A DNA stretch of 64,000 bases from Sphingorhabdus sp. (lineage in GTDB: Bacteria; Pseudomonadota; Alphaproteobacteria; Sphingomonadales; Sphingomonadaceae), in contig NZ_JAAVVZ010000010.1 in the NCBI RefSeq assembly GCF_023910635.1, positions 1 to 64,000 of the forward strand, written 5' to 3'. Position numbers and translations under genes: made by a program. Of the stretch, positions 1 through 64,000 are shown in pieces (the stretch's first letter is position 1; the number at the start of each line of letters is the position of its first letter). The notes under the pieces are model-generated. The model was not told where the DNA came from, made no database searches, and worked only from the letters and a program-made list of their open reading frames with translations.

Positions 1-786
1 CGGACATTGCGGGTGGCGGTTTGGCGGGCTTCGAAGGCGACGACGAAGCTGCCGATATTGTTCTTCAACGGCATTGGCGCGAATATTGAGGCTATGGCGC
101 CGATGGCGGAATTGCTCGATGATCGCGACTTTATTACCTTTGATATGCCCGGCATTGGTGGGTCGCCCGACCCCGTTGTGCCTTATAATGCGATCCTGAT
201 GGCTCGGATTGCGGCATTGTTGCTTGACCGGTTTGACATGCCCCTTGTCGACGTCATGGGCGTAAGCTGGGGCGGAGCGATGGCGCAGCAATTTGCGTTG
301 CAGAACACTGCGCGCACCAACAAGCTTATCTTGGTCGCGACCAGCGCCGGCATGTTGATGGTCCCGGGTAACCCGGCTTCGCTCGTCAAAATGGCCGACC
401 CGCGCCGCTATATCGACCCCGAATTCATGGCGAAGCATTTCAAGACGCTGTACGGCGGTATGGTGGGCAACAAGTCGGAGCATATTGGCCGCATTACGCC
501 GCCGTCGAAAACCGGATATTTCTATCAATTGATGGCGATGATGGGATGGACGAGCGCGCCGTTCCTGCCGTTTATGAAAACCGAAACGCTCATCATGATG
601 GGTGATGATGACCAGATTGTTCCGCTGGCCAATGGCAAATTTTTGAATTTCCTCATTCCGAACAGCGAATTGTTCGTGGTCAAAAATGGCGGGCATTTGT
701 TCCTGTTAAGCCATGTTGAGGAGAGCATCGCGAAGATCCGTGCGTTTCTGGATCGCGATGCGGACGGGGCACGAAAGGCCGCCTGA
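1..786 (+). CDS. phaZ: Intracellular medium-chain-length PHA depolymerase (alpha/beta hydrolase), 5' end outside the window
   Basis: The frame is open from the first base, so the N-terminus lies upstream. About 261 codons are visible; the family is about 280 residues. The enzyme hydrolyses stored polyhydroxyalkanoate to free hydroxyacids. Hallmarks match Pseudomonas-type PhaZ: the oxyanion-loop motif FNGIGAN near the start, the nucleophile elbow GVSWGGAMAQQF with Ser encoded at 265-267, then PRRY, YGG, GYFYQL and GWTS. The acid region is GDDDQIVPL and the catalytic His is in GGHLFLL. There is no signal peptide in the visible part, consistent with a granule-associated cytoplasmic enzyme. A plain alpha/beta hydrolase is the fallback call, but the run of family-specific motifs favours PhaZ. 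No other PHA gene is in view. Confidence 0.82.
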   Translation, partial: RTLRVAVWRASKATTKLPILFFNGIGANIEAMAPMAELLDDRDFITFDMPGIGGSPDPVVPYNAILMARIAALLLDRFDMPLVDVMGVSWGGAMAQQFALQNTARTNKLILVATSAGMLMVPGNPASLVKMADPRRYIDPEFMAKHFKTLYGGMVGNKSEHIGRITPPSKTGYFYQLMAMMGWTSAPFLPFMKTETLIMMGDDDQIVPLANGKFLNFLIPNSELFVVKNGGHLFLLSHVEESIAKIRAFLDRDADGARKAA

Positions 787-905
787 CCCTCTGGTTGTTA
801 CACATAACGCCTGGTTTTTCTGCCAACCGGCAATGACTGTCATCATAATTACGCTATTTATGCGTTAGACGCTCTTTTGTGTCCGCATAAAGAGGTTGAG
901 TGCGT

Positions 906-1586
906 ATGTTCAAAACTGTTGGGATCATCACCGGCGTAGATGCCGAGGCAGCAGCGTTATTTCCCGGCCAGAGCGCCAATAGCGAGGCGCTGCATGGCTT
1001 CATGGTGCGGCAGGTGCCTTTTGCAGGCCGTAACATCGTAATTACCTGCAGCGGCATTGGCAAAGTGAACGCAGCGATGGCGGCAATGATGTTGGTCGAA
1101 CATTATCGTGCCGACTTGCTGCTGGTTGTCGGCACGGCTGGAAAGCTGAATGGCAGGGACGGGCATTGCTTCCAGATCGTCGAAGCCGTGCAGGGCGACT
1201 ATGGCGCATCGCGCGCCGGTGGCTTTGTCCATTATCGGGCAGGGGCCTGGCCCATTGGGGAGGCGCATGCCGAACCCTTCCGTGCCGCCATCATGCCCGA
1301 CACTGGCCTGCCCAAGGTGCGCATCATCACCAGCGATTGTTTTGTCGAAAGCGCTGAACATGGCCAAAGGCTGCATCAGGCGCTCAACGGCGATATCGTC
1401 GACATGGAAACCGCCGCCGTCGCACAAGCCGCCGCGCGTATGGACGTGCCATGGGCCGCGATTAAGGCGACCAGCGATGATGCCAATGGCGACAGCGCTG
1501 GCGATTTTCAGGCCAATCTAAAACGCGCCGCCCGCTTGGCCGCAGAGGCCACCGAGCGGATGATAGAGGAATTGCCGCGCGGTTAA
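906..1586 (+). CDS. MTA/SAH-nucleosidase-like protein (phosphorylase superfamily)
   Basis: A 226-residue protein of the PNP/UDP phosphorylase superfamily, closest in pattern to 5'-methylthioadenosine/S-adenosylhomocysteine nucleosidases, which cleave adenine from MTA and SAH. The N-terminal strand is GIITGVDAEAAAL. The motif CSGIGKVNAAMAA near residue 50 matches the family's SGIGKVxAA, VVGTAGKL matches the GxAG loop, and VDMETAAVAQAA is the substrate-binding ME motif. The final catalytic Asp is probably in ATSDDAN. ATG 906 is preferred over in-frame GTG 900 because AGAGG at 891-895 is only 4 nt from the GTG and 10 nt from the ATG. The gene stands alone. It converges on the DUF445 gene and overlaps its end by 4 nt. 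Nucleosidase versus another nucleoside phosphorylase cannot be settled from sequence. Confidence 0.75.
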   Translation: MFKTVGIITGVDAEAAALFPGQSANSEALHGFMVRQVPFAGRNIVITCSGIGKVNAAMAAMMLVEHYRADLLLVVGTAGKLNGRDGHCFQIVEAVQGDYGASRAGGFVHYRAGAWPIGEAHAEPFRAAIMPDTGLPKVRIITSDCFVESAEHGQRLHQALNGDIVDMETAAVAQAAARMDVPWAAIKATSDDANGDSAGDFQANLKRAARLAAEATERMIEELPRG

Positions 1587-2863
1587 ATCAACAAGCCGAT
1601 GGCGTGGATGATAATCCCCGCCAGGCCGCCGACTAAGGTGCCGTTGATGCGGATGAATTGCAAGTCGCTGCCGACGGCATTTTCGACGCGGTCGGTGATG
1701 GTGGATGCGTCCCAGCGGGCGACGGTGTCGGACACCAAACGGACGATGTTATCGCCGTAATTTTCGGTCGTGCCGACAATGGCGCGGCGGGCGAAGCGGT
1801 TGATTTGGTGTTTCAGCCGGGCGTCTTCTTGTAAATTGCCGCCAAGCTTGATGAGCGCATCGCCAAAGCTACCGGCCAATGCGGCATCGGGGTTACGCGC
1901 CGCCTTTAACAGGCCATCGCGACCTTGCTCCCACAGGCTGTTGATCCATTTGCCCATTGCGGGGTTTTCCAACAATTGCCCCTTCCAATGCGCGACCTTG
2001 GCTTGCAGTTCTTTATCATGACGTAGGTCATGGGCCAGCTTGGCGAGCCCCTCTTCGCCCTTTTCGCGTAAAGGATGGTCGGGGTCCTCGGCCATGTCGT
2101 GGAGCAATTTGTTGAGGCCGTTGACGATGGCATTGGCCAATTTGTCATCAAGGCCGGTCCAGCGCATGATCGTATTGGCGCGTTCCTCCACCATTTCGCG
2201 GATCAGATGTTCATTGGCCTCCAATGTTGCCGACGCCCATTTGATGATGCTGTCGAGCACAGGGATATGCCGCCTCTCGCGGATCATCGCGGTCAGCAAC
2301 TGGCCCAGCAAAGGCGCGATGTCGAGTTTGTCGAGTTGCTTGCGAATGGCACCCTTGGCGATGCCGCCCAATCGTTCATCGTCGAGCGCGGCGATGATAT
2401 CCCCCATCAAGCGCGATGCCCCCATGCGCATCCGGCCTTCGCCGCCCGATGGCGCGCTTAGGAACTTGCCCATTGCGCCTGCGACATCCATGCGCTGCAC
2501 GCGGCGGGCCACGACCTTGGTTGTCAGGAAATTGGTGCGCAGGAAACTGGCCAAAGTGCGGCCAAGCCGTTCCTTGTTATTCGGAATGATCGCGGTGTGC
2601 GGAATGGGTATGCCTAAAGGGTGTCTGAAGAGCGCTGTGACGGCAAACCAGTCGGCCAGGCCACCAACCATCCCAGCCTCGGCAAAGGCCCTTAAAAAGC
2701 CCCAATAGCCGTCGTAACGCGTTTCCATATATCTGCCGAATACGAACAAAGCGGCCATACACAGCAACAAGGCCGTTGCGATAATCCGCATCTGGCGCAG
2801 TTCGGCATCGCGCTCCGCATAGCGCGCTTTTTCCGACAGGCCGAGTTGGTTTATAGCTTTCAC
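1583..2863 (-). CDS. DUF445 family membrane protein
   Basis: A 426-residue DUF445 (YjiN-like) protein of unknown function. It begins with a membrane segment (residues about 25-45, ATALLLCMAALFVFG). The conserved DUF445 block follows, with GGLADWFAVTALFRHPLGIPIPHTAIIPNNKERLG, then a long helical region, and it ends with a second hydrophobic segment (GTLVGGLAGIIIHAIGLLI). Two membrane anchors with the bulk on one side are typical. GTG 2863 is chosen, preceded by AAGG 8 nt upstream, because the longer ATG 2899 frame would run through the inverted repeat at 2904-2933 and lacks family similarity in the extra residues. It lies downstream of the RND genes on the same strand, but a 97-bp gap with a hairpin separates them, so co-transcription is doubtful. 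Confidence 0.8.
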   Translation of the reverse strand: MKAINQLGLSEKARYAERDAELRQMRIIATALLLCMAALFVFGRYMETRYDGYWGFLRAFAEAGMVGGLADWFAVTALFRHPLGIPIPHTAIIPNNKERLGRTLASFLRTNFLTTKVVARRVQRMDVAGAMGKFLSAPSGGEGRMRMGASRLMGDIIAALDDERLGGIAKGAIRKQLDKLDIAPLLGQLLTAMIRERRHIPVLDSIIKWASATLEANEHLIREMVEERANTIMRWTGLDDKLANAIVNGLNKLLHDMAEDPDHPLREKGEEGLAKLAHDLRHDKELQAKVAHWKGQLLENPAMGKWINSLWEQGRDGLLKAARNPDAALAGSFGDALIKLGGNLQEDARLKHQINRFARRAIVGTTENYGDNIVRLVSDTVARWDASTITDRVENAVGSDLQFIRINGTLVGGLAGIIIHAIGLLI

Positions 2864-2903
2864 ACGGCCGACCTTAAAGGAGTGTGTAAAAAACGCCACC
2901 CAT

Positions 2904-2933
2904 CGTCATCCTGAAACGCGTTCAGGATGACGA
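2904..2933. repeat. Short inverted repeat CGTCATCCTGAA / TTCAGGATGACG
   Basis: CGTCATCCTGAA, a 6-base centre (ACGCG with flanking base) and TTCAGGATGACG form a hairpin with about 12 bp in the stem. It sits between the RND permease end and the DUF445 start. A related half (CCCTGAAACAAGTTCAGGGTGACG, 46675-46698) occurs before the ruvX end. It resembles dispersed intergenic palindromes of sphingomonads; a terminator role is possible, but no T-run follows. Confidence 0.6.
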
Positions 2934-2959
2934 CGATAAGTGGCGGCGCGGCCACCATT

Positions 2960-5900
2960 TCACTCGGCTGGCTGAAGTCCGCCCAGGTCGCCTTTGCTCG
3001 GGGCGTTGTCCGTCGGCTTAGCTGGCTCTGTAACATTCTCTTTATGCTTTGCAGGATCATAGGTCAGCAATCGCGTGCGCAGCCATGGCCCAACGCGCTT
3101 TTCAAACCCGTCGGCCAGGCTGAAACCCGCAGGGACGATCAGCAAGGTCAGCAAGGTCGACACGATCAAGCCGCCGATCACGACCGTGCCCATGGGCGAG
3201 CGCCATTGGCCGTCACCGCCCAATGAAAGCGCGGTGGGGACCATGCCGGCGGTCATGGCAACGGTGGTCATAACGATTGGCTGCGCGCGTTTATGCCCAG
3301 CCTCCATAATCGCTTGGAATTTGGGCACGCCGCGGGCCATTTCCTCAATCGCAAAATCGATCAACAATATGGAGTTTTTCGCGACGATACCAAAGAGCAT
3401 CAAAACGCCGATGAACACCGGCATAGATATTGGCTGGCCAACCAAGGCAAGCGCCAGCAAGCCGCCCAATGGTGCGAGCAACAACGAACCCATGTTGACC
3501 AAAGGCGACATGAAACGATGGTATAAAAGCACCAGCACCGCAAAAACCAACAATGTTCCGGACACCAAGGCGACCATGAAGTCTTTTTGCATTTCCGCCT
3601 CCCATTCCTGAGACCCGAAAGGTGCGCGGGACACGCCGGTGGGCAGATTTTCCATGATGGGAAGCTTGTTAATTTTCTTGTCCGCCTCCGACGAAACGAT
3701 ACCGGGCGCAAAATCCGCGCCAATGAAGATACGGAAATTCTGATTTCGACGTTGAACTGAGGTTGGGCCAGCGCCAAAGCTGATGTCCGCCACGCGGGAC
3801 AGGGGCACAGACCCGCCGCTCGCTAATGGCACGGGCAGGTTGCGGATGACATCCAAGTCCTGACGCGATTCCTTGGCGAGCATGACGCGGATCGGGATTT
3901 GACGATCCGACAGTGAGAATTTTGCGCTATTCTGATCAATATCGCCCAGCGTAGCAACGCGGATTGTCTGGCTGAGCGCCACGGTCGATACGCCAAGCTG
4001 CGACGCAAGGTCGTTGCGCGGCGTTATGATCAATTCGGGACGCTGCAAATCAGCGGAGATACGCGGCGCACGCAATTCGGGCAGCGTCTTCATCTGCTCG
4101 ACCAAAGTTGCCGCTGTCCGGTCAAGTATACTGGGGTCTGATCCTGACAACATGACCGAAACGTCGCGGCCAGAACCACCACCACCACCGTCCGGGCCGT
4201 TAGCCAGAAACGTAACACGTGCGTCCGCGATTTTGGTGAGCAAAGGCGTTAGATCTTCTTCGAATTCCTGACTGGTCCGGGCCCGGTCCTCATGCAAGGT
4301 GATGAAAATGCTGGCGCCGCCTTCGCGCACGCTTTGCAATGCCGTTTTGACTTCAGGCTGCCGCTCGACGATTGCCGCGGCTTCGCTGCTGATCTCACGC
4401 GTGCGCTCCAACGTGGTTCCGGGAACCATTTCGATGCGAATACGGCTGAAATCGGTATTACCATCGGGGAAGAACTGCTTTGGCAGGACGACAAGCAAGA
4501 CGACCGTCAGCGCGAGCGCCAGCGCACCAATGCCCATCATCCAACGGCGGTGACCCAGCGACCAGCGCAAAATTTTCATATATTTGTTGATCCAGCCGGC
4601 CTCGCCATGTTCGGCCATACCGTCGGCTTTCAGGAAATAGGCCGCGATCATTGGCGTAATCATCCGCGCCACGGCAAGGCTCATCAGAACCGAAGCGACC
4701 ACCGTCAGACCGAAATTCTTGAAGAATTGTCCAGCAACGCCGGGCATGAGGCCAACGGGCAGGAACACCGCGACAATCGAAAATGTCGTCGCAACCACCG
4801 CAAGGCCGATTTCGTCGGCGGCATCAATCGACGCCTGATAGGCCGATTTGCCCATCCGCATATGCCGGACGATGTTTTCAATCTCGACAATGGCGTCATC
4901 GACCAATACCCCGGCCACAAGACCAAGCGCCAAGAGCGACATGGTGTTCAGCGTGAAGCCCAAAAGGTCCAAAAACCAGAAAGTTGGAATGGCCGACAAC
5001 GGAATGGCAATCGCCGAAATAATCGTTGCCCGCCAATCGCGCAGGAACAGGAAAACGACGACGATGGCAAGCAACGCGCCTTCGATCATCGCGGCCATGG
5101 AGCTTTTATACTGGCCCTTGGTGTAATCTACGCTGTTGAACAAAGTAACGAATTTGATGCCGGGATTTTCTTTTTCGATTTCCGCGATTTTGACCATCGC
5201 ATCATCGAAGACGGTGACGTCGGACGCGCCCTTGGCGCGCGACATGCTGAAGGTGACGACTTGTTTGCCGCCCGCAAAGGCCATGGCTTTCTGTTCGCTG
5301 AAGCCGTCAGTAACTTCGGCGACATCGGCCAATTTGATGGAGCGGCCGCCGCCAAGGCTAATCTGCGTCTGGCTCAGCGCGAAGGCGTCGGTGGCGTTGC
5401 CAAGCACGCGGACCGATTGGCGTGATCCGGCAATTTGCGACTGACCACCCGATGCGTTGATATTTTGTTGGCGCAGGACCGCGTTAATCGCGCTCGCGCT
5501 TACGCCCAATGATTGCATTTTCGCAGGGTCAAGGACGACGCGGATTTCACGGTTTACGCCGCCATTGCGGCTGACCGAGGCCATGCCTTCGACAGCGAGC
5601 AAGCGGCGTGCAACGCTATCGTCCACGAACCAACTGAGTTGCTCCAGCGTCATGTCGCTGGCTTCGACCGCGAAATAGGCGATTGGTTCGCTGGATGTAG
5701 CAACCTTGAAAATCTGCGGCTCCAATATGCCATCGGGCAGGTCGCTGCGGATTTGGTCGACGGCGTTTTTGACTTCGCTGACTGCGGCATTGATGTCGTC
5801 GCCAATTTCGAATTCGGCGCTGACCGTCGTGTTACCTTCGCTTGAGCTGGCATCAATGTTGCGAACGCCCTGCACACTGCGGATCGCGGATTCGACCTTT

Positions 5901-6103
5901 TGCGTTATCTGTGTGGTGATTTCGGTTGGCGCAGCGCCGGGTTGCGAAATCGAGACAACAACAACCGGGAATTCAATATCAGGTTCATTCTGCACTTCCA
6001 TATTCCGGAACGACATGATTCCGGCAAGGGTGAGTGCGAGGAACAAGACGATCGGCACCACCGGATTGCGGATGGACCATGCAGAAATGTTATTTAAATT
6101 CAT
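2960..6103 (-). CDS. RND efflux transporter permease (AcrB/MexF-like)
   Basis: A 1047-residue inner-membrane proton-driven pump subunit, the full length for hydrophobe/amphiphile efflux RND proteins. The N-terminus (SIRNPVVPIVLFLALTLAG) is TM1. A large periplasmic porter domain follows, containing FPVVVVSISQPGAAPTEI. TM4 carries the Asp-Asp proton relay in GLVAGVLVDDAIVEIENIV (about residue 410). The second half repeats the fold and ends with an acidic, proline-rich tail. It lies 27 nt downstream of the adaptor gene on the same strand, so the two form one operon. No TolC-type outer-membrane factor is adjacent, so the pump presumably borrows one encoded elsewhere. Substrate cannot be inferred. 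Confidence 0.92.
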   Translation of the reverse strand: MNLNNISAWSIRNPVVPIVLFLALTLAGIMSFRNMEVQNEPDIEFPVVVVSISQPGAAPTEITTQITQKVESAIRSVQGVRNIDASSSEGNTTVSAEFEIGDDINAAVSEVKNAVDQIRSDLPDGILEPQIFKVATSSEPIAYFAVEASDMTLEQLSWFVDDSVARRLLAVEGMASVSRNGGVNREIRVVLDPAKMQSLGVSASAINAVLRQQNINASGGQSQIAGSRQSVRVLGNATDAFALSQTQISLGGGRSIKLADVAEVTDGFSEQKAMAFAGGKQVVTFSMSRAKGASDVTVFDDAMVKIAEIEKENPGIKFVTLFNSVDYTKGQYKSSMAAMIEGALLAIVVVFLFLRDWRATIISAIAIPLSAIPTFWFLDLLGFTLNTMSLLALGLVAGVLVDDAIVEIENIVRHMRMGKSAYQASIDAADEIGLAVVATTFSIVAVFLPVGLMPGVAGQFFKNFGLTVVASVLMSLAVARMITPMIAAYFLKADGMAEHGEAGWINKYMKILRWSLGHRRWMMGIGALALALTVVLLVVLPKQFFPDGNTDFSRIRIEMVPGTTLERTREISSEAAAIVERQPEVKTALQSVREGGASIFITLHEDRARTSQEFEEDLTPLLTKIADARVTFLANGPDGGGGGSGRDVSVMLSGSDPSILDRTAATLVEQMKTLPELRAPRISADLQRPELIITPRNDLASQLGVSTVALSQTIRVATLGDIDQNSAKFSLSDRQIPIRVMLAKESRQDLDVIRNLPVPLASGGSVPLSRVADISFGAGPTSVQRRNQNFRIFIGADFAPGIVSSEADKKINKLPIMENLPTGVSRAPFGSQEWEAEMQKDFMVALVSGTLLVFAVLVLLYHRFMSPLVNMGSLLLAPLGGLLALALVGQPISMPVFIGVLMLFGIVAKNSILLIDFAIEEMARGVPKFQAIMEAGHKRAQPIVMTTVAMTAGMVPTALSLGGDGQWRSPMGTVVIGGLIVSTLLTLLIVPAGFSLADGFEKRVGPWLRTRLLTYDPAKHKENVTEPAKPTDNAPSKGDLGGLQPAE

Positions 6104-6130
6104 GATATATATCCCGAATGGCCCAACGAC

Positions 6131-7306
6131 TTACTGTTTCTTCAACAGTTTGGGATTGATCGTTTCGTCCGGGTTGAGGAAGCCGCCCGCGTAAAGAACG
6201 ACGCGTTCGGTGCCGTCCAAGCCTTCTTCAATAATCAAGCCATTGGCGGTCACTGGGCCAAGCTTCACCAGGCGCTGCTGCACCTTGTTATTCTTGCCGA
6301 CAATATACACAAAGCTGCCTTCGCGGCCGGTTTGAACGGCGGATTCAGGCAGAACTGGTGCCGTCATTGCGCCCGATTTGATTTCTACCGACGCAAATCC
6401 ACCGGGGCGCAATGCCTTGTCAAATGGCAAGGCAACACGCGCCATGCCCTGACGGCTCTGCGGGTCAATCATCGGCGAAATCTGCCAGATATTGCCTTCA
6501 AACACCCGATCAACGCCAACAGGCGTCACCGAAGCAGGAATGCCGACGGCGATCTGCGCCAGATCATCTTCGCTCAGCTTTGCCTGAAGCTCCAACTGGC
6601 CATCCTTGGCGATGCGGAACAATATGCCGCTGCCTGCGGACACCGTCTGTCCGGTCTCCACATTGCGTTCCAGCACATAGCCCGAAACAGGGGCACGGAC
6701 ATCAAGCCGCGCATTGCGGGCGCGGGTTTCGGCCAGTTGCGCGTTGGCGACACTCACCCGCGCGCGGGCGGCGTCGCGATTGGCGGTCTTGCGATCAACA
6801 TCTGCCTTGGAAACAAAACCACGCTCAACCAACTGCATCGCACGGTCGAGTTCGTTTTGGGCAAGCTGCAGGTCTGCGCGGGCGACGCCGATCTGCGCCT
6901 CAAGCGCGGCGGCCTGTTGCGTTTGTACCGAACGGTCAACGCTCACTAAGACTTCGCCTTGTGTCACCCAGTCGCCTGCATCGACATACACCTGTAGCAC
7001 GCGTCCACCTTCACCAACGACGCCGACGGGAATTTCGCGGCGTGCGGCCAATGTGCCGGTCGCGTTAATCGCGCGCACCACGCTATCGCGACCCGGAGCT
7101 ACCACGGTCACGGTCTGCGCTTGGCCAGCCTTATCGGCATCAACGGGCGCAGTGGAGCCGCTACCGAAGAAATAATAAGCGGCCCCCGCTATAATCAGTA
7201 TCGCCACGATGATGGCTGCAATGCGGACCCGACGCTGGTTCCGATCGCGGTTGTCCTGCAGAATCTCACCATTTAGCGTAGCGCTCATCGTCGTTTCGTA
7301 ATTCAT
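6131..7306 (-). CDS. RND efflux periplasmic adaptor subunit (membrane fusion protein)
   Basis: A 391-residue HlyD/AcrA-type adaptor that bridges the inner-membrane RND pump and an outer-membrane channel. An N-terminal anchor (IAAIIVAILIIAGAAYYFFG) is followed by a lipoyl/barrel-sandwich half-motif (GVVGEGGRVLQVYVDAGDWVTQGEVL). A helical hairpin rich in Gln/Ala/Arg comes next (QTQQAAALEAQIGVARADLQ), then the second lipoyl half (DVRAPVSGYVLERNVETGQTV), then a beta-barrel domain ending LLKKQ. ATG 7306 gives the most compact N-terminus; ATG 7288 is possible, and ATG 7360 adds 18 unlikely residues. First gene of the two-gene efflux operon. Confidence 0.88.
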   Translation of the reverse strand: MNYETTMSATLNGEILQDNRDRNQRRVRIAAIIVAILIIAGAAYYFFGSGSTAPVDADKAGQAQTVTVVAPGRDSVVRAINATGTLAARREIPVGVVGEGGRVLQVYVDAGDWVTQGEVLVSVDRSVQTQQAAALEAQIGVARADLQLAQNELDRAMQLVERGFVSKADVDRKTANRDAARARVSVANAQLAETRARNARLDVRAPVSGYVLERNVETGQTVSAGSGILFRIAKDGQLELQAKLSEDDLAQIAVGIPASVTPVGVDRVFEGNIWQISPMIDPQSRQGMARVALPFDKALRPGGFASVEIKSGAMTAPVLPESAVQTGREGSFVYIVGKNNKVQQRLVKLGPVTANGLIIEEGLDGTERVVLYAGGFLNPDETINPKLLKKQ

Positions 7307-7466
7307 ACCGGGGTTCCAAATAATAAATGCGGGGAAAGCATACGCCCCCAATTTGTTCATATTATGGCTGTATTACCCCAATAAGTCACTGTCCGCAAGC
7401 CGCAGAACGCCACAGGATAAACGCTTTAATAGCGCATAGAATATCGCAAATACCCATGCGTAACAA

Positions 7467-7482
7467 TAGGTCCTGACCCTAA
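7467..7482. repeat. Solo end of the GGTCAGGACC repeat family
   Basis: TAGGTCCTGACCCTAA is identical to the terminal part of the full elements at 44005-44265 and 46455-46656. No partner arm is present within the gap, so this is a solo end or a degraded remnant. Confidence 0.7.
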
Positions 7483-7499
7483 GTTTCGACAAACAACAT

Positions 7500-7530
7500 C
7501 AAGAAGAACCACGCAGAGCCGACTGCGTGG
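7500..7530 (-). terminator. Probable rho-independent terminator of sciP
   Basis: On the minus strand CCACGCAG, loop TCGGCT, CTGCGTGG forms an 8-bp stem followed by the pyrimidine-rich tail TTCTTCTTG. It lies about 95 nt after the sciP stop. The tail is not a pure T-run, so strength is uncertain. Confidence 0.5.
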
Positions 7531-7623
7531 CGTTATACGCATGTCTAAGGAGAATAGTTTACCGCATAAGGCAGCGTTAAATGGCCGTAGTAATGGCCGA
7601 TTTTACCCATGCGACGTTTCAGT

Positions 7624-7923
7624 TCAGTATTTTTGCTGCCGTTCATATAGGCAACGATAATGTTGAATGCGGGTTACCCGCAGACCGGGCATGCCCGACC
7701 GGTCGACCGCACGCTGCCACGATGCGAATTCCTCAAGCGTTAGGTAATAGCGTTCACAAACGTCGTTGATGGACAACAACCCACCATTGACAGCAGCCAC
7801 GACCTCCGCCTTGCGGCGGACAACCCAACGGGTCGTGCCCGGAGGCGGCAGGCTGTCGAGGGTGAGTGGTTCACCCAAGGGGCCAATGACTTGCGACGGA
7901 CGGAATTTTTGATTTTCAATCAT
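7624..7923 (-). CDS. sciP: CtrA inhibitor SciP (DUF1153)
   Basis: A 99-residue helix-turn-helix protein of the DUF1153 family. In Caulobacter, SciP binds CtrA-activated promoters and blocks transcription in G1. The conserved core is complete: VIGPLGEPLTLDSLPPPGTTRWV, then RRKAEVVAAVNGGLLS, a helix-turn-helix with VCERYYLTLEEFASWQ, and the C-terminal RTTRIQ-like stretch (LRVTRIQHYR). Length matches the family (about 90-100). A short divergent tail (CLYERQQKY) follows the usual end. It is monocistronic, with its own probable terminator downstream. Function in this organism is inferred from the family; flagellar and division targets are the usual ones. Confidence 0.93.
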   Translation of the reverse strand: MIENQKFRPSQVIGPLGEPLTLDSLPPPGTTRWVVRRKAEVVAAVNGGLLSINDVCERYYLTLEEFASWQRAVDRSGMPGLRVTRIQHYRCLYERQQKY

Positions 7924-8460
7924 GACTTTTTTTCTGCTCCGTGCCCGACAAGGTTTGATGTTTTTCCTGTTCTGGCAGGAAATAGCATTCGATTTTTGAT
8001 ATTGAATGAAGCGGATTGGTAAACAGGTTGTTCATTCATTTTTGTTGCTCCGCTTTTTGCCAAAAAGAACCCCGTACTGCTATTCCCGTGTCTGGTTCTG
8101 CGGCGAAACAGTGAATGCGCGCGGCCAGATTGTCGCCATCGGCAATGTTGCCATGTTCTGCACGACGCAAACTACGCACGGTCGGACTTTTCGCCTGCCG
8201 CGCACGCGCCGCGTCGAGCACGCCTTTGGCCTTGTCCTCAGGCGTCTGCGCATATTTACGCAGCGCGTGATGGGGAAAATTCATTTTCATGCGACGGGCT
8301 TACCCGCATAAAGTCTAACAGGTGGTAAAGGCGCCGTTCAATCGTTGTTAAGACAGATTAACGCCCTTCAGCATTTGATCCGGAGCGACAATGGAATGGT
8401 CCTTGGAAACCCTTCAGAAAACTGGCAATTCGCCGACGAAGCTTCTAGGGAGGCAATCCC
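7924..8460. other. Gap between sciP and mnmA with one doubtful small ORF
   Basis: 537 bases. It should hold the sciP promoter region, with AT-rich sequence around 7924-8040, and the mnmA leader. Two overlapping antisense ORFs occupy the middle; only the minus-strand one (8036-8290) is kept, as a weak candidate. AGGGAGG at 8449-8455 is the mnmA ribosome binding site. No repeat or RNA gene was recognised. Confidence 0.5.
8036..8290 (-). CDS. Hypothetical small protein (doubtful)
   Basis: An 84-residue, basic, soluble ORF beginning MKMNFPHHALRKYAQTPEDKAKG. The first half has believable amino-acid composition (Ala/Arg/Lys-rich helix DKAKGVLDAARARQAKSP); the second half looks less protein-like. 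No motif is recognised and the ribosome binding site is weak. An overlapping plus-strand ORF (8006-8311) looks worse, with many Phe, Arg, Leu and Cys. Kept because the stretch otherwise has no explanation. Confidence 0.3.
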   Translation of the reverse strand: MKMNFPHHALRKYAQTPEDKAKGVLDAARARQAKSPTVRSLRRAEHGNIADGDNLAARIHCFAAEPDTGIAVRGSFWQKAEQQK

Positions 8461-9585
8461 ATGACCGATGACATATATCATTCTGATTTCCAACTTGGCC
8501 CCGACCTTACAGGTAAGCGGATCGTCGTTGCCATGTCGGGCGGCGTTGATTCCTCGGTTGTGGCGGCGCTCGCGGCGCGCACGGGCGCGGAAACTATTGG
8601 CGTCACATTACAACTTTATGATCATGGTAGCGCCGTAAAACGGGCAGGGGCATGCTGCGCCGGACAGGACATACGCGACGCACGCGCCGTCGCCGATAAG
8701 CTTGGCATTGCGCATTATGTTTTTGACCATGAAAGCCGCTTTCGCGAATCGGTGATCGACCATTTCGCCGATGAATATATGGCTGGCCGGACGCCTATCC
8801 CTTGCGTGCGATGCAATATGGGCGTGAAATTCACCGATCTTTTCCGCCTCGCGCGGGAATTGGGAGCAGATTGCCTTAGTACCGGCCATTATGTCCGCCG
8901 CGTCGAAGGGCCAAATGGAGCCGAACTGCACCGCGCCGCTGACCCGGCACGCGACCAAAGCTATTTTCTGTTTGCGACCACGCAAGACCAATTGGATTAT
9001 CTCCGCTTTCCCTTGGGCGGCATGCCTAAACCGCACGTTCGGGCCATTGCGCAGGAAATGGGATTAATCGTGGCGATGAAGCCCGATAGTCAGGACATCT
9101 GTTTTGTACCCGATGGGGATTATGCCAGCGTTGTCAGAAAAATTCGGCCTGATGCCGAAGTCGGCGGGGACATTGTCCATCTGGATGGCCGCATTCTGGG
9201 CCAGCACAAGGGCCTCATCCATTACACCGTTGGGCAGCGTAAAGGGCTTGAGGTTGGCGGGCAGGCTGTGCCTTTATATGTCATCCGCCTTGATGCCGCG
9301 ACGCAGCGTGTGATTGTCGGGCCGCGTGCGGCGCTTGCCGTCCAAGCCGCGCGTATCATTGATGCCAACTGGCTTTCCGATATCGGCAACCGGCCGGTAA
9401 TGGCAAAGGTGCGGTCTATGTCCCGCCCTGTGCCTGCGCGTCTGGATGGCGAATGGCTTCGTTTTGACGTGCCCGAATATGGCGTTGCGCCGGGACAGGC
9501 GGCCGCATTATATGACGGCGACCGCGTGCTTGGCGGCGGCTGGATCGAAGAGACACTGGCGGTGGAGATGGCCTCTGCCGCTTAA
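8461..9585 (+). CDS. mnmA: tRNA-specific 2-thiouridylase MnmA
   Basis: A 374-residue enzyme that activates U34 of tRNA-Lys, -Glu and -Gln with ATP and inserts sulfur to give s2U. The PP-loop motif SGGVDSS is at residues 26-32. The alpha-type [13 protein letters not shown] follows. The catalytic cysteine is C118 in [11 protein letters not shown], and its persulfide partner is C214 in [13 protein letters not shown]. The C-terminal beta-barrel contains [11 protein letters not shown] strong AGGGAGG precedes ATG 8461 by 5 nt. A tRNA-Gln gene, one of the acceptor families, lies elsewhere in the window at 32691, although its anticodon is CUG rather than the UUG form that is thiolated. Confidence 0.96.
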
Positions 9586-9617
9586 CAATATGCGCTTCAC
9601 TGAAAGGGATGTTCAGG

Positions 9618-10145
9618 ATGCATTTGAGGGAAGCACAACGCGACATGCGCCGGGCTTATGTCAACGGTGGGGTCGGTATTTTCGTATCCGGGCTGGTATG
9701 GGTGATCGCAGGGGCGGTCACTTTATATGTCGACCTGTTTTCCGGCATGGCCGCGTTGTTTTTCGGCGGCATGTTAATCCATCCTTTGTCGCTGTTACTT
9801 GCCCGGCGGGTATTTTATCGCGGCCGGGCGCGCGCGCCGAACCCCATGGAGATGCTCGCGCTGCAATCTACCGCGTTCCTCATCATTGGCCTTGCCATCG
9901 CCTATCTGGTCAGCGGGACTTATGGTGATTGGTTCTTCGCCATTGCCCTCTTGGCCGTGGGGGCACGCTATCTGGTGTTCCAGACGGTATATGGAATGCG
10001 TCTGTTTTTGATGCTTGGCCTGGTTTTGATTATCATCGCCGCCGTCGCTTTATGGTTCGGCATCACGCCGGCATTTGTCGCCCTCGCTGGGGGCGCGACC
10101 GAGTTGCTATGTTCGGCGTTCATTCTTGTTCCGGCGAAACGTTAG
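9618..10145 (+). CDS. Polytopic membrane protein of unknown function
   Basis: A 175-residue protein with about six hydrophobic segments and little else: GGVGIFVSGLVWVIAGAV, MAALFFGGMLIHPLSLLLA, LQSTAFLIIGLAIAYLVSG, WFFAIALLAVGARYLVF, LFLMLGLVLIIIAAVALWF and a final GGATELLCSAFILVPAKR. The arrangement resembles small DUF308/DUF7010-type proteins but I cannot assign a family. ATG 9618 is chosen over ATG 9609 because GGG 9606-9608 directly abuts the upstream ATG while leaving 9 nt to the second. It starts 32 nt after mnmA, so it is probably co-transcribed with it. It ends 1 nt from the convergent neighbour. Confidence 0.65.
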   Translation: MHLREAQRDMRRAYVNGGVGIFVSGLVWVIAGAVTLYVDLFSGMAALFFGGMLIHPLSLLLARRVFYRGRARAPNPMEMLALQSTAFLIIGLAIAYLVSGTYGDWFFAIALLAVGARYLVFQTVYGMRLFLMLGLVLIIIAAVALWFGITPAFVALAGGATELLCSAFILVPAKR

Positions 10146-10146
10146 C

Positions 10147-10521
10147 TCAAAGCGCCTCGATTTCCGCCGCGTTCAATTGGATACAACCAAAGGCACCGCG
10201 CTGTTCCGCCACAGCCTCGGCCAGAAATGGCACTGATGCATAGACGCGTTTGTTTTCGGGATCGTCGCTCAAGCGCACCATCTCCATGCCTTTTTCCTTG
10301 TCGGTTTCACACGATGCCATATCGCGACCTTGCATATAGCGGCACGAGCAGGTGACATGTGCACCATAAGCTGCGCCAACCTGCGCCTGTCCCTTGATGC
10401 TGCTCCAGTTCCATAACAGCCACAGCGCCGCACACAGAACGATGACGGCACCGACAATTTTCAACGTCTTAAACCGCGGATGCGGCGCTTTTGGTCTTTG
10501 GGTCGAAGTTGCGGTTGCCAT
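10147..10521 (-). CDS. Hypothetical membrane-anchored protein with Cys-rich motif
   Basis: A 124-residue protein with a basic N-terminus (RPKAPHPRFKTLK), one membrane segment (IVGAVIVLCAALWLLWNW, about residues 24-41) and a soluble domain. That domain holds HVTCSCRYMQGRDMASC, three closely spaced cysteines that could form disulfides or bind metal. ATG 10521 is preceded by GGAGAG at a good distance; the longer frame up to 10668 lacks this and overlaps the divergent neighbour. It is divergent from the serine hydrolase gene, with starts 32 nt apart, so the two may be paired. No family recognised. Confidence 0.65.
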   Translation of the reverse strand: MATATSTQRPKAPHPRFKTLKIVGAVIVLCAALWLLWNWSSIKGQAQVGAAYGAHVTCSCRYMQGRDMASCETDKEKGMEMVRLSDDPENKRVYASVPFLAEAVAEQRGAFGCIQLNAAEIEAL

Positions 10522-10552
10522 AAGCTCTCCATTTGGTAAATCGAAGCATCCT

Positions 10553-11692
10553 ATGCCTAGAAACAAAATCCACCTCGCCGCAACCGCTTTTTGCGCCATC
10601 GCTGCGCTCAGCCTATCTGGATGCGCCGCTGAGCCACCCGCAAAGCCTGCTGAACCGGGCTTTAGCATGGCCGTCGATGACGCGGTGATTAGCCAAGCAA
10701 AGCTTACCGCTGCTATAGCCCCCTTTTTTGAAGATCCACTGGTTGGTGAAACTCGCGCGTTGGTCGTTATGCATGGCGGGCGTGTTGTCGCCGAACGCTA
10801 CGCGCCGGGATATGGACCGGACTCCAGGCTTATCAGCTGGTCCATGGCCAAAAGCGTGACTGGCGTCTTGGTTGGCATGATGGTGGCGGACGGTCGGCTG
10901 GCCTTAGATGAACCCGCAATCGTGCCCGAATGGCAAGCGCCCCGCGATGGTCGTGCGGCGATAACATTGCGCCATTTGCTTCATATGTCGTCGGGTCTGG
11001 ACCATACTGAAATGGCGGAAGGCAGTGTCGAGATTTTTGATGCGGACACGCCGCGCATGCTGTTTCTCGATGGCCGCGAAGATGTTGCACGCTATGCTGA
11101 AACGCGTCCCTTGGAGGCCGTTCCGGGCGAGAAGTACGAATATAGCACGGCCACCAGCCATATTCTTGCCGACATAATGACGCGGTCGTTGACGGACAGC
11201 AAAGATCCCGTTGTGCGCCGGGATGCGATGTTGGAATATGCGCGTGGCCGTTTGTTTGAACCTTTGGGCATGACAAGCGCCCTACCTGAATTTGACCGCA
11301 ACGGCACAATGCTCGGCGGAAGCATTATCCACGCCACCGCGCGTGATTGGGCAAAATTTGGCGAATTTTTGCGGAACAATGGCTCGGTGCGCTCCGCACA
11401 ATTGATGCCCACAAGCTGGATGCGCTTTATGAAGACGCCAAGCAAAACCGATGCAAGCTATGGCGCGCATATATGGTTGAACCGGACACGCAAGGAAGGT
11501 CGCGATCAAGTGCTGTTTCCCGGCAAGGCGCCATCGGATGTCTTCGCCGCATTGGGACATTTGGGACAATTTGTGGTGGTGTCACCGCAGCACCGCCTCA
11601 CGATTGTGCGGCTCGGCAACACCCCGGATGATCAGCTTGATCCTGTCAACGACCAACTGGCCAAGCTGATTTCGGCTTTTCCGAAGTCCTAA
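10553..11692 (+). CDS. Lipoprotein serine hydrolase (beta-lactamase/class C, NylB-like fold)
   Basis: A 379-residue periplasmic lipoprotein. The N-terminus has a signal sequence ending in lipobox LSGC (ATAFCAIAALSLSGCAAEPP). The catalytic SxxK motif is in ISWSMAKSVTGVLVG, and the Tyr motif is probably KYEYSTATSHILAD. HLLHMSSGLDHTEM is typical of the 6-aminohexanoate-dimer hydrolase/class C esterase branch. It probably hydrolyses an ester, amide or D-amino-acid substrate rather than acting as a true beta-lactamase; the real substrate is unknown. ATG 10553 places the signal peptide at the start; the in-frame upstream extension to 10394 runs through the divergent gene and is rejected. Confidence 0.82.
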   Translation: MPRNKIHLAATAFCAIAALSLSGCAAEPPAKPAEPGFSMAVDDAVISQAKLTAAIAPFFEDPLVGETRALVVMHGGRVVAERYAPGYGPDSRLISWSMAKSVTGVLVGMMVADGRLALDEPAIVPEWQAPRDGRAAITLRHLLHMSSGLDHTEMAEGSVEIFDADTPRMLFLDGREDVARYAETRPLEAVPGEKYEYSTATSHILADIMTRSLTDSKDPVVRRDAMLEYARGRLFEPLGMTSALPEFDRNGTMLGGSIIHATARDWAKFGEFLRNNGSVRSAQLMPTSWMRFMKTPSKTDASYGAHIWLNRTRKEGRDQVLFPGKAPSDVFAALGHLGQFVVVSPQHRLTIVRLGNTPDDQLDPVNDQLAKLISAFPKS

Positions 11693-11979
11693 AGCTTCGC
11701 CACGGGCGCGTCGTCGCCAAGGTCTTCAAACCATGCTTCGACCGGGCCGGTGAGCTTGATCAGCAACGGATTGCCTTTTCGGTCGCGTGCCTTTCCAGCC
11801 TGAACCTTGATCCAGCCTTCGGAAATGCAATATTCCTCAACGGTGGTGCGGACTTCGCCTTTGAAGCGAATGCCAATACCACGCGACAGCAAGTCGCCGT
11901 CGAAATGCGGGCTCATCGGGTTAATCGACAGGTGATCGGGCGGGGTGTTGGGGCCCGCGGATTTCGTTTCTTCAGTCAT
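11689..11979 (-). CDS. DUF3297 family protein (glutathione peroxidase-annotated small protein)
   Basis: A 96-residue soluble protein with the DUF3297 core: PPDHLSINPMSPHFD, LLSRGIGIRFKGE, VEEYCISEGWIKVQAGKARDRKGNP and LIKLTGPVEAWF. These proteins are widespread in alphaproteobacteria and have no established role; some databases call them glutathione peroxidases without sequence support. ATG 11979 (MTEETK) is the family-like start; the longer frame to 12060 overlaps the divergent flavoprotein. It converges on the serine hydrolase gene, overlapping by 4 nt. Confidence 0.82.
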   Translation of the reverse strand: MTEETKSAGPNTPPDHLSINPMSPHFDGDLLSRGIGIRFKGEVRTTVEEYCISEGWIKVQAGKARDRKGNPLLIKLTGPVEAWFEDLGDDAPVAKL

Positions 11980-12043
11980 GATGCGCGCTGTGCCGCAAAG
12001 CATAGCACTTGGCAATATAGCGCGGGCAGTGCAGGGGAACGAA

Positions 12044-13255
12044 ATGGCACATTCAAACAATTATGACGCGATTATCCTTGGTGCCGGTGGCGCAGGTCTG
12101 ATGTGCGCTTTGACCGCCGGGCAACGCGCAAAGCGCGTGCTGGTGATTGATCACGCCACGGGACCGGGCAAGAAAATCCTTATTTCCGGCGGCGGACGAT
12201 GTAATTTCACCAATGTGAATGCGACCACCACACACGCGCAAGAACGCTATCTATCGGCCAACCCGCATTTCGCGAAGTCAGCTTTGGGCCGATATACGCC
12301 GCAGGATTTTATCGATCTGGTGAACGCGCACAATATCGCTTTCCATGAAAAGACGCTGGGGCAATTATTCTGCGACGGTTCCGCGCGGCAGATTGTCGCC
12401 ATGCTGATGGCGGAATGTGACAAATCGGCGGGCTTTGGTGGCCGGGTCGATTTCGTGTTCGATGCACCCTTGGGTGAAGTGACCCATGATGGCAGCAACT
12501 ATCATGTCACCTACAACAATGTGCACGCGCAAGGCGCGGCATTGGTGATTGCGACCGGCGGCCCAAGCATTCCGAAAATGGGTGCTACCGCCTTTGCCTA
12601 TGATCTTGCGCGACAGTTCGGATTGAAAATTGTTGAGCCACGACCCGCCTTGGTCCCGCTAACGCTGGGTGGTGATGATGTGTTGTTCCGTGAATTGTCG
12701 GGGGTATCGTCTGAAGTGGTTGCAAAGCATGGAAAAGCTGCATTCCGCGAGGCCGCATTGTTCACCCATCGGGGGCTCAGCGGCCCCGCAGTGCTTCAAA
12801 TCAGCAGCTATTGGCGCCCCGGCGACCAAGTCGAGATTGATTTTCTGCCATCACTGGATGCCACCGAATTATTATTATCCGAAAAACGCGCACGGCCACG
12901 TGCGACTTTGCGGTCAACATTGGACCGCGTCTTGCCTGCGCGCTTGGCCGAAGCGCTCGCCGCCAAAATTGGGCTACTCGGCAACCTCGCCGACCAAAAC
13001 GACCGGAAATTGGTGGGTGCGGGGACGCTACTCGGCAACTGGCCATTCGTCCCCAATGGCAGTGAGGGCTATGCCAAGGCAGAGGTGACATTGGGCGGGA
13101 TCAGCACCGATGGCCTGTCGCAAAAGACGATGGAGGCGAAGAAAATGCCAGGATTATATTGTATAGGCGAGGCGGTGGACGTCACGGGTTGGCTCGGCGG
13201 CTATAATTTTCAATGGGCGTGGGCCAGCGGCGTCGCGGCAGGGGAGGCCATTTAG
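12044..13255 (+). CDS. NAD(P)/FAD-dependent oxidoreductase, BaiN/HI0933-like
   Basis: A 403-residue flavoprotein of the HI0933/BaiN (YhiN) family. The dinucleotide fold is at the very start (DAIILGAGGAGLMCALTAG), followed by the family signature GKKILISGGGRCNFTN. Near the C-terminus are GGISTDGLSQKTMEAK and the FAD-closing motif GLYCIGEAVDVTGWLGGYNFQWAWASG. The family reduces unsaturated substrates in some members (bile-acid enoyl reduction), but the physiological substrate here is unknown. ATG 12044 follows AGGGGAAC at 7 nt; the in-frame start at 11945 would overlap the divergent DUF3297 gene. It shares a bidirectional terminator with typA. Confidence 0.88.
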   Translation: MAHSNNYDAIILGAGGAGLMCALTAGQRAKRVLVIDHATGPGKKILISGGGRCNFTNVNATTTHAQERYLSANPHFAKSALGRYTPQDFIDLVNAHNIAFHEKTLGQLFCDGSARQIVAMLMAECDKSAGFGGRVDFVFDAPLGEVTHDGSNYHVTYNNVHAQGAALVIATGGPSIPKMGATAFAYDLARQFGLKIVEPRPALVPLTLGGDDVLFRELSGVSSEVVAKHGKAAFREAALFTHRGLSGPAVLQISSYWRPGDQVEIDFLPSLDATELLLSEKRARPRATLRSTLDRVLPARLAEALAAKIGLLGNLADQNDRKLVGAGTLLGNWPFVPNGSEGYAKAEVTLGGISTDGLSQKTMEAKKMPGLYCIGEAVDVTGWLGGYNFQWAWASGVAAGEAI

Positions 13256-13284
13256 GGCCATAACCGAGGGCCGTTGCCCAAAGA

Positions 13285-13313
13285 AAAAGGGCGCCGAAAT
13301 CGACGCCCTTTTC
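13285..13313. terminator. Bidirectional rho-independent terminator (BaiN-like gene and typA)
   Basis: AAAAAGGGCG, a loop of about 10 nt and CGCCCTTTT form a stem with A-tract before and T-tract after, so it works on both strands. It sits exactly between two convergent genes ending at 13255 and 13315. Confidence 0.85.
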
Positions 13314-13314
13314 A

Positions 13315-15150
13315 TTATGCCGCCTGTTTGGCGCGCGATGCTTTTTTCCGCTCATTGGGGTCCAACAAACGCTTGCGCAGGCGGATATTCTTCGGCGTGA
13401 CCTCAACCATTTCATCGTCATCAATATAGGCAATGGCTTGCTCAAGCGTCAGGCGCTTGGGCGGTGTGAGGCGGATGGCGTCGTCCTTGCCAGTCGAACG
13501 AAAGTTCGTCAGCTGCTTCGACTTCATTGGGTTTACTTCGAGGTCATCTGGCTTGGCATTTTCGCCGATGATCATGCCTTCATACAAGGCTTCGCCTGGC
13601 GAGACCATCAGGATACCGCGCTCTTCCAATGGGCCAAGGGCGTAAGCAACTGCTTCGCCAGCGCCGTTGGAAATCAGCACGCCGTTTTTGCGGCCTTCAA
13701 TATGACCACGATGCGGGCCATATTTTTCAAACAGGCGGTTCATGATGCCCGTACCGCGCGTGTCGGACAGGAATTCGCCATGATAACCAATCAGACCGCG
13801 TGATGGCGCGCTGAAGGTGATGCGGGTCTTGCCGCCGCCCGATGGACGCATATCGGTCATGTCGCCCTTACGCACAGCCATTTTTTCGACGACAGTGCCC
13901 GAATATTCATCATCCACGTCGATGACGACGGTTTCATACGGCTCAGTCCGCTGACCCCGTTCGTCTTCGCGGAACAGCACGCGTGGGCGGCTGATACCAA
14001 GCTCAAAGCCTTCGCGGCGCATGGTTTCGATAAGAACGCCCAATTGAAGCTCGCCACGACCAGCGACTTCAAAGCTGTCCTTGTCTTCGGCCTCAGTGAT
14101 ACGGACGGCGACGTTGCTTTCGGCTTCGCGCATCAGGCGGTCGCGGATCATGCGGCTCGTAACCTTCGTGCCTTCACGGCCAGCCATGGGGCTATCGTTC
14201 ACCGAAAAACGCATCGACAATGTTGGCGGATCGATTGGCTGCGCCTGCAATGGCTCGGTCACTGTCGGCTCTGCAATCGTGTCTGCCACGGTCGCGGTGG
14301 TCATGCCGGCGATGGAGATAATGTCGCCAGCCTTGGCTTCGTCCACAGGAACGCGCTCCAGCCCTCGGAACGACATGATCTTGGATGCACGGCCGGTTTC
14401 GACAATCTTGCCGTCCGGGTTCAACGCGTGGATCTGTTGGTTCACCTTGACGGTACCCGACAGCACGAGGCCGGTCAGGATACGGCCAAGGAAGTTGTCG
14501 CGGTCAAGCAAGGTGACAAGCATTTTGAATTCGCCGTCAACATCTGCCTTTGGCTCTGGAACATGGCTGACGATGGTTTCAAACATCGGCGTGAGCGTGC
14601 CTTCACGCGCGCTCGGGTCAATTGAGGCATAGCCATTACGACCCGAGGCATAAAGCACAGGGAAATCGAGTTGCTCGTCCGTTGCATCGAGCGATACGAA
14701 CAGATCGAATACTTCGTCCAACACTTCCTGAATACGTTCGTCAGGACGGTCGACCTTGTTAACGACGACGATGGGGCGAAGGCCCAAAGCCAGCGCCTTG
14801 CCCGTTACGAACTTCGTCTGGGGCATCGCGCCTTCGGATGAGTCAACCAACAGGATGACGCCGTCAACCATCGACAAGATGCGTTCAACTTCGCCGCCAA
14901 AGTCGGCATGGCCCGGTGTATCGACGATGTTGATGCGGGTTTTTTCGCCCTTGTGGTCGTCCCACTCAACCGAGGTGCACTTGGCAAGAATGGTGATGCC
15001 GCGTTCTTTTTCGAGATCGTTCGAATCCATCGCGCGCTCTTCGATACGCTGATTGTCGCGGAAGGTGCCCGACTGCCGAAACAGTTGGTCAACAAGAGTG
15101 GTTTTGCCGTGATCGACGTGCGCGATGATGGCGATGTTACGCAATGACAT
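13315..15150 (-). CDS. typA: Translational GTPase TypA/BipA
   Basis: A 611-residue ribosome-associated GTPase of the elongation-factor family, needed for ribosome assembly and stress or cold adaptation. G1 is [10 protein letters not shown] at residues 9-18, G2 lies in ERGITI, G3 is [15 protein letters not shown] and G4 is NKVDRPD. Then come the EF-G-like domains and the TypA-specific C-terminus ([29 protein letters not shown]-like [17 protein letters not shown]). ATG 15150 ([11 protein letters not shown]) is the conserved start; 13 upstream residues in frame are not family-like. Divergent from the BASS transporter gene. Confidence 0.96.
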
Positions 15151-15285
15151 TTGGAAATGGGCCTTTTGGAAGGTCTTCATAGCGGCCACATGCCACCAGA
15201 TTCTCGCGGGCCATTAACGCAATATGCGCTGCAGCGCAACATCGCTGGTGTTGCAATACGCGATTGCAAGCGTCAAAGCGCTTGG

Positions 15286-16242
15286 ATGTTCGCTCGTATC
15301 TTCGCTGATCGCTTTGTCATGCTCCTGCTCGCCACGATATTGTTGGCGAGCCTGCTTCCCGTGCGGGGCCAAGCAGCGCAGGTCGCGTCATTGATTTCAT
15401 TGGCGGCGATATTTCTGCTGTTTTTCCTGAACGGCGTGCGCTTGCCCCGACACGAAGTGATGAATGGCGTGCGCAATTGGCGGTTGCAGGGGGCGATTTT
15501 CTTTTTCGTATTTGGCGTGATGTCGGCCACCGGATTGGCTCTGTCGCATGTTTTCGACAATATCTTACCGCCGACACTTGCCTTGGGGTTGCTGTTTACA
15601 GGCATCCTGCCTTCCACTGTGCAGTCGGCTGCGGCCTATTGCGCCTTGGCCAAAGGCAATGTGGCGGCATCGGTTGTCGCGGCAGCTTTGGTCAATCTGA
15701 TCGGTGTACTGTTGTCACCTTTGCTCCTGGCGGTGTTGGCGCATGTGGGGGAGGCGGATATTTCAGGCGCAGCGATTGGCCGCATAACGCTCATTCTGCT
15801 CCTGCCCTTTGCGCTCGGCCAGATGGCGCAGCGTTGGTGCAAACCATGGGTAGACCGCAACAAGGATGTGGCGACTTGGATGGACCGCATCTCGATTGCC
15901 ATCGCGGTCTATGTGGCGTTTTCAGGCGCGGTTGTGGCGGGGATATGGAGCATCGTGCGCGGTGATGAGCTTGCGTGGTTGGCATTGGCTTTGTCGGTCA
16001 TGCTGCTGGTTGGCTTTGGCGGGGCTTGGGCCATAAGCGGGGCTATGAAGCTACCGCGCGGCGACCGGATTACCATGCTGTTTTCGGGTGGGCAGAAAAG
16101 CATCGCCATTGGCGCGCCGTTGGCTGCGACGATATTCCCGCCCGCAATCGCGGGAATGGTCCTGTTGCCGACGCTGATTTATCATATGGCGCAGTTGATA
16201 TTGTCTGCGCCATTGGCCACGCATTTGGCGAAAGATGCGTAA
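15286..16242 (+). CDS. BASS-type (SBF-like, YfeH family) membrane transporter
   Basis: A 318-residue integral membrane protein with about nine or ten hydrophobic segments, matching the bile acid:sodium symporter-like YfeH group. Features include FLLFFLNGVRLPRHEV in the second segment, the discontinuous-helix motif GILPSTVQSAAAYCALAKGN (about residues 102-121), and FSGGQKSIAIGAPLAATIFP near the end. Sodium-coupled uptake of an organic anion is the family expectation; the substrate is unknown. ATG 15286 (MFARIFADRF) starts just before the first membrane segment; the 45 extra in-frame residues up to 15151 overlap typA's start and do not look like protein. The ribosome binding site is weak. Confidence 0.78.
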   Translation: MFARIFADRFVMLLLATILLASLLPVRGQAAQVASLISLAAIFLLFFLNGVRLPRHEVMNGVRNWRLQGAIFFFVFGVMSATGLALSHVFDNILPPTLALGLLFTGILPSTVQSAAAYCALAKGNVAASVVAAALVNLIGVLLSPLLLAVLAHVGEADISGAAIGRITLILLLPFALGQMAQRWCKPWVDRNKDVATWMDRISIAIAVYVAFSGAVVAGIWSIVRGDELAWLALALSVMLLVGFGGAWAISGAMKLPRGDRITMLFSGGQKSIAIGAPLAATIFPPAIAGMVLLPTLIYHMAQLILSAPLATHLAKDA

Positions 16243-16246
16243 CGTG

Positions 16247-16389
16247 TCTCCCCATCGACTTGCGATGGGGAGGTGGCAGCCGAAGCGATAGCTTCGGATG
16301 ACGGAGGGGCAGCAGCGTTGAGTGCCCCTCCGTCTTGCCCGTGCTGACGCCCGGTCAATCCACCTCCCCATCGCAAGTCGATGGGGAGA
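16247..16389. repeat. Family-2 folded repeat with 30-bp perfect terminal inverted repeat
   Basis: Arms 16247-16276 and 16360-16389 are perfect reverse complements and begin TCTCCCCATCGACTTGCGAT. Inside are two hairpins: CCGAAGC-gata-GCTTCGG (16281-16298) and a 12-bp stem GACGGAGGGGCA / TGCCCCTCCGTC around an 11-nt loop. The whole can fold as a branched structure. It lies between the convergent transporter and ybbP-like genes. Relatives: 19014-19137 and 28324-28473. Confidence 0.85.
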
Positions 16390-16429
16390 TTAAAGGCTGA
16401 GCATTTGTCGAAGAATGTCGAACCGTAGC

Positions 16430-16484
16430 CCTGAGCCTGTCGAAGGGCGTTTATCCGTCAGGCGTGCTTCGACAGGATCAGCAC
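16430..16484. repeat. Inverted repeat TGAGCCTGTCGAAG / CTTCGACAGGATCA
   Basis: An imperfect inverted repeat directly following the family-2 element, built on the motif CCTGTCGAAG, with about 30 bp between arms. It resembles a dispersed sphingomonad intergenic repeat. It may help terminate the convergent transcripts. Confidence 0.55.
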
Positions 16485-16496
16485 TAAGGTGAAATT

Positions 16497-19007
16497 TCAA
16501 AGGCTCCGCAGCGCTTCCGATGGCCGCGCCGCTAAGATCGGGAGTGATCCGACGATACCCAGCACAAAGGTCACACCTGCGCCGCCAATGAGCGTCAACG
16601 CCAGTATCGAATAATCCGGCGTAAAGCTGAAATCGAATATTTCGACCACGACATAATATGCCGCCGACATGCCAAGCAGCAGCGATACCAACCCGAGCAG
16701 CACCGCCAATATCCCATATTCTAACGCCTGCGCGCCCAATATCTGCCGCCTTGTGCTGCCCAGCATTTTCATGATGACGCTGTCGTAAATGCGCGACTGG
16801 CGGGCAGCGGCAATCGCGCCAACGAGCACGGCGATTCCGGCCAAGATGGCGATGGATGCCGCAGCGGCAATGGCCTGCGCCATTTGCGTGAGCAATATTG
16901 TGATCTGCGACGTCACTTCGCCGACCTCAATCAGCGACGAGGACGGGAATGCGGGCGGGATAGATTTTGCCAATATGCGCTCGGCGGGCTTCGACACGGT
17001 CAAAGTCGCAACCATATTGTGTGGCGCGGCGTCCAAGCTTCCCGGCGAAAACACCATCACATAATTCAGGCCGAAATTATCCCATTTGACGGTGCGTAAG
17101 GATGCGATCTTGGCGGGAACCTCAACGCCGAGCAAGCTGATGGTCAGGGTATCACCCACCCCAACGCCCAAGCTTTCGGCGGCTTCTGCCTCAAGGCTGA
17201 CCAAGGCGGGACCATCATAATCCGCTGGCCAAAATGTGCCCGCGACAATCTCACTACCCCTCGGCAGGACGCTGCTGTAGGTCAGTCCGCGATCTCCGTT
17301 AAGGATCCATGCGCCTTCGGGCAGTTCTTCCAATTGATCCACACGCTGGCCGCCAAATTCAACGATAGTGCCGCGCAAGGCGGGGATCATATTGATGGTA
17401 GCTTTGGGGTCGGCGTCCTTCACCATTTGCGTGAATATCGCTGCGCCCTCACGCGGGATATCCAATGCAAAGAAGCTTGGCGCGCGGTCGGGGACGCTGT
17501 TTTTGATTTCATTGTTGATGCTGGTTTGAATGGCCGCGAGCGTCACGAACAAGGTAAGGCCAAGGCCAAGCGCCACGACCAATGCCTGCGTCTGCGCACC
17601 GGGGCGATGCAGGTTGGCAAGCGCGAGGCGCGGCAAGGGAGCCTTTGGCCGCGGGACGCGTAAGGCGATGAAACGCAGCAACCACGCAATGCCCGTGAGC
17701 AGCAACAGCAGGCCAAAGGCCGCGCCGATAAAGGCGAGCGAGAACAAAGGCTCTCGTGCCGTCACCACCGCAAGCGCGATGATTGCGAGGATAGCCGAGA
17801 CCACCCACACCGCGCTGCGCCGGTCGATGCGGGCGTTGCCTTCCACAATCGCGCGGAATAGGCCAGCGGCGGGCACCGTGCGCGCACGGGCCAAGGGCGG
17901 CAGGGCAAAGGCAATGGCGATCAACAGGCCATAGATTGCGCTGACGAGCAACGGCAAGGGATGCAGGTTAAAGCCCGGTGCGACCGGCAATATGTCGCCA
18001 GCCACCCAGCCAATGACCATAGGCATAACGCTACCCACCGCAAGTCCGGCGATAACCGCACCTGCGGCAACGGTCAGGATTTGAAGCATATAGATGCGGA
18101 ATATTGTGCCACTGTCTGCGCCCGTAACCTTCAATGTCGCAATGCTGGCGCGCTTGCTGGCCAGATAGCTGCTGACGCCGTTGCCGACGCCAATGCCCGC
18201 AATAACCAAGGCGGCAAGGCCGACAAGCGTCAGGAACTGCCCCATACGCTCAATGAAGCGCCTTGTGCCGGGTGCACCGTTGGAACGATCCGTAATGTCC
18301 CAACCCGCCGACGGGAACTGCGCCTCAAGTGCCTTTGCTACGGCGGGGGCGTCTTCGTTCGCGGATAGTTTGATGCGGTATTTTGCCTCATACATGCTGC
18401 CCGGCTGGATTAGGCCCGTATCTGGCAAAGATTTCATGTTGATGATGGCTACTGGACCAAGCGTGAAGCCCTCGCCCAAGCGGTCGGGTTCTTCGGCGAT
18501 GACACCTGCGACCTTAAACCGCGCCTCCCCAAAGCGGACGGTTCCACCTGTTTGAATGTCGAGCCGTTCGGACAAGGTTTGCCCAATGTAGATTTCGCCC
18601 TCGGCCGGTGCCTTAACATTGCCGCCATCGCGCAGGGTCAACGCGCCATAATGCGGGTAGATATTGTCGACTGCTTTCAACTCGGCAAGCAGGCTGTCGC
18701 TGCCAACTTGTGCGCCTATGGCCATTGCCCGCAAACGGATGGTTTCGGAAACTATGCCGGCTTTGCGCATGGCTGCCATTTCCGCCTGCGTTGCGGCGCG
18801 TTGCGCGATTCCGATTTCGACATCGCCGCCAAGGATCGTCTGACCACGCCGTGATAGTTCATCGGCTATGCCAGCGGTCAAGCTGCCAATAGCCGCGAGC
18901 GTCGCGACGCCCAGGAATAGGCAAATCGCCAACAACCGGAGCCCGCGGATACGCGCAGACAGGTCACGGCGCGAAATGCGCCAAATGGCGGCGAGGGAGA
19001 GGCTCAT
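16497..19007 (-). CDS. ABC transporter permease, YbbP-like (FtsX/MacB type, fused double unit)
   Basis: An 836-residue inner-membrane protein with two FtsX-type permease halves: an N-terminal anchor (GLRLLAICLFLGVATLAAIGSLTAG), a periplasmic domain, a first block of four to six membrane segments (about residues 255-440), a second periplasmic region and a final block of three (IAAAASIAILAGIAVLVGAIAAA onward). The alanine-rich tail ILAARPSEALRSL is the usual ending. With the ATPase upstream and the TesA-like esterase divergent, the locus matches E. coli tesA-ybbA-ybbP. The transported substrate is unknown; lipid or lipoprotein handling is suspected from the esterase neighbour. A 142-bp gap with a folded repeat separates it from its ATPase gene. 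Confidence 0.88.
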   Translation of the reverse strand: MSLSLAAIWRISRRDLSARIRGLRLLAICLFLGVATLAAIGSLTAGIADELSRRGQTILGGDVEIGIAQRAATQAEMAAMRKAGIVSETIRLRAMAIGAQVGSDSLLAELKAVDNIYPHYGALTLRDGGNVKAPAEGEIYIGQTLSERLDIQTGGTVRFGEARFKVAGVIAEEPDRLGEGFTLGPVAIINMKSLPDTGLIQPGSMYEAKYRIKLSANEDAPAVAKALEAQFPSAGWDITDRSNGAPGTRRFIERMGQFLTLVGLAALVIAGIGVGNGVSSYLASKRASIATLKVTGADSGTIFRIYMLQILTVAAGAVIAGLAVGSVMPMVIGWVAGDILPVAPGFNLHPLPLLVSAIYGLLIAIAFALPPLARARTVPAAGLFRAIVEGNARIDRRSAVWVVSAILAIIALAVVTAREPLFSLAFIGAAFGLLLLLTGIAWLLRFIALRVPRPKAPLPRLALANLHRPGAQTQALVVALGLGLTLFVTLAAIQTSINNEIKNSVPDRAPSFFALDIPREGAAIFTQMVKDADPKATINMIPALRGTIVEFGGQRVDQLEELPEGAWILNGDRGLTYSSVLPRGSEIVAGTFWPADYDGPALVSLEAEAAESLGVGVGDTLTISLLGVEVPAKIASLRTVKWDNFGLNYVMVFSPGSLDAAPHNMVATLTVSKPAERILAKSIPPAFPSSSLIEVGEVTSQITILLTQMAQAIAAAASIAILAGIAVLVGAIAAARQSRIYDSVIMKMLGSTRRQILGAQALEYGILAVLLGLVSLLLGMSAAYYVVVEIFDFSFTPDYSILALTLIGGAGVTFVLGIVGSLPILAARPSEALRSL

Positions 19008-19013
19008 CTAAAT

Positions 19014-19137
19014 CCTCCTCGGAACAAGGAGGGGGGCCGCGCGAAGCGGGGTGGAGGGGGCAATTGGCTCAGCGCGGGGCGCAGGCCCCCCTCAGTCAGT
19101 GCTCCGCACTGCCACCTCCCCGAAACGGGGAGGATCT
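19014..19137. repeat. Family-2 folded repeat inside the ybbA-ybbP operon
   Basis: Starts ATCCTCCTCGGAACAAGGAG and ends CCTCCCCGAAACGGGGAGGA. Inside are CGCGAAGCG, GGTGGAGGGGGC and a complementary GCCCCCCTC stretch, then AGTGCTCCGCACT as a small hairpin. The architecture is that of 16247-16389, but arms are less perfect. Fills the gap between ATPase and permease. Confidence 0.65.
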
Positions 19138-19149
19138 GTTGTTCGCCAA

Positions 19150-19851
19150 TCAAGCCGCGCTCTCCACCACGTGGCCATCCTGCATGGAAATCACCCGGTC
19201 ACATTTGCGGGCAAGTTCGGGGTCGTGGGTGATAATTAACAAAGTCGCGCCCAATGCGGCGCGGCGGTCGAACAAGAGGTCGATAATGGCCGTGCCTGTG
19301 GACCCATCCAAATTGCCTGTTGGTTCATCGGCAAAGATGATCTTTGGCCCTGCGGCCATGGCGCGGGCGATGGCAACACGTTGCTGTTCGCCGCCGGACA
19401 ATTGGGATGGATAATGGGTGAGCCGATGACCAAGGCCGACGGCTTCAAGCTCGCTTTGCGCGCGGCCAAACGGGTCCTTCAGACCAGCCAGCTCCAACGG
19501 GATAGCGACATTCTCAAGTGCGGTCATGGTCGGCAACAGGTGAAACGCCTGCAACACAATGCCGATGCGTCCACGCCGCGCACGCGCGAGTTCGTCTTCA
19601 TCCAGCTTAGTAAAATCCAGGCCATCGACAAGCACAGTGCCACCGCTGGCTTGCTCCAACCCGGCCAGCACCGCCATCAAAGAAGATTTGCCTGATCCTG
19701 ACGGCCCAAGCAACGCGACGCTGCTGTCATAGGGCACTTCAAGGTCTACGCCGCGTAAAATCGACACGGATGCGTCGTTGCTGCCAAGGCTGAGGGTGAC
19801 ATTTGCCGCGCGGATTGCCATATCCGTTTGGTGAGTGATAGGAGCGTGCAA
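19150..19851 (-). CDS. ABC transporter ATP-binding protein, YbbA-like
   Basis: A 233-residue ATPase of the LolD/MacB/YbbA group that powers the adjacent permease. Walker A is GPSGSGKSSLM (about residues 50-60). The Q-loop is VLQAFHLLPTMTALENVAIPLELAG, the signature is LSGGEQQRVAIARAMA, Walker B is IIFADEPTGNLDG, and the switch His is in LLIITHDPELA. All catalytic elements are present, unlike the ATPase remnant at 29315. It starts 11 nt from the divergent TesA-like gene, so the two promoters must overlap. Confidence 0.92.
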   Translation of the reverse strand: MHAPITHQTDMAIRAANVTLSLGSNDASVSILRGVDLEVPYDSSVALLGPSGSGKSSLMAVLAGLEQASGGTVLVDGLDFTKLDEDELARARRGRIGIVLQAFHLLPTMTALENVAIPLELAGLKDPFGRAQSELEAVGLGHRLTHYPSQLSGGEQQRVAIARAMAAGPKIIFADEPTGNLDGSTGTAIIDLLFDRRAALGATLLIITHDPELARKCDRVISMQDGHVVESAA

Positions 19852-19862
19852 GGAAAATCCTT

Positions 19863-20567
19863 ATGAGAAGTTTTTGGCTATATGGGGCGTTATGCGTCAC
19901 AATCCAAGGGTTGTCGGGATGCGGGTCAAATCCTGTAGCCGAAAATAAGACTGACGTTCAGGAAACGGCTAAGGTCGCGCAGTATGACCAATTGGTCGTT
20001 GCGTTCGGCGACAGCCTCTATGCCGGGTACCGCCTTGCGCCAAAGGAAGGGCTGGCTCCGGTATTGCAGGCGGCGTTGCAAGCGGGAGGCATTAACGCGC
20101 GGGTTCATAATGCCGGGGTGTCGGGGGACACCACAGCAGCAGGTAAAACGCGGCTGGCCTTCGTGCTCGATAATCTTGACCGAAAGCCTGACCTGGTGGT
20201 GCTTGGCCTTGGCGGCAATGATATGTTGCGCGGCATCAAACCTGCAGAAACCAAAGCGAACATGAGCGCGATGATGGACGAGTTGAAACGCCGAGACATT
20301 CCAGTGGTGCTGACGGGCATGTTGGCCGCGCCCAATCTAGGTGCAGATTATGTAAATTCTTTCAACGGGATTTTCCCGGATCTGGCCAATACATATGGTG
20401 CTTCGCTTTACCCTTTTTTCCTCGATGGCGTAGTGACGGATTCGGCCTTAATGCTGCCGGATAACATCCATCCCAATGCCAAGGGCGTGTCGCGGGTTGT
20501 CGAAGGATTATCCCCGCTGATCGAAGCCGCCTTGAAGCGGCAAGACGAAGCTGTATTAGAAAAATAA
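19863..20567 (+). CDS. tesA: SGNH/GDSL arylesterase (TesA-like), predicted lipoprotein
   Basis: A 234-residue esterase/lysophospholipase of the TesA family. Block I is AFGDSLYAGYRL with the Ser nucleophile, block II is NAGVSGDTTAAGKTRL, block III is GLGGNDMLRG and block V is DNIHPNAKG with the catalytic Asp/His. The N-terminus is a signal sequence with a lipobox ending in LSGC at Cys20, so this copy is predicted to be membrane-tethered rather than freely periplasmic like E. coli TesA. Paired divergently with ybbA-ybbP as in many proteobacteria. A perfect hairpin overlaps its stop codon. Confidence 0.9.
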   Translation: MRSFWLYGALCVTIQGLSGCGSNPVAENKTDVQETAKVAQYDQLVVAFGDSLYAGYRLAPKEGLAPVLQAALQAGGINARVHNAGVSGDTTAAGKTRLAFVLDNLDRKPDLVVLGLGGNDMLRGIKPAETKANMSAMMDELKRRDIPVVLTGMLAAPNLGADYVNSFNGIFPDLANTYGASLYPFFLDGVVTDSALMLPDNIHPNAKGVSRVVEGLSPLIEAALKRQDEAVLEK

Positions 20568-20574
20568 TACAGCT
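20549..20574 (+). terminator. Perfect hairpin overlapping the tesA stop codon
   Basis: AGCTGTATTA, loop GAAAAA, TAATACAGCT: a 10-bp perfect stem in which the stop TAA is the start of the 3' arm. The downstream sequence is AGGGACGG without a T-run, so it is not a standard terminator. It may stabilise the mRNA 3' end or act as a weak terminator. Confidence 0.45.
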
Positions 20575-20650
20575 AGGGACGGAAGTGCTTGAAATGGTCG
20601 CGCACTCGTTCCATTTGATGTCATATCCAATGACAGAGGGATTTTTGGCC

Positions 20651-21859
20651 ATGTCGACTGAAACCGCAACCCAGACCGTGCAAGATCTGAAGCTTACACC
20701 GCCGGACCCTGTGCCGACCGTGACCCCGCAACAGGCGATGGGGCTGGTCCCGGTAACCGATGAGCAGCAAAGCAAGCTGGCACAGCGGGTTGAGGCCTAT
20801 GTCGCTGACCTGATTGCGCAGGACGTTAACAGCCCTGAATTCGGCAAGCGGGTTGACCAGCTTACCAATATGGGCCGCAAGGAAATCATGGAGGCATCGG
20901 CGCAGTCGAACCGCTTTCTTGATAAACCCATCCGCCGCATGGACGCCGAGTCTGGCGTTGGGGCGGATTTGGCCGAATTGCGCCGCGTTGTTGAAGATTT
21001 AGACCCTTCCAAAAAGGGCAATCTGATGACCAAGCAGAAGCTGTTTGGAATCATCCCCTTTGGCAGTAAATTACGCAATTATTTCGACAGCTATCAAAGT
21101 TCGCAAACGCATATCAGCTCGATCCTCGGGCGGCTTGGCAACGGCAAGGACGAGCTATTGATGGACAATGCCGCCATTGATGTAGAACGTCAAAATCTGT
21201 GGGTTGCCATGGGCAAGCTTGAGCAGATGATCGTCATGTCAAAGCAGCTTGATGCCAAGCTTGAGGAAAAATCTGCGGAGTTGGAATTGTCCGACCCAGC
21301 CAAGTCACGCGCGATTAAGGAAAGTGCGTTATTCTATGTGCGCCAGCGGACGCAGGACTTGCTAACGCAAATGGCCGTGACGGTGCAGGGCTATCTTGCG
21401 CTTGATCTGGTGAAAAAGAACAATGTCGAGTTGGTAAAGGGCGTTGACCGCGCATCGACAACCACCGTGGGCGCGCTGCGTACGGCGGTCACGGTGGCGC
21501 AGGCAATGACGAACCAGAAACTGGTATTGGACCAAATCACATCGTTGAACACCACAACGGCGAATATCATCGACAGCACTGGCAAATTGCTACGCGACAA
21601 TACCGCGCGTATTCATGAACAAGCTGCGGGTGCGACTATTCCGCTGGAAACGTTAAGCCGCGCGTTTCAGAATATTTACGATACGATGGATGCCATCGAC
21701 ACCTTTAAGCTGAAGGCGCTCGACAGCATGAAGCAGACGTCGGACGCGCTTGAGAAAGAGGTCGAAAAGTCCAAGGGCTATATCGCCCGCGCCGAAGGTC
21801 AGGCGCAGGCGGTGAAGGCTACCCAGGACAGCGGTTTGCTCGCGGCGTTGGAGGGGTAA
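20651..21859 (+). CDS. TelA family toxic-anion resistance protein
   Basis: A 402-residue, highly helical soluble protein of the TelA family. Recognisable stretches include RVEAYVADLIAQDVNSPEFGKRVDQL, FLDKPIRRMDAES, GIIPFGSKLRNYFDSYQSSQTHI and LVKGVDRASTTTVGALRTAVTVAQA. TelA proteins were linked to tellurite resistance and are often encoded beside XpaC-type proteins; their biochemical role is unclear and probably concerns the envelope or stress. ATG 20651 (MSTETAT) is chosen as the family-like start; ATG 20630 is in frame. The XpaC-like gene follows 146 nt later, separated by a palindromic repeat. Confidence 0.86.
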   Translation: MSTETATQTVQDLKLTPPDPVPTVTPQQAMGLVPVTDEQQSKLAQRVEAYVADLIAQDVNSPEFGKRVDQLTNMGRKEIMEASAQSNRFLDKPIRRMDAESGVGADLAELRRVVEDLDPSKKGNLMTKQKLFGIIPFGSKLRNYFDSYQSSQTHISSILGRLGNGKDELLMDNAAIDVERQNLWVAMGKLEQMIVMSKQLDAKLEEKSAELELSDPAKSRAIKESALFYVRQRTQDLLTQMAVTVQGYLALDLVKKNNVELVKGVDRASTTTVGALRTAVTVAQAMTNQKLVLDQITSLNTTTANIIDSTGKLLRDNTARIHEQAAGATIPLETLSRAFQNIYDTMDAIDTFKLKALDSMKQTSDALEKEVEKSKGYIARAEGQAQAVKATQDSGLLAALEG

Positions 21860-21880
21860 GTGTTGACCAACATATCTTCA

Positions 21881-21988
21881 TCATTCCCGCGAAAGCGGGA
21901 ATTTATGGCCGGAACTTGCGGCATTGAGCGACCAGCGTTGTACACATTTATATCTCCGGCCATGGATTCCCGCTTTCGCGGGAATGAC
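21881..21988. repeat. Family-3 palindromic repeat (TCATTCCCGC..GCGGGAATGA)
   Basis: About 108 bp ending in near-perfect inverted repeats of some 33 bp. Each arm itself contains a hairpin (ATTCCCGC-gaaa-GCGGGAAT at 21883-21902 and ATTCCCGC-tttc-GCGGGAAT at 21966-21985), continuing inward into GGCCGGA / TCCGGCC. It sits between the TelA and XpaC-like genes. Relative: 55872-55967. Confidence 0.85.
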
Positions 21989-22005
21989 AAAGTTTAGGGA
22001 AGCCA

Positions 22006-22722
22006 GTGAATAGCCCAGCATCCAACTCAAACGAGACCCTGAACGCGGCTGCGCGGTCGTTGCGCAATGTGCGGATGAAACCGATTGGCTCCAAGTCACA
22101 GGCGCTGCGCAGTGCGCATTTTTGGGGCAAGCTGAGTAAGGCTGTGGTCGCGGTAGGGGTGGTGTTGATCGGCGCGGGCATAGTTGGCGCGATTATCGAC
22201 GGCATCGGCTTTTGGGGCGTTATGATCACCGGCATAGTTGGCGCGGCGGCGGCCTATGTGTTGATGCGCTACCCCGAAATGCCCATGCCTACGACCGAAA
22301 GCCTTCGTGTCACTGATCTCGCGACTTTGGCTGGAAAAACCGAAATCTGGTTGGAGGCGCAACGTCCGGCTCTGCCAGCGCCAGCAGTCACGTTGATGCA
22401 GGATATCGGCTTGCGGCTGGACCAGCTTGCGCCGCAATTGCAGACATTGGATGAAAACGACCCGGCGGCGCGCGAAGTGCGCAAGCTGGTGGGTGAACAT
22501 CTGCCCGAACTTATTAACGGCTATAAGAAAATCCCGGACAGCCTGAAACATAAAGAACATGCAGGGAAAACGCCTGCGCAGCAGCTTGTTGACGGGTTGA
22601 AAACTATTGATCGCGAGATTGAAACCATGACCGGGCAAATCTCACGCGGGGAGCTGGATAAGCTGGCAGTGCGTGGGCGTTACCTTGAAATGCGCTACGA
22701 CAACAGCGATGCACCGGGCTAG
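22006..22722 (+). CDS. XpaC-like membrane protein (TelA partner)
   Basis: A 238-residue protein with two adjacent membrane segments (KAVVAVGVVLIGAGIVGAIIDG and FWGVMITGIVGAAAAYVLM, about residues 46-88) followed by a helical cytoplasmic domain with HLPELINGYKKIPDSLK. Layout and position after telA match the XpaC (5-bromo-4-chloroindolyl phosphate hydrolysis) family, whose biochemical role is unknown. GTG 22006 follows AGGGA at about 6 nt and begins right after the repeat. The family call leans on context; the domain itself is weakly conserved. Confidence 0.62.
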   Translation: MNSPASNSNETLNAAARSLRNVRMKPIGSKSQALRSAHFWGKLSKAVVAVGVVLIGAGIVGAIIDGIGFWGVMITGIVGAAAAYVLMRYPEMPMPTTESLRVTDLATLAGKTEIWLEAQRPALPAPAVTLMQDIGLRLDQLAPQLQTLDENDPAAREVRKLVGEHLPELINGYKKIPDSLKHKEHAGKTPAQQLVDGLKTIDREIETMTGQISRGELDKLAVRGRYLEMRYDNSDAPG

Positions 22723-22821
22723 GCCGTCTAACGGGTTTCAAATAGCCAAAGACGTGGCGTGCCTTACAAAATCAGGGGCTTTCGCGGCGCATAAAGGCGC
22801 CTGGATGAAAAGGAATGCGTT

Positions 22822-23925
22822 TTGACGCGCGCGAAGCTGAGCAGAGAATTTTTCGGGACGCTGCCCAACGGAGAAGCGGTTGAAGCGATTACCCTCACCA
22901 ACGCAAACGGCATGCGGGTGCGTATCATCGGCTATGGTGCCGCGATACATTCGGTCTACGTGCCCGATGCGCAAGGGCGATTTGCCGATGTTACGACTGG
23001 GTATGATAGGCTGGACGCATATGTGGCTCAGCCGCAATATTTCGGTTCAACCGTAGGGCGCGTCGCCAACCGCATTGCAGGCGCACGCTTTACGTTGGAG
23101 GGCAAAGAATATCTGGTTCCTGCCAATGATGCCGCCAACTCCCTGCATGGTGGCGAACTGGGGTTTGACAAGGTCAACTGGACCGTTACCGCCTGCGATG
23201 AAAAGGCGATGTCCGTGACGCTTTCGCATGTCAGTCCCGATGGTGACCAAGGCTATCCCGGAAACTTATCCGTAACTGCAACCTACCAACTGCATGCGGA
23301 CAACGCTCTGTCGGTGCGATACCAAGCGACGACGGATGCACCAACTATCGTCAACCTGTCTAACCATGCGTATTGGAATTTAGCCGGCGAAGGTGCGCCC
23401 CACGACGCCATGGACCATCTGTTAACTATCAATGCTGCGCATTATTTGCCAGTCGATGCCACCCTCATCCCGACCGGCGAGCGCCGCCATGTGGCGGGCA
23501 CCGCGTTCGATTTCCGCATAGCTAAAACAATCCGTGCGCATGTCCGCGATGTTTCCGATGAACAATTACGGCATGGGCGCGGTTACGACCATAATTGGGT
23601 CATTGATGAGGTGGTGGCGCGTGCGCCTCGCTTGCACGCTGTATTGAAAGATCCACATTCGGGACGGACAATGCGGTTGCTGTCTAATCAACCTGGCTTG
23701 CAATTCTACGCCGGCAATTTTTTCGATGGTTCTACCGCAGGTAAGGCTGGCAAACGCTATCATATGGGCGACGCCATCGCCTTGGAACCGCAGATGTTTC
23801 CAGATGCACCTAACCAAGCTTCCTTTGCGTCGGTCGCGTTGCATCCTGACCAGACTTATGAAAATATCATCATTTGGCAGTTCGGTGTGACTGCGGGTAA
23901 TGCAGATGAGCACGCGCCCCAATAG
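22822..23925 (+). CDS. galM: Aldose 1-epimerase (galactose mutarotase)
   Basis: A 367-residue beta-sandwich enzyme interconverting alpha and beta anomers of aldoses. Motifs: YDRLDAYVAQPQYFGSTVGRVANRI, with the substrate Arg; NSLHGGELGFDKVNW, with the first catalytic His region; NLSNHAYWNLAGEG, with the second catalytic His; and YDHNWVID plus LQFYAGNF with the active-site Glu likely in ALEPQMFPDAPN. The start is TTG 22822, preceded by AAGGA at about 7 nt; an ATG at 22814 is out of frame and terminates at once. No signal peptide is evident, so it should be cytoplasmic. No sugar-catabolic genes are adjacent. Confidence 0.9.
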   Translation: MTRAKLSREFFGTLPNGEAVEAITLTNANGMRVRIIGYGAAIHSVYVPDAQGRFADVTTGYDRLDAYVAQPQYFGSTVGRVANRIAGARFTLEGKEYLVPANDAANSLHGGELGFDKVNWTVTACDEKAMSVTLSHVSPDGDQGYPGNLSVTATYQLHADNALSVRYQATTDAPTIVNLSNHAYWNLAGEGAPHDAMDHLLTINAAHYLPVDATLIPTGERRHVAGTAFDFRIAKTIRAHVRDVSDEQLRHGRGYDHNWVIDEVVARAPRLHAVLKDPHSGRTMRLLSNQPGLQFYAGNFFDGSTAGKAGKRYHMGDAIALEPQMFPDAPNQASFASVALHPDQTYENIIIWQFGVTAGNADEHAPQ

Positions 23926-24117
23926 CACGCATGCGACACCATTTTTTGTTGAGTGCCGTCTAGGCCGCGGACTCAGACATTGCCGTGAGCAATGGTTCAT
24001 TACCCCGATCGCTCATTAGGCATGGCAGTCACGGGGGTAAAAGGTTTGTAGTGTAAAGTCGTATCAAGTCGGTTATATGACAGTAAATTAAATTAGAAAC
24101 TCCTTACAGGTCAACGC

Positions 24118-24528
24118 ATGGACTTAACGAGTGACAGTGAAGGAACATCTCCTAAGATGCCTGGGTCACATATCCTTTTAATTGATGATGAACAGGATGT
24201 TCTCCCTGAGTATCAGGAGTTTCTCGAGTTTGCCGGATTTAAAGCCTTCACATCGGCTGACCCCGTCGAAGCGCACGAACTCGTCTTAAACACGCCGGAG
24301 ATCGGCGTCGTTATTACCGATCTGCGTATGGCGCAGGTTGATGGCGCAAGCATGATACGGAACTTGCGCGCTGCGCTTCCTGCCGGACGCCATGTCGCGT
24401 TTATAATCCTGACGGGTGACGCAAGTACACAATTAGGATCCGACATTGCGGATGTACCTGTGTTCCTGAAGCCAGCCGATACCGATGCGCTTATTGCGGC
24501 CATCCGTGTTGCGCTGTCACGTCCGTGA
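24118..24528 (+). CDS. Stand-alone response regulator receiver
   Basis: A 136-residue REC domain with no output domain. The acidic pair is in LLIDDEQDV (D23, D24), the phosphoacceptor is D68 in VVITDLRMAQVDG, the switch Thr is in IILTGDA (T99) and the Lys is K118 in FLKPAD. The FixJ/NtrC-like pattern suggests descent from a larger regulator. It overlaps the following kinase gene by 4 nt (GTGA), so the pair is translationally coupled and presumably cognate. Without an output domain it must act by protein contact or as a phosphate relay. Confidence 0.9.
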   Translation: MDLTSDSEGTSPKMPGSHILLIDDEQDVLPEYQEFLEFAGFKAFTSADPVEAHELVLNTPEIGVVITDLRMAQVDGASMIRNLRAALPAGRHVAFIILTGDASTQLGSDIADVPVFLKPADTDALIAAIRVALSRP

Positions 24529-27215
24529 AATTGGCGCTCAAGAAGCTGGCGTTGCCACAAATGCGTCGGCACGAGTTGCTTGCGGTTATTCTGCTAGGGC
24601 TGACTGGTTTTCTTTGTAATACCCTTGAGTTGCAGCTCGGCTGGGGCATGCAATTCGTGTTTGGTAACGCGATTGTCTTTGCATTTATACGCGTACTTGC
24701 GCCGCAATCGTTGGTGCTGGCTATATCCATTTCGAGCCTTTGGACCCTATTTCTGTGGAATCATCCCTGGGCATGGCTCGTCTGGACCTTCGAGGCCATT
24801 TTCATCGCGGTCGTTGGTCGGCGAAACGCACCGGTTCGAAGCGATGTGATTTTCTGGGTCGTTCTTGGTGCGCCATTGCTTTTTCTGACCTACGGCGGCG
24901 TGATCAAGATGGACGAGCTCTCGCTCTGGCTGGAGGCGCTTAAACAGGCCGCAAATGGCATATTAAATGTTGTTATCGGCGAACTTATTTACGTAGCTCT
25001 CATCGCAATTAATCCGATGCGGAAATTTGTAAATTGGCCAAGGGTGAAGACGGAAGGCGCAGTTATCACCCTGCTAATGGCCATTATTTTGATCCCTGCA
25101 GCTTTTTACTTGGCACTCGAGGCCCCCGACCGCGAACAGGCGGCGCGCCAAAATGTTGGCCGGACCCTCGATAACCGGCTGCTGGTCAGCGGTGTTGCGC
25201 TGAATAGCTGGGTGCAGTCGCGCAGTCTGATTCTGCGGATGCATGCGGAAGAACAATTTTATAAGGGGCGCGTGCCGGAGCAGGCATTGTTGGATGAGCT
25301 TTCGCCCGAATTCGATCACATCACGATCATTGGTAATGGCCGCAAAATTCAATGGTCTGCCGAATCGAGCGGCGAAAAGATGCGCTTGGTTGCGAAGAGT
25401 TCAAGCCAAAGCACCATATTGGCCAGATACGGTGTGCGCCTTGTAACATTGTCGCCGCAACGGACAAAGCAGAGCCCGCAATTCGCAATAATTGTGCCAT
25501 TCAGCGCCGATGGCAAGGCCGGGATTATTGTTGCCCAATTGCGTAACAATTTATTGTACAAGCTGGTGGCCACGCGCCGGGAGCAATCGGACTATGGTAT
25601 TTTTCTGGTCAGTCCACTGCAGGGGACATTTCCACTAACGCAAGTCACAGATGCGCTGAGCAAGCAGGTCAAATCGCTGTCGCAGGTGCAACGTGTGACC
25701 TCTTTGCAATCGCCTGTTCTTTTAAGTGGCACCGGATATGGCAGTTCCTTTATGCAGGATTGGCGCAATGCCCATATCGCGCGGTCAGCTATGGTGGCCG
25801 AGCTACCTGAATGGCAAGTGTTTGCCGTGGCCCCATTGGCACCTGCCGTTTCCAAAGCGCGCAGCGCGCAACTGCAGCAGTTAACTGCCCTGATATATTT
25901 TGTATTTTTGATAACCCTCATCGCCTCTGTGCTCAGCAAAAAAATGTCGCAGACGCTGGGTCGGCTCTCGCAATCCGCTGCTGATCTTGCCGCTGCTGGT
26001 GTGCCGCAAGCGCCCATGGTTGGTCTGGTCATCCAGGAAGTGAACGACATTTCAGGGACGATTGCTTCTGCTGGTACGACATTCGGTCGAGAGCGTGGTG
26101 CGCTCGCCAGCTATCAGCGTCGCTTAGACAGCATTGCACAGCATGCGCCCGTCATATTTTACGCGCTGGACGATGTGGATGGCGGGAAAGTATCATTTGG
26201 ATATATCAGCGGGTCGCTGGAAAAAATTCTAGGGTACACGTCCACGGATGCAATGGAGCCTGGCTGGTTGAGCCATGCGATCCATCCGGAGGACTATCCA
26301 AGGTGCGCCGAGGTGTTTGCTGGACTTGAGGCCGGCCAAGTCGTACGTACGGAATATCGGTTGCGGCACAAGGACGGTCATTATGTCTGGATTTATGATA
26401 CCCTGTCTGTCGATGCAAATCCACATTCAGACGCGCTTGAAGCGGTTGGAGTTATCGTGGACATATCCGAACGCAAGGCTGCTGCAGAGCAGCTTTTGCA
26501 GACCGATAAAATGGCAAGCCTGGGACGGATGATTTCGGGCACGGCGCATGAATTGAACCAACCATTGAATTTCATCAAAATGGCGGCGTCCAATTTGCGC
26601 GAAAATGCGGTGCGCGGCCGAACGGAGGCCGAGCGTTTTCTGCCGAAGCTTGAAAACATATTGGCACAGGTGGAGCGGGCATCGGCGATTTTGCTGCAAA
26701 TGCGGATATTTGGACGCATACCCAAAGAATCGCCTTACCCCATAAATGTTAAGGCAACTGTTGATGCGGTCGTTGTGATGGTGGCCCCCCAGTTTGAACT
26801 CGACGGCACGCAAGTTGAGGTCGCCGAAAAGGGCGGGCCAGTCCATGTGCAAGCACTGCCGGTATTGTTGGAGCAAGTGTTGCTGAACCTGCTTCTCAAC
26901 GCGAATGACGCGATCAGGACACGCTATGGAACCAGCAGTGCTGCCGAAGGCAGGATTAAAATCACAGTCACACGCCGCAACCAGCTTGCAGTCATCACCG
27001 TAGAGGATAATGGCGCAGGAATTCCTTCCGGTGTCCTTCGAAAAATATTTGATCCGTTCTACACCACAAAGGCTCCGAAAGACGGAACGGGTCTTGGCCT
27101 ATCGATCAGTTACGGCATCGTGTCCGATTTGGGCGGCGTCATCCGCGCGAGATCGAGCCGCAACGGCGCGCGTTTCACAATTGAACTGCCCTTAGCTGAA
27201 GCGGCGGTTACGTAA
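24525..27215 (+). CDS. Hybrid-sensor-type membrane histidine kinase with PAS domain
   Basis: An 896-residue kinase. Residues about 15-200 contain six or so membrane segments in a MASE-like arrangement. Residues about 205-455 form a large extracytoplasmic domain, possibly Cache-like. A further membrane segment (LTALIYFVFLITLIASVLS, about 455-475) leads into a HAMP-like linker. A PAS domain follows (about 545-655, GYISGSLEKILGY, HKDGHYVWIYD). HisKA carries H675 in GTAHELNQPLNFI. The catalytic domain has N-box NLLLNANDAI, VEDNGAGIP, DPFYTTK and GTGLGLSIS. The HELNQPL variant is typical of the NtrB/FixL/DctB branch. Start is GTG 24525 within the receiver's stop. The signal sensed is unknown. Ends 16 nt from convergent fpr. 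Confidence 0.9.
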   Translation: MKLALKKLALPQMRRHELLAVILLGLTGFLCNTLELQLGWGMQFVFGNAIVFAFIRVLAPQSLVLAISISSLWTLFLWNHPWAWLVWTFEAIFIAVVGRRNAPVRSDVIFWVVLGAPLLFLTYGGVIKMDELSLWLEALKQAANGILNVVIGELIYVALIAINPMRKFVNWPRVKTEGAVITLLMAIILIPAAFYLALEAPDREQAARQNVGRTLDNRLLVSGVALNSWVQSRSLILRMHAEEQFYKGRVPEQALLDELSPEFDHITIIGNGRKIQWSAESSGEKMRLVAKSSSQSTILARYGVRLVTLSPQRTKQSPQFAIIVPFSADGKAGIIVAQLRNNLLYKLVATRREQSDYGIFLVSPLQGTFPLTQVTDALSKQVKSLSQVQRVTSLQSPVLLSGTGYGSSFMQDWRNAHIARSAMVAELPEWQVFAVAPLAPAVSKARSAQLQQLTALIYFVFLITLIASVLSKKMSQTLGRLSQSAADLAAAGVPQAPMVGLVIQEVNDISGTIASAGTTFGRERGALASYQRRLDSIAQHAPVIFYALDDVDGGKVSFGYISGSLEKILGYTSTDAMEPGWLSHAIHPEDYPRCAEVFAGLEAGQVVRTEYRLRHKDGHYVWIYDTLSVDANPHSDALEAVGVIVDISERKAAAEQLLQTDKMASLGRMISGTAHELNQPLNFIKMAASNLRENAVRGRTEAERFLPKLENILAQVERASAILLQMRIFGRIPKESPYPINVKATVDAVVVMVAPQFELDGTQVEVAEKGGPVHVQALPVLLEQVLLNLLLNANDAIRTRYGTSSAAEGRIKITVTRRNQLAVITVEDNGAGIPSGVLRKIFDPFYTTKAPKDGTGLGLSISYGIVSDLGGVIRARSSRNGARFTIELPLAEAAVT

Positions 27216-27231
27216 GCACCCCTGCCAAGCG

Positions 27232-27984
27232 TCAACCAACAAAGGCGCGTTCCAGCACATAACTGCCGGGGTGCGATTGCGCGCCTTCGATGAAACCAAG
27301 GCTTTCCAGCAACGCCCCTGTCTCCTTAATCATGGCCATGCTGCCACACAGCATGACTCGGTCAAATTCCGGGTCGAGCGGATAATCCCCGATTTCAATT
27401 CTCTTCGTGATGCGGCGATTTTCGCCCGTCCACGCCGGACATTTGGTAACTGACGCGTCATAAATGAGCTGCAACTTTGCCTCGGCCGCAACCAGAGGGT
27501 CATCCGCCAGTTGCGATTCCAGTATCTCCCGATAGGCCAGATCCTCAACCTGCCGCACGGTGTGCTGCACGGTTATTTTTTCATAACGCTCATATACTTC
27601 GGGATCGCGAATGATCGACATCCATGGGGCAAGGCCCGTTCCGGTTCCAATCAAATGCAGCCGCTTGCCCGGCAACAACGCGTCCAGCGTCAGCGTACCC
27701 GTTGGCTTTGCACCCAACAGGATTTCGTCGCCGGGTTGGATTTTGCACAATAGGCTGGTCAGCGGACCATCTGGAACAATGATGCTTAAAAATTCAAGCG
27801 ATTCATCCCAAAATGGCGAGGCCATGGAATAAGCACGCATCAACGGCTTATCATTGACCATGAGGCCAAGCATGACAAATTGACCGCTGACAAAGCGAAA
27901 TGAGGCGGGCCGTGACACCGAAAAGGTAAACAGTCCCTCGTTCCAATGATGCGTGGTCAAAACCGTAACAGTCGAAAATGCCAT
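27232..27984 (-). CDS. fpr: Ferredoxin/flavodoxin-NADP+ reductase
   Basis: A 250-residue bacterial-type FPR that moves electrons between NADPH and ferredoxin or flavodoxin through FAD. The FAD motif is MRAYSMASP (RxYS), preceded by FVSGQFVMLG. The NADP part holds LHLIGTGTGLAPWMSIIRDP and MLCGSMAMIKETGALL. The protein ends LERAFVG, the short aromatic-containing tail typical of subclass I/II bacterial FPRs. Monocistronic by layout. The promoter should lie in the AT-rich DNA between 27985 and 28140; oxidative-stress control is common for fpr, but I see no clear operator. Confidence 0.93.
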   Translation of the reverse strand: MAFSTVTVLTTHHWNEGLFTFSVSRPASFRFVSGQFVMLGLMVNDKPLMRAYSMASPFWDESLEFLSIIVPDGPLTSLLCKIQPGDEILLGAKPTGTLTLDALLPGKRLHLIGTGTGLAPWMSIIRDPEVYERYEKITVQHTVRQVEDLAYREILESQLADDPLVAAEAKLQLIYDASVTKCPAWTGENRRITKRIEIGDYPLDPEFDRVMLCGSMAMIKETGALLESLGFIEGAQSHPGSYVLERAFVG

Positions 27985-28323
27985 TATTCACTCCATGATT
28001 CAGGGCGTTCTTTGACGGCAATGGAGCAATTTACAATAGGGTCATTTCTTTTATCGTCAAAAGCCTGCCTTCTTTTTGGGCATGGTTTCCCAATGAAGGC
28101 AAAATATGGTTGATCATTGAAGTTGAAAAGTCACACAAAGGTCTCACCTAAACGCATATGGTATCAAGCGCGGGTGGGAGATGCATTACGGGCCGATTGC
28201 ATACCCCTGCGGCCATTGGGCGGTTCGCGATGTGATGGGGGCGACGCTGACAGGTAAAGTCCTACATTACAAGGGAGCGATTGTCGCCCCAGCGCAGGCT
28301 GGGGCCTATCGGGCCTGCCTGTA

Positions 28324-28473
28324 TTAATTCCTCCCCCACCGGGGGAGGGGGACCGTCGCAGACGGTGGAGGGGCACGTTCAGGGTATCACCGCGCCAGAA
28401 GGTCAGGATAACCAGAGCGTGCCCCTCCCCCATGCTTCGCATGGTCCCCCTCCTTATTCTGGGGAGGATTTGC
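28324..28473. repeat. Family-2 folded repeat, third copy
   Basis: Opens TTAATTCCTCCCCCACCGGG, continues with a GGTGGAGGGGCACG stem strand answered by CGTGCCCCTCCCCCAT, includes ATGCTTCGCAT as a small hairpin and closes with CTGGGGAGGAT. Same order of parts as at 16247-16389. Confidence 0.65.
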
Positions 28474-28581
28474 AACCACCGCCCGTCGCCCCAGCGCAGG
28501 CTGGGGCCTATCTCGCCTGTCGATCTAGCCATACACACGTCATGGGCAGCAGCCTGCGCTGGTGCGACGGTGTTTTTTGAT

Positions 28582-28712
28582 GGAATTGGGAATTGCTGCC
28601 ACCGCAATTCCCTAAATCACCCCTCCCCTTCAGGGGAGGGGAAGGGGGTGGGGTCCATCGGCGTTGCGTAAACCTATATACCCCACCCCAACCCCTCCCC
28701 TAAAGGGGAGGG
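28582..28712 (+). repeat. Duplicated repeat module, copy 1
   Basis: Begins GGAATTGGGAATTGCTGCCA, carries CCCCTCCCCTTCAGGGGAGG as a hairpin, then GGGTGGGGTCC answered by TACCCCACCCC, and ends CTAAAGGGGAGGGGCTTAA. Copy 2 at 29018-29189 is nearly identical in the first roughly 110 bp. Confidence 0.8.
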
Positions 28713-29017
28713 GCTTAACCTCGCACCACGCCTGAAGGGGAGGGGCTTAATTTCGTAATATGCAACGCAGCAAGATTATTTCGGGGATGACGCACCTGTC
28801 ACCGGAGTTCTAAGTTTACAAACATATACGCAAAACGCGGTATTTCTGTAAACTTACCTCGACTTTGCGAGGTTGGCTTACGGGGTACGAAAGCTGGGCT
28901 GGGGTTCAACACGTTCAAAGAGCCGGTCGCGCAACAGATGCGTGAGTAGCTTACAGAATCTCAGAGCAAATCCTACATTGCAAGTGAAAGCTATTTTGGG
29001 AATGACGCATTTGTCAC

Positions 29018-29189
29018 TGGAATTGGGAATTGCTGCCACCGGAATTCCCTAAATCACCCCTCCCCTTCAGGGGAGGGGAAGGGGGTGGGGTCCATCGGCG
29101 TTGCGCAAACCTATATACCCCACCCCAACCCCGTGGAGCCTCTCGGACCAGTCCGGGGGACTGGTCCCTCCTCGCCTAAAGGGGAGGGG
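29018..29189 (+). repeat. Duplicated repeat module, copy 2, with a 44-bp replacement
   Basis: Matches copy 1 with only a few substitutions up to CACCCCAACCCC. Then, in place of TCCCC, it has a 44-bp stretch starting GTGGAGCCTCTCGG that contains the palindrome GGACCAGTCC-ggg-GGACTGGTCC. It rejoins at TAAAGGGGAGGGGCTTAA. Confidence 0.8.
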
Positions 29190-29314
29190 CTTAATTTCGA
29201 ATTGCGGTGACAGGTGAATAATTCCCTAAATAAACGTGGCGCCGCGACGTCATCCGTGCGAACCCGTTGATCTCAGGCGCTCTCTCGCTTTTGCCGCAAG
29301 AATTACGGTGACGG

Positions 29315-29890
29315 GTGCGTCATCGCCGAAATAACTTTAGAGGACGACGGGTTATTCCGACATCAGGCACGTTGTTGTTGGACGGGATCGACACCAAAAC
29401 GCTGGATAGCGACGCGCTGGCCGAAATACGCAACCGCAAGATCGGCTTCGTGTTTCAGCAGTTCAATCTGCTCGCGCGGACCAGCGCGCTCGACAATGTC
29501 GCGGTGCCGCTGATCTATGCGGGGGTTGGCTATGCCGAGCGGCGCGCGCGCGCGCAGGACAGGTTGGAGGCCATGGGCCTTGCCAACCGCCTACAAAACA
29601 CGCCTGCGAAGCTTTCGGGTGGGCAGCAACAGCGTGTGGCCATCGCGCGGGCATTGGTCACAGACCCGCTGATGCTGCTGGCCGACGAGCCGACGGGCGC
29701 ATTGGATACCCAAACATCCTTGGACATTATGGGTATTTTCCAGAAATTGAATGATGACGGCATTACCGTCGTGGTTGTCACGCACGAACCCGATATTGCC
29801 GAATATGCCGCGCGTCGGATTGTCTTTCGCGACGGACAGGTGATTGACGACGCGGCGGTTAAGTCGCGACGCCGGGCCAGCGCAGCATGA
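29315..29890 (+). pseudogene. MacB-type ABC ATPase truncated at the N-terminus (Walker A missing)
   Basis: The frame carries the back two thirds of a LolD/MacB-type ATPase: SGTLLLDGIDTKTL, then Q-loop IGFVFQQFNLLARTSALDNVAVPL, signature LSGGQQQRVAIARALV, Walker B LMLLADEPTGALD and switch His in VVVTHEPD. The first 45-55 residues of the family, including the Walker A GxxGxGKS loop, are absent. Homology starts around 29360, and the upstream bases in all frames encode no such loop; they are repeat DNA. The remaining 191-codon frame still overlaps the intact permease start by 4 nt. As it stands the protein could not bind ATP normally, so I call it a pseudogene; a MacA-like adaptor expected upstream is also missing. 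Confidence 0.82.
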
Positions 29891-31137
29891 GGGACTTGAT
29901 CGGGTCGCTTGCCGGTTGGGGCGTGAATGTCGCGATTGCGCTGACGGCGCTACGCACCAATTTGATGCGTTCAATTTTGACCACCTTGGGCGTGATGATT
30001 GGCGTATTCTCGGTCATATTGGCCGTTGCAGTCGGGAACGGCGCGCAGGTTTCGGTGTCGCAGCAAATTGCGACCCTGGGGTCGAACATGGCGATCGTGG
30101 TGCCACAACCCGATAGCGGCAGTGGCCCCCCACGACCAAGTGATCGCGGCAGATTGACCGAGCGGGATGGTCAGGCCATCCTGCGCGAGGTATCGGGCGT
30201 CAGCACGGTGGCCCCACAAATCCGCAACAGTGTGCAGATTGTTGCGCCGGGACGCAGCGCAACGACGCAAGCGACCGGCGCGACCCCACAATATGGCGTC
30301 GTGTCCAACATCACGGCATCCGAAGGCCGGTTTCTGACGCAAAGCGACATTGGTTCGGCGGCGCGCGTTGCCGTTATCGGCGAAACCGTGGCGAACAAGC
30401 TGTTCCCCGAAACAAGTCCGGTCGGCGAAACTGTTCGGGTTAACCGGGTGCCCTTTACGGTCATCGGTCTTCTCGAAAGCAAGGGCAGCAATTTGGGTAA
30501 TGATAATGACGACCAAATCGTCGTGCCGATAACGACGTTGCGCCAACGTTTATTGACCACCGCTTCACAGGGCCCCGACGATGTGACGTTGATCTTCGTC
30601 GGGTTTGAGGATGAAGATTCGCTGCTTTCGGGGCAAAAGGAAATACAGCGTTTGTTGCGCGACCGGTACCGCGTCGCCAAAGGCAAGATCAACCCGTTTA
30701 CCGTCCGCACGACAACCGAAATTGCCGAAACCACGGGCGAAGTAACGCAGATATTTCAGGCCGTGCTTGTCGCCATTGCATCGATTTCGTTGTTGGTCGG
30801 GGGGATTGGTATCATGAACATCATGCTGGTCAGTGTCACAGAACGCACGCGTGAAATCGGGCTGCGCATGGCATTGGGCGCAAAGCGCAGCGATATTCGC
30901 AACCAGTTTCTGGTGGAGGCGGCTGTGTTGTGCGTGATCGGCGGCGCAATTGGGCTGTCGCTGGCGATATTGGCCGCCTCAATTTTCGAGCGCATCGCCG
31001 AATTCCCCGCGCCAATTGGCCTTGATACGGCAATAATGGCGGTCGCGTTTTCCGCCATTATCGGCCTAGTTTTCGGCGGCTATCCCGCCATCCGGGCGTC
31101 GCGGCTCTCACCGATTGAGGCGTTGAGAAGCGAATAG
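29887..31137 (+). CDS. MacB-like ABC transporter permease
   Basis: A 416-residue FtsX-type permease: an N-terminal amphipathic/TM1 segment (ALRTNLMRSILTTLGVMIGVFSVILAVAVG), a periplasmic domain of about 230 residues, and three C-terminal membrane segments (AVLVAIASISLLVGGIGIMNIML; AAVLCVIGGAIGLSLAILAAS; AIMAVAFSAIIGLVFGGYPA) ending in the family tail ASRLSPIEALRSE. It looks complete and starts in a 4-nt overlap with the ATPase remnant (GCATGAGG). Its own coding sequence shows no damage, so the loss of the partner is either recent or compensated by another ATPase. Confidence 0.9.
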   Translation: MRDLIGSLAGWGVNVAIALTALRTNLMRSILTTLGVMIGVFSVILAVAVGNGAQVSVSQQIATLGSNMAIVVPQPDSGSGPPRPSDRGRLTERDGQAILREVSGVSTVAPQIRNSVQIVAPGRSATTQATGATPQYGVVSNITASEGRFLTQSDIGSAARVAVIGETVANKLFPETSPVGETVRVNRVPFTVIGLLESKGSNLGNDNDDQIVVPITTLRQRLLTTASQGPDDVTLIFVGFEDEDSLLSGQKEIQRLLRDRYRVAKGKINPFTVRTTTEIAETTGEVTQIFQAVLVAIASISLLVGGIGIMNIMLVSVTERTREIGLRMALGAKRSDIRNQFLVEAAVLCVIGGAIGLSLAILAASIFERIAEFPAPIGLDTAIMAVAFSAIIGLVFGGYPAIRASRLSPIEALRSE

Positions 31138-31393
31138 TCGGCTTAGTATCCCATCATCCCGCCGTGCGCATAACGGTTACCTTTGCGGGCGGATTCTCCA
31201 TCTGCCAAGGTAATTCCTGTTGCCGTAAATCTGCAGTGAACGGCGAGTGTTTTTTGAGGAGCTGACAGGTCGCTCTCATCATCATTGTTGTGCCTGCCGA
31301 AGATACGCCAGCGGCAGTTCAAAAGGTGAACAAAGTCAGCTTATTGTGCCCCATTGTTTGCCGTGATAATTAATTGTCAAACAAGGAGACAAT

Positions 31394-31900
31394 ATGCCCA
31401 TGGCGAAGCGGAAGACTGCCCTCGACCACCTTAGCAGCGGACGCGAGCCGCACATCGTCCATTTCATCCCTCCAGGTGCTCCCGGCCACCGCGAGGCGAA
31501 TGGTGGCGCTATGGTGGTGTCCTCGCCCACCGAGATCAACGCTATGGTGCGCAGCCTAAGGAGAGGAGAGGTGGTGACTCTGGATGAACTGCGCACGGCC
31601 ATCGCCCGCCGCCACGCCGTCGCGGTGGCTTGCCCGGTTTCGACCGCGATCTTTCTTAATATGTGCGCCCGTGCCGCCGAGGAGCTGCGCGAGATGGGCG
31701 TGCCCGACGCCGAACTGACCCCGTGGTGGCGGGTACTGAAGAAAGGTGGTTTTCTTAATCCAAAATATCCCGGTGGAACCGACTACCAGACTTCACTGCT
31801 CGAGGCGGAAGGCGTACGGGTGTCTCCCTTGCGCCGCCAGCCTGCGGTATTCGACTTTGCCGAGCGTACGCCAAACGATCCGCTGGAAACGCGGCCATGA
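31394..31900 (+). CDS. MGMT-like (alkyltransferase-like) family protein
   Basis: A 168-residue soluble protein. The section EVVTLDELRTAIARRHAVAVACPVSTAIFLN followed by DAELTPWWRVLKKGGFLNPKYPGG and QTSLLEAEGVRV resembles proteins annotated as MGMT family, which share the DNA-binding half of O6-methylguanine-DNA methyltransferase. The methyl-acceptor PCHR motif of true MGMTs is absent; the only nearby Cys is in VACPVST. A DNA-repair role is therefore only suggested. AAGGAGAC precedes ATG 31394 by about 4-5 nt. The next gene overlaps by 4 nt, implying an operon. Confidence 0.6.
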   Translation: MPMAKRKTALDHLSSGREPHIVHFIPPGAPGHREANGGAMVVSSPTEINAMVRSLRRGEVVTLDELRTAIARRHAVAVACPVSTAIFLNMCARAAEELREMGVPDAELTPWWRVLKKGGFLNPKYPGGTDYQTSLLEAEGVRVSPLRRQPAVFDFAERTPNDPLETRP

Positions 31901-32394
31901 TTCGCAAGGTGCTGCTTGCGCTGTTAGTGACTGCCGCTTTGGCAGCAGGCGGTCTCTATGGCTGGGGCCTTTCACTTCCGGGCACGACACGCGCGCAGCG
32001 CGACGCTGTCTTTCCCGTCCCACCTGCCGAGGTGCATGCCCGAATCAGCGATATCAACGCACAGGCCGATTGGCGCAGCGACATCGGCAAGGTCGAGGTC
32101 AGCGCCGATAGTTCCAGATGGACCGAATTTGCCCATGACGGCAGCACAATTAGCTTTAGGCGACTTGATAGCCGGCCGGGCGAGCTGTTCGCTATTGGCT
32201 ATATATCGTCACGCGGTTTCGAAGGGACGTGGCGCGTCACTCTCGCACCCGCCGCCGCCGGAACACGCGCGCAGTTTGTGGAGGAAGTGACCATTGCCAG
32301 TCCCTTCAATCGGGCGATAGGCAAACTGGTAAGCCCGCCTGGCCACCATCTTGATGTGTATCTGGCAGACCTTACCCGCGTGCTCGGCAAATGA
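31897..32394 (+). CDS. SRPBCC family (polyketide cyclase/START-like) protein with membrane anchor
   Basis: A 165-residue protein with an N-terminal hydrophobic anchor or signal (VLLALLVTAALAAGGLYGWG) followed by an SRPBCC ligand-binding fold. VFPVPPAEVHARISDINAQADWRSDIGKVEV is the first strand and helices, and the long C-terminal helix is FNRAIGKLVSPPGHHLDVYLADLTRVLG. Such proteins bind hydrophobic ligands; nothing here defines the ligand. It starts within the stop of the MGMT-like gene (ATGA-type overlap), so the two are co-expressed. Confidence 0.75.
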   Translation: MIRKVLLALLVTAALAAGGLYGWGLSLPGTTRAQRDAVFPVPPAEVHARISDINAQADWRSDIGKVEVSADSSRWTEFAHDGSTISFRRLDSRPGELFAIGYISSRGFEGTWRVTLAPAAAGTRAQFVEEVTIASPFNRAIGKLVSPPGHHLDVYLADLTRVLGK

Positions 32395-32533
32395 AGATTG
32401 CTGTAGGCTCATGAATTACGGTGATGTTGTGGTCGCCCCGTTCGATCCAGCCCAGAAATTTACTGTTACCTGTAGCGTTTACAGCTTCTGCGCGCATAAA
32501 GTCCGCTTCCCACAATGCCCCCCCAACGACCGA

Positions 32534-32548
32534 TGTAATATTATTACA
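32534..32548. promoter_or_regulatory. Perfect palindrome TGTAATATTATTACA
   Basis: Seven-base arms around one central T, AT-rich within GC-rich surroundings. It resembles metalloregulator (Zur-type) operators in shape, but no gene starts nearby in the right direction, so the function is open. Confidence 0.3.
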
Positions 32549-32690
32549 CCGACTGACAAGGGGCTTCTAGCGGTCGAACGGTAGGTACCTGTGTGGGCTG
32601 GAATAACGCGCCTGACGCTGTGATTCCCTTTTCCTCCGGTGTCGCTAAGCGGGAGCCGCACGCTAACACGCATATATAAATGCTTTAACG

Positions 32691-32764
32691 TGGTTCCCCG
32701 GTAAGGATTCGAACCTCAATAGACGGAGTCAGAGTCCGTAGTCTTACCGTTAGACGACCGGGGA
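32691..32764 (-). tRNA. tRNA-Gln (anticodon CUG)
   Basis: A 74-nt cloverleaf on the minus strand. The acceptor stem is TCCCCGG / CCGGGGA with discriminator A and encoded CCA. The anticodon stem is ACGGA / TCCGT around loop CTCTGAC, giving anticodon CTG. The T-loop is GGTTCGAATCC. The weak U1-A72 pair is characteristic of bacterial tRNA-Gln. It is a single tRNA gene, with a well-formed promoter just upstream. Confidence 0.95.
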
Positions 32765-32776
32765 GCAGGGGGTGGG

Positions 32777-32805
32777 CGTATATGCCCGTGGTCATGTCCG
32801 GTCAA
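32777..32805 (-). promoter_or_regulatory. Sigma-70-type promoter of tRNA-Gln
   Basis: On the minus strand TTGACC, a 17-bp spacer and TATACG, followed 13 nt later by the tRNA 5' end. Both hexamers are near consensus and spacing is ideal. Confidence 0.75.
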
Positions 32806-32933
32806 CCCGCTGAATCGGGCGGTTGCGGGGGGCGTTCAAAAATCTTGAATCTTTGTCTCTGTGCGCGTAGCATTGTTTTCAGGTACCGGCGGCACATCCG
32901 CCCGGATAGAAAATAAGAAGTGAGTTATCGGCC

Positions 32934-34118
32934 ATGGGCGAAAATGTCGCGCCATCGCCGCAAAAAGGACGCGGACGAAAACGTAAGAAACCGTCCCGTC
33001 ACAAAAATGCGGCACCCAAGGCTGCAACGCTGCAGCAGGCTTCGGCCCATGGCGCAGCGCGTCCCGACACCCCGAAGATTTCGACTTCGGCCAGCAACGG
33101 CGGGCCGCAGGGTGACAAGGTTGCGTTGCGCCGAAATTGGCTTGAACGCACAGCCTATGCGGCGCTTGACCTTGGCACCAACAATTGCCGGTTGCTGATC
33201 GCGCGGGCAGGTGGCGACGATTTTACGGTCGTGGACGCGTTTTCGCGTGTTGTCAGACTGGGCGAGGGGATGACCGCCACTGGTCGCATGAGCGAGGAGG
33301 CCATGGACCGTGCGGTTGAAGCGCTAACCGTTTGTGCGGAAAAGCTGAAAAAACGCAACGTGGTGCTTGCCCGCTCTGTTGCGACAGAGGCCTGCCGTCA
33401 AGCGGAGAACGGGGTTCAGTTTATCGAACGGGTGAAGCGAGAAACCGGCATCCACCTCGACATCATCAGTCCAAAGGAAGAAGCGCGGCTGGCGGTGATG
33501 GGCTGCTACGCTCTTTTGGAAGATGGCGACGGACCAGCGCTGATTTTTGATATTGGCGGTGGGTCAACCGAACTGGTGCTTGTGTCGACAAGCAATGTGA
33601 TTCCTGAAATTCTCGATTGGGTGAGCGTGCCTTGGGGCGTCGTCTCGCTTACCGAAAGCGAACGCAGTGTGGGCGATAGTCCTGAACAATTAAGGGCAAG
33701 CTACCAATCCATGCGCGACAAAGTCAGGGTCAGCTTTGCCGACTTTGCAGCCCGCTTGCCCGAAGAAGGTGGCAACCGCCGCCTGTTGGGGACATCAGGG
33801 ACTGTCACTACGCTCGCCAGCGTCTATTTGAAGCTTAACAGCTATGACCGGCGGGCCGTAGACGGTTTGCATCTCCAGACGTCTGCCATGCGCGATATCA
33901 GCCGCGAGCTGGCACATCGCAACATTGCCGGACGCGCAGAGTTTCCGACCATTGGCCATGATCGGGCCGATTTGGTGGTGGCCGGTTGTGCGATATTGGA
34001 GTCCATTTTCGACATATGGCCTGGCGAACGGCTGGGTGTGGCAGATCGCGGCATTCGCGAAGGTATATTGCGTGCGCTGATGGCCAGCGACGCAAAGCGC
34101 CGCAATCGGCAGAATTGA
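32934..34118 (+). CDS. ppx: Ppx/GppA family exopolyphosphatase/pppGpp phosphohydrolase
   Basis: A 394-residue member of the ASKHA fold. A basic, low-complexity N-terminal extension of about 70 residues (PSPQKGRGRKRKKPSRHKNAAPK) precedes the catalytic domain. The domain has phosphate loop 1 AALDLGTNNCRLLIA, the catalytic Glu region SVATEACRQAENG and phosphate loop 2 LIFDIGGGSTELVLV. It acts on inorganic polyphosphate and/or pppGpp; sequence does not separate the two. The C-terminal HD-like domain of E. coli Ppx is missing, as is usual in alphaproteobacteria. The next gene, rlmE, begins 3 nt after its stop, forming a tight operon. Confidence 0.9.
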   Translation: MGENVAPSPQKGRGRKRKKPSRHKNAAPKAATLQQASAHGAARPDTPKISTSASNGGPQGDKVALRRNWLERTAYAALDLGTNNCRLLIARAGGDDFTVVDAFSRVVRLGEGMTATGRMSEEAMDRAVEALTVCAEKLKKRNVVLARSVATEACRQAENGVQFIERVKRETGIHLDIISPKEEARLAVMGCYALLEDGDGPALIFDIGGGSTELVLVSTSNVIPEILDWVSVPWGVVSLTESERSVGDSPEQLRASYQSMRDKVRVSFADFAARLPEEGGNRRLLGTSGTVTTLASVYLKLNSYDRRAVDGLHLQTSAMRDISRELAHRNIAGRAEFPTIGHDRADLVVAGCAILESIFDIWPGERLGVADRGIREGILRALMASDAKRRNRQN

Positions 34119-34121
34119 GAT

Positions 34122-34808
34122 ATGGCAGATAATCTTTTCGGTGGTAAGGATTCGGGTCGGACGCTGGCTGGCAAGCAGAAAGTCAAGACCGCAAAGCGGC
34201 GGACGGCCGGGTCGACCCGTTGGCTTGAGCGGCAGTTGAATGACCCTTATGTGAAGCGCGCGCATGGCGAAGGCTATCGCAGCCGTGCGGCCTATAAGCT
34301 GGTTGAGCTCGACGAAAAATTTCATATTTTGCGCGGCAAAAAGGCGGTCGTCGATTTGGGCGTCGCACCCGGCGGATGGGCCCAAGTGGTGCGCCGCCAG
34401 CAACCAAAGGCGGCAATTGTCGGCATTGATCTATTGCCAGTTGACCCGATTGAGGGCGTTATCCTGCTTGAGATGGACTTCATGCATGATAGCGCGCCAG
34501 ACCGGTTGATCGCCGAACTTGGAAGTGCGCCGGACCTGATCTTGTCCGACATGGCGGCCAACACGGTCGGGCATAAACAGACCGACCATTTGCGCACCAT
34601 GGGCCTGGTTGAGGCAGCGGTGGATTTTGCGGTCAAGGTCCTGATGCCTGGTGGTGATTTTGTTGCGAAGGTGTTTGCAGGCGGCACCGATCCAGCGATG
34701 CTGAGCATTCTTAAAACGAACTTTAATACGGTCAAACACGCAAAGCCGCCAGCAAGCCGCAAGGGATCAGTAGAATGGTATGTGATTGCGCAAGGTAAGA
34801 AAGGCTAA
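34122..34808 (+). CDS. rlmE: 23S rRNA (uridine-2'-O)-methyltransferase RlmE
   Basis: A 228-residue SAM-dependent enzyme that methylates U2552 in the A-loop of 23S rRNA. After a basic N-terminal extension comes the catalytic Lys of RSRAAYKLVELDEKF, then the SAM motif VVDLGVAPGGWAQV, the catalytic Asp in LILSDMAANTVGHKQTDH, the Lys in GGDFVAKVFAGG and the Glu in SVEWYVIAQGKKG, giving the K-D-K-E tetrad. It is co-transcribed with ppx. Its TAA stop touches a long hairpin repeat that likely serves as terminator. Confidence 0.95.
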   Translation: MADNLFGGKDSGRTLAGKQKVKTAKRRTAGSTRWLERQLNDPYVKRAHGEGYRSRAAYKLVELDEKFHILRGKKAVVDLGVAPGGWAQVVRRQQPKAAIVGIDLLPVDPIEGVILLEMDFMHDSAPDRLIAELGSAPDLILSDMAANTVGHKQTDHLRTMGLVEAAVDFAVKVLMPGGDFVAKVFAGGTDPAMLSILKTNFNTVKHAKPPASRKGSVEWYVIAQGKKG

Positions 34809-34887
34809 GGTCAGGACCACTTAAATCCACCTTCGCGGCGTCAAAATGGCCTCAAACCGCGAAGGTGGATTTAAGTGGTCCTGACCC
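34809..34887. repeat. Family-1 repeat, short copy: 30-bp perfect hairpin
   Basis: Arms 34809-34838 and 34858-34887 are perfect complements beginning GGTCAGGACCACTTAAATCC. The 19-nt centre joins the left flank of the long copies (GTCAAAATGGC) to their right flank (GGCCTCAAACCG), so this is an internal deletion derivative. It sits between convergent rlmE and the DsbA-family gene and can act as a terminator for both. Confidence 0.92.
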
Positions 34888-34890
34888 TAA

Positions 34891-35715
34891 TCAGCCCTTT
34901 TGCCGGGCCTTTTCAACCGCGCGTTTTAGGGCATCATAGCCCAAGGCACCCTCCAATATCTGGTCACCGATAATGAATGTGGGCGTGCCGTTGAATCCGA
35001 TTTGCTGCATAAGCGCCAAGTTGCGTTCGATCTCCTGGCTTGCTTGCGGTGAGGCGGCGAAGGCGCGGGCCGCGGCCATATCAAGCCCTGCCTTGCGCGC
35101 CGCGGCAGCTATATTTGCTTCATCAGCGCGGCCACCTGCGAACAATGCATCATGAAACGCCTTGTGCTTGCCTTGGCGCGCGGCCGCAAGCGCCCATAAG
35201 GCAGCGTCCCGGCTGGATTGGCTGAGGATCGGCAATTCGCGATAGACCAAGCGGATATTGCCATCGCTTTTTAACAGGCGTTGGACATCGGGCACGCTTG
35301 CGCGGCAGAAACCGCAATTATAGTCGGTAAATTCGACGATCGTTACGTCGCCCTTGGGGTTTCCGGCCTCGGCTCCGGGGAAGGGCTTGGCGATGTCACT
35401 TCCCACTGCGGATAAACGTTCTGTGACTTCGCGCTGCTGCAAAATGGCGACGGCGTCGGTGATGATTTCCGGATTTTCAAGGATATAGGCCCTCACCAAT
35501 GCCTCGGTCGCCTTGCGGTCAGCGGGCGACATGCCAGCAGCAGCAACAGCATCTTCGGCAGATTTAGCTGCGTCTTGGGCGACAGGTGTAGCATCAGAAG
35601 GGCGAACCGTTACGGCGCTTGGCCAGAAAATATAGGCCGCCAAAGCAAGCAAGATGGCTAATCCCATAACAACGGTTGCGATGATAATCCGGCGAGTTGG
35701 CGCGTGTTCGTTCAT
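34891..35715 (-). CDS. DsbA family thioredoxin-fold protein (Com1/DsbG-like)
   Basis: A 274-residue protein with a membrane anchor or uncleaved signal (IIIATVVMGLAILLALAAYIFW), a disordered alanine-rich linker, a short dimerisation/N-terminal helical region (ALVRAYILENPEIITDAVAIL), and a DsbA-like thioredoxin domain. The active site is CGFC in FTDYNCGFCRASV, and the cis-Pro is in GFNGTPTFIIGDQ. It should act in the periplasm on disulfide formation or isomerisation. The upstream M48 protease gene is on the same strand, 56 nt away, with a solo repeat end between them. Confidence 0.88.
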   Translation of the reverse strand: MNEHAPTRRIIIATVVMGLAILLALAAYIFWPSAVTVRPSDATPVAQDAAKSAEDAVAAAGMSPADRKATEALVRAYILENPEIITDAVAILQQREVTERLSAVGSDIAKPFPGAEAGNPKGDVTIVEFTDYNCGFCRASVPDVQRLLKSDGNIRLVYRELPILSQSSRDAALWALAAARQGKHKAFHDALFAGGRADEANIAAAARKAGLDMAAARAFAASPQASQEIERNLALMQQIGFNGTPTFIIGDQILEGALGYDALKRAVEKARQKG

Positions 35716-35752
35716 GGACGCTGATTAGCCGCGCCGCATAGATTGTGCCAGC

Positions 35753-35775
35753 AATTTAGGTGGTCCTGACCCTAG
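35753..35775. repeat. Solo end of the GGTCAGGACC repeat, overlapping a stop codon
   Basis: AATTTAGGTGGTCCTGACCCTAG. The final CTA is, on the minus strand, the TAG stop of the M48 protease gene (35772-35774). Only one arm is present. Confidence 0.8.
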
Positions 35776-37139
35776 CGGCGGCTTTTCTTTAACTGCGCAA
35801 GCTTTGCTTCGGCCACCATATTGATATCCTGCGCACGGATCCAATCGGGTGAGTATTCCGGCAACCCAGCCATTGCGGTCTGCGCATTGGACAAAGCAAA
35901 TTGCGGCGCGCCCTCCATCATATAGCGTTCCGCGCTGGCGAGTGCGGCGCGCGCCGTATCCCCTTTTTGTGCATAGACGACGCCAAGTTGATACCATGCA
36001 AACGGGTTTTGGTTGTCTTTGGCCACTGCGGCTTTCAACACCTGCGCAGCTTCATCAAGCTGCGTTTTATCTTCCGTTGCGATCAATGCATGTCCGAATA
36101 TTGCGGCGATTAATGGTTGGTTGCCGGTCAGGTTTACCGCTTTGCGCAACGGCGCAATCGCATCGGCAGGACGTCCAGATTCCAGCAATATCTGCCCATG
36201 TAGTTCGAGGAAATAGGGGTCTTCGGGTGCTGAGGCGACAAGCGCGGATGATTCATCCAGCGCCTTTTGTGGATAAGCGGACTTGTGCCAAGCATAAGCC
36301 CGCGCATAGCGGGCGGGCACCGATGTGTCGGACTCAGGATAATCACGCATCGTGGCTGTGGGGTCGGCGAGATAGCCGGTCAATTTTGCTTTAACGCGTT
36401 TGAAATCACTTTCCCATTTGGGGTTTAGCGGCGCGTTCCACGCAGGGTCGGCTGAATATGTGTCCTCCAGCACCGAAATACGCTCACCGGATAATGGGTG
36501 CGTGCGGCCGTAGCTGTCCTCTTGCGGGATACCGAGGCGGAATTCAAAATTTTGCAGCTTTTTGAAAAAGTTGATCGAACCGCGGCCTGATATCCCTGCT
36601 GTGGACAGATATTGTGCACCCGACGCATCGGCTGTGCCCTCTTGTCCGCGGCTATAGGCCAAGAATTTGCCCATCGCGGCCTGTTGCCCCGCCGACAAAA
36701 TGCCCATGCCTGCTTCGCCTGCACCTGCGGCGATGGCCGCTGCCGCCAGAATGAGGCTGGCGATGCTGATACCGCTCGCTACAGAGAGGCCTTCGTTAAA
36801 CCGCACAGCATGCCCGCCAACGACATGGCCAAGCTCATGCGCGATCACGCCTTGGACTTCATTTGCGGTAGTTGCGGCATCGATCAAGCCGCTATGGAGA
36901 TACACCGCCTGGCCGCCGGCAACAAAGGCGTTGATGGATTTGTCGTTGATCAGGATGATGTCGACATTTTTGGGGTCAAGCCCCGCTGCCTCAATCAAAG
37001 GCGCGGAAATCTCATCGAGAAAAGCCTCGGTCTCTGCATCGCGCAAAATAGACTGCGCCATGGCGGGGCGCACAGATACTAGAACTGCAAGGAACAGGAT
37101 GAATGCTGTCCGGACGGCACGAAACGTGAAATTACCCAT
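35772..37139 (-). CDS. M48 family metalloprotease with TPR repeats (BepA-like)
   Basis: A 455-residue periplasmic protein. The signal peptide is TAFILFLAVLVSVRPAMA, the zinc-binding motif is HELGH in GVIAHELGHVVGGHA, with the third ligand Glu probably in GQEGTADASGAQYL, and Ala-rich TPR-like repeats fill residues about 260-440. This is the BepA/YfgC layout: BepA promotes LptD assembly and degrades stalled outer-membrane proteins. ATG 37139 starts the signal peptide; 17 more in-frame residues up to 37190 do not look native. The TAG stop lies in the end of a family-1 repeat, and the last residues (LAQLKKSRR) may be affected by that insertion. Confidence 0.86.
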   Translation of the reverse strand: MGNFTFRAVRTAFILFLAVLVSVRPAMAQSILRDAETEAFLDEISAPLIEAAGLDPKNVDIILINDKSINAFVAGGQAVYLHSGLIDAATTANEVQGVIAHELGHVVGGHAVRFNEGLSVASGISIASLILAAAAIAAGAGEAGMGILSAGQQAAMGKFLAYSRGQEGTADASGAQYLSTAGISGRGSINFFKKLQNFEFRLGIPQEDSYGRTHPLSGERISVLEDTYSADPAWNAPLNPKWESDFKRVKAKLTGYLADPTATMRDYPESDTSVPARYARAYAWHKSAYPQKALDESSALVASAPEDPYFLELHGQILLESGRPADAIAPLRKAVNLTGNQPLIAAIFGHALIATEDKTQLDEAAQVLKAAVAKDNQNPFAWYQLGVVYAQKGDTARAALASAERYMMEGAPQFALSNAQTAMAGLPEYSPDWIRAQDINMVAEAKLAQLKKSRR

Positions 37140-37197
37140 ATCTGATGAATGGCCCGAACTGTATGAACGCGCAATGAAGAAATGAGACAAAACGAAG

Positions 37198-37228
37198 CCC
37201 CGCCAGTCATCGACCAGCGGGGCTATGT
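37198..37228 (-). terminator. Rho-independent terminator of rne
   Basis: On the minus strand AGCCCCGC, a 13-nt loop and GCGGGGCT, then TCGTTTTGTC. Positioned about 20 nt after the rne stop and just before the M48 gene, so it separates the two. Confidence 0.75.
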
Positions 37229-37248
37229 TGTTTTAACCAGATAGCTTC

Positions 37249-39885
37249 TTAACCAAAGGTGCGTTGCCACCAACCAGTGCGGGGCGTGCCGTCATCAGGC
37301 GCATCGTCCGCTTGGGTTGATGCTACATCTTTTGCTGCATCTTTTGCGGCGGCTTTCTTGCGTGGGGCCTTGGCTTTGGCCTTGGGTGCCTCGACTGCTT
37401 CTTCCGCTAAGGTTTCCGCAGCAGGCGGCGTTGCCTTTACCTTCGCGCGTGGCTTGGCTGGGGCCTTTACCTTTGCAGCAACGACTTCCTCAGCCGCTAC
37501 AGGAGCCTTTATGGCTGGCGCGTCGGCTGTAGCTTCAACCTTGACGGCATCGGCCTTGGCGCGGCTACGGCGCTTTGGCTTGGCATCGGCGTCCTGCACA
37601 ACTTCTGGGACCGCAGACGCTTCGGCTTCGGCAGGTGCTGACGTTTCAACACGTGCATCAACGCCCGTTTCCTGACGGTCACGACCTCTGCCAACACGAC
37701 GTCCGCGACGTGCTTTTGGCTTGGCTTCTGCATCAGCTTCGGGGGCTTGCGCGATGTCATTGCCTTCGGAACGTTCCGCAGCACCTTCATTTTCGCCCGC
37801 AACCGCATTCTCCACGTCAGGACGGCCATCACGGTCGCGACCCTTGCCACCTCGGCGACCACGGCGACGCTTGCGTTTACGACCTTCGCCGCCTTCGCCT
37901 TCTTCGCGTGGACTCTCTTCTCGGGCACGACGTGGCTCACGAGCGGTTTCCTCAGCTTCTTCAACTTCGTCGTCGAAATCTTCGATGTCGTCTTCAATGT
38001 CATCATCGTCGAGATCTATAATCGGCGGTAGTTCGACCGGACGCTCTGGACGCGGGCCAGAACTGGAAACAGCAAGCTTTGCGCCTTCGGTCTCCCCATT
38101 GGGCACTATCAGCACGCGGACATGATAGCGATCTTCGATCGCCGCCAATTCAGCACGCTTGTTGTTGAGGCAATAGATGGTCGCCTCTTGGCTTGCTTGC
38201 AACACGATCTGGTTGCCTTGACCCTTTGCCGCTTCGTCTTCGATAAGGCGCAGTGCGGACAATGCGGCCGACGACGCGGTGCGGACAAGGCCAGTGCCTT
38301 CACAATGCGGACATTCGCGGGTCGATGCCTCCAGCACGCCAGTGCGCAGACGCTGACGGCTCATTTCCATCAGTCCAAAGCTGGAAATACGACCGACCTG
38401 AATGCGGGCGCGATCATGCTTCAACGCTTCTTTCATTGCACGCTCGACCTTGCGGGCGTTCGAATGATGCTCCATATCGATGAAGTCGATGACGACAAGG
38501 CCGGCCATATCGCGCAAGCGCAACTGACGGGCAATCTCGCGCGCAGCTTCCAAATTGGTTGAGAGCGCGGTTTGTTCAATACCATGTTCTTTGGTCGAAC
38601 GGCCTGAGTTAATGTCGATCGAGACCAATGCTTCGGTCGGGTTGATAACAATATAGCCGCCGGATTTTAACTGGACCACCGGTTGATACATCGCGTTCAA
38701 CTGATCTTCGACATGATAACGCTGGAACAAGGGAACTGGGTCGGCATAATGCTGCACACGCTTTGCGTGGCTTGGCATTAGCAGCTTCATAAAGTCTTTG
38801 GCAGCCTTATACCCGTCGGGCCCTTCAACGAACACCTCATCAATATCTTTATTGTAGATATCGCGGATGGCACGTTTGATAAGGTCGCTGTCGGTGTGGA
38901 TCAGCATGGGCGCCGCACCGCGCAGCGTACGCTCACGTATTTCGTCCCACAGCCGCGCCAGATAATCAAAATCACGCTTGATTTCAGGCTTTGTCCGGGC
39001 AAGCCCGGCGGTCCGGATGATACAGCCCATTGTTGATGGCAACGTAAGATCGGAAATAATGGTCTTCAAACGTTTACGGTCGGCTGCGCTGTGGATTTTA
39101 CGGCTGATGCCACCGCCATGCGACGTGTTTGGCATCAAGACGCAATAACGGCCTGCAAGGCTAAGATACGTCGTGAGCGCCGCACCCTTGTTGCCGCGTT
39201 CTTCCTTAACGACTTGAACGAGCAAAACCTGACGACGATGAATGACGTCCTGGATCTTGTACCGGCGGCGCAAGTTCATGCGCTTTGCGCGGACTTCGTC
39301 GCTTGCCTTTGGCGCGCGGCCTTCGCCACTTCGGCCACCCCGTCCACGACGGCGACGGTTGTTGCGACCGTTATCGCCTTGCTGGTCGCCACGTTCGTTC
39401 TCGTCCGAATCGTCGCCATTGCCGCCAAGGTCGGGTTCTTCACCCTCCGTCATGTCGATGGTGTCGATGCTATCATCGCTATCGACTTCGATAAGGTCAG
39501 TGACGTCGTCTTCACGTTCCGACGAACCTTGCATGATATCCGAAGGCTCGTCGCTTTCTTCTTCTTCCTGCTCGCGCAGTGCGGCCTCTTCAGCAGCAGC
39601 CTCAGCTTCTTCGGCCAGCAACCGGTCGCGGTCTTCCCGCGGGATCTGGTAATAATCGGGGTGAATTTCGGCAAACGCCAAAAATCCGTGGCGGTTGCCG
39701 CCATAATCGACGAAAGCCGCCTGAAGCGATGGTTCGACCCTGGTTACTTTTGCGAGGTAGATATTGCCTTTGAGCTGCTTGTGCTCGGCCGACTCAAAAT
39801 CGAATTCCTCAATTTGGTTTCCTGTTACGACTGCGACCCGGGTTTCTTCCCGGTGACGCGCGTCGATAAGCATACGCGTTGTCAT
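37249..39885 (-). CDS. rne: Ribonuclease E/G (degradosome endoribonuclease)
   Basis: An 878-residue RNase E. It begins MTTRMLIDARHREETRVAVV, with the S1 domain split by a long acidic insertion (EAEAAAEEAALREQEEEESDEPSD, then a Gly/Arg-rich patch NNRRRRGRGGRSGEG), as in other sphingomonads. The RNase H-like and DNase I-like catalytic parts follow, the latter with LVVIDFIDMEHHSNARKVE. The Zn-link Cys pair is in RECPHCEGTG. The C-terminal half (from about residue 600) is disordered, with basic KRKRRRGRRGGKG and Ala/Lys/Pro-rich stretches, presumably binding RNA and degradosome partners. ATG 39885 follows GGAG at 9 nt. The leader is long and probably autoregulated, as in other bacteria. Confidence 0.94.
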   Translation of the reverse strand: MTTRMLIDARHREETRVAVVTGNQIEEFDFESAEHKQLKGNIYLAKVTRVEPSLQAAFVDYGGNRHGFLAFAEIHPDYYQIPREDRDRLLAEEAEAAAEEAALREQEEEESDEPSDIMQGSSEREDDVTDLIEVDSDDSIDTIDMTEGEEPDLGGNGDDSDENERGDQQGDNGRNNRRRRGRGGRSGEGRAPKASDEVRAKRMNLRRRYKIQDVIHRRQVLLVQVVKEERGNKGAALTTYLSLAGRYCVLMPNTSHGGGISRKIHSAADRKRLKTIISDLTLPSTMGCIIRTAGLARTKPEIKRDFDYLARLWDEIRERTLRGAAPMLIHTDSDLIKRAIRDIYNKDIDEVFVEGPDGYKAAKDFMKLLMPSHAKRVQHYADPVPLFQRYHVEDQLNAMYQPVVQLKSGGYIVINPTEALVSIDINSGRSTKEHGIEQTALSTNLEAAREIARQLRLRDMAGLVVIDFIDMEHHSNARKVERAMKEALKHDRARIQVGRISSFGLMEMSRQRLRTGVLEASTRECPHCEGTGLVRTASSAALSALRLIEDEAAKGQGNQIVLQASQEATIYCLNNKRAELAAIEDRYHVRVLIVPNGETEGAKLAVSSSGPRPERPVELPPIIDLDDDDIEDDIEDFDDEVEEAEETAREPRRAREESPREEGEGGEGRKRKRRRGRRGGKGRDRDGRPDVENAVAGENEGAAERSEGNDIAQAPEADAEAKPKARRGRRVGRGRDRQETGVDARVETSAPAEAEASAVPEVVQDADAKPKRRSRAKADAVKVEATADAPAIKAPVAAEEVVAAKVKAPAKPRAKVKATPPAAETLAEEAVEAPKAKAKAPRKKAAAKDAAKDVASTQADDAPDDGTPRTGWWQRTFG

Positions 39886-40457
39886 GTAATTTACTCCAGC
39901 GAGCACGGCAGCCGATTGTTAGCCGAAGGCCGCTCGCTTCATTGTTGGTACGTTGCCGAGCCGGACGCAAAGCGTTCCTGTCGGCAAAGCGATATGGTGG
40001 GAATGTTAAAAATGCGTCTGCTGCTTGTGCATGGCGGGCGTGTATCGCGCGCGCTTGATTTCCAACCCATGCGCCATGCCCTGACCGGGCGGCGTTGGTG
40101 GAAATATCATGCCTCATGTAGCGTCAACCTGTTAAATTGCCGAGCGTAAACACCGAACGGCGGACTATTGGGGCATTCGTGAGAACTCCCTGTAGTTAAT
40201 CGCTAGCACTCCCGCATGTTGTCGGCAAGAGAATCCCGCGATTTAGGCCGTGAAGGTGATATTTCTGCGTTCACGGCCTGACTTGCCATAACGGCTCATA
40301 GACCGTTATATTTATAATGTTGATTGGCCGGGACGGGTGTTTGCAAACAATGGTTTGCCGTCTGTTGGTGAACATTATGACAAATCTGTAGGCTGATTTG
40401 GCATTGGACCAAATATAATTCTGGACGAATAACAGGGCTAAGACACATAAGCGATCC
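39886..40457. other. 572-bp divergent intergenic region between rne and the amidase gene
   Basis: No credible gene; short frames on both strands lack motifs. It should carry the long rne 5' leader on the minus strand and the amidase promoter on the plus strand. I see no strong repeat or hairpin and cannot place the rne promoter. Confidence 0.5.
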
Positions 40458-41393
40458 ATGATCTTGGCTTTTTTCTTTGTGGCCCTGCCTATATGGGGCT
40501 TGCCCCAAATGGGCGCGAGCATGCACAGGGCATCGGCAGATGCTGGAGCAGTCATCGCCGGGCTCGCCCCTGGCAAGCCGCAAATCGCGCCGCCGACCGC
40601 ATTTCGTAATAAACCGCCGAAGCGTCGTTATGAAGTTACGGCACCCATTCGGAAGAACATCGGAGAAGGACTGCCCACTATAAGCGGTCCTTCCGATGCC
40701 AGCCTGCCGCTTGTGGTCATTGACGCGGGGCATGGCGGACATGACCCCGGCGCAATCAGCCCGCATAGTGGGCAGCGCGAAAAGGACGTGACGCTCACAA
40801 TTGCTAAGCTGGCGCGTGACGAGATACTTAAAGGTGGTCGGGTGCGGGTCGCGTTAACGCGGGATACGGACAGATTTATCGTGTTACAGGATCGTTATCA
40901 ATTGGCACGCAAGATGAATGCCGATCTGTTTATCTCTATTCATGCTGACAGCGCGGAAAACCCGCAAGCTTCTGGCGGCACGGTTTACACTTTGTCCGAG
41001 GTCGCCTCAGATCGGGAAACACAGCGACTTGCGGCGCGTGAAAACAGGGCGAACATCATCAACGGCGTAAATTTGGGTGGGGCTGATGCTAATGTGTCGT
41101 CGATCCTTATTGACCTAATGCAGCGTGAAACAATGAATGTCTCCGCCGAATTTGCAAAGCTGCTGTTGCGAGAGGCGACACCAAATATGCGGGTCCGCAG
41201 CAACTCGCATCGTTTCGCGGCATTCATTGTTCTAAAGGCTCCAGACACGCCCTCTGTTTTGTTTGAAATAGGGTATCTAAGCAATGCAGCGGATGTACGC
41301 TTCCTGTCGTCGGCCAAAGGACAGCGCAAGGTCGCGCGGACGTTGTCCCAAGCCGTTCAAGTCCATTTCGCACGGCGGATTGAACCACGTTAA
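40458..41393 (+). CDS. N-acetylmuramoyl-L-alanine amidase (AmiC-like, Amidase_3)
   Basis: A 311-residue periplasmic zinc amidase that cleaves the stem peptide from muramic acid during cell separation. A signal sequence (MILAFFFVALPIWGLPQMG) is followed by a proline-rich linker. The catalytic domain has VVIDAGHGGHDPGAI with the first zinc His, a Glu ligand probably in SGQREKDVTL, ADLFISIHADSAEN with the second His, and SVLFEIGYLSNAAD with the catalytic Glu. There is no AMIN domain, so the septal-targeting module of E. coli AmiC is absent. The PBP1A gene follows 81 nt later, so the two probably form a cell-wall operon. Confidence 0.92.
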   Translation: MILAFFFVALPIWGLPQMGASMHRASADAGAVIAGLAPGKPQIAPPTAFRNKPPKRRYEVTAPIRKNIGEGLPTISGPSDASLPLVVIDAGHGGHDPGAISPHSGQREKDVTLTIAKLARDEILKGGRVRVALTRDTDRFIVLQDRYQLARKMNADLFISIHADSAENPQASGGTVYTLSEVASDRETQRLAARENRANIINGVNLGGADANVSSILIDLMQRETMNVSAEFAKLLLREATPNMRVRSNSHRFAAFIVLKAPDTPSVLFEIGYLSNAADVRFLSSAKGQRKVARTLSQAVQVHFARRIEPR

Positions 41394-41474
41394 ATGGGCG
41401 TATGGCCAAATTCGCGTCCATTTGCTGATTTACATTCTGGACCTGTCCGGCAAATCGGCTAGATAGGGCCCGCA

Positions 41475-43991
41475 ATGGATATCCAGCCCCCACCTGCCGA
41501 AGTGCCGACAACGATCAGTTACCGGCTGAAACGTGACGCCGAAAGTTTTGTGACCCGCTGGCAGGGATATTGGCAAAGCAAGCGTTTTCGTTTGGCCACT
41601 TACGCCGTGGGTGCGCTGTTCGTTCTACTTTTGATATTCTGGGCGCTGTTCGCCCGCAATCTTCCCGATGCAGAGGCGCTGATCGAATATGAATCGCCGC
41701 TGCCAACGGTGGTGCGCGATGTCAACGGAGAGCCGTTCCACAGTTACGCCCGGGAACGTCGCGTTCAATTGGAATATGCGGATTTCCCGAAAACATTGGT
41801 ACATGCCTATCTCGCGGCCGAAGACAAAACCTTTTTCAGCCATGGCGGGATTGACTATCCCGGTATCGCGTCAGCCATTTTCGACAATATTTTTAGCGAC
41901 AAGCGGTCGCGTGGCGCATCGACCATCACACAACAGGTTGCGAAAAACCTGCTGTTGACCAACGAATATAGTTACACCCGCAAGGTCAAGGAGGCGATCT
42001 TGGCCAAGCGCATTGAAAGCGCGCTGACCAAGCCTCAGATTTTGTCGCTCTATCTCAATGAAATCGCGCTTGGGCGCCAATCATTCGGCGTCGAGGCTGC
42101 AGCGCAAGCCTATTTCGGAAAAAGCGTTGATCAGCTTTTACTGCATGAGATGGCCTTTCTGGCCATCTTGCCAAAGGCGCCGGAACGTTATGGGCGTGCC
42201 AAAAATGCTGACCTTGCCATGTCCCGGCGTAATTGGGTGCTGGGCGAAATGCGCGCAAACGGATGGATCACCGATACGCAGCTTGCGACCGCTCGTGCCC
42301 AACCGCTTGGCCTTGTGACGCAACGTGGCACCGGCTATAAAAATATTGGCGGTTATTTTGCAGAAGAAGTGCGTCGCCAGCTTATAGAAAAATTTGGCGA
42401 AACCGACGAAGCGGGCCCCTACAGCGTATATTCAGGCGGACTTTGGGTCCGGTCATCAATGCACCCCCAACATCAACTTGCAGCGACCAAGGCGTTGCGT
42501 GACGGCTTGCTGCGCTACAATGCTGGCAAGGCGTGGAAAGCCAATTTGGGCACAATTGACGTCACCGATGACAAATGGCCATCCCGCTTTGCATCGACCA
42601 ATATTGGCATTGATTATGCGAATTGGCGTGCTGGCGTTGCGCTTGGCAAAGGGCGCGTTGGATTTGCGGATGGTTCGACCGCGCGCCTCGATGGTGGCCC
42701 CGCCGCGATGAAGGCAGGTGACGTGATCGCTGTTGCGCCCAATGGCACGAACAGCTTTGTCGTCCGCAGCGTGCCAGAGGTCGGCGGCGGCATGGTCGTC
42801 CAAGACCCTTTCAACGGACGTGTGCTCGCGGTGCAAGGCGGCTTTGACAATCGTATTTCCAGCTTCAATCGCGCAACACAGGCACAGCGGCAGCCCGGAT
42901 CAACCATTAAACCCTTTGTCTACGCAACCGCGCTCGACAATGGAATGACGCCGACGTCGATTATCGTCGATGGTCCCTATTGCGTCTGGCAAGGTGCGAA
43001 CTTAGGCCAAAAATGCTTTCGCAATTTCACAGGTGGCGGGGCAGGGCCGCAAACCATGCGGTGGGGCCTCGAACAATCACGCAACCTGATGACGGTCCGA
43101 GCGGCCGCTGAATCGGGCATGGACAATGTGACCGACACCTTACGTGACATGTCGATTGGCGATTATCCTGATTATCTTTCCTACGCGTTAGGTGCAGGCG
43201 ACACGACAGTGTTGAAGATGGTCAACGCCTATTCGATGCTGGTCAATCACGGACGTGAATTAAAGCCGACATTCATTGATTTTGCGCAAAATCGCAAAGG
43301 CAAGGTTATTTGGCCGGCCAAGTGGAAACCCTGCACGGGTTGCCGCGCGCCCGATTGGAATGGCAGGCCAATGCCGCGCTTCACACCTGCGGGCAAGCAA
43401 GTCATGGACCCCATCACGGCGTATCAAGTCGTGCATATGTTGGAAGGCGTGGTACAACGCGGCACCGCCGTTACATTGCGCGAGCTCGACCGACCATTGT
43501 TCGGCAAAACCGGAACAACCACTGGCCCGACAAATGTCTGGTTCATCGGCGGATCACCCAATTTAGTAGCTGGTCTCTATTTGGGCTTTGACCAACCGCG
43601 CAACATGGGTGGCTATGCGCAGGGAAGCTCACTTGCTGCGCCCATTTTCAAACAGTTCGCACGCACAGCGATGGCCGATATGCCTAAGACACCGTTCATC
43701 GCGCCGGCCGGAACGCGGCTTGTCCGCGTGGATCGCAGGAGTGGCAAGCGCGTCTATGGAGCCTGGCCGAGTGATGACCCGCTAAGCGCGGTGATATGGG
43801 AGGCGTTCAAGGCCGAAACGGAGCCAAAGCGCTCTATCCGTCAGGAAGAACTCGCCGCGCGGGGCGACAAGCCAAAGAAAGCAACTGAAACGCAGTCTGA
43901 TGGTGCTGCCGGCGCGGCCAACGCCCCAAGCGCAAGCGTCGGGACAAAGCGCGACCAGGAGTTTATCCAGCAAGAGGGCGGAATTTATTAG
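41475..43991 (+). CDS. mrcA: Penicillin-binding protein 1A (bifunctional glycosyltransferase/transpeptidase)
   Basis: An 838-residue class A PBP. After a short cytoplasmic part and one membrane anchor (LATYAVGALFVLLLIFWALFA), the glycosyltransferase domain has catalytic E116 in AAEDKTFFSHGG, plus RGASTITQQVAKNLLL. An OB/linker domain follows. The transpeptidase has S476 in RQPGSTIKPF, SxN in QSRNLM and KTG in LFGKTGTTTGPTNVWF. The C-terminal tail is disordered (Lys/Ala/Ser-rich). Function: polymerises and crosslinks peptidoglycan outside the inner membrane. The TAG stop (43989-43991) runs directly into a GGTCAGGACC repeat. Confidence 0.95.
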   Translation: MDIQPPPAEVPTTISYRLKRDAESFVTRWQGYWQSKRFRLATYAVGALFVLLLIFWALFARNLPDAEALIEYESPLPTVVRDVNGEPFHSYARERRVQLEYADFPKTLVHAYLAAEDKTFFSHGGIDYPGIASAIFDNIFSDKRSRGASTITQQVAKNLLLTNEYSYTRKVKEAILAKRIESALTKPQILSLYLNEIALGRQSFGVEAAAQAYFGKSVDQLLLHEMAFLAILPKAPERYGRAKNADLAMSRRNWVLGEMRANGWITDTQLATARAQPLGLVTQRGTGYKNIGGYFAEEVRRQLIEKFGETDEAGPYSVYSGGLWVRSSMHPQHQLAATKALRDGLLRYNAGKAWKANLGTIDVTDDKWPSRFASTNIGIDYANWRAGVALGKGRVGFADGSTARLDGGPAAMKAGDVIAVAPNGTNSFVVRSVPEVGGGMVVQDPFNGRVLAVQGGFDNRISSFNRATQAQRQPGSTIKPFVYATALDNGMTPTSIIVDGPYCVWQGANLGQKCFRNFTGGGAGPQTMRWGLEQSRNLMTVRAAAESGMDNVTDTLRDMSIGDYPDYLSYALGAGDTTVLKMVNAYSMLVNHGRELKPTFIDFAQNRKGKVIWPAKWKPCTGCRAPDWNGRPMPRFTPAGKQVMDPITAYQVVHMLEGVVQRGTAVTLRELDRPLFGKTGTTTGPTNVWFIGGSPNLVAGLYLGFDQPRNMGGYAQGSSLAAPIFKQFARTAMADMPKTPFIAPAGTRLVRVDRRSGKRVYGAWPSDDPLSAVIWEAFKAETEPKRSIRQEELAARGDKPKKATETQSDGAAGAANAPSASVGTKRDQEFIQQEGGIY

Positions 43992-44374
43992 GTCAGGACC
44001 CTGGGGTCAGGACCACTTAAATCCACCTTCGCGGCGTCAAAATGGCAAAGATATCGAAGGAAAATGTCCGCCGCAGGCAGTCATTCTGCCTGCAAGGTCA
44101 TTTTGTTTCGAGATCGAAGCCATTTTGACGTCCTTCGGATTTGACCCATATTGTCCATTGCCACGTTGGCAAAGCTAGACTTAGAACCACTAAGTCCTGC
44201 GCTTACCGCCTGGCACTGAACAGTATGGCCTCAAACCGCGAAGGTGGATTTAAGTGGTCCTGACCCTAATAGATTTTGTGCTGCGGCGGATAACTCTGGT
44301 CATCGCTGCCTTTGACTTGAGCGTCCAATCAGCTAAAGGCCGCGGCTGACCTATTCATTCCCTTGGAGTTTCTT
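43992..44374. other. Gap between PBP1A and prfB, mostly a family-1 repeat
   Basis: 383 bases. 43991-44002 hold an extra GGTCAGGACCCT fragment, 44005-44265 the long family-1 element, and 44266-44374 the prfB leader with its ribosome binding site TTGGAG. No ORF. Confidence 0.7.
44005..44265. repeat. Family-1 repeat, long copy with three-way-junction fold
   Basis: 261 bp. Terminal arms 44005-44034 and 44236-44265 are perfect 30-bp complements beginning GGTCAGGACCACTTAAATCC. Branch I: CGTCAAAATGG (44035-44045) with CCATTTTGACG (44120-44130), enclosing a further hairpin GCAGGCAG-tcatt-CTGCCTGC. Branch II: CCATATTGT (44146-44154) with ACAGTATGG (44220-44228), inside which GACTTAG-aacca-CTAAGTC pairs perfectly. 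Confidence 0.92.
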
Positions 44375-45502
44375 ATGCGCGCCGACGCAGAAGGCTATGT
44401 TGCCCGCATTGATGCCGCCCTCAACCTCGTCAAGATGTCGCTTGACTGGGATCGCGCTTTACGTCGCTTGGATGAACTGAATGCCAAGGTTGAGGACCCG
44501 ACCTTGTGGGATAATCCCAAGGCCGCCGAAGAAGTTATGCGCGAACGCCGCCGGTTGGATGCGGCCATTGGGACTGTGCGCGAAATCGACGCCGATAAGG
44601 CGGGCACGGTTGAGTTAATCGAGCTTGCCGAGATGGAAGGCGACGCCGAGTTGGGCGATGAAGGCGCCGCCGCATTGAAAGCATTGGCAGACCGTGCCGA
44701 CCGCGACAAGGTCTCTGCATTGCTGTCGGGCGAAGCAGACAGCAACGACACCTTCATTGAAATTCATGCGGGCGCGGGTGGCACCGAGAGCCAGGATTGG
44801 GCCGAAATGCTTCAGCGCATGTATTATCGCTGGGCCGAACAACGCGGGTATAAGGTCGAAATGGTCGATTATCAGGCAGGTGATCAGGCAGGCATCAAAT
44901 CCGCCACCCTGCTGGTGAAAGGCGAAAATGCCTATGGCTATGCCAAGACCGAAAGCGGCGTCCACCGTTTGGTCCGTATTTCACCTTATGACAGCGCGGC
45001 AAAGCGGCATACGAGCTTTTCAAGCGTCTGGGTGTATCCGGTCATCGACGACAATATCGACATTGAAATCAACGAAGGCGATTTAAAGATCGATACTTAC
45101 CGCGCGTCCGGCGCAGGCGGGCAGCACGTTAACACGACGGACTCAGCCGTTCGTATCACGCACAAACCATCGGGCATCGTCGTTGCCAGCCAGAACGACC
45201 GCAGCCAGCACAAAAACCGCGCAACCGCGATGGGCATGTTGAAGGCACGACTATACGAAGCCGAACTGCGCAAGCGCGAAGAGGTCGCGAGCGGCGAATA
45301 TGCGGCCAAGACCGAAATCGGTTGGGGCCACCAGATCCGCTCCTACGTGCTTCAACCCTATCAAATGGTCAAAGACCTGCGCACTGGCGTCACGTCGCCT
45401 ACACCCGGCGACGTGCTCGACGGCGACCTAGACAATTTCATCGCCGCCGCATTGGCCCAGCGGGTAACAGGTGAAGCGGTTGCAGTTGAGGATGTGGATT
45501 AA
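44375..45502 (+). CDS. prfB: Peptide chain release factor 2
   Basis: A 375-residue class I release factor that reads UGA/UAA and triggers peptidyl-tRNA hydrolysis. GGQ is at residues 248-250 in [21 protein letters not shown]. The RF2-type recognition region contains [19 protein letters not shown], where E. coli has the SPF tripeptide. The N-terminal helical domain starts [19 protein letters not shown] 44375 follows GGAG at 7 nt; an upstream in-frame TTG (44363) is less likely. The frame is continuous, so the programmed +1 frameshift seen in many bacterial prfB genes is absent here. Confidence 0.95.
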
Positions 45503-45611
45503 ATTTCTGTAATTAAATATTTAAATACAATGATGCGCGATTGCCCCAATTCTTCTTCGCGCGTTTGAAGGTTTTGGGAAAATAGTTTTGCGGTTATATC
45601 GCTCGGGATAA

Positions 45612-46394
45612 TCAACCCCCTGGCGAAGCCGCGCTTCCTGCTAGCAATCCGCCGTCCAAATGTATTTCGCTGCCGGTCATATAGCTTGCATCGTCTGACG
45701 CTAGCAAAAGGGCGATGGCGGCGACTTCGTCGACTGTGCCGAAACGTTTGAGCGGCGTATCTGCCACCATCGCCGCCATACGGGCGTCGCGGTCGGGGCC
45801 GTTGCCGATCATCGCCTCCCACATCGGCGTGAGGATCGCGGCGGGGTGGATCGAGTTGCAACGGATTTTCAGTCCTTGGCCAGCGCAGTATAAAGCGACC
45901 GATTTTGTGTGATTGCGGATTGCGGCCTTGGACGAGGCGTACGCCGCCGCGCCCGGTATACCGACAAGGCCGGAGCGCGACGACATGTTGATGATCGACC
46001 CTGCGCGCTTTTGACGCATTGCCCCAATCGCATAACGGCACCCCAAGAATGTCCCGTCCAGATTGACAGCGTGCACTCGGCGCCACTCGCCCAACGTTGC
46101 GTGTTCAGGGTCGTGCGGGCCGGGGTTTTCTTCGAAACCTGTTATGCCGGCATTGTTGACCACAATATCCATTTGGGGATGTTCTGCGGCGAGGCTCTCC
46201 CAATCTTTCTCCGACGAGACATCGAGTTTGATAAATACGCCGCCGATTTCGGCTGCAAGCTCAGTCCCATTTTCGGCGTCAATGTCGGCGATAACAATTT
46301 GCGCACCCTCCGCCGCAAAGCATCGCACGATTGCGGCCCCGATACCGCGCGCGCCGCCCGTGATAAGGGCCGATTTATCCTGTAATTTGGGCAT
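45612..46394 (-). CDS. SDR family NAD(P)-dependent oxidoreductase
   Basis: A 260-residue classical short-chain dehydrogenase. The cofactor motif is [11 protein letters not shown] (residues 12-22), with Asp in VIADIDAE favouring NAD. NNAG occurs in [11 protein letters not shown], the catalytic Ser in [11 protein letters not shown] and YxxxK in [12 protein letters not shown]. The C-terminus is the usual [13 protein letters not shown]. The pattern resembles 3-alpha/20-beta-hydroxysteroid and glucose dehydrogenases; substrate unknown. It stands alone. A family-1 repeat (46455-46656) lies just upstream, within about 60 bp of its start, so it may carry or disturb the promoter. Confidence 0.88.
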
Positions 46395-46454
46395 AGGTTC
46401 TTCCTGAAATATTTTGCAACGCGTTCGTCATGCCTGTGTGGCTGTCTATCTTAG

Positions 46455-46656
46455 GGTCAGGACCACTTAAATCCACCATCGCGGCGTCAAAATGGCAAAG
46501 ATATCGAAGCCATTTTGGCGTCCGGAGGATTTGACCCATACTGTCCATTGCCGCGTTGGCAAGCTTGGACTTAGAACCACTAAGCCCTGCGCTTTGCCGC
46601 CTTGCACTGAACAGTATGGCCTCAAACCGCGAAGGTGGATTTAATAGGTCCTGACC
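46455..46656. repeat. Family-1 repeat, intermediate copy with three-way-junction fold
   Basis: 202 bp. Arms 46455-46484 and 46627-46656 pair with three or so mismatches. Branch I: CGTCAAAATGG (46485-46495) with CCATTTTGGCG (46510-46520), 14-nt loop. Branch II: CCATACTGT (46536-46544) with ACAGTATGG (46611-46619), nine perfect pairs, enclosing GGCAAGC / GCTTTGCC and GACTTAG-aacca-CTAAG. It is flanked by TTAG on the left and CTAG on the right. Confidence 0.92.
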
Positions 46657-46689
46657 CTAGAATGGATAAATGGACCCTGAAACAAGTTC

Positions 46690-46749
46690 AGGGTGACGGC
46701 ATTGCTTCTAGGGTGACGGGATTGTTTCGAGGGTGACGGGAGTAGGGCG
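46690..46749 (+). repeat. Three 20-bp imperfect tandem repeats (AGGGTGACGG...)
   Basis: Units 46690-46709, 46710-46729 and 46730-46749 share AGGGTGACGG at the start and diverge towards the end. The first fuses with the TTCAGGGTGACG arm of a short palindrome. Confidence 0.75.
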
Positions 46750-46765
46750 TCGTTTCGTATACGCA

Positions 46766-47227
46766 TCACCCACGCGTCAGCGCATCAATCGCGCCTTGCA
46801 GGATGAACGCTGCTGCGCCGCTGTCGATTTTTTCTGCGCGTTTGGCGCGGCTCATGTCGGCGGCGATCATGTCGCGTTCAACGGCTTGGGTCGACCAACG
46901 TTCGTCACGCAGCAAAATTGGAAGGCCCAGATCTGCGATATTTTTCGCAAAGGCGCGGCTGGACTGGCTTCGCGGGCTTTCGCTGCCATCCATATTCAAC
47001 GGCAAGCCGATCACAATGCCGCGCGTTGGCCGCGTCGCGATAGCGGCCTTTAATTCGAATTTATCCTGCGTAAACTTGGCGCGTTTGATGAGGTCAGCGG
47101 GCGAGGCGAAGGTCCAGCCGGCATCACAAAATGCCGTGCCAATGGTTTTGCTGCCGACATCAAGCCCGATTAAAACGCCGCCGTCTGGCAGTTGATCGCG
47201 GAAGCTGGCAACCGATTCAAAAATCAT
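46766..47227 (-). CDS. ruvX: Putative pre-16S rRNA nuclease / Holliday junction resolvase YqgF (RuvX)
   Basis: A 153-residue RNase H-fold protein. The first acidic residue is in [17 protein letters not shown], the second region is [19 protein letters not shown], and the ending motifs are [15 protein letters not shown] and the Asp/Ser pocket of [16 protein letters not shown]. The family matures the 5' end of 16S rRNA and is often annotated as a Holliday-junction resolvase. ATG 47227 overlaps the stop of the upstream DUF3089 gene (ATGA), so translation is coupled; the longer start at 47254 would overlap it by 30 nt. Confidence 0.92.
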
Positions 47228-48333
47228 TTCTGCAGATATTTCTGCAAGCGCCATGTCGCATCCGCCCGCACATTGGCCCAGAATAAAGGGAAATCATATA
47301 CATGGTAATTGTTGCCGGGCAGGACATAGGGTCCAATCTCTGGCGGATCGCCAATCAGCAGAAACCCCTTGCCATCGCATCGTGCCGGCACGGCACCAAC
47401 AATCATTTCGCCGGTTTCTAACTTATCATTGGGCTTTAATGTGCCCAAATTCGCCTCCATCAACGCAGTAGGCTCCGCACCGCCATTTAACGGGTTGGTA
47501 CATAGCATCGGCGTGTCCTTGCGCGGCGTGCCGTCAAATCCGGTTGTGGCGTTATAGACTTTGACGATCCGGTCATATTCGGCAGGCTCGGCAAAGCTTT
47601 GCCACGCCATGATGCAGCCGGTGTCATCGGGACCAGCGCAAGCAGGAAAGCCCATTTGTGGCATATCAGCGGTTATCGATATCGGCCATCCAACGGCGTA
47701 TACGGCGACAATGCGTTTCGCGATTGGCTTGCCCGCCACGCGGTCCTTAAGCAAATTTGTAAGGTGCAGCGCGCCTTGGCTATGCCCGGCCAATATGATC
47801 GGGCGGTCTTTTTGGACCTTCGCTGCAAATTCATCAAAGGCCAAGAGCACATCTTGATAAGCGGCATCCAGCGCTTGCTGGCCCTCCGGCTTGGTGGTCA
47901 GAAATGCGCCAATCGCTGCCTGACGGTAACGCGGTGCCCACATCTCGCCTGCACTGGCGAGCGGCGAAGCAAGGCCGCGCAGGAACATGCGCGCACGGTC
48001 CTGTGATTCTGCGTCATTTAAGGGCGCGTTCCAATAATCCCTGCCGATATAGGATGTGGGATGCACAAAAAATATCGCGGCAGAACCGGGTATTTCGGGC
48101 TTCGCCGCGCCGGTCGGTAACCAGTCCGCAGGATTGCCCGTTTTGCCGGGACGCGCAAACCACATGTCGTTGCCTGCATATTTGCTGGGTTCAAAGGCCG
48201 GTTGCTGTTCAAACTTGCCCGTCGGGACAAAGGCAAGCTCCGTCAGCTCGCTTTCATAGATACGAATGACAAAGCCACCCGCAATGACGAGAACGATAAG
48301 CGCTGCGACGATATAAAGAAATTTACGTGCCAA
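47224..48333 (-). CDS. DUF3089 alpha/beta-hydrolase-like protein
   Basis: A 369-residue protein with one N-terminal membrane anchor ([21 protein letters not shown]) and a DUF3089 domain. Landmarks are [21 protein letters not shown], the nucleophile elbow [16 protein letters not shown] with the Ser of GHSQG, and [17 protein letters not shown]3089 proteins are lipase-like and of unknown substrate; the anchor suggests periplasmic action. It is transcribed with ruvX. Upstream, 217 bp separate it from the divergent ffs-dnaX locus. Confidence 0.85.
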
Positions 48334-48517
48334 TTTTATGTCCTGAGATTTTGTTGCGATTTACCCGATTGGATAGAAATAGCATCGGAAAATTGAATGG
48401 AGGCTGAAAGATTAGTTAACTCCGCCATTTTGCGCATAAAGTCTTTGGCAAACTTCCATGTAAAAGCGCCTTTCTGGCCCAGTTAATTGCGGCACTTGCC
48501 AAAACCCACAGCCGGTC

Positions 48518-48546
48518 TTGCAATTCGATAAGGTCGCGGCCATATG
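48518..48546 (+). promoter_or_regulatory. Candidate promoter of the 4.5S RNA gene
   Basis: TTGCAA, 17-bp spacer, CATATG. The predicted transcript start falls at about 48551, matching the 5' strand of the RNA stem. The -10 box is poor, so this rests on spacing and position. Confidence 0.45.
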
Positions 48547-48550
48547 CGGC

Positions 48551-48646
48551 GTGGGAGTCGGATGGACGTGGCACTCGCCAACCTGGTCAGATCCTGACGG
48601 AAGCAGCCACAACGAATTCGCTGCGGGTCATTCGGCTCCTACTTTT
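48551..48646 (+). ncRNA. ffs: Signal recognition particle 4.5S RNA
   Basis: The conserved SRP core is CCTGGTCAGATCCTGACGGAAGCAGCC, written here in parts: ACCTGGTCAG at 48581-48590 and GGAAGCAGCC at 48599-48608. The flanks pair: GTGGGAGTCGGATG at the 5' end with CATTCGGCTCCTAC at the 3' end, allowing G-U pairs. A TTTT tract follows (48643-48646). It binds Ffh for co-translational membrane targeting. Position directly upstream of dnaX is usual for this group. A long ORF runs through it, but that extension is not protein. Confidence 0.93.
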
Positions 48647-48697
48647 CCCCGTGTTTCGGTGGAGAAGACTTCGACAAAGGTCGGTGATGCTTCTAAT

Positions 48698-50455
48698 ATG
48701 ATGATAATGCCCGACTCCGACAGCCCAGATTTCGCATCACGCGACCCCGATATGCCCGATGACGCATTGGGACTGGGGCTGGATTTGCCACTAGCCGGCC
48801 AGTCACCAGCGGTTAAACCGTCCACCGCGCCGGTCCCGACCGGCGGCGCTGCCTACCGCGTTTTGGCACGCAAATACCGGCCACAGACTTTTGCAGAGCT
48901 GATCGGGCAGGATGCCATGGTGCAGACGCTTGGCAACGCCATTAAGCGGGACCGGCTGGCGCATGCATTTTTGATGACTGGCGTGCGCGGGGTGGGGAAA
49001 ACCTCTACCGCGCGGCTGATTGCTAAGGCGCTGAACTGCATTGGAACCGACGGGCAGGGTGGCCCAACTATCGACCCGTGCGGTGTGTGCGAGCCTTGCG
49101 TAGCGATTGCCGAAGGGCGGCATATTGACGTCATCGAAATGGATGCCGCAAGCCACACCGGCGTTGACGATGTGCGTGAGATTATTGAGGCGGTGCGTTA
49201 TTCCGCCGTATCCGCGCGCTATAAAATTTACATCATCGACGAAGTGCACATGCTGTCGAAAAACGCGTTCAATGCCTTGTTGAAGACGCTTGAAGAGCCG
49301 CCGGGCCATGTGAAGTTCCTGTTTGCCACGACTGAGGTGAACAAGGTTCCGATCACCGTATTGTCGCGGTGCCAGCGTTTTGATTTGAAGCGGATTTCGA
49401 CCGAGAAACTTTCGGCGCACTTTGCGGAAATCTCGGCCAAGGAAGCCGTTGCGGCCGAGGCGGAGGCACTGACCCTCATCGCGCAAGCGGCAGAAGGCTC
49501 GGTGCGCGATGGCCTCTCGATCCTCGATCAAGCCATTGCCCATGCCGATATGGAGGGCGACGGAAAGGTAACCGCCGCGCAGGTTCGCGACATGTTGGGG
49601 CTTTCCGACCGTGGCGCAATTCGCCGTCTGTTCGGGCTTATCCTGATAGGCGACGCGCAGGCGATGCTGGCGGAGGCGAAGAACCAGTATGTTTTGGGCG
49701 TTGAACCGCTGGCGATGTTTGCCGGGCTTTTGTCCGAGGTCCATCGGCTCACGCTCGCAAAGGTTGGCGCGCCGCGTGATAAAGCTTTGGATGCCGAGGC
49801 TGCGGCCGTGGTCGAAGATCATGCCGACCGTTTATCCTTCCCCGTTTTGCACCGCTTATGGCAGTTGTTGCTGAAGGGCCAAGAAGAGGTCGCCCGCGCT
49901 TCTGTTCCCCTTGATGCGGCGGATATGGCACTGCTGCGTGTGGTTCATGCAGCGACGCTGCCTGATCCCGGGGAGCTGGCCAAGATGATTGGCGAAGGGG
50001 CGTTCACGGCTACACCGTCGGCTTCCGCGTCCACCGCGCGCGATGTGCCGCCAACGGCAAATGTGCAGACATTGATGCCAGCGGATTTCCATGCACTGCT
50101 GGAAAGATTATCGCGGGATGGTTTTGTCAGCCTTGAGATGACCATGCGCGATGTGGTCCGCCTCGTGGATTATGCGCCGCCTTTGCTGGCGTACCAGTTG
50201 GCCGGGCCCGTTGCGCCGACCTTTATGGCCGAATTGCGCGATGCCTTGGCCAAGGTCACCGGGACCCGCTGGGAACTACAAGAGCGCGCCGGCGAAGCGC
50301 CGCCAAGCTTGCTGGAGCAAGAGCAAGCAGCAGCCGAAGCGGATAAACATATTATATTGGAGTCACCTTTGGTCAAAGCCGCTTTCGCCGCGTTTCCAGA
50401 GGCGGAGCTGCTCGACAGCGACGAAAATGGCATGAAATGGAGCAAGAGCGCATGA
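48698..50455 (+). CDS. dnaX: DNA polymerase III subunit gamma/tau
   Basis: A 585-residue clamp-loader ATPase. A short acidic, disordered N-terminus (MPDSDSPDFASRDPDMPDD) precedes the AAA+ domain: YRVLARKYRPQTFAELIGQ, Walker A GVRGVGKTSTARLIAKALNC, zinc cysteines in CGVCEPCVAIAEG, Walker B DEVHMLS, sensor 1 LFATTEVNK and Arg finger SVRDGLS/RCQRFDL region. The tau-like C-terminal domain follows. The start is uncertain among ATG 48698, 48701 and 48707; upstream in-frame codons fall in the 4.5S RNA gene and are excluded. No obvious slippery A-run for gamma was noticed. ybaB overlaps its stop. Confidence 0.93.
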   Translation: MMIMPDSDSPDFASRDPDMPDDALGLGLDLPLAGQSPAVKPSTAPVPTGGAAYRVLARKYRPQTFAELIGQDAMVQTLGNAIKRDRLAHAFLMTGVRGVGKTSTARLIAKALNCIGTDGQGGPTIDPCGVCEPCVAIAEGRHIDVIEMDAASHTGVDDVREIIEAVRYSAVSARYKIYIIDEVHMLSKNAFNALLKTLEEPPGHVKFLFATTEVNKVPITVLSRCQRFDLKRISTEKLSAHFAEISAKEAVAAEAEALTLIAQAAEGSVRDGLSILDQAIAHADMEGDGKVTAAQVRDMLGLSDRGAIRRLFGLILIGDAQAMLAEAKNQYVLGVEPLAMFAGLLSEVHRLTLAKVGAPRDKALDAEAAAVVEDHADRLSFPVLHRLWQLLLKGQEEVARASVPLDAADMALLRVVHAATLPDPGELAKMIGEGAFTATPSASASTARDVPPTANVQTLMPADFHALLERLSRDGFVSLEMTMRDVVRLVDYAPPLLAYQLAGPVAPTFMAELRDALAKVTGTRWELQERAGEAPPSLLEQEQAAAEADKHIILESPLVKAAFAAFPEAELLDSDENGMKWSKSA

Positions 50456-50787
50456 AAAGCATGGAAGAGATGATCAAGGCCGCGCAAGAGGCCGCCCAAA
50501 ACATCCAACAGCAGATGGAGCAAGCGCAGGCGACGCTTGACATCATTCAAGTTGAGGGCGTCTCCGGCGGCGGTCTTGTTAAGGTCCGCGCGACCGCAAA
50601 AGGCCGCATTTTGAACGTGGCGCTGGATGACAGCCTGATCGTGCCCGCGGACAAGGGCATGTTGGAAGACCTGATCACAGCAGCCCTCAACGATGCCCGC
50701 GAAAAAGCGGATGCCGCCAGCAACGCCGAAATGAGCAAAATGTCCAGCGGCCTGCCACTGCCGCCCGGGTTCAAATTACCGTTTTAA
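50452..50787 (+). CDS. YbaB/EbfC family nucleoid-associated protein
   Basis: A 111-residue DNA-binding protein of the YbaB family, forming tweezer-like dimers. MKSMEEMIKAAQEAAQNIQQQMEQAQ is the N-terminal helix, VEGVSGGGLVKVRATAKGRI the central sheet, and LIVPADKGMLEDLITAALNDAREKA the C-terminal helices. The ATG at 50452 overlaps the dnaX stop (ATGA), the usual arrangement; the longer frame at 50437 is not needed. Followed by a two-hairpin terminator. Confidence 0.93.
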   Translation: MKSMEEMIKAAQEAAQNIQQQMEQAQATLDIIQVEGVSGGGLVKVRATAKGRILNVALDDSLIVPADKGMLEDLITAALNDAREKADAASNAEMSKMSSGLPLPPGFKLPF

Positions 50788-50840
50788 GCCGTGAACTGAT
50801 AAACAGAACGGCTTTGGTGCCGTATCCCAATACGGCTTTT
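50787..50840 (+). terminator. Double-hairpin terminator after ybaB
   Basis: AAGCCGT pairs with ACGGCTT across a 15-nt loop, and immediately afterwards GCCGTAT-ccca-ATACGGC is followed by TTTTCC (50819-50840). The second hairpin is the stronger terminator. Confidence 0.75.
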
Positions 50841-50873
50841 CCCCAATTAAATGCGCACCACCGAAGCACATGC

Positions 50874-50902
50874 ATTGAAAGCGCGTGCAAAGCGCTCATA
50901 TT
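50874..50902 (+). promoter_or_regulatory. Candidate heat-shock (RpoH) promoter of lon
   Basis: ATTGAA, about 15 bases, GCTCATAT, which resembles the CTTGAA / CCCCATNT pattern of RpoH promoters. It lies about 50 bp before the lon ATG. Confidence 0.4.
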
Positions 50903-50953
50903 GGGGGAGAACCGGCGAGGCACCATTTTGGGTGATCGCCAATTGGAGTATCT

Positions 50954-53353
50954 ATGGATCTGAACCTTCCATTATTGCCGTTGCGCGATATCGTTGTTTT
51001 TCCCGGCATGATTGTGCCGTTGTTTGTCGGACGCGACAAATCGGTGGTTGCACTTGAAAAGGCGATGGCCGCCAACAAAGAAATTTTTCTGGTGGCCCAG
51101 CTTGACCCTGCCGAGGATGATCCTGACAAGGATGATCTGTATAATATCGGCGTAACTGCGACGATCATGCAGTTGTTGAAACTGCCCGATGGCACCGTGC
51201 GCGTGCTGGTCGAGGGCAAGCAGCGCGCTGAATTGCGCGACGTGCTGGAGCGCGGTAACGATTATGTCGAAGCCAATATTAGCCTGATCACCGAAAAGAA
51301 CGCCGAAGGGCCTCAGGCCACTGCGTTAATGCGGTCGGTTACCGAGCAATTTGAGAGTTATTCGAAGCTGAATAAGAAAATGCCTGCCGAAACGGCGGTG
51401 CAACTGACTGAGATTAAAACACCATCTGCGCTTGCAGATGCGGTGGCGGCGAACATACAATTGAAAGTGTCGGATAAGCAGTCCTTGTTGGTCGAGGCCA
51501 ACCCGTTGCGCCGCTTGGAGATGGCCTTTGCCTTCATGGAGGGCGAGCTTGGCGTTTTGCAGGTGGAGAAGAAAATTCGTGGCCGCGTGAAGCGCCAGAT
51601 GGAGAAGACCCAGCGCGAATATTATTTGAATGAGCAGATGAAGGCCATTCAGCGCGAGCTTGGCAACGAAGATGGCGAAGGCGGCGACGAGACTGCCGAG
51701 CTTCAATCCAAGATCGACACGATGAAGCTGTCCAAGGAAGCAAAGGCGAAAGCCAATGCGGAATTGAAAAAGCTGCGCGGCATGGCGCCCATGTCAGCAG
51801 AGGCGACCGTGATCCGTAATTATCTTGATACGTTACTCGGCATTCCATGGGGCAAGAAGTCAAAGCTGAAGCGGGATATCGCTAAGGCGCAGGACGTGCT
51901 CGATGCCGACCATTTCGCGCTGGAAAAGGTGAAGGACCGGATCATTGAATATCTTGCGGTGCAAGCCCGCACGAACAAGCTGAAGGGGCCAATATTGTGC
52001 CTCGTCGGCCCTCCCGGCGTTGGCAAGACCTCGCTTGGTAAATCGATTGCCAAGGCGACGGGCCGTGAATTCATCCGCCAATCCTTGGGCGGCGTGCGCG
52101 ATGAAGCGGAAATTCGCGGTCATCGTCGGACCTATATCGGTTCAATGCCCGGCAAGGTCGCGGCAAACCTGAAAAAGGCGGGGACAATGAACCCGTTATT
52201 CCTGCTCGACGAAATCGACAAGCTTGGACAGGATTTCCGCGGCGACCCCGCGTCGGCCTTGCTGGAAGTGCTTGACCCGGAACAGAACAACAAGTTCAAC
52301 GACCATTATCTGGAAGTTGATCTTGATTTGTCGGACGTCATGTTTGTGACGACTGCAAACAGCTTAAACTTACCGCGCGCCTTGTTGGACCGGATGGAAA
52401 TCATCCGTCTCGAAGGCTATACCGAAGACGAAAAGCTTGAGATCGCCAAGCGGCATTTGATCGAAAAGCAAATCGAAGCCCATGGCTTGAAGCATGATGA
52501 GTTTTCCATCAGCGACGACGCCATGCGTGACGTCATTCGTTACTACACACGTGAAGCAGGCGTGCGGACTCTGGAGCGCGAAATTGCAAAGCTTGCGCGT
52601 AAGGCGCTGCGCCGCATCTTGGAAGGCAAAGACAAAAGCATTGTCATCACGCCGGAAAATCTGGCGGACTTTTCAGGTGTCCGCAAATATCGCCATGACA
52701 TGGGCGAGGAAGAAAACCAGATCGGCGCCGTTACGGGCCTCGCCTGGACAGAAGTTGGCGGCGAATTGCTAACGATCGAAGCGGTTACGGTGCCCGGTAA
52801 GGGGCAGATCAAAACCACGGGTAAGCTTGGCGAGGTCATGAGCGAATCCATTCAGGCTGCCTTGAGCTATGTGAAGGCGCGTGCGCCGAGCTATGGCATC
52901 AAGCCAAGCCTTTTTGCGCGCAAGGATGTGCACATTCACCTTCCCGAAGGCGCAGTACCAAAGGATGGCCCCTCCGCCGGTATCGGCATGGTCACCTGCA
53001 TCGTGTCGACGCTAACGGGTATTGCGGTGCACCGCGATGTGGCGATGACCGGCGAAGTAACCTTGCGCGGCCGGGTACTCCCTATCGGCGGCTTAAAGGA
53101 AAAATTGCTGGCGGCATTGCGCGGGGGGATCAAAACAGTTCTGATCCCGCAAGAGAATGAAAAGGACCTCGCAGATATCCCGGCAAATATAAAAAATGGT
53201 CTGGAAATCATTCCTGTAAGCCATGTTGACCAAGTTCTGGCGCGTGCGCTTGTGGCGCCATTGGTACCTGTTGAGTGGACCGAGGCCGATGATCTGGCTG
53301 CGGCTTTGCCAGCGGGAATCGGTGGGGAAAATGGGGCTGCGGTGACGCATTAA
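50954..53353 (+). CDS. lon: ATP-dependent protease Lon
   Basis: A 799-residue cytosolic AAA+ protease that degrades misfolded and regulatory proteins. In Caulobacter it degrades CcrM, DnaA and SciP-related cell-cycle factors. The N-terminal substrate domain starts [23 protein letters not shown]. Walker A is [15 protein letters not shown], Walker B is [10 protein letters not shown], and sensor 2 lies in [11 protein letters not shown]. The Ser-Lys dyad is S674 in [11 protein letters not shown] and K715 in GGLKEKLL. It follows ybaB after a terminator and has its own likely heat-shock promoter. hupB downstream is separately promoted. A SciP gene is in the same window (7624-7923). Confidence 0.97.
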
Positions 53354-53439
53354 GCCCGTGCGTTCTGCCTTTAATCGTATTTAATAGGCAGGACGCGCAG
53401 TTTTTCACAAAAAATGACGGTTTTAGGCCGATATTTCCT

Positions 53440-53467
53440 TTGACAGTGTCAACAATCTGCTCATTAT
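53440..53467 (+). promoter_or_regulatory. Sigma-70-type promoter of hupB
   Basis: TTGACA is a perfect -35, with 16 bp to CATTAT as -10. TTGACAGTGTCAA around the -35 is also a near-palindrome that a repressor could use. The hupB ATG is about 75 bp downstream. Confidence 0.6.
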
Positions 53468-53543
53468 CCGCGAACCGGCCCAAGCCGCGACTCAATTTAG
53501 CAATAAGTGAGTGTCACATAATTTTTAAAAGGGGGGTTCCCAA

Positions 53544-53816
53544 ATGAACAAGCAAGATCTCGTCAGTGCAGTTGCCGACGCTAGCGGTTTGACCAAGGCC
53601 GATGCTGGCAAAGCTGTTGAAGCAACATTCGAAGCGATCACTGGCGCACTGAAAAGCGGCGGCGAAGTGCGTCTCGTTGGTTTCGGCACTTTTGGCGTTG
53701 CAAAGCGCAAGGCATCGACCGGACGTAACCCACGCACCGGTGAGCCAATGACCATCAAGGCATCGACTCAGCCAAAGTTCAAAGCTGGCAAGGCGCTCAA
53801 GGACGCTGTCAACTAA
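53544..53816 (+). CDS. hupB: DNA-binding protein HU-beta
   Basis: A 90-residue histone-like protein that bends and compacts DNA as a dimer. It begins MNKQDLVSAVADASGLTKADAGKAVE. The DNA-binding arms are in VRLVGFGTFGVAKRKASTGRNPRTGEP with the intercalating Pro of RNPRTGEP, and it ends KFKAGKALKDAVN. AGGGGGG precedes ATG 53544 at about 9 nt. It has its own promoter and a strong terminator, so it is monocistronic, as expected for an abundant protein. Confidence 0.96.
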   Translation: MNKQDLVSAVADASGLTKADAGKAVEATFEAITGALKSGGEVRLVGFGTFGVAKRKASTGRNPRTGEPMTIKASTQPKFKAGKALKDAVN

Positions 53817-53837
53817 GGCACACGCCAAGAAATTGGT

Positions 53838-53871
53838 AAAAAGGGCGGGGCGAAAGCACCCGCCCTTTTTT
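53838..53871 (+). terminator. Strong rho-independent terminator of hupB
   Basis: AAAAAGGGCGGG, a GCGAAAGCA loop and CCCGCCCTTTTTT: a long GC stem with A-tract and T6. Confidence 0.92.
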
Positions 53872-53959
53872 GTATCACCGCGCGACGGCGACACATTCCT
53901 TATTATTGAAGCGCCATAACGCCGGACCGCGCAACACCTAGGTCCATTTTGATAGCTAT

Positions 53960-53985
53960 GCGGATTTAATAGGTCCTGACCCTAA
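53960..53985. repeat. Solo end of the GGTCAGGACC repeat
   Basis: GCGGATTTAATAGGTCCTGA, continuing CCCTAA: the right end of family 1 including the GGATTTAA stretch of its arm. No left arm nearby. Confidence 0.8.
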
Positions 53986-54011
53986 GTGGGAATTTGCTCC
54001 CCCAACTGTTG

Positions 54012-54251
54012 TTAAGCCGCCAAACGGCCTCCGTTTTGCGGGCGGGGCGTAGCCGGAAAGGCAATGATTGTAGCAGGCGCCAAGCGCCGCATATCGCCCA
54101 AAATGATCCGGCGTTCCCGCTGCATCGCTGGCGCAAATTCCATATCAATAACTTCTTGGATGCGCGGCATGGCGTTGCGAATTGTCAACATGATTACGCC
54201 AATGGATGCACCCAGCGCAGTGAGGAAGAGAAGCGAAGCGATGATAGTCAT
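54012..54251 (-). CDS. Small membrane protein of unknown function
   Basis: A 79-residue protein: one N-terminal membrane segment (MTIIASLLFLTALGASIGVIMLTI, signal-anchor-like) and a basic, helical tail (MQRERRIILGDMRRLAPATIIAFPAT). ATG 54251 puts the hydrophobic segment at the start. The composition is convincing, but no family is recognised. The upstream region is AT-rich (54252-54420), which could hold its promoter. It lies downstream on the same strand of the frameshifted gene at 54444-54759. Confidence 0.6.
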   Translation of the reverse strand: MTIIASLLFLTALGASIGVIMLTIRNAMPRIQEVIDMEFAPAMQRERRIILGDMRRLAPATIIAFPATPRPQNGGRLAA

Positions 54252-54443
54252 GGCAATAATCCTTTGTGATCCCCGCCCCAAATCGGGCGCAGTGTTGATT
54301 CGGTTTCACACCGTATTTCCGCTCTTGTTCACTATTTGTTCTTGTTTGTCAAGCGGCATGAGTGAAGTGGAACAACGCTGGATAAAATGGGGGATGAAGT
54401 GTGGATAACTTTGGAAAAGGCAAAAGGTGCCAATAGTCGAAGT

Positions 54444-54759
54444 TTAAGGTTTGATGGCGGCTCCACGGCGTTCCGTGTGCCAGGTTTGCAGCGCCTGTTG
54501 TAGGCATCCGGTGAAACCATTGCTGCCGTTCACGGAACAGCTTTTGGGCAATATTGCGCGGGCATAATTGTCGAGGCTTTCGACCGCAGAGGTCCAGCTT
54601 CCGCCCGCCGCGTCTTTTTCCTCCTCTTCGCGTAGTGGTTTGGGAATAGGGTAGCGGTCATGTTCGGGTTGCGCTGCGCATACGACAATTTCGCCGCCAT
54701 CCCCCTTTGGGCATTACCCCCAGCAGAAATGCAGCGATGACGGTTAATTGCATCTTCAT
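54444..54759 (-). pseudogene. Frameshifted small secreted protein (IVVC family)
   Basis: Starting at ATG 54759 the frame reads MKMQLTVIAAFLLGVMPKG, a signal peptide, then goes off at a run AAAGGGGG (about 54703-54710). In the +1 frame, continuing from there, the protein reads GDGGEIVVCAAQPEHDRYPIPKPLREEEE, then GGSWTSAVESLDNYARAI and PKSCSVNGSNGFTGCLQQ, to TAA at 54444-54446. The IVVC...YRIPKPLRE pattern is a recurring small secreted-protein type in sphingomonads. One extra G in the homopolymer would explain the break. It is either a true frameshift mutation, a phase-variable tract or a sequencing error. The annotation of two separate short ORFs here would be wrong. Function unknown. Confidence 0.75.
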
Positions 54760-54858
54760 GTGGCTTTCCCGTCCATCCCATCGCTTTATGCAGATGGTCC
54801 TGAACCGCCTGTTAATGCATCTGCCGTGGGTTTTGCATCGCGAGAAAAGCATTGGTGC

Positions 54859-54885
54859 TTGACGAATCCCTGCCGCAACTATAAC
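54859..54885 (+). promoter_or_regulatory. Candidate rpsB promoter
   Basis: TTGACG, 15 bp, TATAAC. The hexamers are good but spacing is short (16 bp to ATAACG). It sits about 110 bp before the rpsB ATG. Confidence 0.45.
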
Positions 54886-54902
54886 GGCCCGCTCATTCCA
54901 CA

Positions 54903-54966
54903 TGGGAAACGCACATACCGGTGCTGATCTATGCCTTTCAGGCAATAGTGACGTTCTAGTTTCCCA
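54903..54966 (+). promoter_or_regulatory. Structured rpsB leader, possible S2 autoregulatory element
   Basis: TGGGAAAC (54903-54910) pairs with GTTTCCCA (54959-54966) as an 8-bp closing stem, with TGCC-tttca-GGCA (54932-54944) inside. The closing 3' arm ends 11 nt before the GGAAGGAG ribosome binding region. S2 represses its own mRNA through a leader in other bacteria. Confidence 0.45.
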
Positions 54967-54992
54967 GAGGCTCAACCGGAAGGAGAAGTACC

Positions 54993-55865
54993 ATGGCGGC
55001 ACCTGTCGTTACCATGCAGCATTTGCTTGAAGCTGGGGCCCATTTCGGCCACCAAACACACCGTTGGAACCCGCGTATGAAGCCGTATATCTTCGGCGCG
55101 CGCAACGGCATCCACATTCTCGATTTATCGCAGTCTGTGCCATTGTTCGCACGTGCGTTAGATTTTGTCGCTCAAAGCGTTTCGTCTGGCGGCAAGGTTT
55201 TGTTCGTTGGCACGAAGCGTCAGGCACAAGGCCCAATCGCCGATGCAGCCCGCGCATCGGGTCAGCATTTCGTCAACCATCGTTGGTTGGGCGGCATGCT
55301 CACCAACTGGAAGACCATTTCGAACTCGATCAAGAAGCTTAAGACGCTTGAAGAGCAGCTTTCGGGCGACACGCACGGTTTCACTAAGAAGGAAATCCTT
55401 CAAATGACCCGCGAGCGCGACAAGCTTGAAATGAGCCTTGGCGGCATCCGCGACATGGGTGGCATTCCTGACGTCATGTTCGTCATTGACGCCAACAAGG
55501 AAGAGCTCGCCATCAAGGAAGCCAATGTTTTGGGTATTCCAGTGATCGCGATCCTCGATTCAAACGTATCGCCTGACGGCATTGCATTCCCCGTCCCTGC
55601 AAATGATGACGCCGCACGCGCCATTCGTTTGTATTGCGACGCCGTTGCCACTGCGGCAACCAAGGGCAATGTAAACGCTAAGGTTGCCAAGGGCATTGAC
55701 CTTGGTGCGGAAGTTGAGCCAGCGGCTGAACCAGCGTTGGTTGAAGAAGCCGCGCCAGTAGCCGAAGAAGCCGCGCCTGTAGCAGAAGAAGCCGCGCCCG
55801 TTGCCGAAGAAGCTGCGCCTGTTGCTGAAGTTGCTCCAGCCGAAGCGCCTGCCGCAGAAGCGTAA
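54993..55865 (+). CDS. rpsB: 30S ribosomal protein S2
   Basis: A 290-residue S2. The core has [46 protein letters not shown] and [18 protein letters not shown], as in all S2 proteins. Beyond about residue 245 there is an acidic, disordered tail with four 7-residue repeats (EEAAPVA) encoded by 21-bp units at 55743-55826; E. coli S2 (241 residues) lacks it. It starts with AAGGAGAAG before ATG 54993. First gene of the rpsB-tsf cluster. S2 is required for binding S1 to the 30S subunit. Confidence 0.97.
55743..55826 (+). repeat. Four 21-bp coding repeats in rpsB
   Basis: Each unit starts GAAGAAGC and encodes EEAAPVA. Silent third-position differences between units suggest they are not brand new. 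Confidence 0.85.
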
Positions 55866-55871
55866 TCAATT

Positions 55872-55967
55872 TGTCGTCACCCCCGCGTATGCGGGGGCCC
55901 AACCCCTGACGTTTGCATATATCGTAAACGCAGGTGTTGGATCCCCGCTTTTGTAGGGATGACGAAC
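55872..55967. repeat. Family-3 palindromic repeat between rpsB and tsf
   Basis: Starts CGTCACCCCCGCGTATGCGG and ends CCCCGCTTTTGTAGGGATGA, with GTTTGCATATATCGTAAAC as a central hairpin. Layout matches 21881-21988 though sequence is more diverged. It occupies nearly the whole rpsB-tsf spacer. Confidence 0.7.
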
Positions 55968-56018
55968 TTTAATGAGGTCGATTGGCCTCTCGCAAACCAC
56001 ATTCGAAAGGACAAATTT

Positions 56019-56945
56019 ATGTCTGCAATTACTGCTTCAGCCGTCAAGGAACTGCGTGAGCTTTCCGGTGCTGGCATGATGGACGCCAAAAAGGCGCTTG
56101 AAGAAACCAAGGGTGATATCGAAGCCGCCGTTGACTTGCTGCGCGCCAAGGGCCTTGCAACCGCTGCCAAGAAATCCAGCCGCACCGCAGCCGAAGGTCT
56201 TGTCGGCGTTGCTGTAGACGGCACCAAGGGTACGGCAATCGAAGTTAACAGCCAGACCGACTTCGTTGCAAAGAACGAACAGTTCCAGGAATTCGTTGCC
56301 GCCGTTAGCCAAGTTGCCCTTGGCCTGGCAGCCAACGAAGCAGAGGCCGTTTTGGCTGCGCCTTATGGCGACGGCGAAACCGTTCAGGAACGTTTGACCA
56401 ACAACATCGCAACCATCGGTGAAAACCAGGTTATCCGTCGCGTTAAGTCGCTTTCGGTCAGCAATGGCCGTGTTGTTTCTTATGTCCACAACGCTGCGGC
56501 GCCTGGCATGGGCGGAATCGGCGTTCTGGTGGCGCTTGAGAGCGAAGCTGACGCGACGACGCTGGATGGCCTTGGTAAGCAATTGGCGATGCATATCGCC
56601 GCTGCATTCCCGCTGTCGCTGGACGAAACCGGTCTTGACGCCGAAACGCTTGAGCGTGAGCGTGGCATTGCCCGTGAAAAGGCATCCGAAAGCGGCAAGC
56701 CTGCCGATATCGTCGAAAAGATGGTTGAAGGCGCTGTAAAGAAGTTTGCCAAGGAAAATGCGTTGTTGAGCCAGCCATTTGTCATGGACGGCAAGACACC
56801 CATTTCCGACGTTGTTGCCGCCGCTGCTAAAGAAGCCGGCAAACCCATACTGTTGAAGGACTATGCCCGCTTCCAGCTTGGTGAAGGCATCGAAAAGGAA
56901 GTGTCCGACTTTGCGGCTGAAGTGGCCGCTGCGGTCGGCGCATAA
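56019..56945 (+). CDS. tsf: Elongation factor Ts
   Basis: A 308-residue guanine-nucleotide exchange factor for EF-Tu. The N-terminal UBA-like module is [37 protein letters not shown], followed by [18 protein letters not shown], which contains the TDFV contact to EF-Tu. The coiled-coil and C-terminal modules are present. ATG 56019 ([12 protein letters not shown]) follows GAAAGGA; the 20 extra in-frame residues from 55959 come from the repeat and should be ignored. Co-transcribed with rpsB. Confidence 0.96.
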
Positions 56946-57047
56946 ATATTCTTGGCTTCCCCGTCGTCTGGCGGGGATAAAGCCTTGGCGATGTGGCGCG
57001 CGGCTCCTATAGCTGGGCGCCATTATTGTATCGGGACGAGGGACTAT

Positions 57048-57773
57048 ATGAGCGCGCACGGCTATCGCCGCATATTGCTGAAACTTTCAGGCGAAGTGCT
57101 GATGGGGGATCAGGCCTATGGCATTGACCCAGATACCGTTGCACGCGTGGCTGAAGAAGTGAAGGCGGCGCAGGATACGGGCTTGCAACTGTGCCTCGTT
57201 ATCGGCGGCGGCAATATCTTCCGGGGTATGGCCGGTGCTGCCAAAGGCATGGACCGCGCGCAAGCCGACTATATGGGCATGCTGGCAACGGTCATGAACG
57301 CTTTGGCCATGCAAAATGCGTTGGAACAGCTTGGCGTTCCCACGCGCGTGCAGTCGGCGATTGAAATGGACAAGGTATGCGAGCCGGTCATTCGCCGCCG
57401 TGCGGAACGGCATCTGGAGAAGGGGCGCATCGTCATTTTCGCGGCCGGCGTTGGCGCACCATTTTTTACAACCGATAGCGGCGCTGCGTTACGTGCCGCC
57501 GAAATGAAATGCGACGCGCTGTTCAAAGGCACCTCGGTCGATGGCGTATACGATGCCGATCCGAAGAAGGTGGCAACAGCAAAACGTTACGAAACATTAA
57601 GTTATGATCGGGTCTTGGCAGATAATCTGAAGGTTATGGATGCCAGCGCGGTATCTTTGTGCCGGGACAACAATATTCCAATCGTGGTCTTTTCCATCCG
57701 CGAACAGGGCAATATATTGAAAGTGCTCGACGGAAGCGGCACTTCAACTGTGGTAACAAGCGAAGGAAACTGA
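57048..57773 (+). CDS. pyrH: UMP kinase
   Basis: A 241-residue amino-acid-kinase-fold enzyme phosphorylating UMP to UDP. It begins [22 protein letters not shown], has [37 protein letters not shown], and the Gly-rich [34 protein letters not shown] is the UMP/ATP region. ATG 57048 is chosen because the upstream in-frame part from 56952 is not family-like. The tsf-pyrH gap of 102 bp contains a short CCCCG..CGGGG hairpin without T-run. frr follows at 3 nt. Confidence 0.96.
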
Positions 57774-57776
57774 TCC

Positions 57777-58334
57777 ATGCCGCAATATGACAAAACCGAT
57801 GTAGAGCGCCGTATGAAGGGCGCGGTCGATTCATTCAAAAGCGATCTTTCGGGCTTGCGTACGGGCCGCGCCAATGTGACCTTGCTCGATCCGGTGGTGG
57901 TTGAAGTGTACGGATCACACATGCCGTTGAGCCAAGTTGCGACCGTCAGCGCGCCAGAGCCGCGTCTGCTGTCGGTGCAGGTATGGGACCGGTCCAATGT
58001 GACGCCAGTGGAAAAGGCCATTCGTTCGGCAGGCTTGGGCCTGAACCCGATTACCGATGGCCAGACACTGCGTCTGCCTATTCCCGACCTTACCGAAGAA
58101 CGGCGCAAGGAACTTGCGAAGCTGGCGGGTCAATATGCGGAAAAAGCAAAAATTGCGATTCGCAACGTGCGTCGCGATGCCAATGACGGGCTGAAAACCG
58201 ATGAGAACAAGAAGGAAATCAGTGAAGACGACCGCAAAAGGTTGGAAACTGAAGTCCAGAAAATGACCGATGAAATGATCAAGGCGGTCGATGAGGCCGC
58301 AGCGCACAAGGAAAAGGAAATCCTGAGCCAGTGA
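57777..58334 (+). CDS. frr: Ribosome recycling factor
   Basis: A 185-residue tRNA-shaped factor that splits post-termination ribosomes with EF-G. Typical sequences: [102 protein letters not shown] and the helical C-terminus. Length equals the family norm. Starts 3 nt after pyrH, so translationally linked. Confidence 0.97.
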
Positions 58335-58374
58335 TTTTGGCCAGCCCTTTAACTTCATCGGGTTTAGGTAAGTG

Positions 58375-59091
58375 ATGGCCGTCGCTGAAGCGCAAGAGCG
58401 CATTGCCGCCGGAACGGGCAAAATGCCGCGCCATGTCGCGATCATAATGGATGGCAATGGCCGCTGGGCGAAAAAGCGCATGTTACCAAAGGCGATGGGG
58501 CATAAGCGGGGTGTAGAGACTGTCCGGAATATTGTCCGTGCGGCAGGTGAGCTCGGGCTGGAAACGTTAAGCCTCTACGCCTTCTCCAGCGAGAATTGGA
58601 AACGGCCTGAGGATGAGATCAGCGATCTGATGGGCCTCATGCGTGATTTTATCAAATCTGACCTTGATGAATTCGCCTCTAACAATGTGCGTCTTAAAAT
58701 TATTGGAAATTATAAAGCATTAGCGCCAGATATTGTGGAAATGCTTGAAGAATCTATCGCGCGGACGTCGCAGAACAGCCGCACGACGTTGGCGGTCGCA
58801 CTGAATTATGGCGCACAAGATGAGATTGTCCGCGCGGCCCGCGCTGCCGCTGCGATGGGCGAAATTAATGCGGCGAGCATTGAGGCCAATCTCGACACCG
58901 CAGACTTGCCACCGCTGGATCTGCTCATCCGCACGTCAGGGGAGCAAAGGCTGTCCAATTTCATGCTGTGGCAGGCGGCTTATGCCGAATTCTGGTTTAC
59001 CGAAACCTTATGGCCGGATTTCAACAAGGACGAGCTCGCTGCTGCCCTAAACGAATTTGCGCGGCGTGAACGGCGCTATGGTGGTCGATGA
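58375..59091 (+). CDS. uppS: Undecaprenyl (isoprenyl) diphosphate synthase
   Basis: A 238-residue cis-prenyltransferase that makes C55 undecaprenyl diphosphate, the lipid carrier for peptidoglycan. Motifs: HVAIIMDGNGRWAKKR with the Asp and Arg of the active site, LSLYAFSSENWKRP, and the C-terminal RTSGEQRLSNFMLWQAAYAEFWFTETLWPDF. ATG 58375 follows AGG at 6 nt; GTG 58372 is one codon upstream. It is cotranscribed with cdsA (4-nt overlap) and dxr; dxr supplies its isoprenoid precursors. Confidence 0.96.
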   Translation: MAVAEAQERIAAGTGKMPRHVAIIMDGNGRWAKKRMLPKAMGHKRGVETVRNIVRAAGELGLETLSLYAFSSENWKRPEDEISDLMGLMRDFIKSDLDEFASNNVRLKIIGNYKALAPDIVEMLEESIARTSQNSRTTLAVALNYGAQDEIVRAARAAAAMGEINAASIEANLDTADLPPLDLLIRTSGEQRLSNFMLWQAAYAEFWFTETLWPDFNKDELAAALNEFARRERRYGGR

Positions 59092-59825
59092 ACGATAAGG
59101 TCGCGCCGCTGCTGAAACCCCGATCGGACCTGGGCATACGGACCTTGTCGAGCGTCGCCATGATGTCGGTTGCGATAGTTGCGATCTGGCTAGGCGGCTA
59201 TGCCTTTATGGCCCTCGTTATTGCCGTTGGCCTCGGGGTGTTTTTCGAATTTACCAAATTGGTGTTCGGCTTCACGCGAAGTCCGATGGCACGGATTTTG
59301 TGGCTGTTGGGCGGCCTGACCTATGTCGGCCTTGCATGTTTCACTTTGATGCTGTTCAGCGCGCCTTTTTTTGGCATGACGCCCGCAATCCTATTGATCG
59401 CAGGTGTCATTGGCACGGATGTCGGTGCCTATTTTGCGGGACGAAGCATTGGCGGACCCAAAATCGCGCCACGGATTAGTCCGTCCAAAACATGGTCTGG
59501 CCTTTTTGGCGGCATGATGGGTGCGGGCCTTATGATGGTTTTTATTCAAGCAGGCATCTACGCCTTCAGGGGCGGAAATGCTGGCGATGGCGATGTCTAT
59601 CTTGCATATGGCTGGTTTCGCCTCATGCTGACGGGGGCCGCGCTTGCGGTGGTCGCGCAAATGGGGGATTTCTTCGAAAGCTGGATGAAGCGGCGGGCAG
59701 GGGTGAAAGACTCCGGGCGATTGATACCCGGCCATGGCGGGTTATTTGACCGGACGGATGGCCTGATTGCTGTTGCTTTTGCCGCCGGTGTCGTGACTTT
59801 ATTCCAAAGTGTGGCCGGTAGCTGA
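59088..59825 (+). CDS. cdsA: Phosphatidate cytidylyltransferase
   Basis: A 245-residue membrane enzyme making CDP-diacylglycerol from phosphatidate and CTP. About six membrane segments precede the family signature, which lies near the C-terminus: SWMKRRAGVKDSGRLIPGHGGLFDRTDG, matching the CDP-diglyceride synthase pattern. Its ATG overlaps the uppS stop (ATGA). It ends 4 nt before dxr starts. Confidence 0.95.
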   Translation: MNDKVAPLLKPRSDLGIRTLSSVAMMSVAIVAIWLGGYAFMALVIAVGLGVFFEFTKLVFGFTRSPMARILWLLGGLTYVGLACFTLMLFSAPFFGMTPAILLIAGVIGTDVGAYFAGRSIGGPKIAPRISPSKTWSGLFGGMMGAGLMMVFIQAGIYAFRGGNAGDGDVYLAYGWFRLMLTGAALAVVAQMGDFFESWMKRRAGVKDSGRLIPGHGGLFDRTDGLIAVAFAAGVVTLFQSVAGS

Positions 59826-59829
59826 TCCC

Positions 59830-61020
59830 ATGAAACGCAGCGTTTCCATCTTTGGCGCAACAGGTTCGGTCGGGCTGTCGACACTGGACCTCATTCGCCA
59901 GCATCGAAGCGACTATCGCGTGGTCGCGCTAACGGCGAACGGCAATGCTGCCGCCATCGCGCAACTGGCGCGGGAATTTGATGCCGAATTGGCGGTCGTT
60001 GCCGATGAAACGGCCTATGCCGACCTGAAGGACGCATTGGCCGGGACCGGTATAGAAGCCGCAGCAGGCGCAGAAGCGCTTGTGGAGGCCGCCAGACGCG
60101 ATGTCGATTGGACCATGGCCTCAATCGTCGGTTGTGCCGGGTTGCCCTCCACGATGGCCGCAATCGAGGCTGGCAAGACCGTCGCTTTGGCCAATAAGGA
60201 GGCATTGGTCTCCGCAGGCGCATTGATGATGGCTGCGGTGCGCCGGTCGGGCGCAGCATTATTGCCAGTCGACAGTGAGCATAATGCGATATTCCAGTGC
60301 CTATCGGGTGGCAAAATTGACCAAGTGCGCAAGATAACCCTGACGGCGAGCGGCGGACCGTTTCGGTCTTTCTCGCTTGAGGAGATGCGGGGCGTAACCC
60401 CGGCGCAGGCCGTGGCGCATCCGAATTGGGACATGGGCGCGAAGATCAGCATCGATTCCGCGACCATGATGAACAAAGGCCTTGAACTGATTGAGGCCTA
60501 TCATTTGTTTCCGGTGGGCTTGGATAAAATCGATATACTTGTGCATCCACAATCGGTCATCCATTCGATGGTCGAATATGTCGATTGTTCCACTTTAGCG
60601 CAGCTAGGATCGCCAGATATGCGTATTCCAATAGCGAGCGCGCTGGCGTGGCCGGAGCGGATTGCCACAAGCTGCAAGCCGCTGGATTTAGCGAATATTG
60701 GGCAGTTGACGTTTGAACAGCCGGACATCGCACGTTTCCCGGCGTTGCGGCTTGCCCGCGCGGCCATATCCGAAGGCGGGGCAAAGCCGGCAATCATGAA
60801 CGCGGCCAACGAAGTCGCCGTGGCGGCGTTCTTGAATGGCCAAATCGGTTTTCTCGATATCGCAGCTTTGGTGGAAGATGCGCTTTGCGGTTACGCACCG
60901 AATAACCTGCCAACCTGCATCGATGACTTGTTCAGCATAGATGCAGCCGCGCGTGTTTATGCGCAGGCGCTCATTCAAAAGGTAACTGAATGCCAATGGA
61001 ATCGCCAAATATCATCGTGA
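59830..61020 (+). CDS. dxr: 1-deoxy-D-xylulose-5-phosphate reductoisomerase
   Basis: A 396-residue NADPH enzyme converting DXP to MEP, the committed step of the non-mevalonate isoprenoid pathway. The dinucleotide fold is VSIFGATGSVGLSTLDL, and the active site contains ALANKEALVSAG, LLPVDSEHNAIFQC and ISIDSATMMNKGLELIEA, the metal and substrate residues. ATG 59830 is 4 nt after cdsA. rseP starts 31 nt before its stop, so the reading frames overlap. Confidence 0.96.
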   Translation: MKRSVSIFGATGSVGLSTLDLIRQHRSDYRVVALTANGNAAAIAQLAREFDAELAVVADETAYADLKDALAGTGIEAAAGAEALVEAARRDVDWTMASIVGCAGLPSTMAAIEAGKTVALANKEALVSAGALMMAAVRRSGAALLPVDSEHNAIFQCLSGGKIDQVRKITLTASGGPFRSFSLEEMRGVTPAQAVAHPNWDMGAKISIDSATMMNKGLELIEAYHLFPVGLDKIDILVHPQSVIHSMVEYVDCSTLAQLGSPDMRIPIASALAWPERIATSCKPLDLANIGQLTFEQPDIARFPALRLARAAISEGGAKPAIMNAANEVAVAAFLNGQIGFLDIAALVEDALCGYAPNNLPTCIDDLFSIDAAARVYAQALIQKVTECQWNRQISS

Positions 61021-62111
61021 CGGCTCTTGCGTTTCTAACGCTGATCGGCAGTCTGGTTGTCGTGCACGAACTGGGGCATTATGCCGTGGGTCGTTGGTTC
61101 GGCGTGAAGGCTGAGAAATTCTCGATCGGCTTTGGTCCGCAGATCTGGGGCAGGGTCGACAAACGTGGCACCTTGTGGCGCATTGGCCTGCTGCCTTTGG
61201 GCGGCTTTGTCCAATTCGCAGGCGACATGAATCCCGCCAGCCAAGCGGACGAAAGCTGGAAACAGCTACCCGCAGAGGAGCGCAACCAGACGTTCCAATC
61301 CAAAACCTTGTGGCAACGTGCGTTGATTGTTTTTGCCGGGCCAGCGGTGAATTTCATCTTGGCCATCCTGATCGCGATGGGTTTCCTCTTGGCGTTTGGC
61401 AAATCAGTTACGCCACCTGTAATTGACGTTGTGCAGCCCAATAGCGCGGCTGCGGTGGCGGGCCTGATGGAAGGTGACCGCATCCTTACTTTGAATGGCC
61501 GGACCATTGAGACGTTCGATGAGATGGCGAAGGAAATTGTCATGATCCCCAACGAACAGGTGGTGATCGAAATCGAACGCGACGGGGCGAGCATTGTCAA
61601 GCAAGCCAAGGTCGCTGCGGCTATCGAAGTGGATCGTTTCGGCAATGAATACCGCATTGGTCGGCTCGGCGTGGGTGCCAGCAAGATGGAAGTCCGCGAA
61701 GTGGGCCTGCTTGAGGCACCTTGGGCAGCGGTTGTTCAAACCGGAAATATCTTGCGGCAGCAGGTGATTGGCCTTGGTCAGATTATCTCTGGCCGGCGTC
61801 CCATTTCCGAACTGGGCGGGCCGTTGAAAATCGCAAAAGTTTCAGGCGAAGCCATGAGTCTTGGCATTTTAACCTTCATCAGCCTTGCTGCGCTTATTTC
61901 GATTAACTTGGGGTTCATCAATCTCCTGCCAATCCCCATGCTCGATGGAGGGCATTTGTTGCTCTACGCCGTGGAAGCAGTGCGTCGGCGCCCAGCCACG
62001 CCAATAGTGCAGGAGTGGGCTTTTCGTGCAGGATTTGCGATGCTGGCAGCATTTATGATCATGGTAACATTCAACGACCTTGCGTCTTTCGGGCTGTTCG
62101 GAAGCGGTTGA
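60990..62111 (+). CDS. rseP: RIP metalloprotease RseP
   Basis: A 373-residue site-2 protease in the inner membrane that cuts anti-sigma factors and signal-peptide remnants. Zinc motif HELGH in LVVVHELGHYAVGRWFGVK, one PDZ domain (about residues 140-225, PNSAAAVAGLMEGDRILTLNG) and the second zinc ligand in NLLPIPMLDGGHLLLY. E. coli RseP has two PDZ domains; only one is clear here, as in many alphaproteobacteria. ATG 60990 is preceded by AAGG at 7 nt; ATG 60996 is possible. It directly precedes bamA, as usual. Confidence 0.94.
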   Translation: MPMESPNIIVTALAFLTLIGSLVVVHELGHYAVGRWFGVKAEKFSIGFGPQIWGRVDKRGTLWRIGLLPLGGFVQFAGDMNPASQADESWKQLPAEERNQTFQSKTLWQRALIVFAGPAVNFILAILIAMGFLLAFGKSVTPPVIDVVQPNSAAAVAGLMEGDRILTLNGRTIETFDEMAKEIVMIPNEQVVIEIERDGASIVKQAKVAAAIEVDRFGNEYRIGRLGVGASKMEVREVGLLEAPWAAVVQTGNILRQQVIGLGQIISGRRPISELGGPLKIAKVSGEAMSLGILTFISLAALISINLGFINLLPIPMLDGGHLLLYAVEAVRRRPATPIVQEWAFRAGFAMLAAFMIMVTFNDLASFGLFGSG

Positions 62112-62210
62112 GGGCATTGCATACTTGATTGCGCGCGCTGCATCGGGCAGGGACGCAAAACTATTTTAGCGGCAATACGCCACACCCGGTAGGGGCGGAC
62201 ATCAGATCGG

Positions 62211-64000
62211 ATGACAATGAAAAATATATCTCGCGGCAACTTCAAAAGCTTTGGCATATATTTGATGGGTTCGACGGCGCTCGCCGTGACGGGCACGATG
62301 ACCCCTGCTTTGGCGCAGACTGTGTCGGCGACGCCCGCTGCGCAGCCTGAGGTAGCCGCCCCTGTCGAGACCATTCAATCCATCACCGTCGTGGGCACGC
62401 AAAGACTCGAATCCGACACCGTGCGATCATATATCCGGCTACGCACAGGACAGCCATGGACGCAGGTCGCGGCTGACCAAGCGTTGAAGGACCTATATGC
62501 GACCGAATTGTTCGCAGATGTCGCGGTCCGCAATAACGCCGGCGCGGTGGTAATTGAGGTACGCGAAAACCCGGTGGTGAACCGCATCATTCTTGAAGGC
62601 AACAAGCGCATCAAGAATGACAAAATTGAACCCGAAATCAAACTTGCGCCGCGCCAGATTTATTCGCGATCCAAAGTGCGCGCCGATGTTGCGCGCATCA
62701 TTGAACTTTACAAGCGTCAGGGGCGCTTTGCGGCGGTCGTTGAGCCTAAATTGGTTCAACTTGACCAAAACCGCGTAGACATTGTTTTCGAGATTATCGA
62801 AGGGCCCAAGTCCAAGGTTCAGCAGATCAACATCATCGGCAACGACAAGTTCTCCGATGGCCAGTTGCGCGGCGAAATGGTCACGAAGCAAGCCCGTTTC
62901 TATCGCTTTTTCAGCTCTGGCACCAGCTATGATCCCGATCGTCTGGCATTTGACCAACAAAAGCTGCGTCAATTCTATTTGACACAAGGCTATGCCGATT
63001 TCCGCGTTGTTTCCGCAGTCGCCGAACTGACGCCTGATAAGCAGGACTTCATCATCACTTATGTGGTGGAAGAAGGTGACAGGTACAAATTTGGTGACGT
63101 CAAGGTTGAAAGCCAAATTCGTGATTTTGATTCAGAGCGTCTGACGACAACTCTGCGCATGAAAAAAGGCGACTGGTATGACGCCAAAATGGTCGAAGAC
63201 ACTGTCGAAAGCCTGTCGGAAACCGCAGGTTTGTTTGGCTATGCTTTTGCCGACGTAAACCCTGATTTTCAGCGAGACAAAGAAACGCTGACCATGGGCA
63301 TTACGTTCAACGTGGCGGAATCCCCGCGCGTGTTTGTCGAACGGATCGACATTAACGGCAACACACTGACGCAGGATAAGGTTGTTCGCCGCGAATTCCG
63401 CCTGAATGAAGGGGATGCGTTTAATAGTATTCAAGTCAAGCGGACCGCAGAGCGCATCAAATCGCTGGGATATTTTCAGGAAGACCTTGAAGTCGAACAG
63501 GCGCAGGGCAGTGCGCCCGACCGCATCATCCTCACCACAAATGTCGAAGAAAAAGCGACGGGCGAATTGTCCTTGTCCGCAGGATTTTCCTCGATTGAAA
63601 ACTTCATTTTCCAAGGGTCGATCAGGCAACGGAACTTCCGCGGCTTGGGGCAAGAATTGCGGACGAATATCTCTTATTCGTCATATTCCAAATCAGCGGA
63701 AATTGGCTTTACCGAGCCTTATTTGTTTGATCGTTCCATCGCAATATCGGGCGATATTTTCCGTCGGGATTTGAACAGTTTCAACTTCTTCAACAACCAA
63801 CGCAACACAACCTATAAGCAAGCCACAACAGGTCTGCAGGTACGCGTTGGTGTGCCGGTCAATGAGTTTATTTATTTTCAGGCGCGCTACGGGTTGAGCC
63901 AGGACGATATTTCACTTGATGAAAACACCTTCTTCTCTGACCCGGATGGCACGGGCCCGCTTCCTCGGTCGTGCGACCCAATCGTTGCCGGACGGTTTCT
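62211..64000 (+). CDS. bamA: Outer-membrane protein assembly factor BamA, 3' end outside the window
   Basis: The first 596 or so codons are visible and the frame is open at the window end. A signal peptide (FGIYLMGSTALAVTGTMTPALAQ) and a short linker lead into five POTRA domains; the first is IQSITVVGTQRLESDTVRSYIRLRTG, and others start FEIIEGPKSKVQQINIIGNDKF and RVFVERIDINGNTLTQDKVVRREF. The beginning of the barrel is seen in GELSLSAGFSSIENFIFQGSIRQRNFRGLGQEL. It inserts beta-barrel proteins into the outer membrane. The start is ATG 62211 or ATG 62217; both keep the signal peptide. It lies 99 nt after rseP. Confidence 0.95.
   Translation, partial: MTMKNISRGNFKSFGIYLMGSTALAVTGTMTPALAQTVSATPAAQPEVAAPVETIQSITVVGTQRLESDTVRSYIRLRTGQPWTQVAADQALKDLYATELFADVAVRNNAGAVVIEVRENPVVNRIILEGNKRIKNDKIEPEIKLAPRQIYSRSKVRADVARIIELYKRQGRFAAVVEPKLVQLDQNRVDIVFEIIEGPKSKVQQINIIGNDKFSDGQLRGEMVTKQARFYRFFSSGTSYDPDRLAFDQQKLRQFYLTQGYADFRVVSAVAELTPDKQDFIITYVVEEGDRYKFGDVKVESQIRDFDSERLTTTLRMKKGDWYDAKMVEDTVESLSETAGLFGYAFADVNPDFQRDKETLTMGITFNVAESPRVFVERIDINGNTLTQDKVVRREFRLNEGDAFNSIQVKRTAERIKSLGYFQEDLEVEQAQGSAPDRIILTTNVEEKATGELSLSAGFSSIENFIFQGSIRQRNFRGLGQELRTNISYSSYSKSAEIGFTEPYLFDRSIAISGDIFRRDLNSFNFFNNQRNTTYKQATTGLQVRVGVPVNEFIYFQARYGLSQDDISLDENTFFSDPDGTGPLPRSCDPIVAGRF

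Follow-up and report, generated by a model that had tools for sequence, protein, structure and literature searches.

The window analysed here, a stretch of 64,000 nucleotides from a Sphingorhabdus sp. genome, includes two copies of a repeat with inverted ends of about 30 bp, and this locus raises the questions of what kind of element the repeat is and of how it was dispersed. A preliminary description made from the sequence alone had located the copies at 44005-44265 and 46455-46656, each with an outer stem and internal branches, and had considered a MITE-like or REP-like element moved by an enzyme encoded elsewhere, or a structured RNA. The positions, the outer stem and the branches were found as described. 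The results presented below characterize the repeat as a gene-less parasitic DNA element, most likely copied by an enzyme from a larger transposon that shares its ends. It is very probably a non-autonomous MITE, moved in trans by the IS5-family, IS427-group DDE transposase of an insertion sequence (IS) that has these ends.

The features identified in the window are listed in Table 1. The inverted ends of about 30 bp are present in both copies, and the outer stem that they form consists of 28 pairs in the alignment. Inside this stem, branch I is made by pairing of CGTCAAAATGG with CCATTTTGACG, and branch II by pairing of CCATAYTGT with ACAGTATGG. The inner part of branch I is absent from copy 2, as though a deletion had occurred between direct repeats of ATCGAAG. 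The element had been described as lacking an ORF of its own, and among the ORFs of at least 80 amino acids only one, of 92 amino acids, enters copy 1, from the left. Beyond the two copies reported earlier, the window includes an 80-bp copy as well as solo ends at three places (near 7470, 35763, and 53973).

Table 1. MITE copies, their structural parts and solo ends in the 64-kb window. The bounds of copies 1 and 2 do not include the duplicated TA.
Feature	Coordinates	Strand	Remarks
MITE copy 1, full form, predicted three-way junction	44004..44266	+	263 bp
TA duplication of copy 1	44267-44268 (right TA)		left TA reads TG
Outer stem, left arm of copy 1 (terminal inverted repeat)	44003..44032	+	alignment columns 1-30; first base in flank
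Outer stem, right arm of copy 1 (terminal inverted repeat)	44238..44267	+	alignment columns 237-266; last base in flank
Branch I, copy 1	44033..44132	+	alignment columns 31-131
Branch II, copy 1	44137..44237	+	alignment columns 136-236
MITE copy 2	46454..46657	+	204 bp; TA at 46452-46453 and 46658-46659
Third MITE copy, outer-stem-only form	34808..34887	+	80 bp; insertion site CTAA
MITE remnant	35759..35772	+	14 bp between TAs 35757-35758 and 35773-35774
Solo MITE end GGTCCTGACCC	7469..7479	+	11 bp, TA each side
Solo right end of MITE, TA subtype	53962..53982	+	TA directly after

The proposal that the repeat is dispersed was borne out when the genome and its relatives were searched. When up to one mismatch was allowed, the end pattern GGTCAGGACCNNNTWAATCC gave 178 matches in the 3.05-Mb genome (90 plus 88) versus 0 for the reversed pattern used as control, and long DNA matches number at least 40 (40 of the 139 candidates scored). 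A DNA search of 41 genomes, this one included, found matches in 18, all belonging to one genus, which is Sphingorhabdus judging by the 22 named loci of the adjacent penicillin-binding protein gene, several of them carrying that name. The terminal inverted repeat (TIR) pattern is present in 23 of 45 genomes of the genus. Across the order, a shorter version of it has matches in 10 of 396 genomes, single ones being possibly fortuitous. Plasmid and phage collections contained no match to the element; among viral contigs a single one carries one MITE end, and a scan of the viral contigs using an IS630 fragment revealed nothing further. The copies retrieved, a subset of those existing, consisted of 51 distinct ones from this genome and 25 from others. 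The length is 263 bp in 31 of the former and 18 of the latter, the rest ranging from 80 to 277 bp; all 76 are between 80 and 264 bp with the exception of the one of 277 bp. Their location is mostly intergenic, with 22 of 30 copies outside genes as defined by crude ORF calls. Three loci of relatives (L070, L072, and L086) harbor divergent full-form copies with 78-81% identity to copy 1 in which the pairing is largely kept. A possible second subfamily is represented by a diverged MITE of 181 bp (L090, 1842-2022), in which the ends are AATTAAATCCACTTTCGCGG and the branch is a different one.

The flanks of the copies point to a specific target. TA was found on both sides of 58 of 74 distinct elements and was missing on one side of the other 16, in a count that includes a few loci retrieved with a pattern containing one TA; in 53 of the 58 the flanks are YTA/TAR. 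Empty sites, which the preliminary description had proposed to look for, are present at 34.8 and 35.76 kb, together with TA duplication at the filled loci: the orthologous empty sites consist of a single YTAR, and the filled sites of the element between two TAs. At the 34.8-kb site, 13 other records include both flanks. Six of them are exactly empty, with a YTAR-like sequence and no gap; a full element is present in one (L123), the junction is 4 bases shorter in four, and the sequence is unrelated in two. The empty records read GGGCTAATCAGCC or similar (CTAG, CTGA), and the filled ones read C-TA or T-TA, element, TA-ATCAGCC, the left junction in the window being CTAAGG instead of CTAGGG. The end subtypes at this site differ, since both arms of the window copy (34808-34887) are of the AC type and both arms of the L123 copy (4064-4328) are of the TA type, a difference due either to two insertions at one TA or to a concerted change of both arms. 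At the 35.76-kb site the window, L122, and L123 have in common a remnant of 14 bp bordered by TA or TA-like pairs (the left one is TGA in L123), and seven records without the remnant have only TTAGC or TTAAC. The flanks of the 44.0-kb site are more diverged, and 11-bp remnants are kept there in L123 and L126.

Two insertions (L123, 4063-4329, and L149, 1480-2370) split apparent intrinsic terminator hairpins in the loop. A preference for hairpin (terminator) targets was considered because the 34.8-kb site and L149 suggested it, and it was rejected: over 58 sites the mean number of symmetric matches was 2.90 of 11, compared to 2.85 in shuffles (p = 0.40).

In the mechanism that we propose, an IS with ends TAGGSTCAGGACCTATTAAAT would supply the IS427-group transposase in trans, and this enzyme would bind the inverted ends, insert the element at YTAR and duplicate the TA. 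An order-wide search for the ends led to two loci, L149 and L148, with IS5-family ISs whose ORF1 matches PF13340; the match of ORF1 alone to the IS5-family model NF033580 is below the cut-off. Complete ISs with both ends, 839 to 886 bp in length including the TAs, were found in 8 of the 32 loci scanned (L148, L149, and L174-L203). Of the other 24 loci, 13 have at least one end but no pair at IS distance (in one of them the end is that of the MITE), and 11 have no ends. The ends of the eight ISs are TAGG[G/C]TC[A/C][A/G]GA, and the base preceding TA is a Y (C or T) at all 16 IS ends, the TA itself being part of the search pattern. Their left inverted repeats (IRLs) match the TA subtype of the MITE at 16 to 21 of 21 bases; the best one, from L149, matches at 21 of 21 bases the TA subtype and at 19 of 21 the AC subtype, to which copy 1 belongs. 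The right inverted repeat of the L181 IS matches the MITE at 23 of 26 bases, TTAAATCCACC included. PF13340 was detected in both first ORFs checked as well as in that of this genome's own IS, and PF01609 in both second ORFs checked. With DUF4096 and DDE ORFs, a size of about 850 bp, and TA flanks at filled sites that agree with a 2-bp duplication, the candidate helper ISs fit the IS5/IS427 group. The IS427-group ISs of Paracoccus are 832 to 865 bp long, nine of ten table rows give a 2-bp direct repeat and the tenth gives 4 bp, and the group has two overlapping ORFs (PMC3281130).

It is because end, target and duplication agree that the helper is assigned to the IS427 group. We infer that IS427-group transposases act on the MITE, and likewise when they do so. 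The preliminary idea of a MITE-like element moved by an enzyme encoded elsewhere is supported by the copy number, the TA duplication, the empty sites, and the existence of ISs with the same ends. The transposase gene with matching ends that the same description had suggested to look for was found in the order, with identities of up to 21 of 21 bases, but in the genome itself the best value is 17 of 21. The IRL pattern revealed no exact match at an IS end in this draft genome; its sole match is the closest IS427-type copy, on contig C31, which has those 17 bases, the end-by-end comparison having left aside 12 more distant protein matches. Beyond the ends, the interior of copy 1 does not resemble any of the eight ISs (best E value, 1.0); MITEs and ISs are reported often to have only their ends in common (PMC3852290). 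A search of the genus with the helper ORF1 gave matches in 18 of 45 genomes, and there is no co-occurrence with the MITE, as the helper-like protein is encoded in 7 of 23 TIR-positive versus 11 of 22 TIR-negative genomes. Possibly the helper was lost while the MITE persisted, or it lies in parts that the draft assemblies do not include.

Other ISs were seen next to copies of the repeat. An IS of about 845 bp shares TA with the MITE at two loci (L008 and L012, 654-1500); it is a distant IS427-type element with 40% protein identity to the helper ORF1 query. A 1029-bp block adjoins MITEs in L024 and L027 near position 1500, and an IS630 lies within a solo MITE end in L103 near 967. The edges of the MITE, which often carry CTAG, may be targets for ISs. 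In a genome of another family (G070), five loci were read (L146, L155, L161, L166, and L171), and in each the same end is no more than about 70 bases away from the end of a contig, as expected of a multi-copy IS that breaks the assembly.

Two other mobilizing systems were weighed against the IS427-group transposase. The element is hairpin-rich, dispersed and mostly intergenic, and its motif resembles REP-type sequences, so that mobilization by a RAYT (Y1 HUH) transposase recognizing the foot of the hairpin, as for a REP/BIME-like element, could be considered. One genome of the genus (G049) indeed combines a Y1 match with two TIR matches, one forward and the other reverse, that span 267 bp. However, PF01797 is absent from this genome, though it was matched in 5 of 14 control genomes, and it was found in only 4 of the 45 genomes of the genus, three of which have no TIR-pattern match; it is missing from 22 of the 23 TIR-positive ones. 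The TA duplication seen by comparison with empty sites also argues against mobilization by RAYT, and the REP-like alternative raised in the preliminary description is exceedingly improbable. A MITE of the IS630/Tc1-mariner type, the class to which Correia elements are thought to belong, would likewise generate a TA duplication. Both this duplication and the YTAR target fit such an origin, and the genome has IS630-type ISs of two kinds (8 matches), but the ends of both kinds are unrelated to those of the repeat (TAGAGC.. and TACCAA..), PF13358 was found in 5 of the 45 genus genomes versus 23 for the TIR pattern, and the ends that do match are those of IS427-group ISs. We regard an IS630-type origin as very unlikely. 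The surveys of PF01797 and PF13358 thus produced no fitting helper. An interval of 1434 bp on contig C12 (L089, 1043-2477), bounded by matching ends, was evaluated as an autonomous element and discarded, since it is an IS630-family IS inside a MITE copy, inserted at a TA within branch II.

The remaining alternative, that the repeat is kept for a function as a structured RNA or cis-regulatory element with a selected fold, concerns the nature of the fold. A three-way junction, as described earlier, is the predicted RNA fold of both copies, with a stability far beyond that of shuffled sequence: -159.1 kcal/mol for copy 1 (z = -17.3) and -106.9 kcal/mol for copy 2 (z = -12.0), with 0 of 200 shuffles as good in each case. 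When copy 1 was folded as DNA the z value was -16.4. Covariation, for which an analysis had been recommended, was assessed in an alignment of 48 full-length copies, 30 from this genome and 18 from the 28 loci of relatives, shorter and partial copies being excluded. The arms do covary: 98.5% of the cells are paired, and both sides changed in 26 of 102 pairs, compared to 8.8 (sd 1.6) in shuffles and 4 to 6 in slid controls, counts that ignore the tree.

Stability, pairing and two-sided changes are all compatible with an RNA, and so is a weak tendency of the minor pair types toward G·T, 28 versus 16 over a symmetric set of 109 pairs (folds of both strands plus 1x1 loops) and 24 versus 13 over a shared set of the 90 pairs predicted on both strands. 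This tendency, however, is not significant (p = 0.096, symmetric set), and G·T and A·C cells are equally frequent, with 214 and 211 in the symmetric set, which has four consensus pairs of each kind, and 31 and 29 in the shared set. The reverse strand folds equally well (-135.3 versus -134.5). An apparent excess of G·T (214 versus 31 cells) was dismissed as an artefact of folding one strand, as it was gone once both-strand pairs and 1x1 loops were used. Orientation relative to co-oriented flanking genes is balanced: among the 22 copies that are intergenic by crude ORF calls, 8 point the same way as these genes and 7 the opposite way. The presence of the element varies between close relatives. 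At the gathering score no Rfam model matched the element in the regions searched (window positions 43000-47500, L072, and L123); sub-threshold matches in the window region were to three microRNA families on copy 1 and one viral pseudoknot outside it, and in L072 and L123 there was only tRNA, outside the element. The equal frequency of G·T and A·C and the lack of a preferred orientation to genes give no support to an RNA function, which we consider highly improbable. A T/C difference in branch II had been put forward as a sign of a selected fold. The difference is real, the pair at columns 150/222 being T-A in 19, C-G in 15, T.G in 8, and C.A in 6 of the 48 copies, but the argument drawn from it fails because the mismatch that would disrupt pairing in an RNA occurs almost as often as the wobble.

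Mixed arms were found in the TIR of 6 of 48 copies (columns 13-14 with 253-254; one is still paired by wobble) and in branch II of 15 of 48, some with wobbles. The arms would be kept complementary through shared descent and probably also because one arm templates repair of the other or subfamilies recombine. A process that preserves pairing may thus operate on the DNA, be it templated repair of the arms, subfamily recombination, or selection on the DNA fold. That the branched fold itself works as DNA, either as a cruciform or single-stranded DNA at replication forks that promotes IS427-type mobilization or by letting one arm template the repair of the other, is an unlikely proposition; if true, it would explain strong covariation of the arms without strand bias in branches that the transposase need not read.

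The fold stems from a nested palindromic body, and hairpin-driven slippage probably shortens the copies, giving forms of 204, 158, and 80 bp and in the end remnants of 11 to 21 bp. Judged by their junctions, the remnants and most of the shorter forms are explicable by deletion across the hairpins, from one short direct repeat to the other. One identical junction lacking branch I occurs at seven loci and has no evident direct repeat. This points to common descent, and branch I therefore looks dispensable for movement. The outer-only form, known from three loci of two genomes, has its junction between direct repeats and may have arisen repeatedly.

The repeat thus has the attributes of a MITE: it is short, has no transposase ORF, includes TIRs, is present in dispersed copies with a target site duplication and empty sites, and has ends matching those of an IS found in the order. 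A full-text literature search for GGTCAGGACC gave no earlier description of the repeat among the matches listed, as judged by title, and in a second search none of the papers listed contains the name Sphingorhabdus. The present analysis assigns a repeat family of this genus to a probable helper transposase group and documents a series from the full element to an 11-bp scar at orthologous sites. It also indicates that strand symmetry should be tested before covariation in a MITE is read as selection on an RNA.

A MITE with an IS5-family helper is an already familiar kind of element, for which BrickBuilt of Porphyromonas gingivalis and ATR of Neisseria are precedents. Both were tied to IS5-family ISs through their TIRs (PMC4596501), and like the Sphingorhabdus repeat they are non-autonomous repeats whose helper was assigned by TIR match. 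BrickBuilt differs in having a minisatellite body and target site duplications of varying length, instead of a branched palindromic body and duplication of TA. MITEAba12 of Acinetobacter, with ISAba12 as helper, is likewise short and non-coding and was connected to its helper by TIR match, but it has a 9-bp duplication and a length of 111 to 114 bp (PMC6382973), compared to 2 bp (TA) and mostly 263 bp, plus shorter forms, in this case. Another alphaproteobacterial MITE with a long stem-loop fold, MITEPye1 of Paracoccus yeei, has IS1182 as its proposed helper family and 1 to 3 chromosomal copies (PMC11578231), whereas dozens of copies are found here. Close to the repeat, too, is the IS427 group itself, which includes IS1248 and ISPpa2 of Paracoccus (PMC3281130): the repeat resembles the IS427-type ISs of the Sphingomonadales in ends and TA/YTAR target, and the latter have the size and the two-ORF layout of the group. 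Unlike those ISs, the repeat has no ORF, and it has in common with them about 21 terminal bases (23 of 26 with the L181 IS) and nothing inside.
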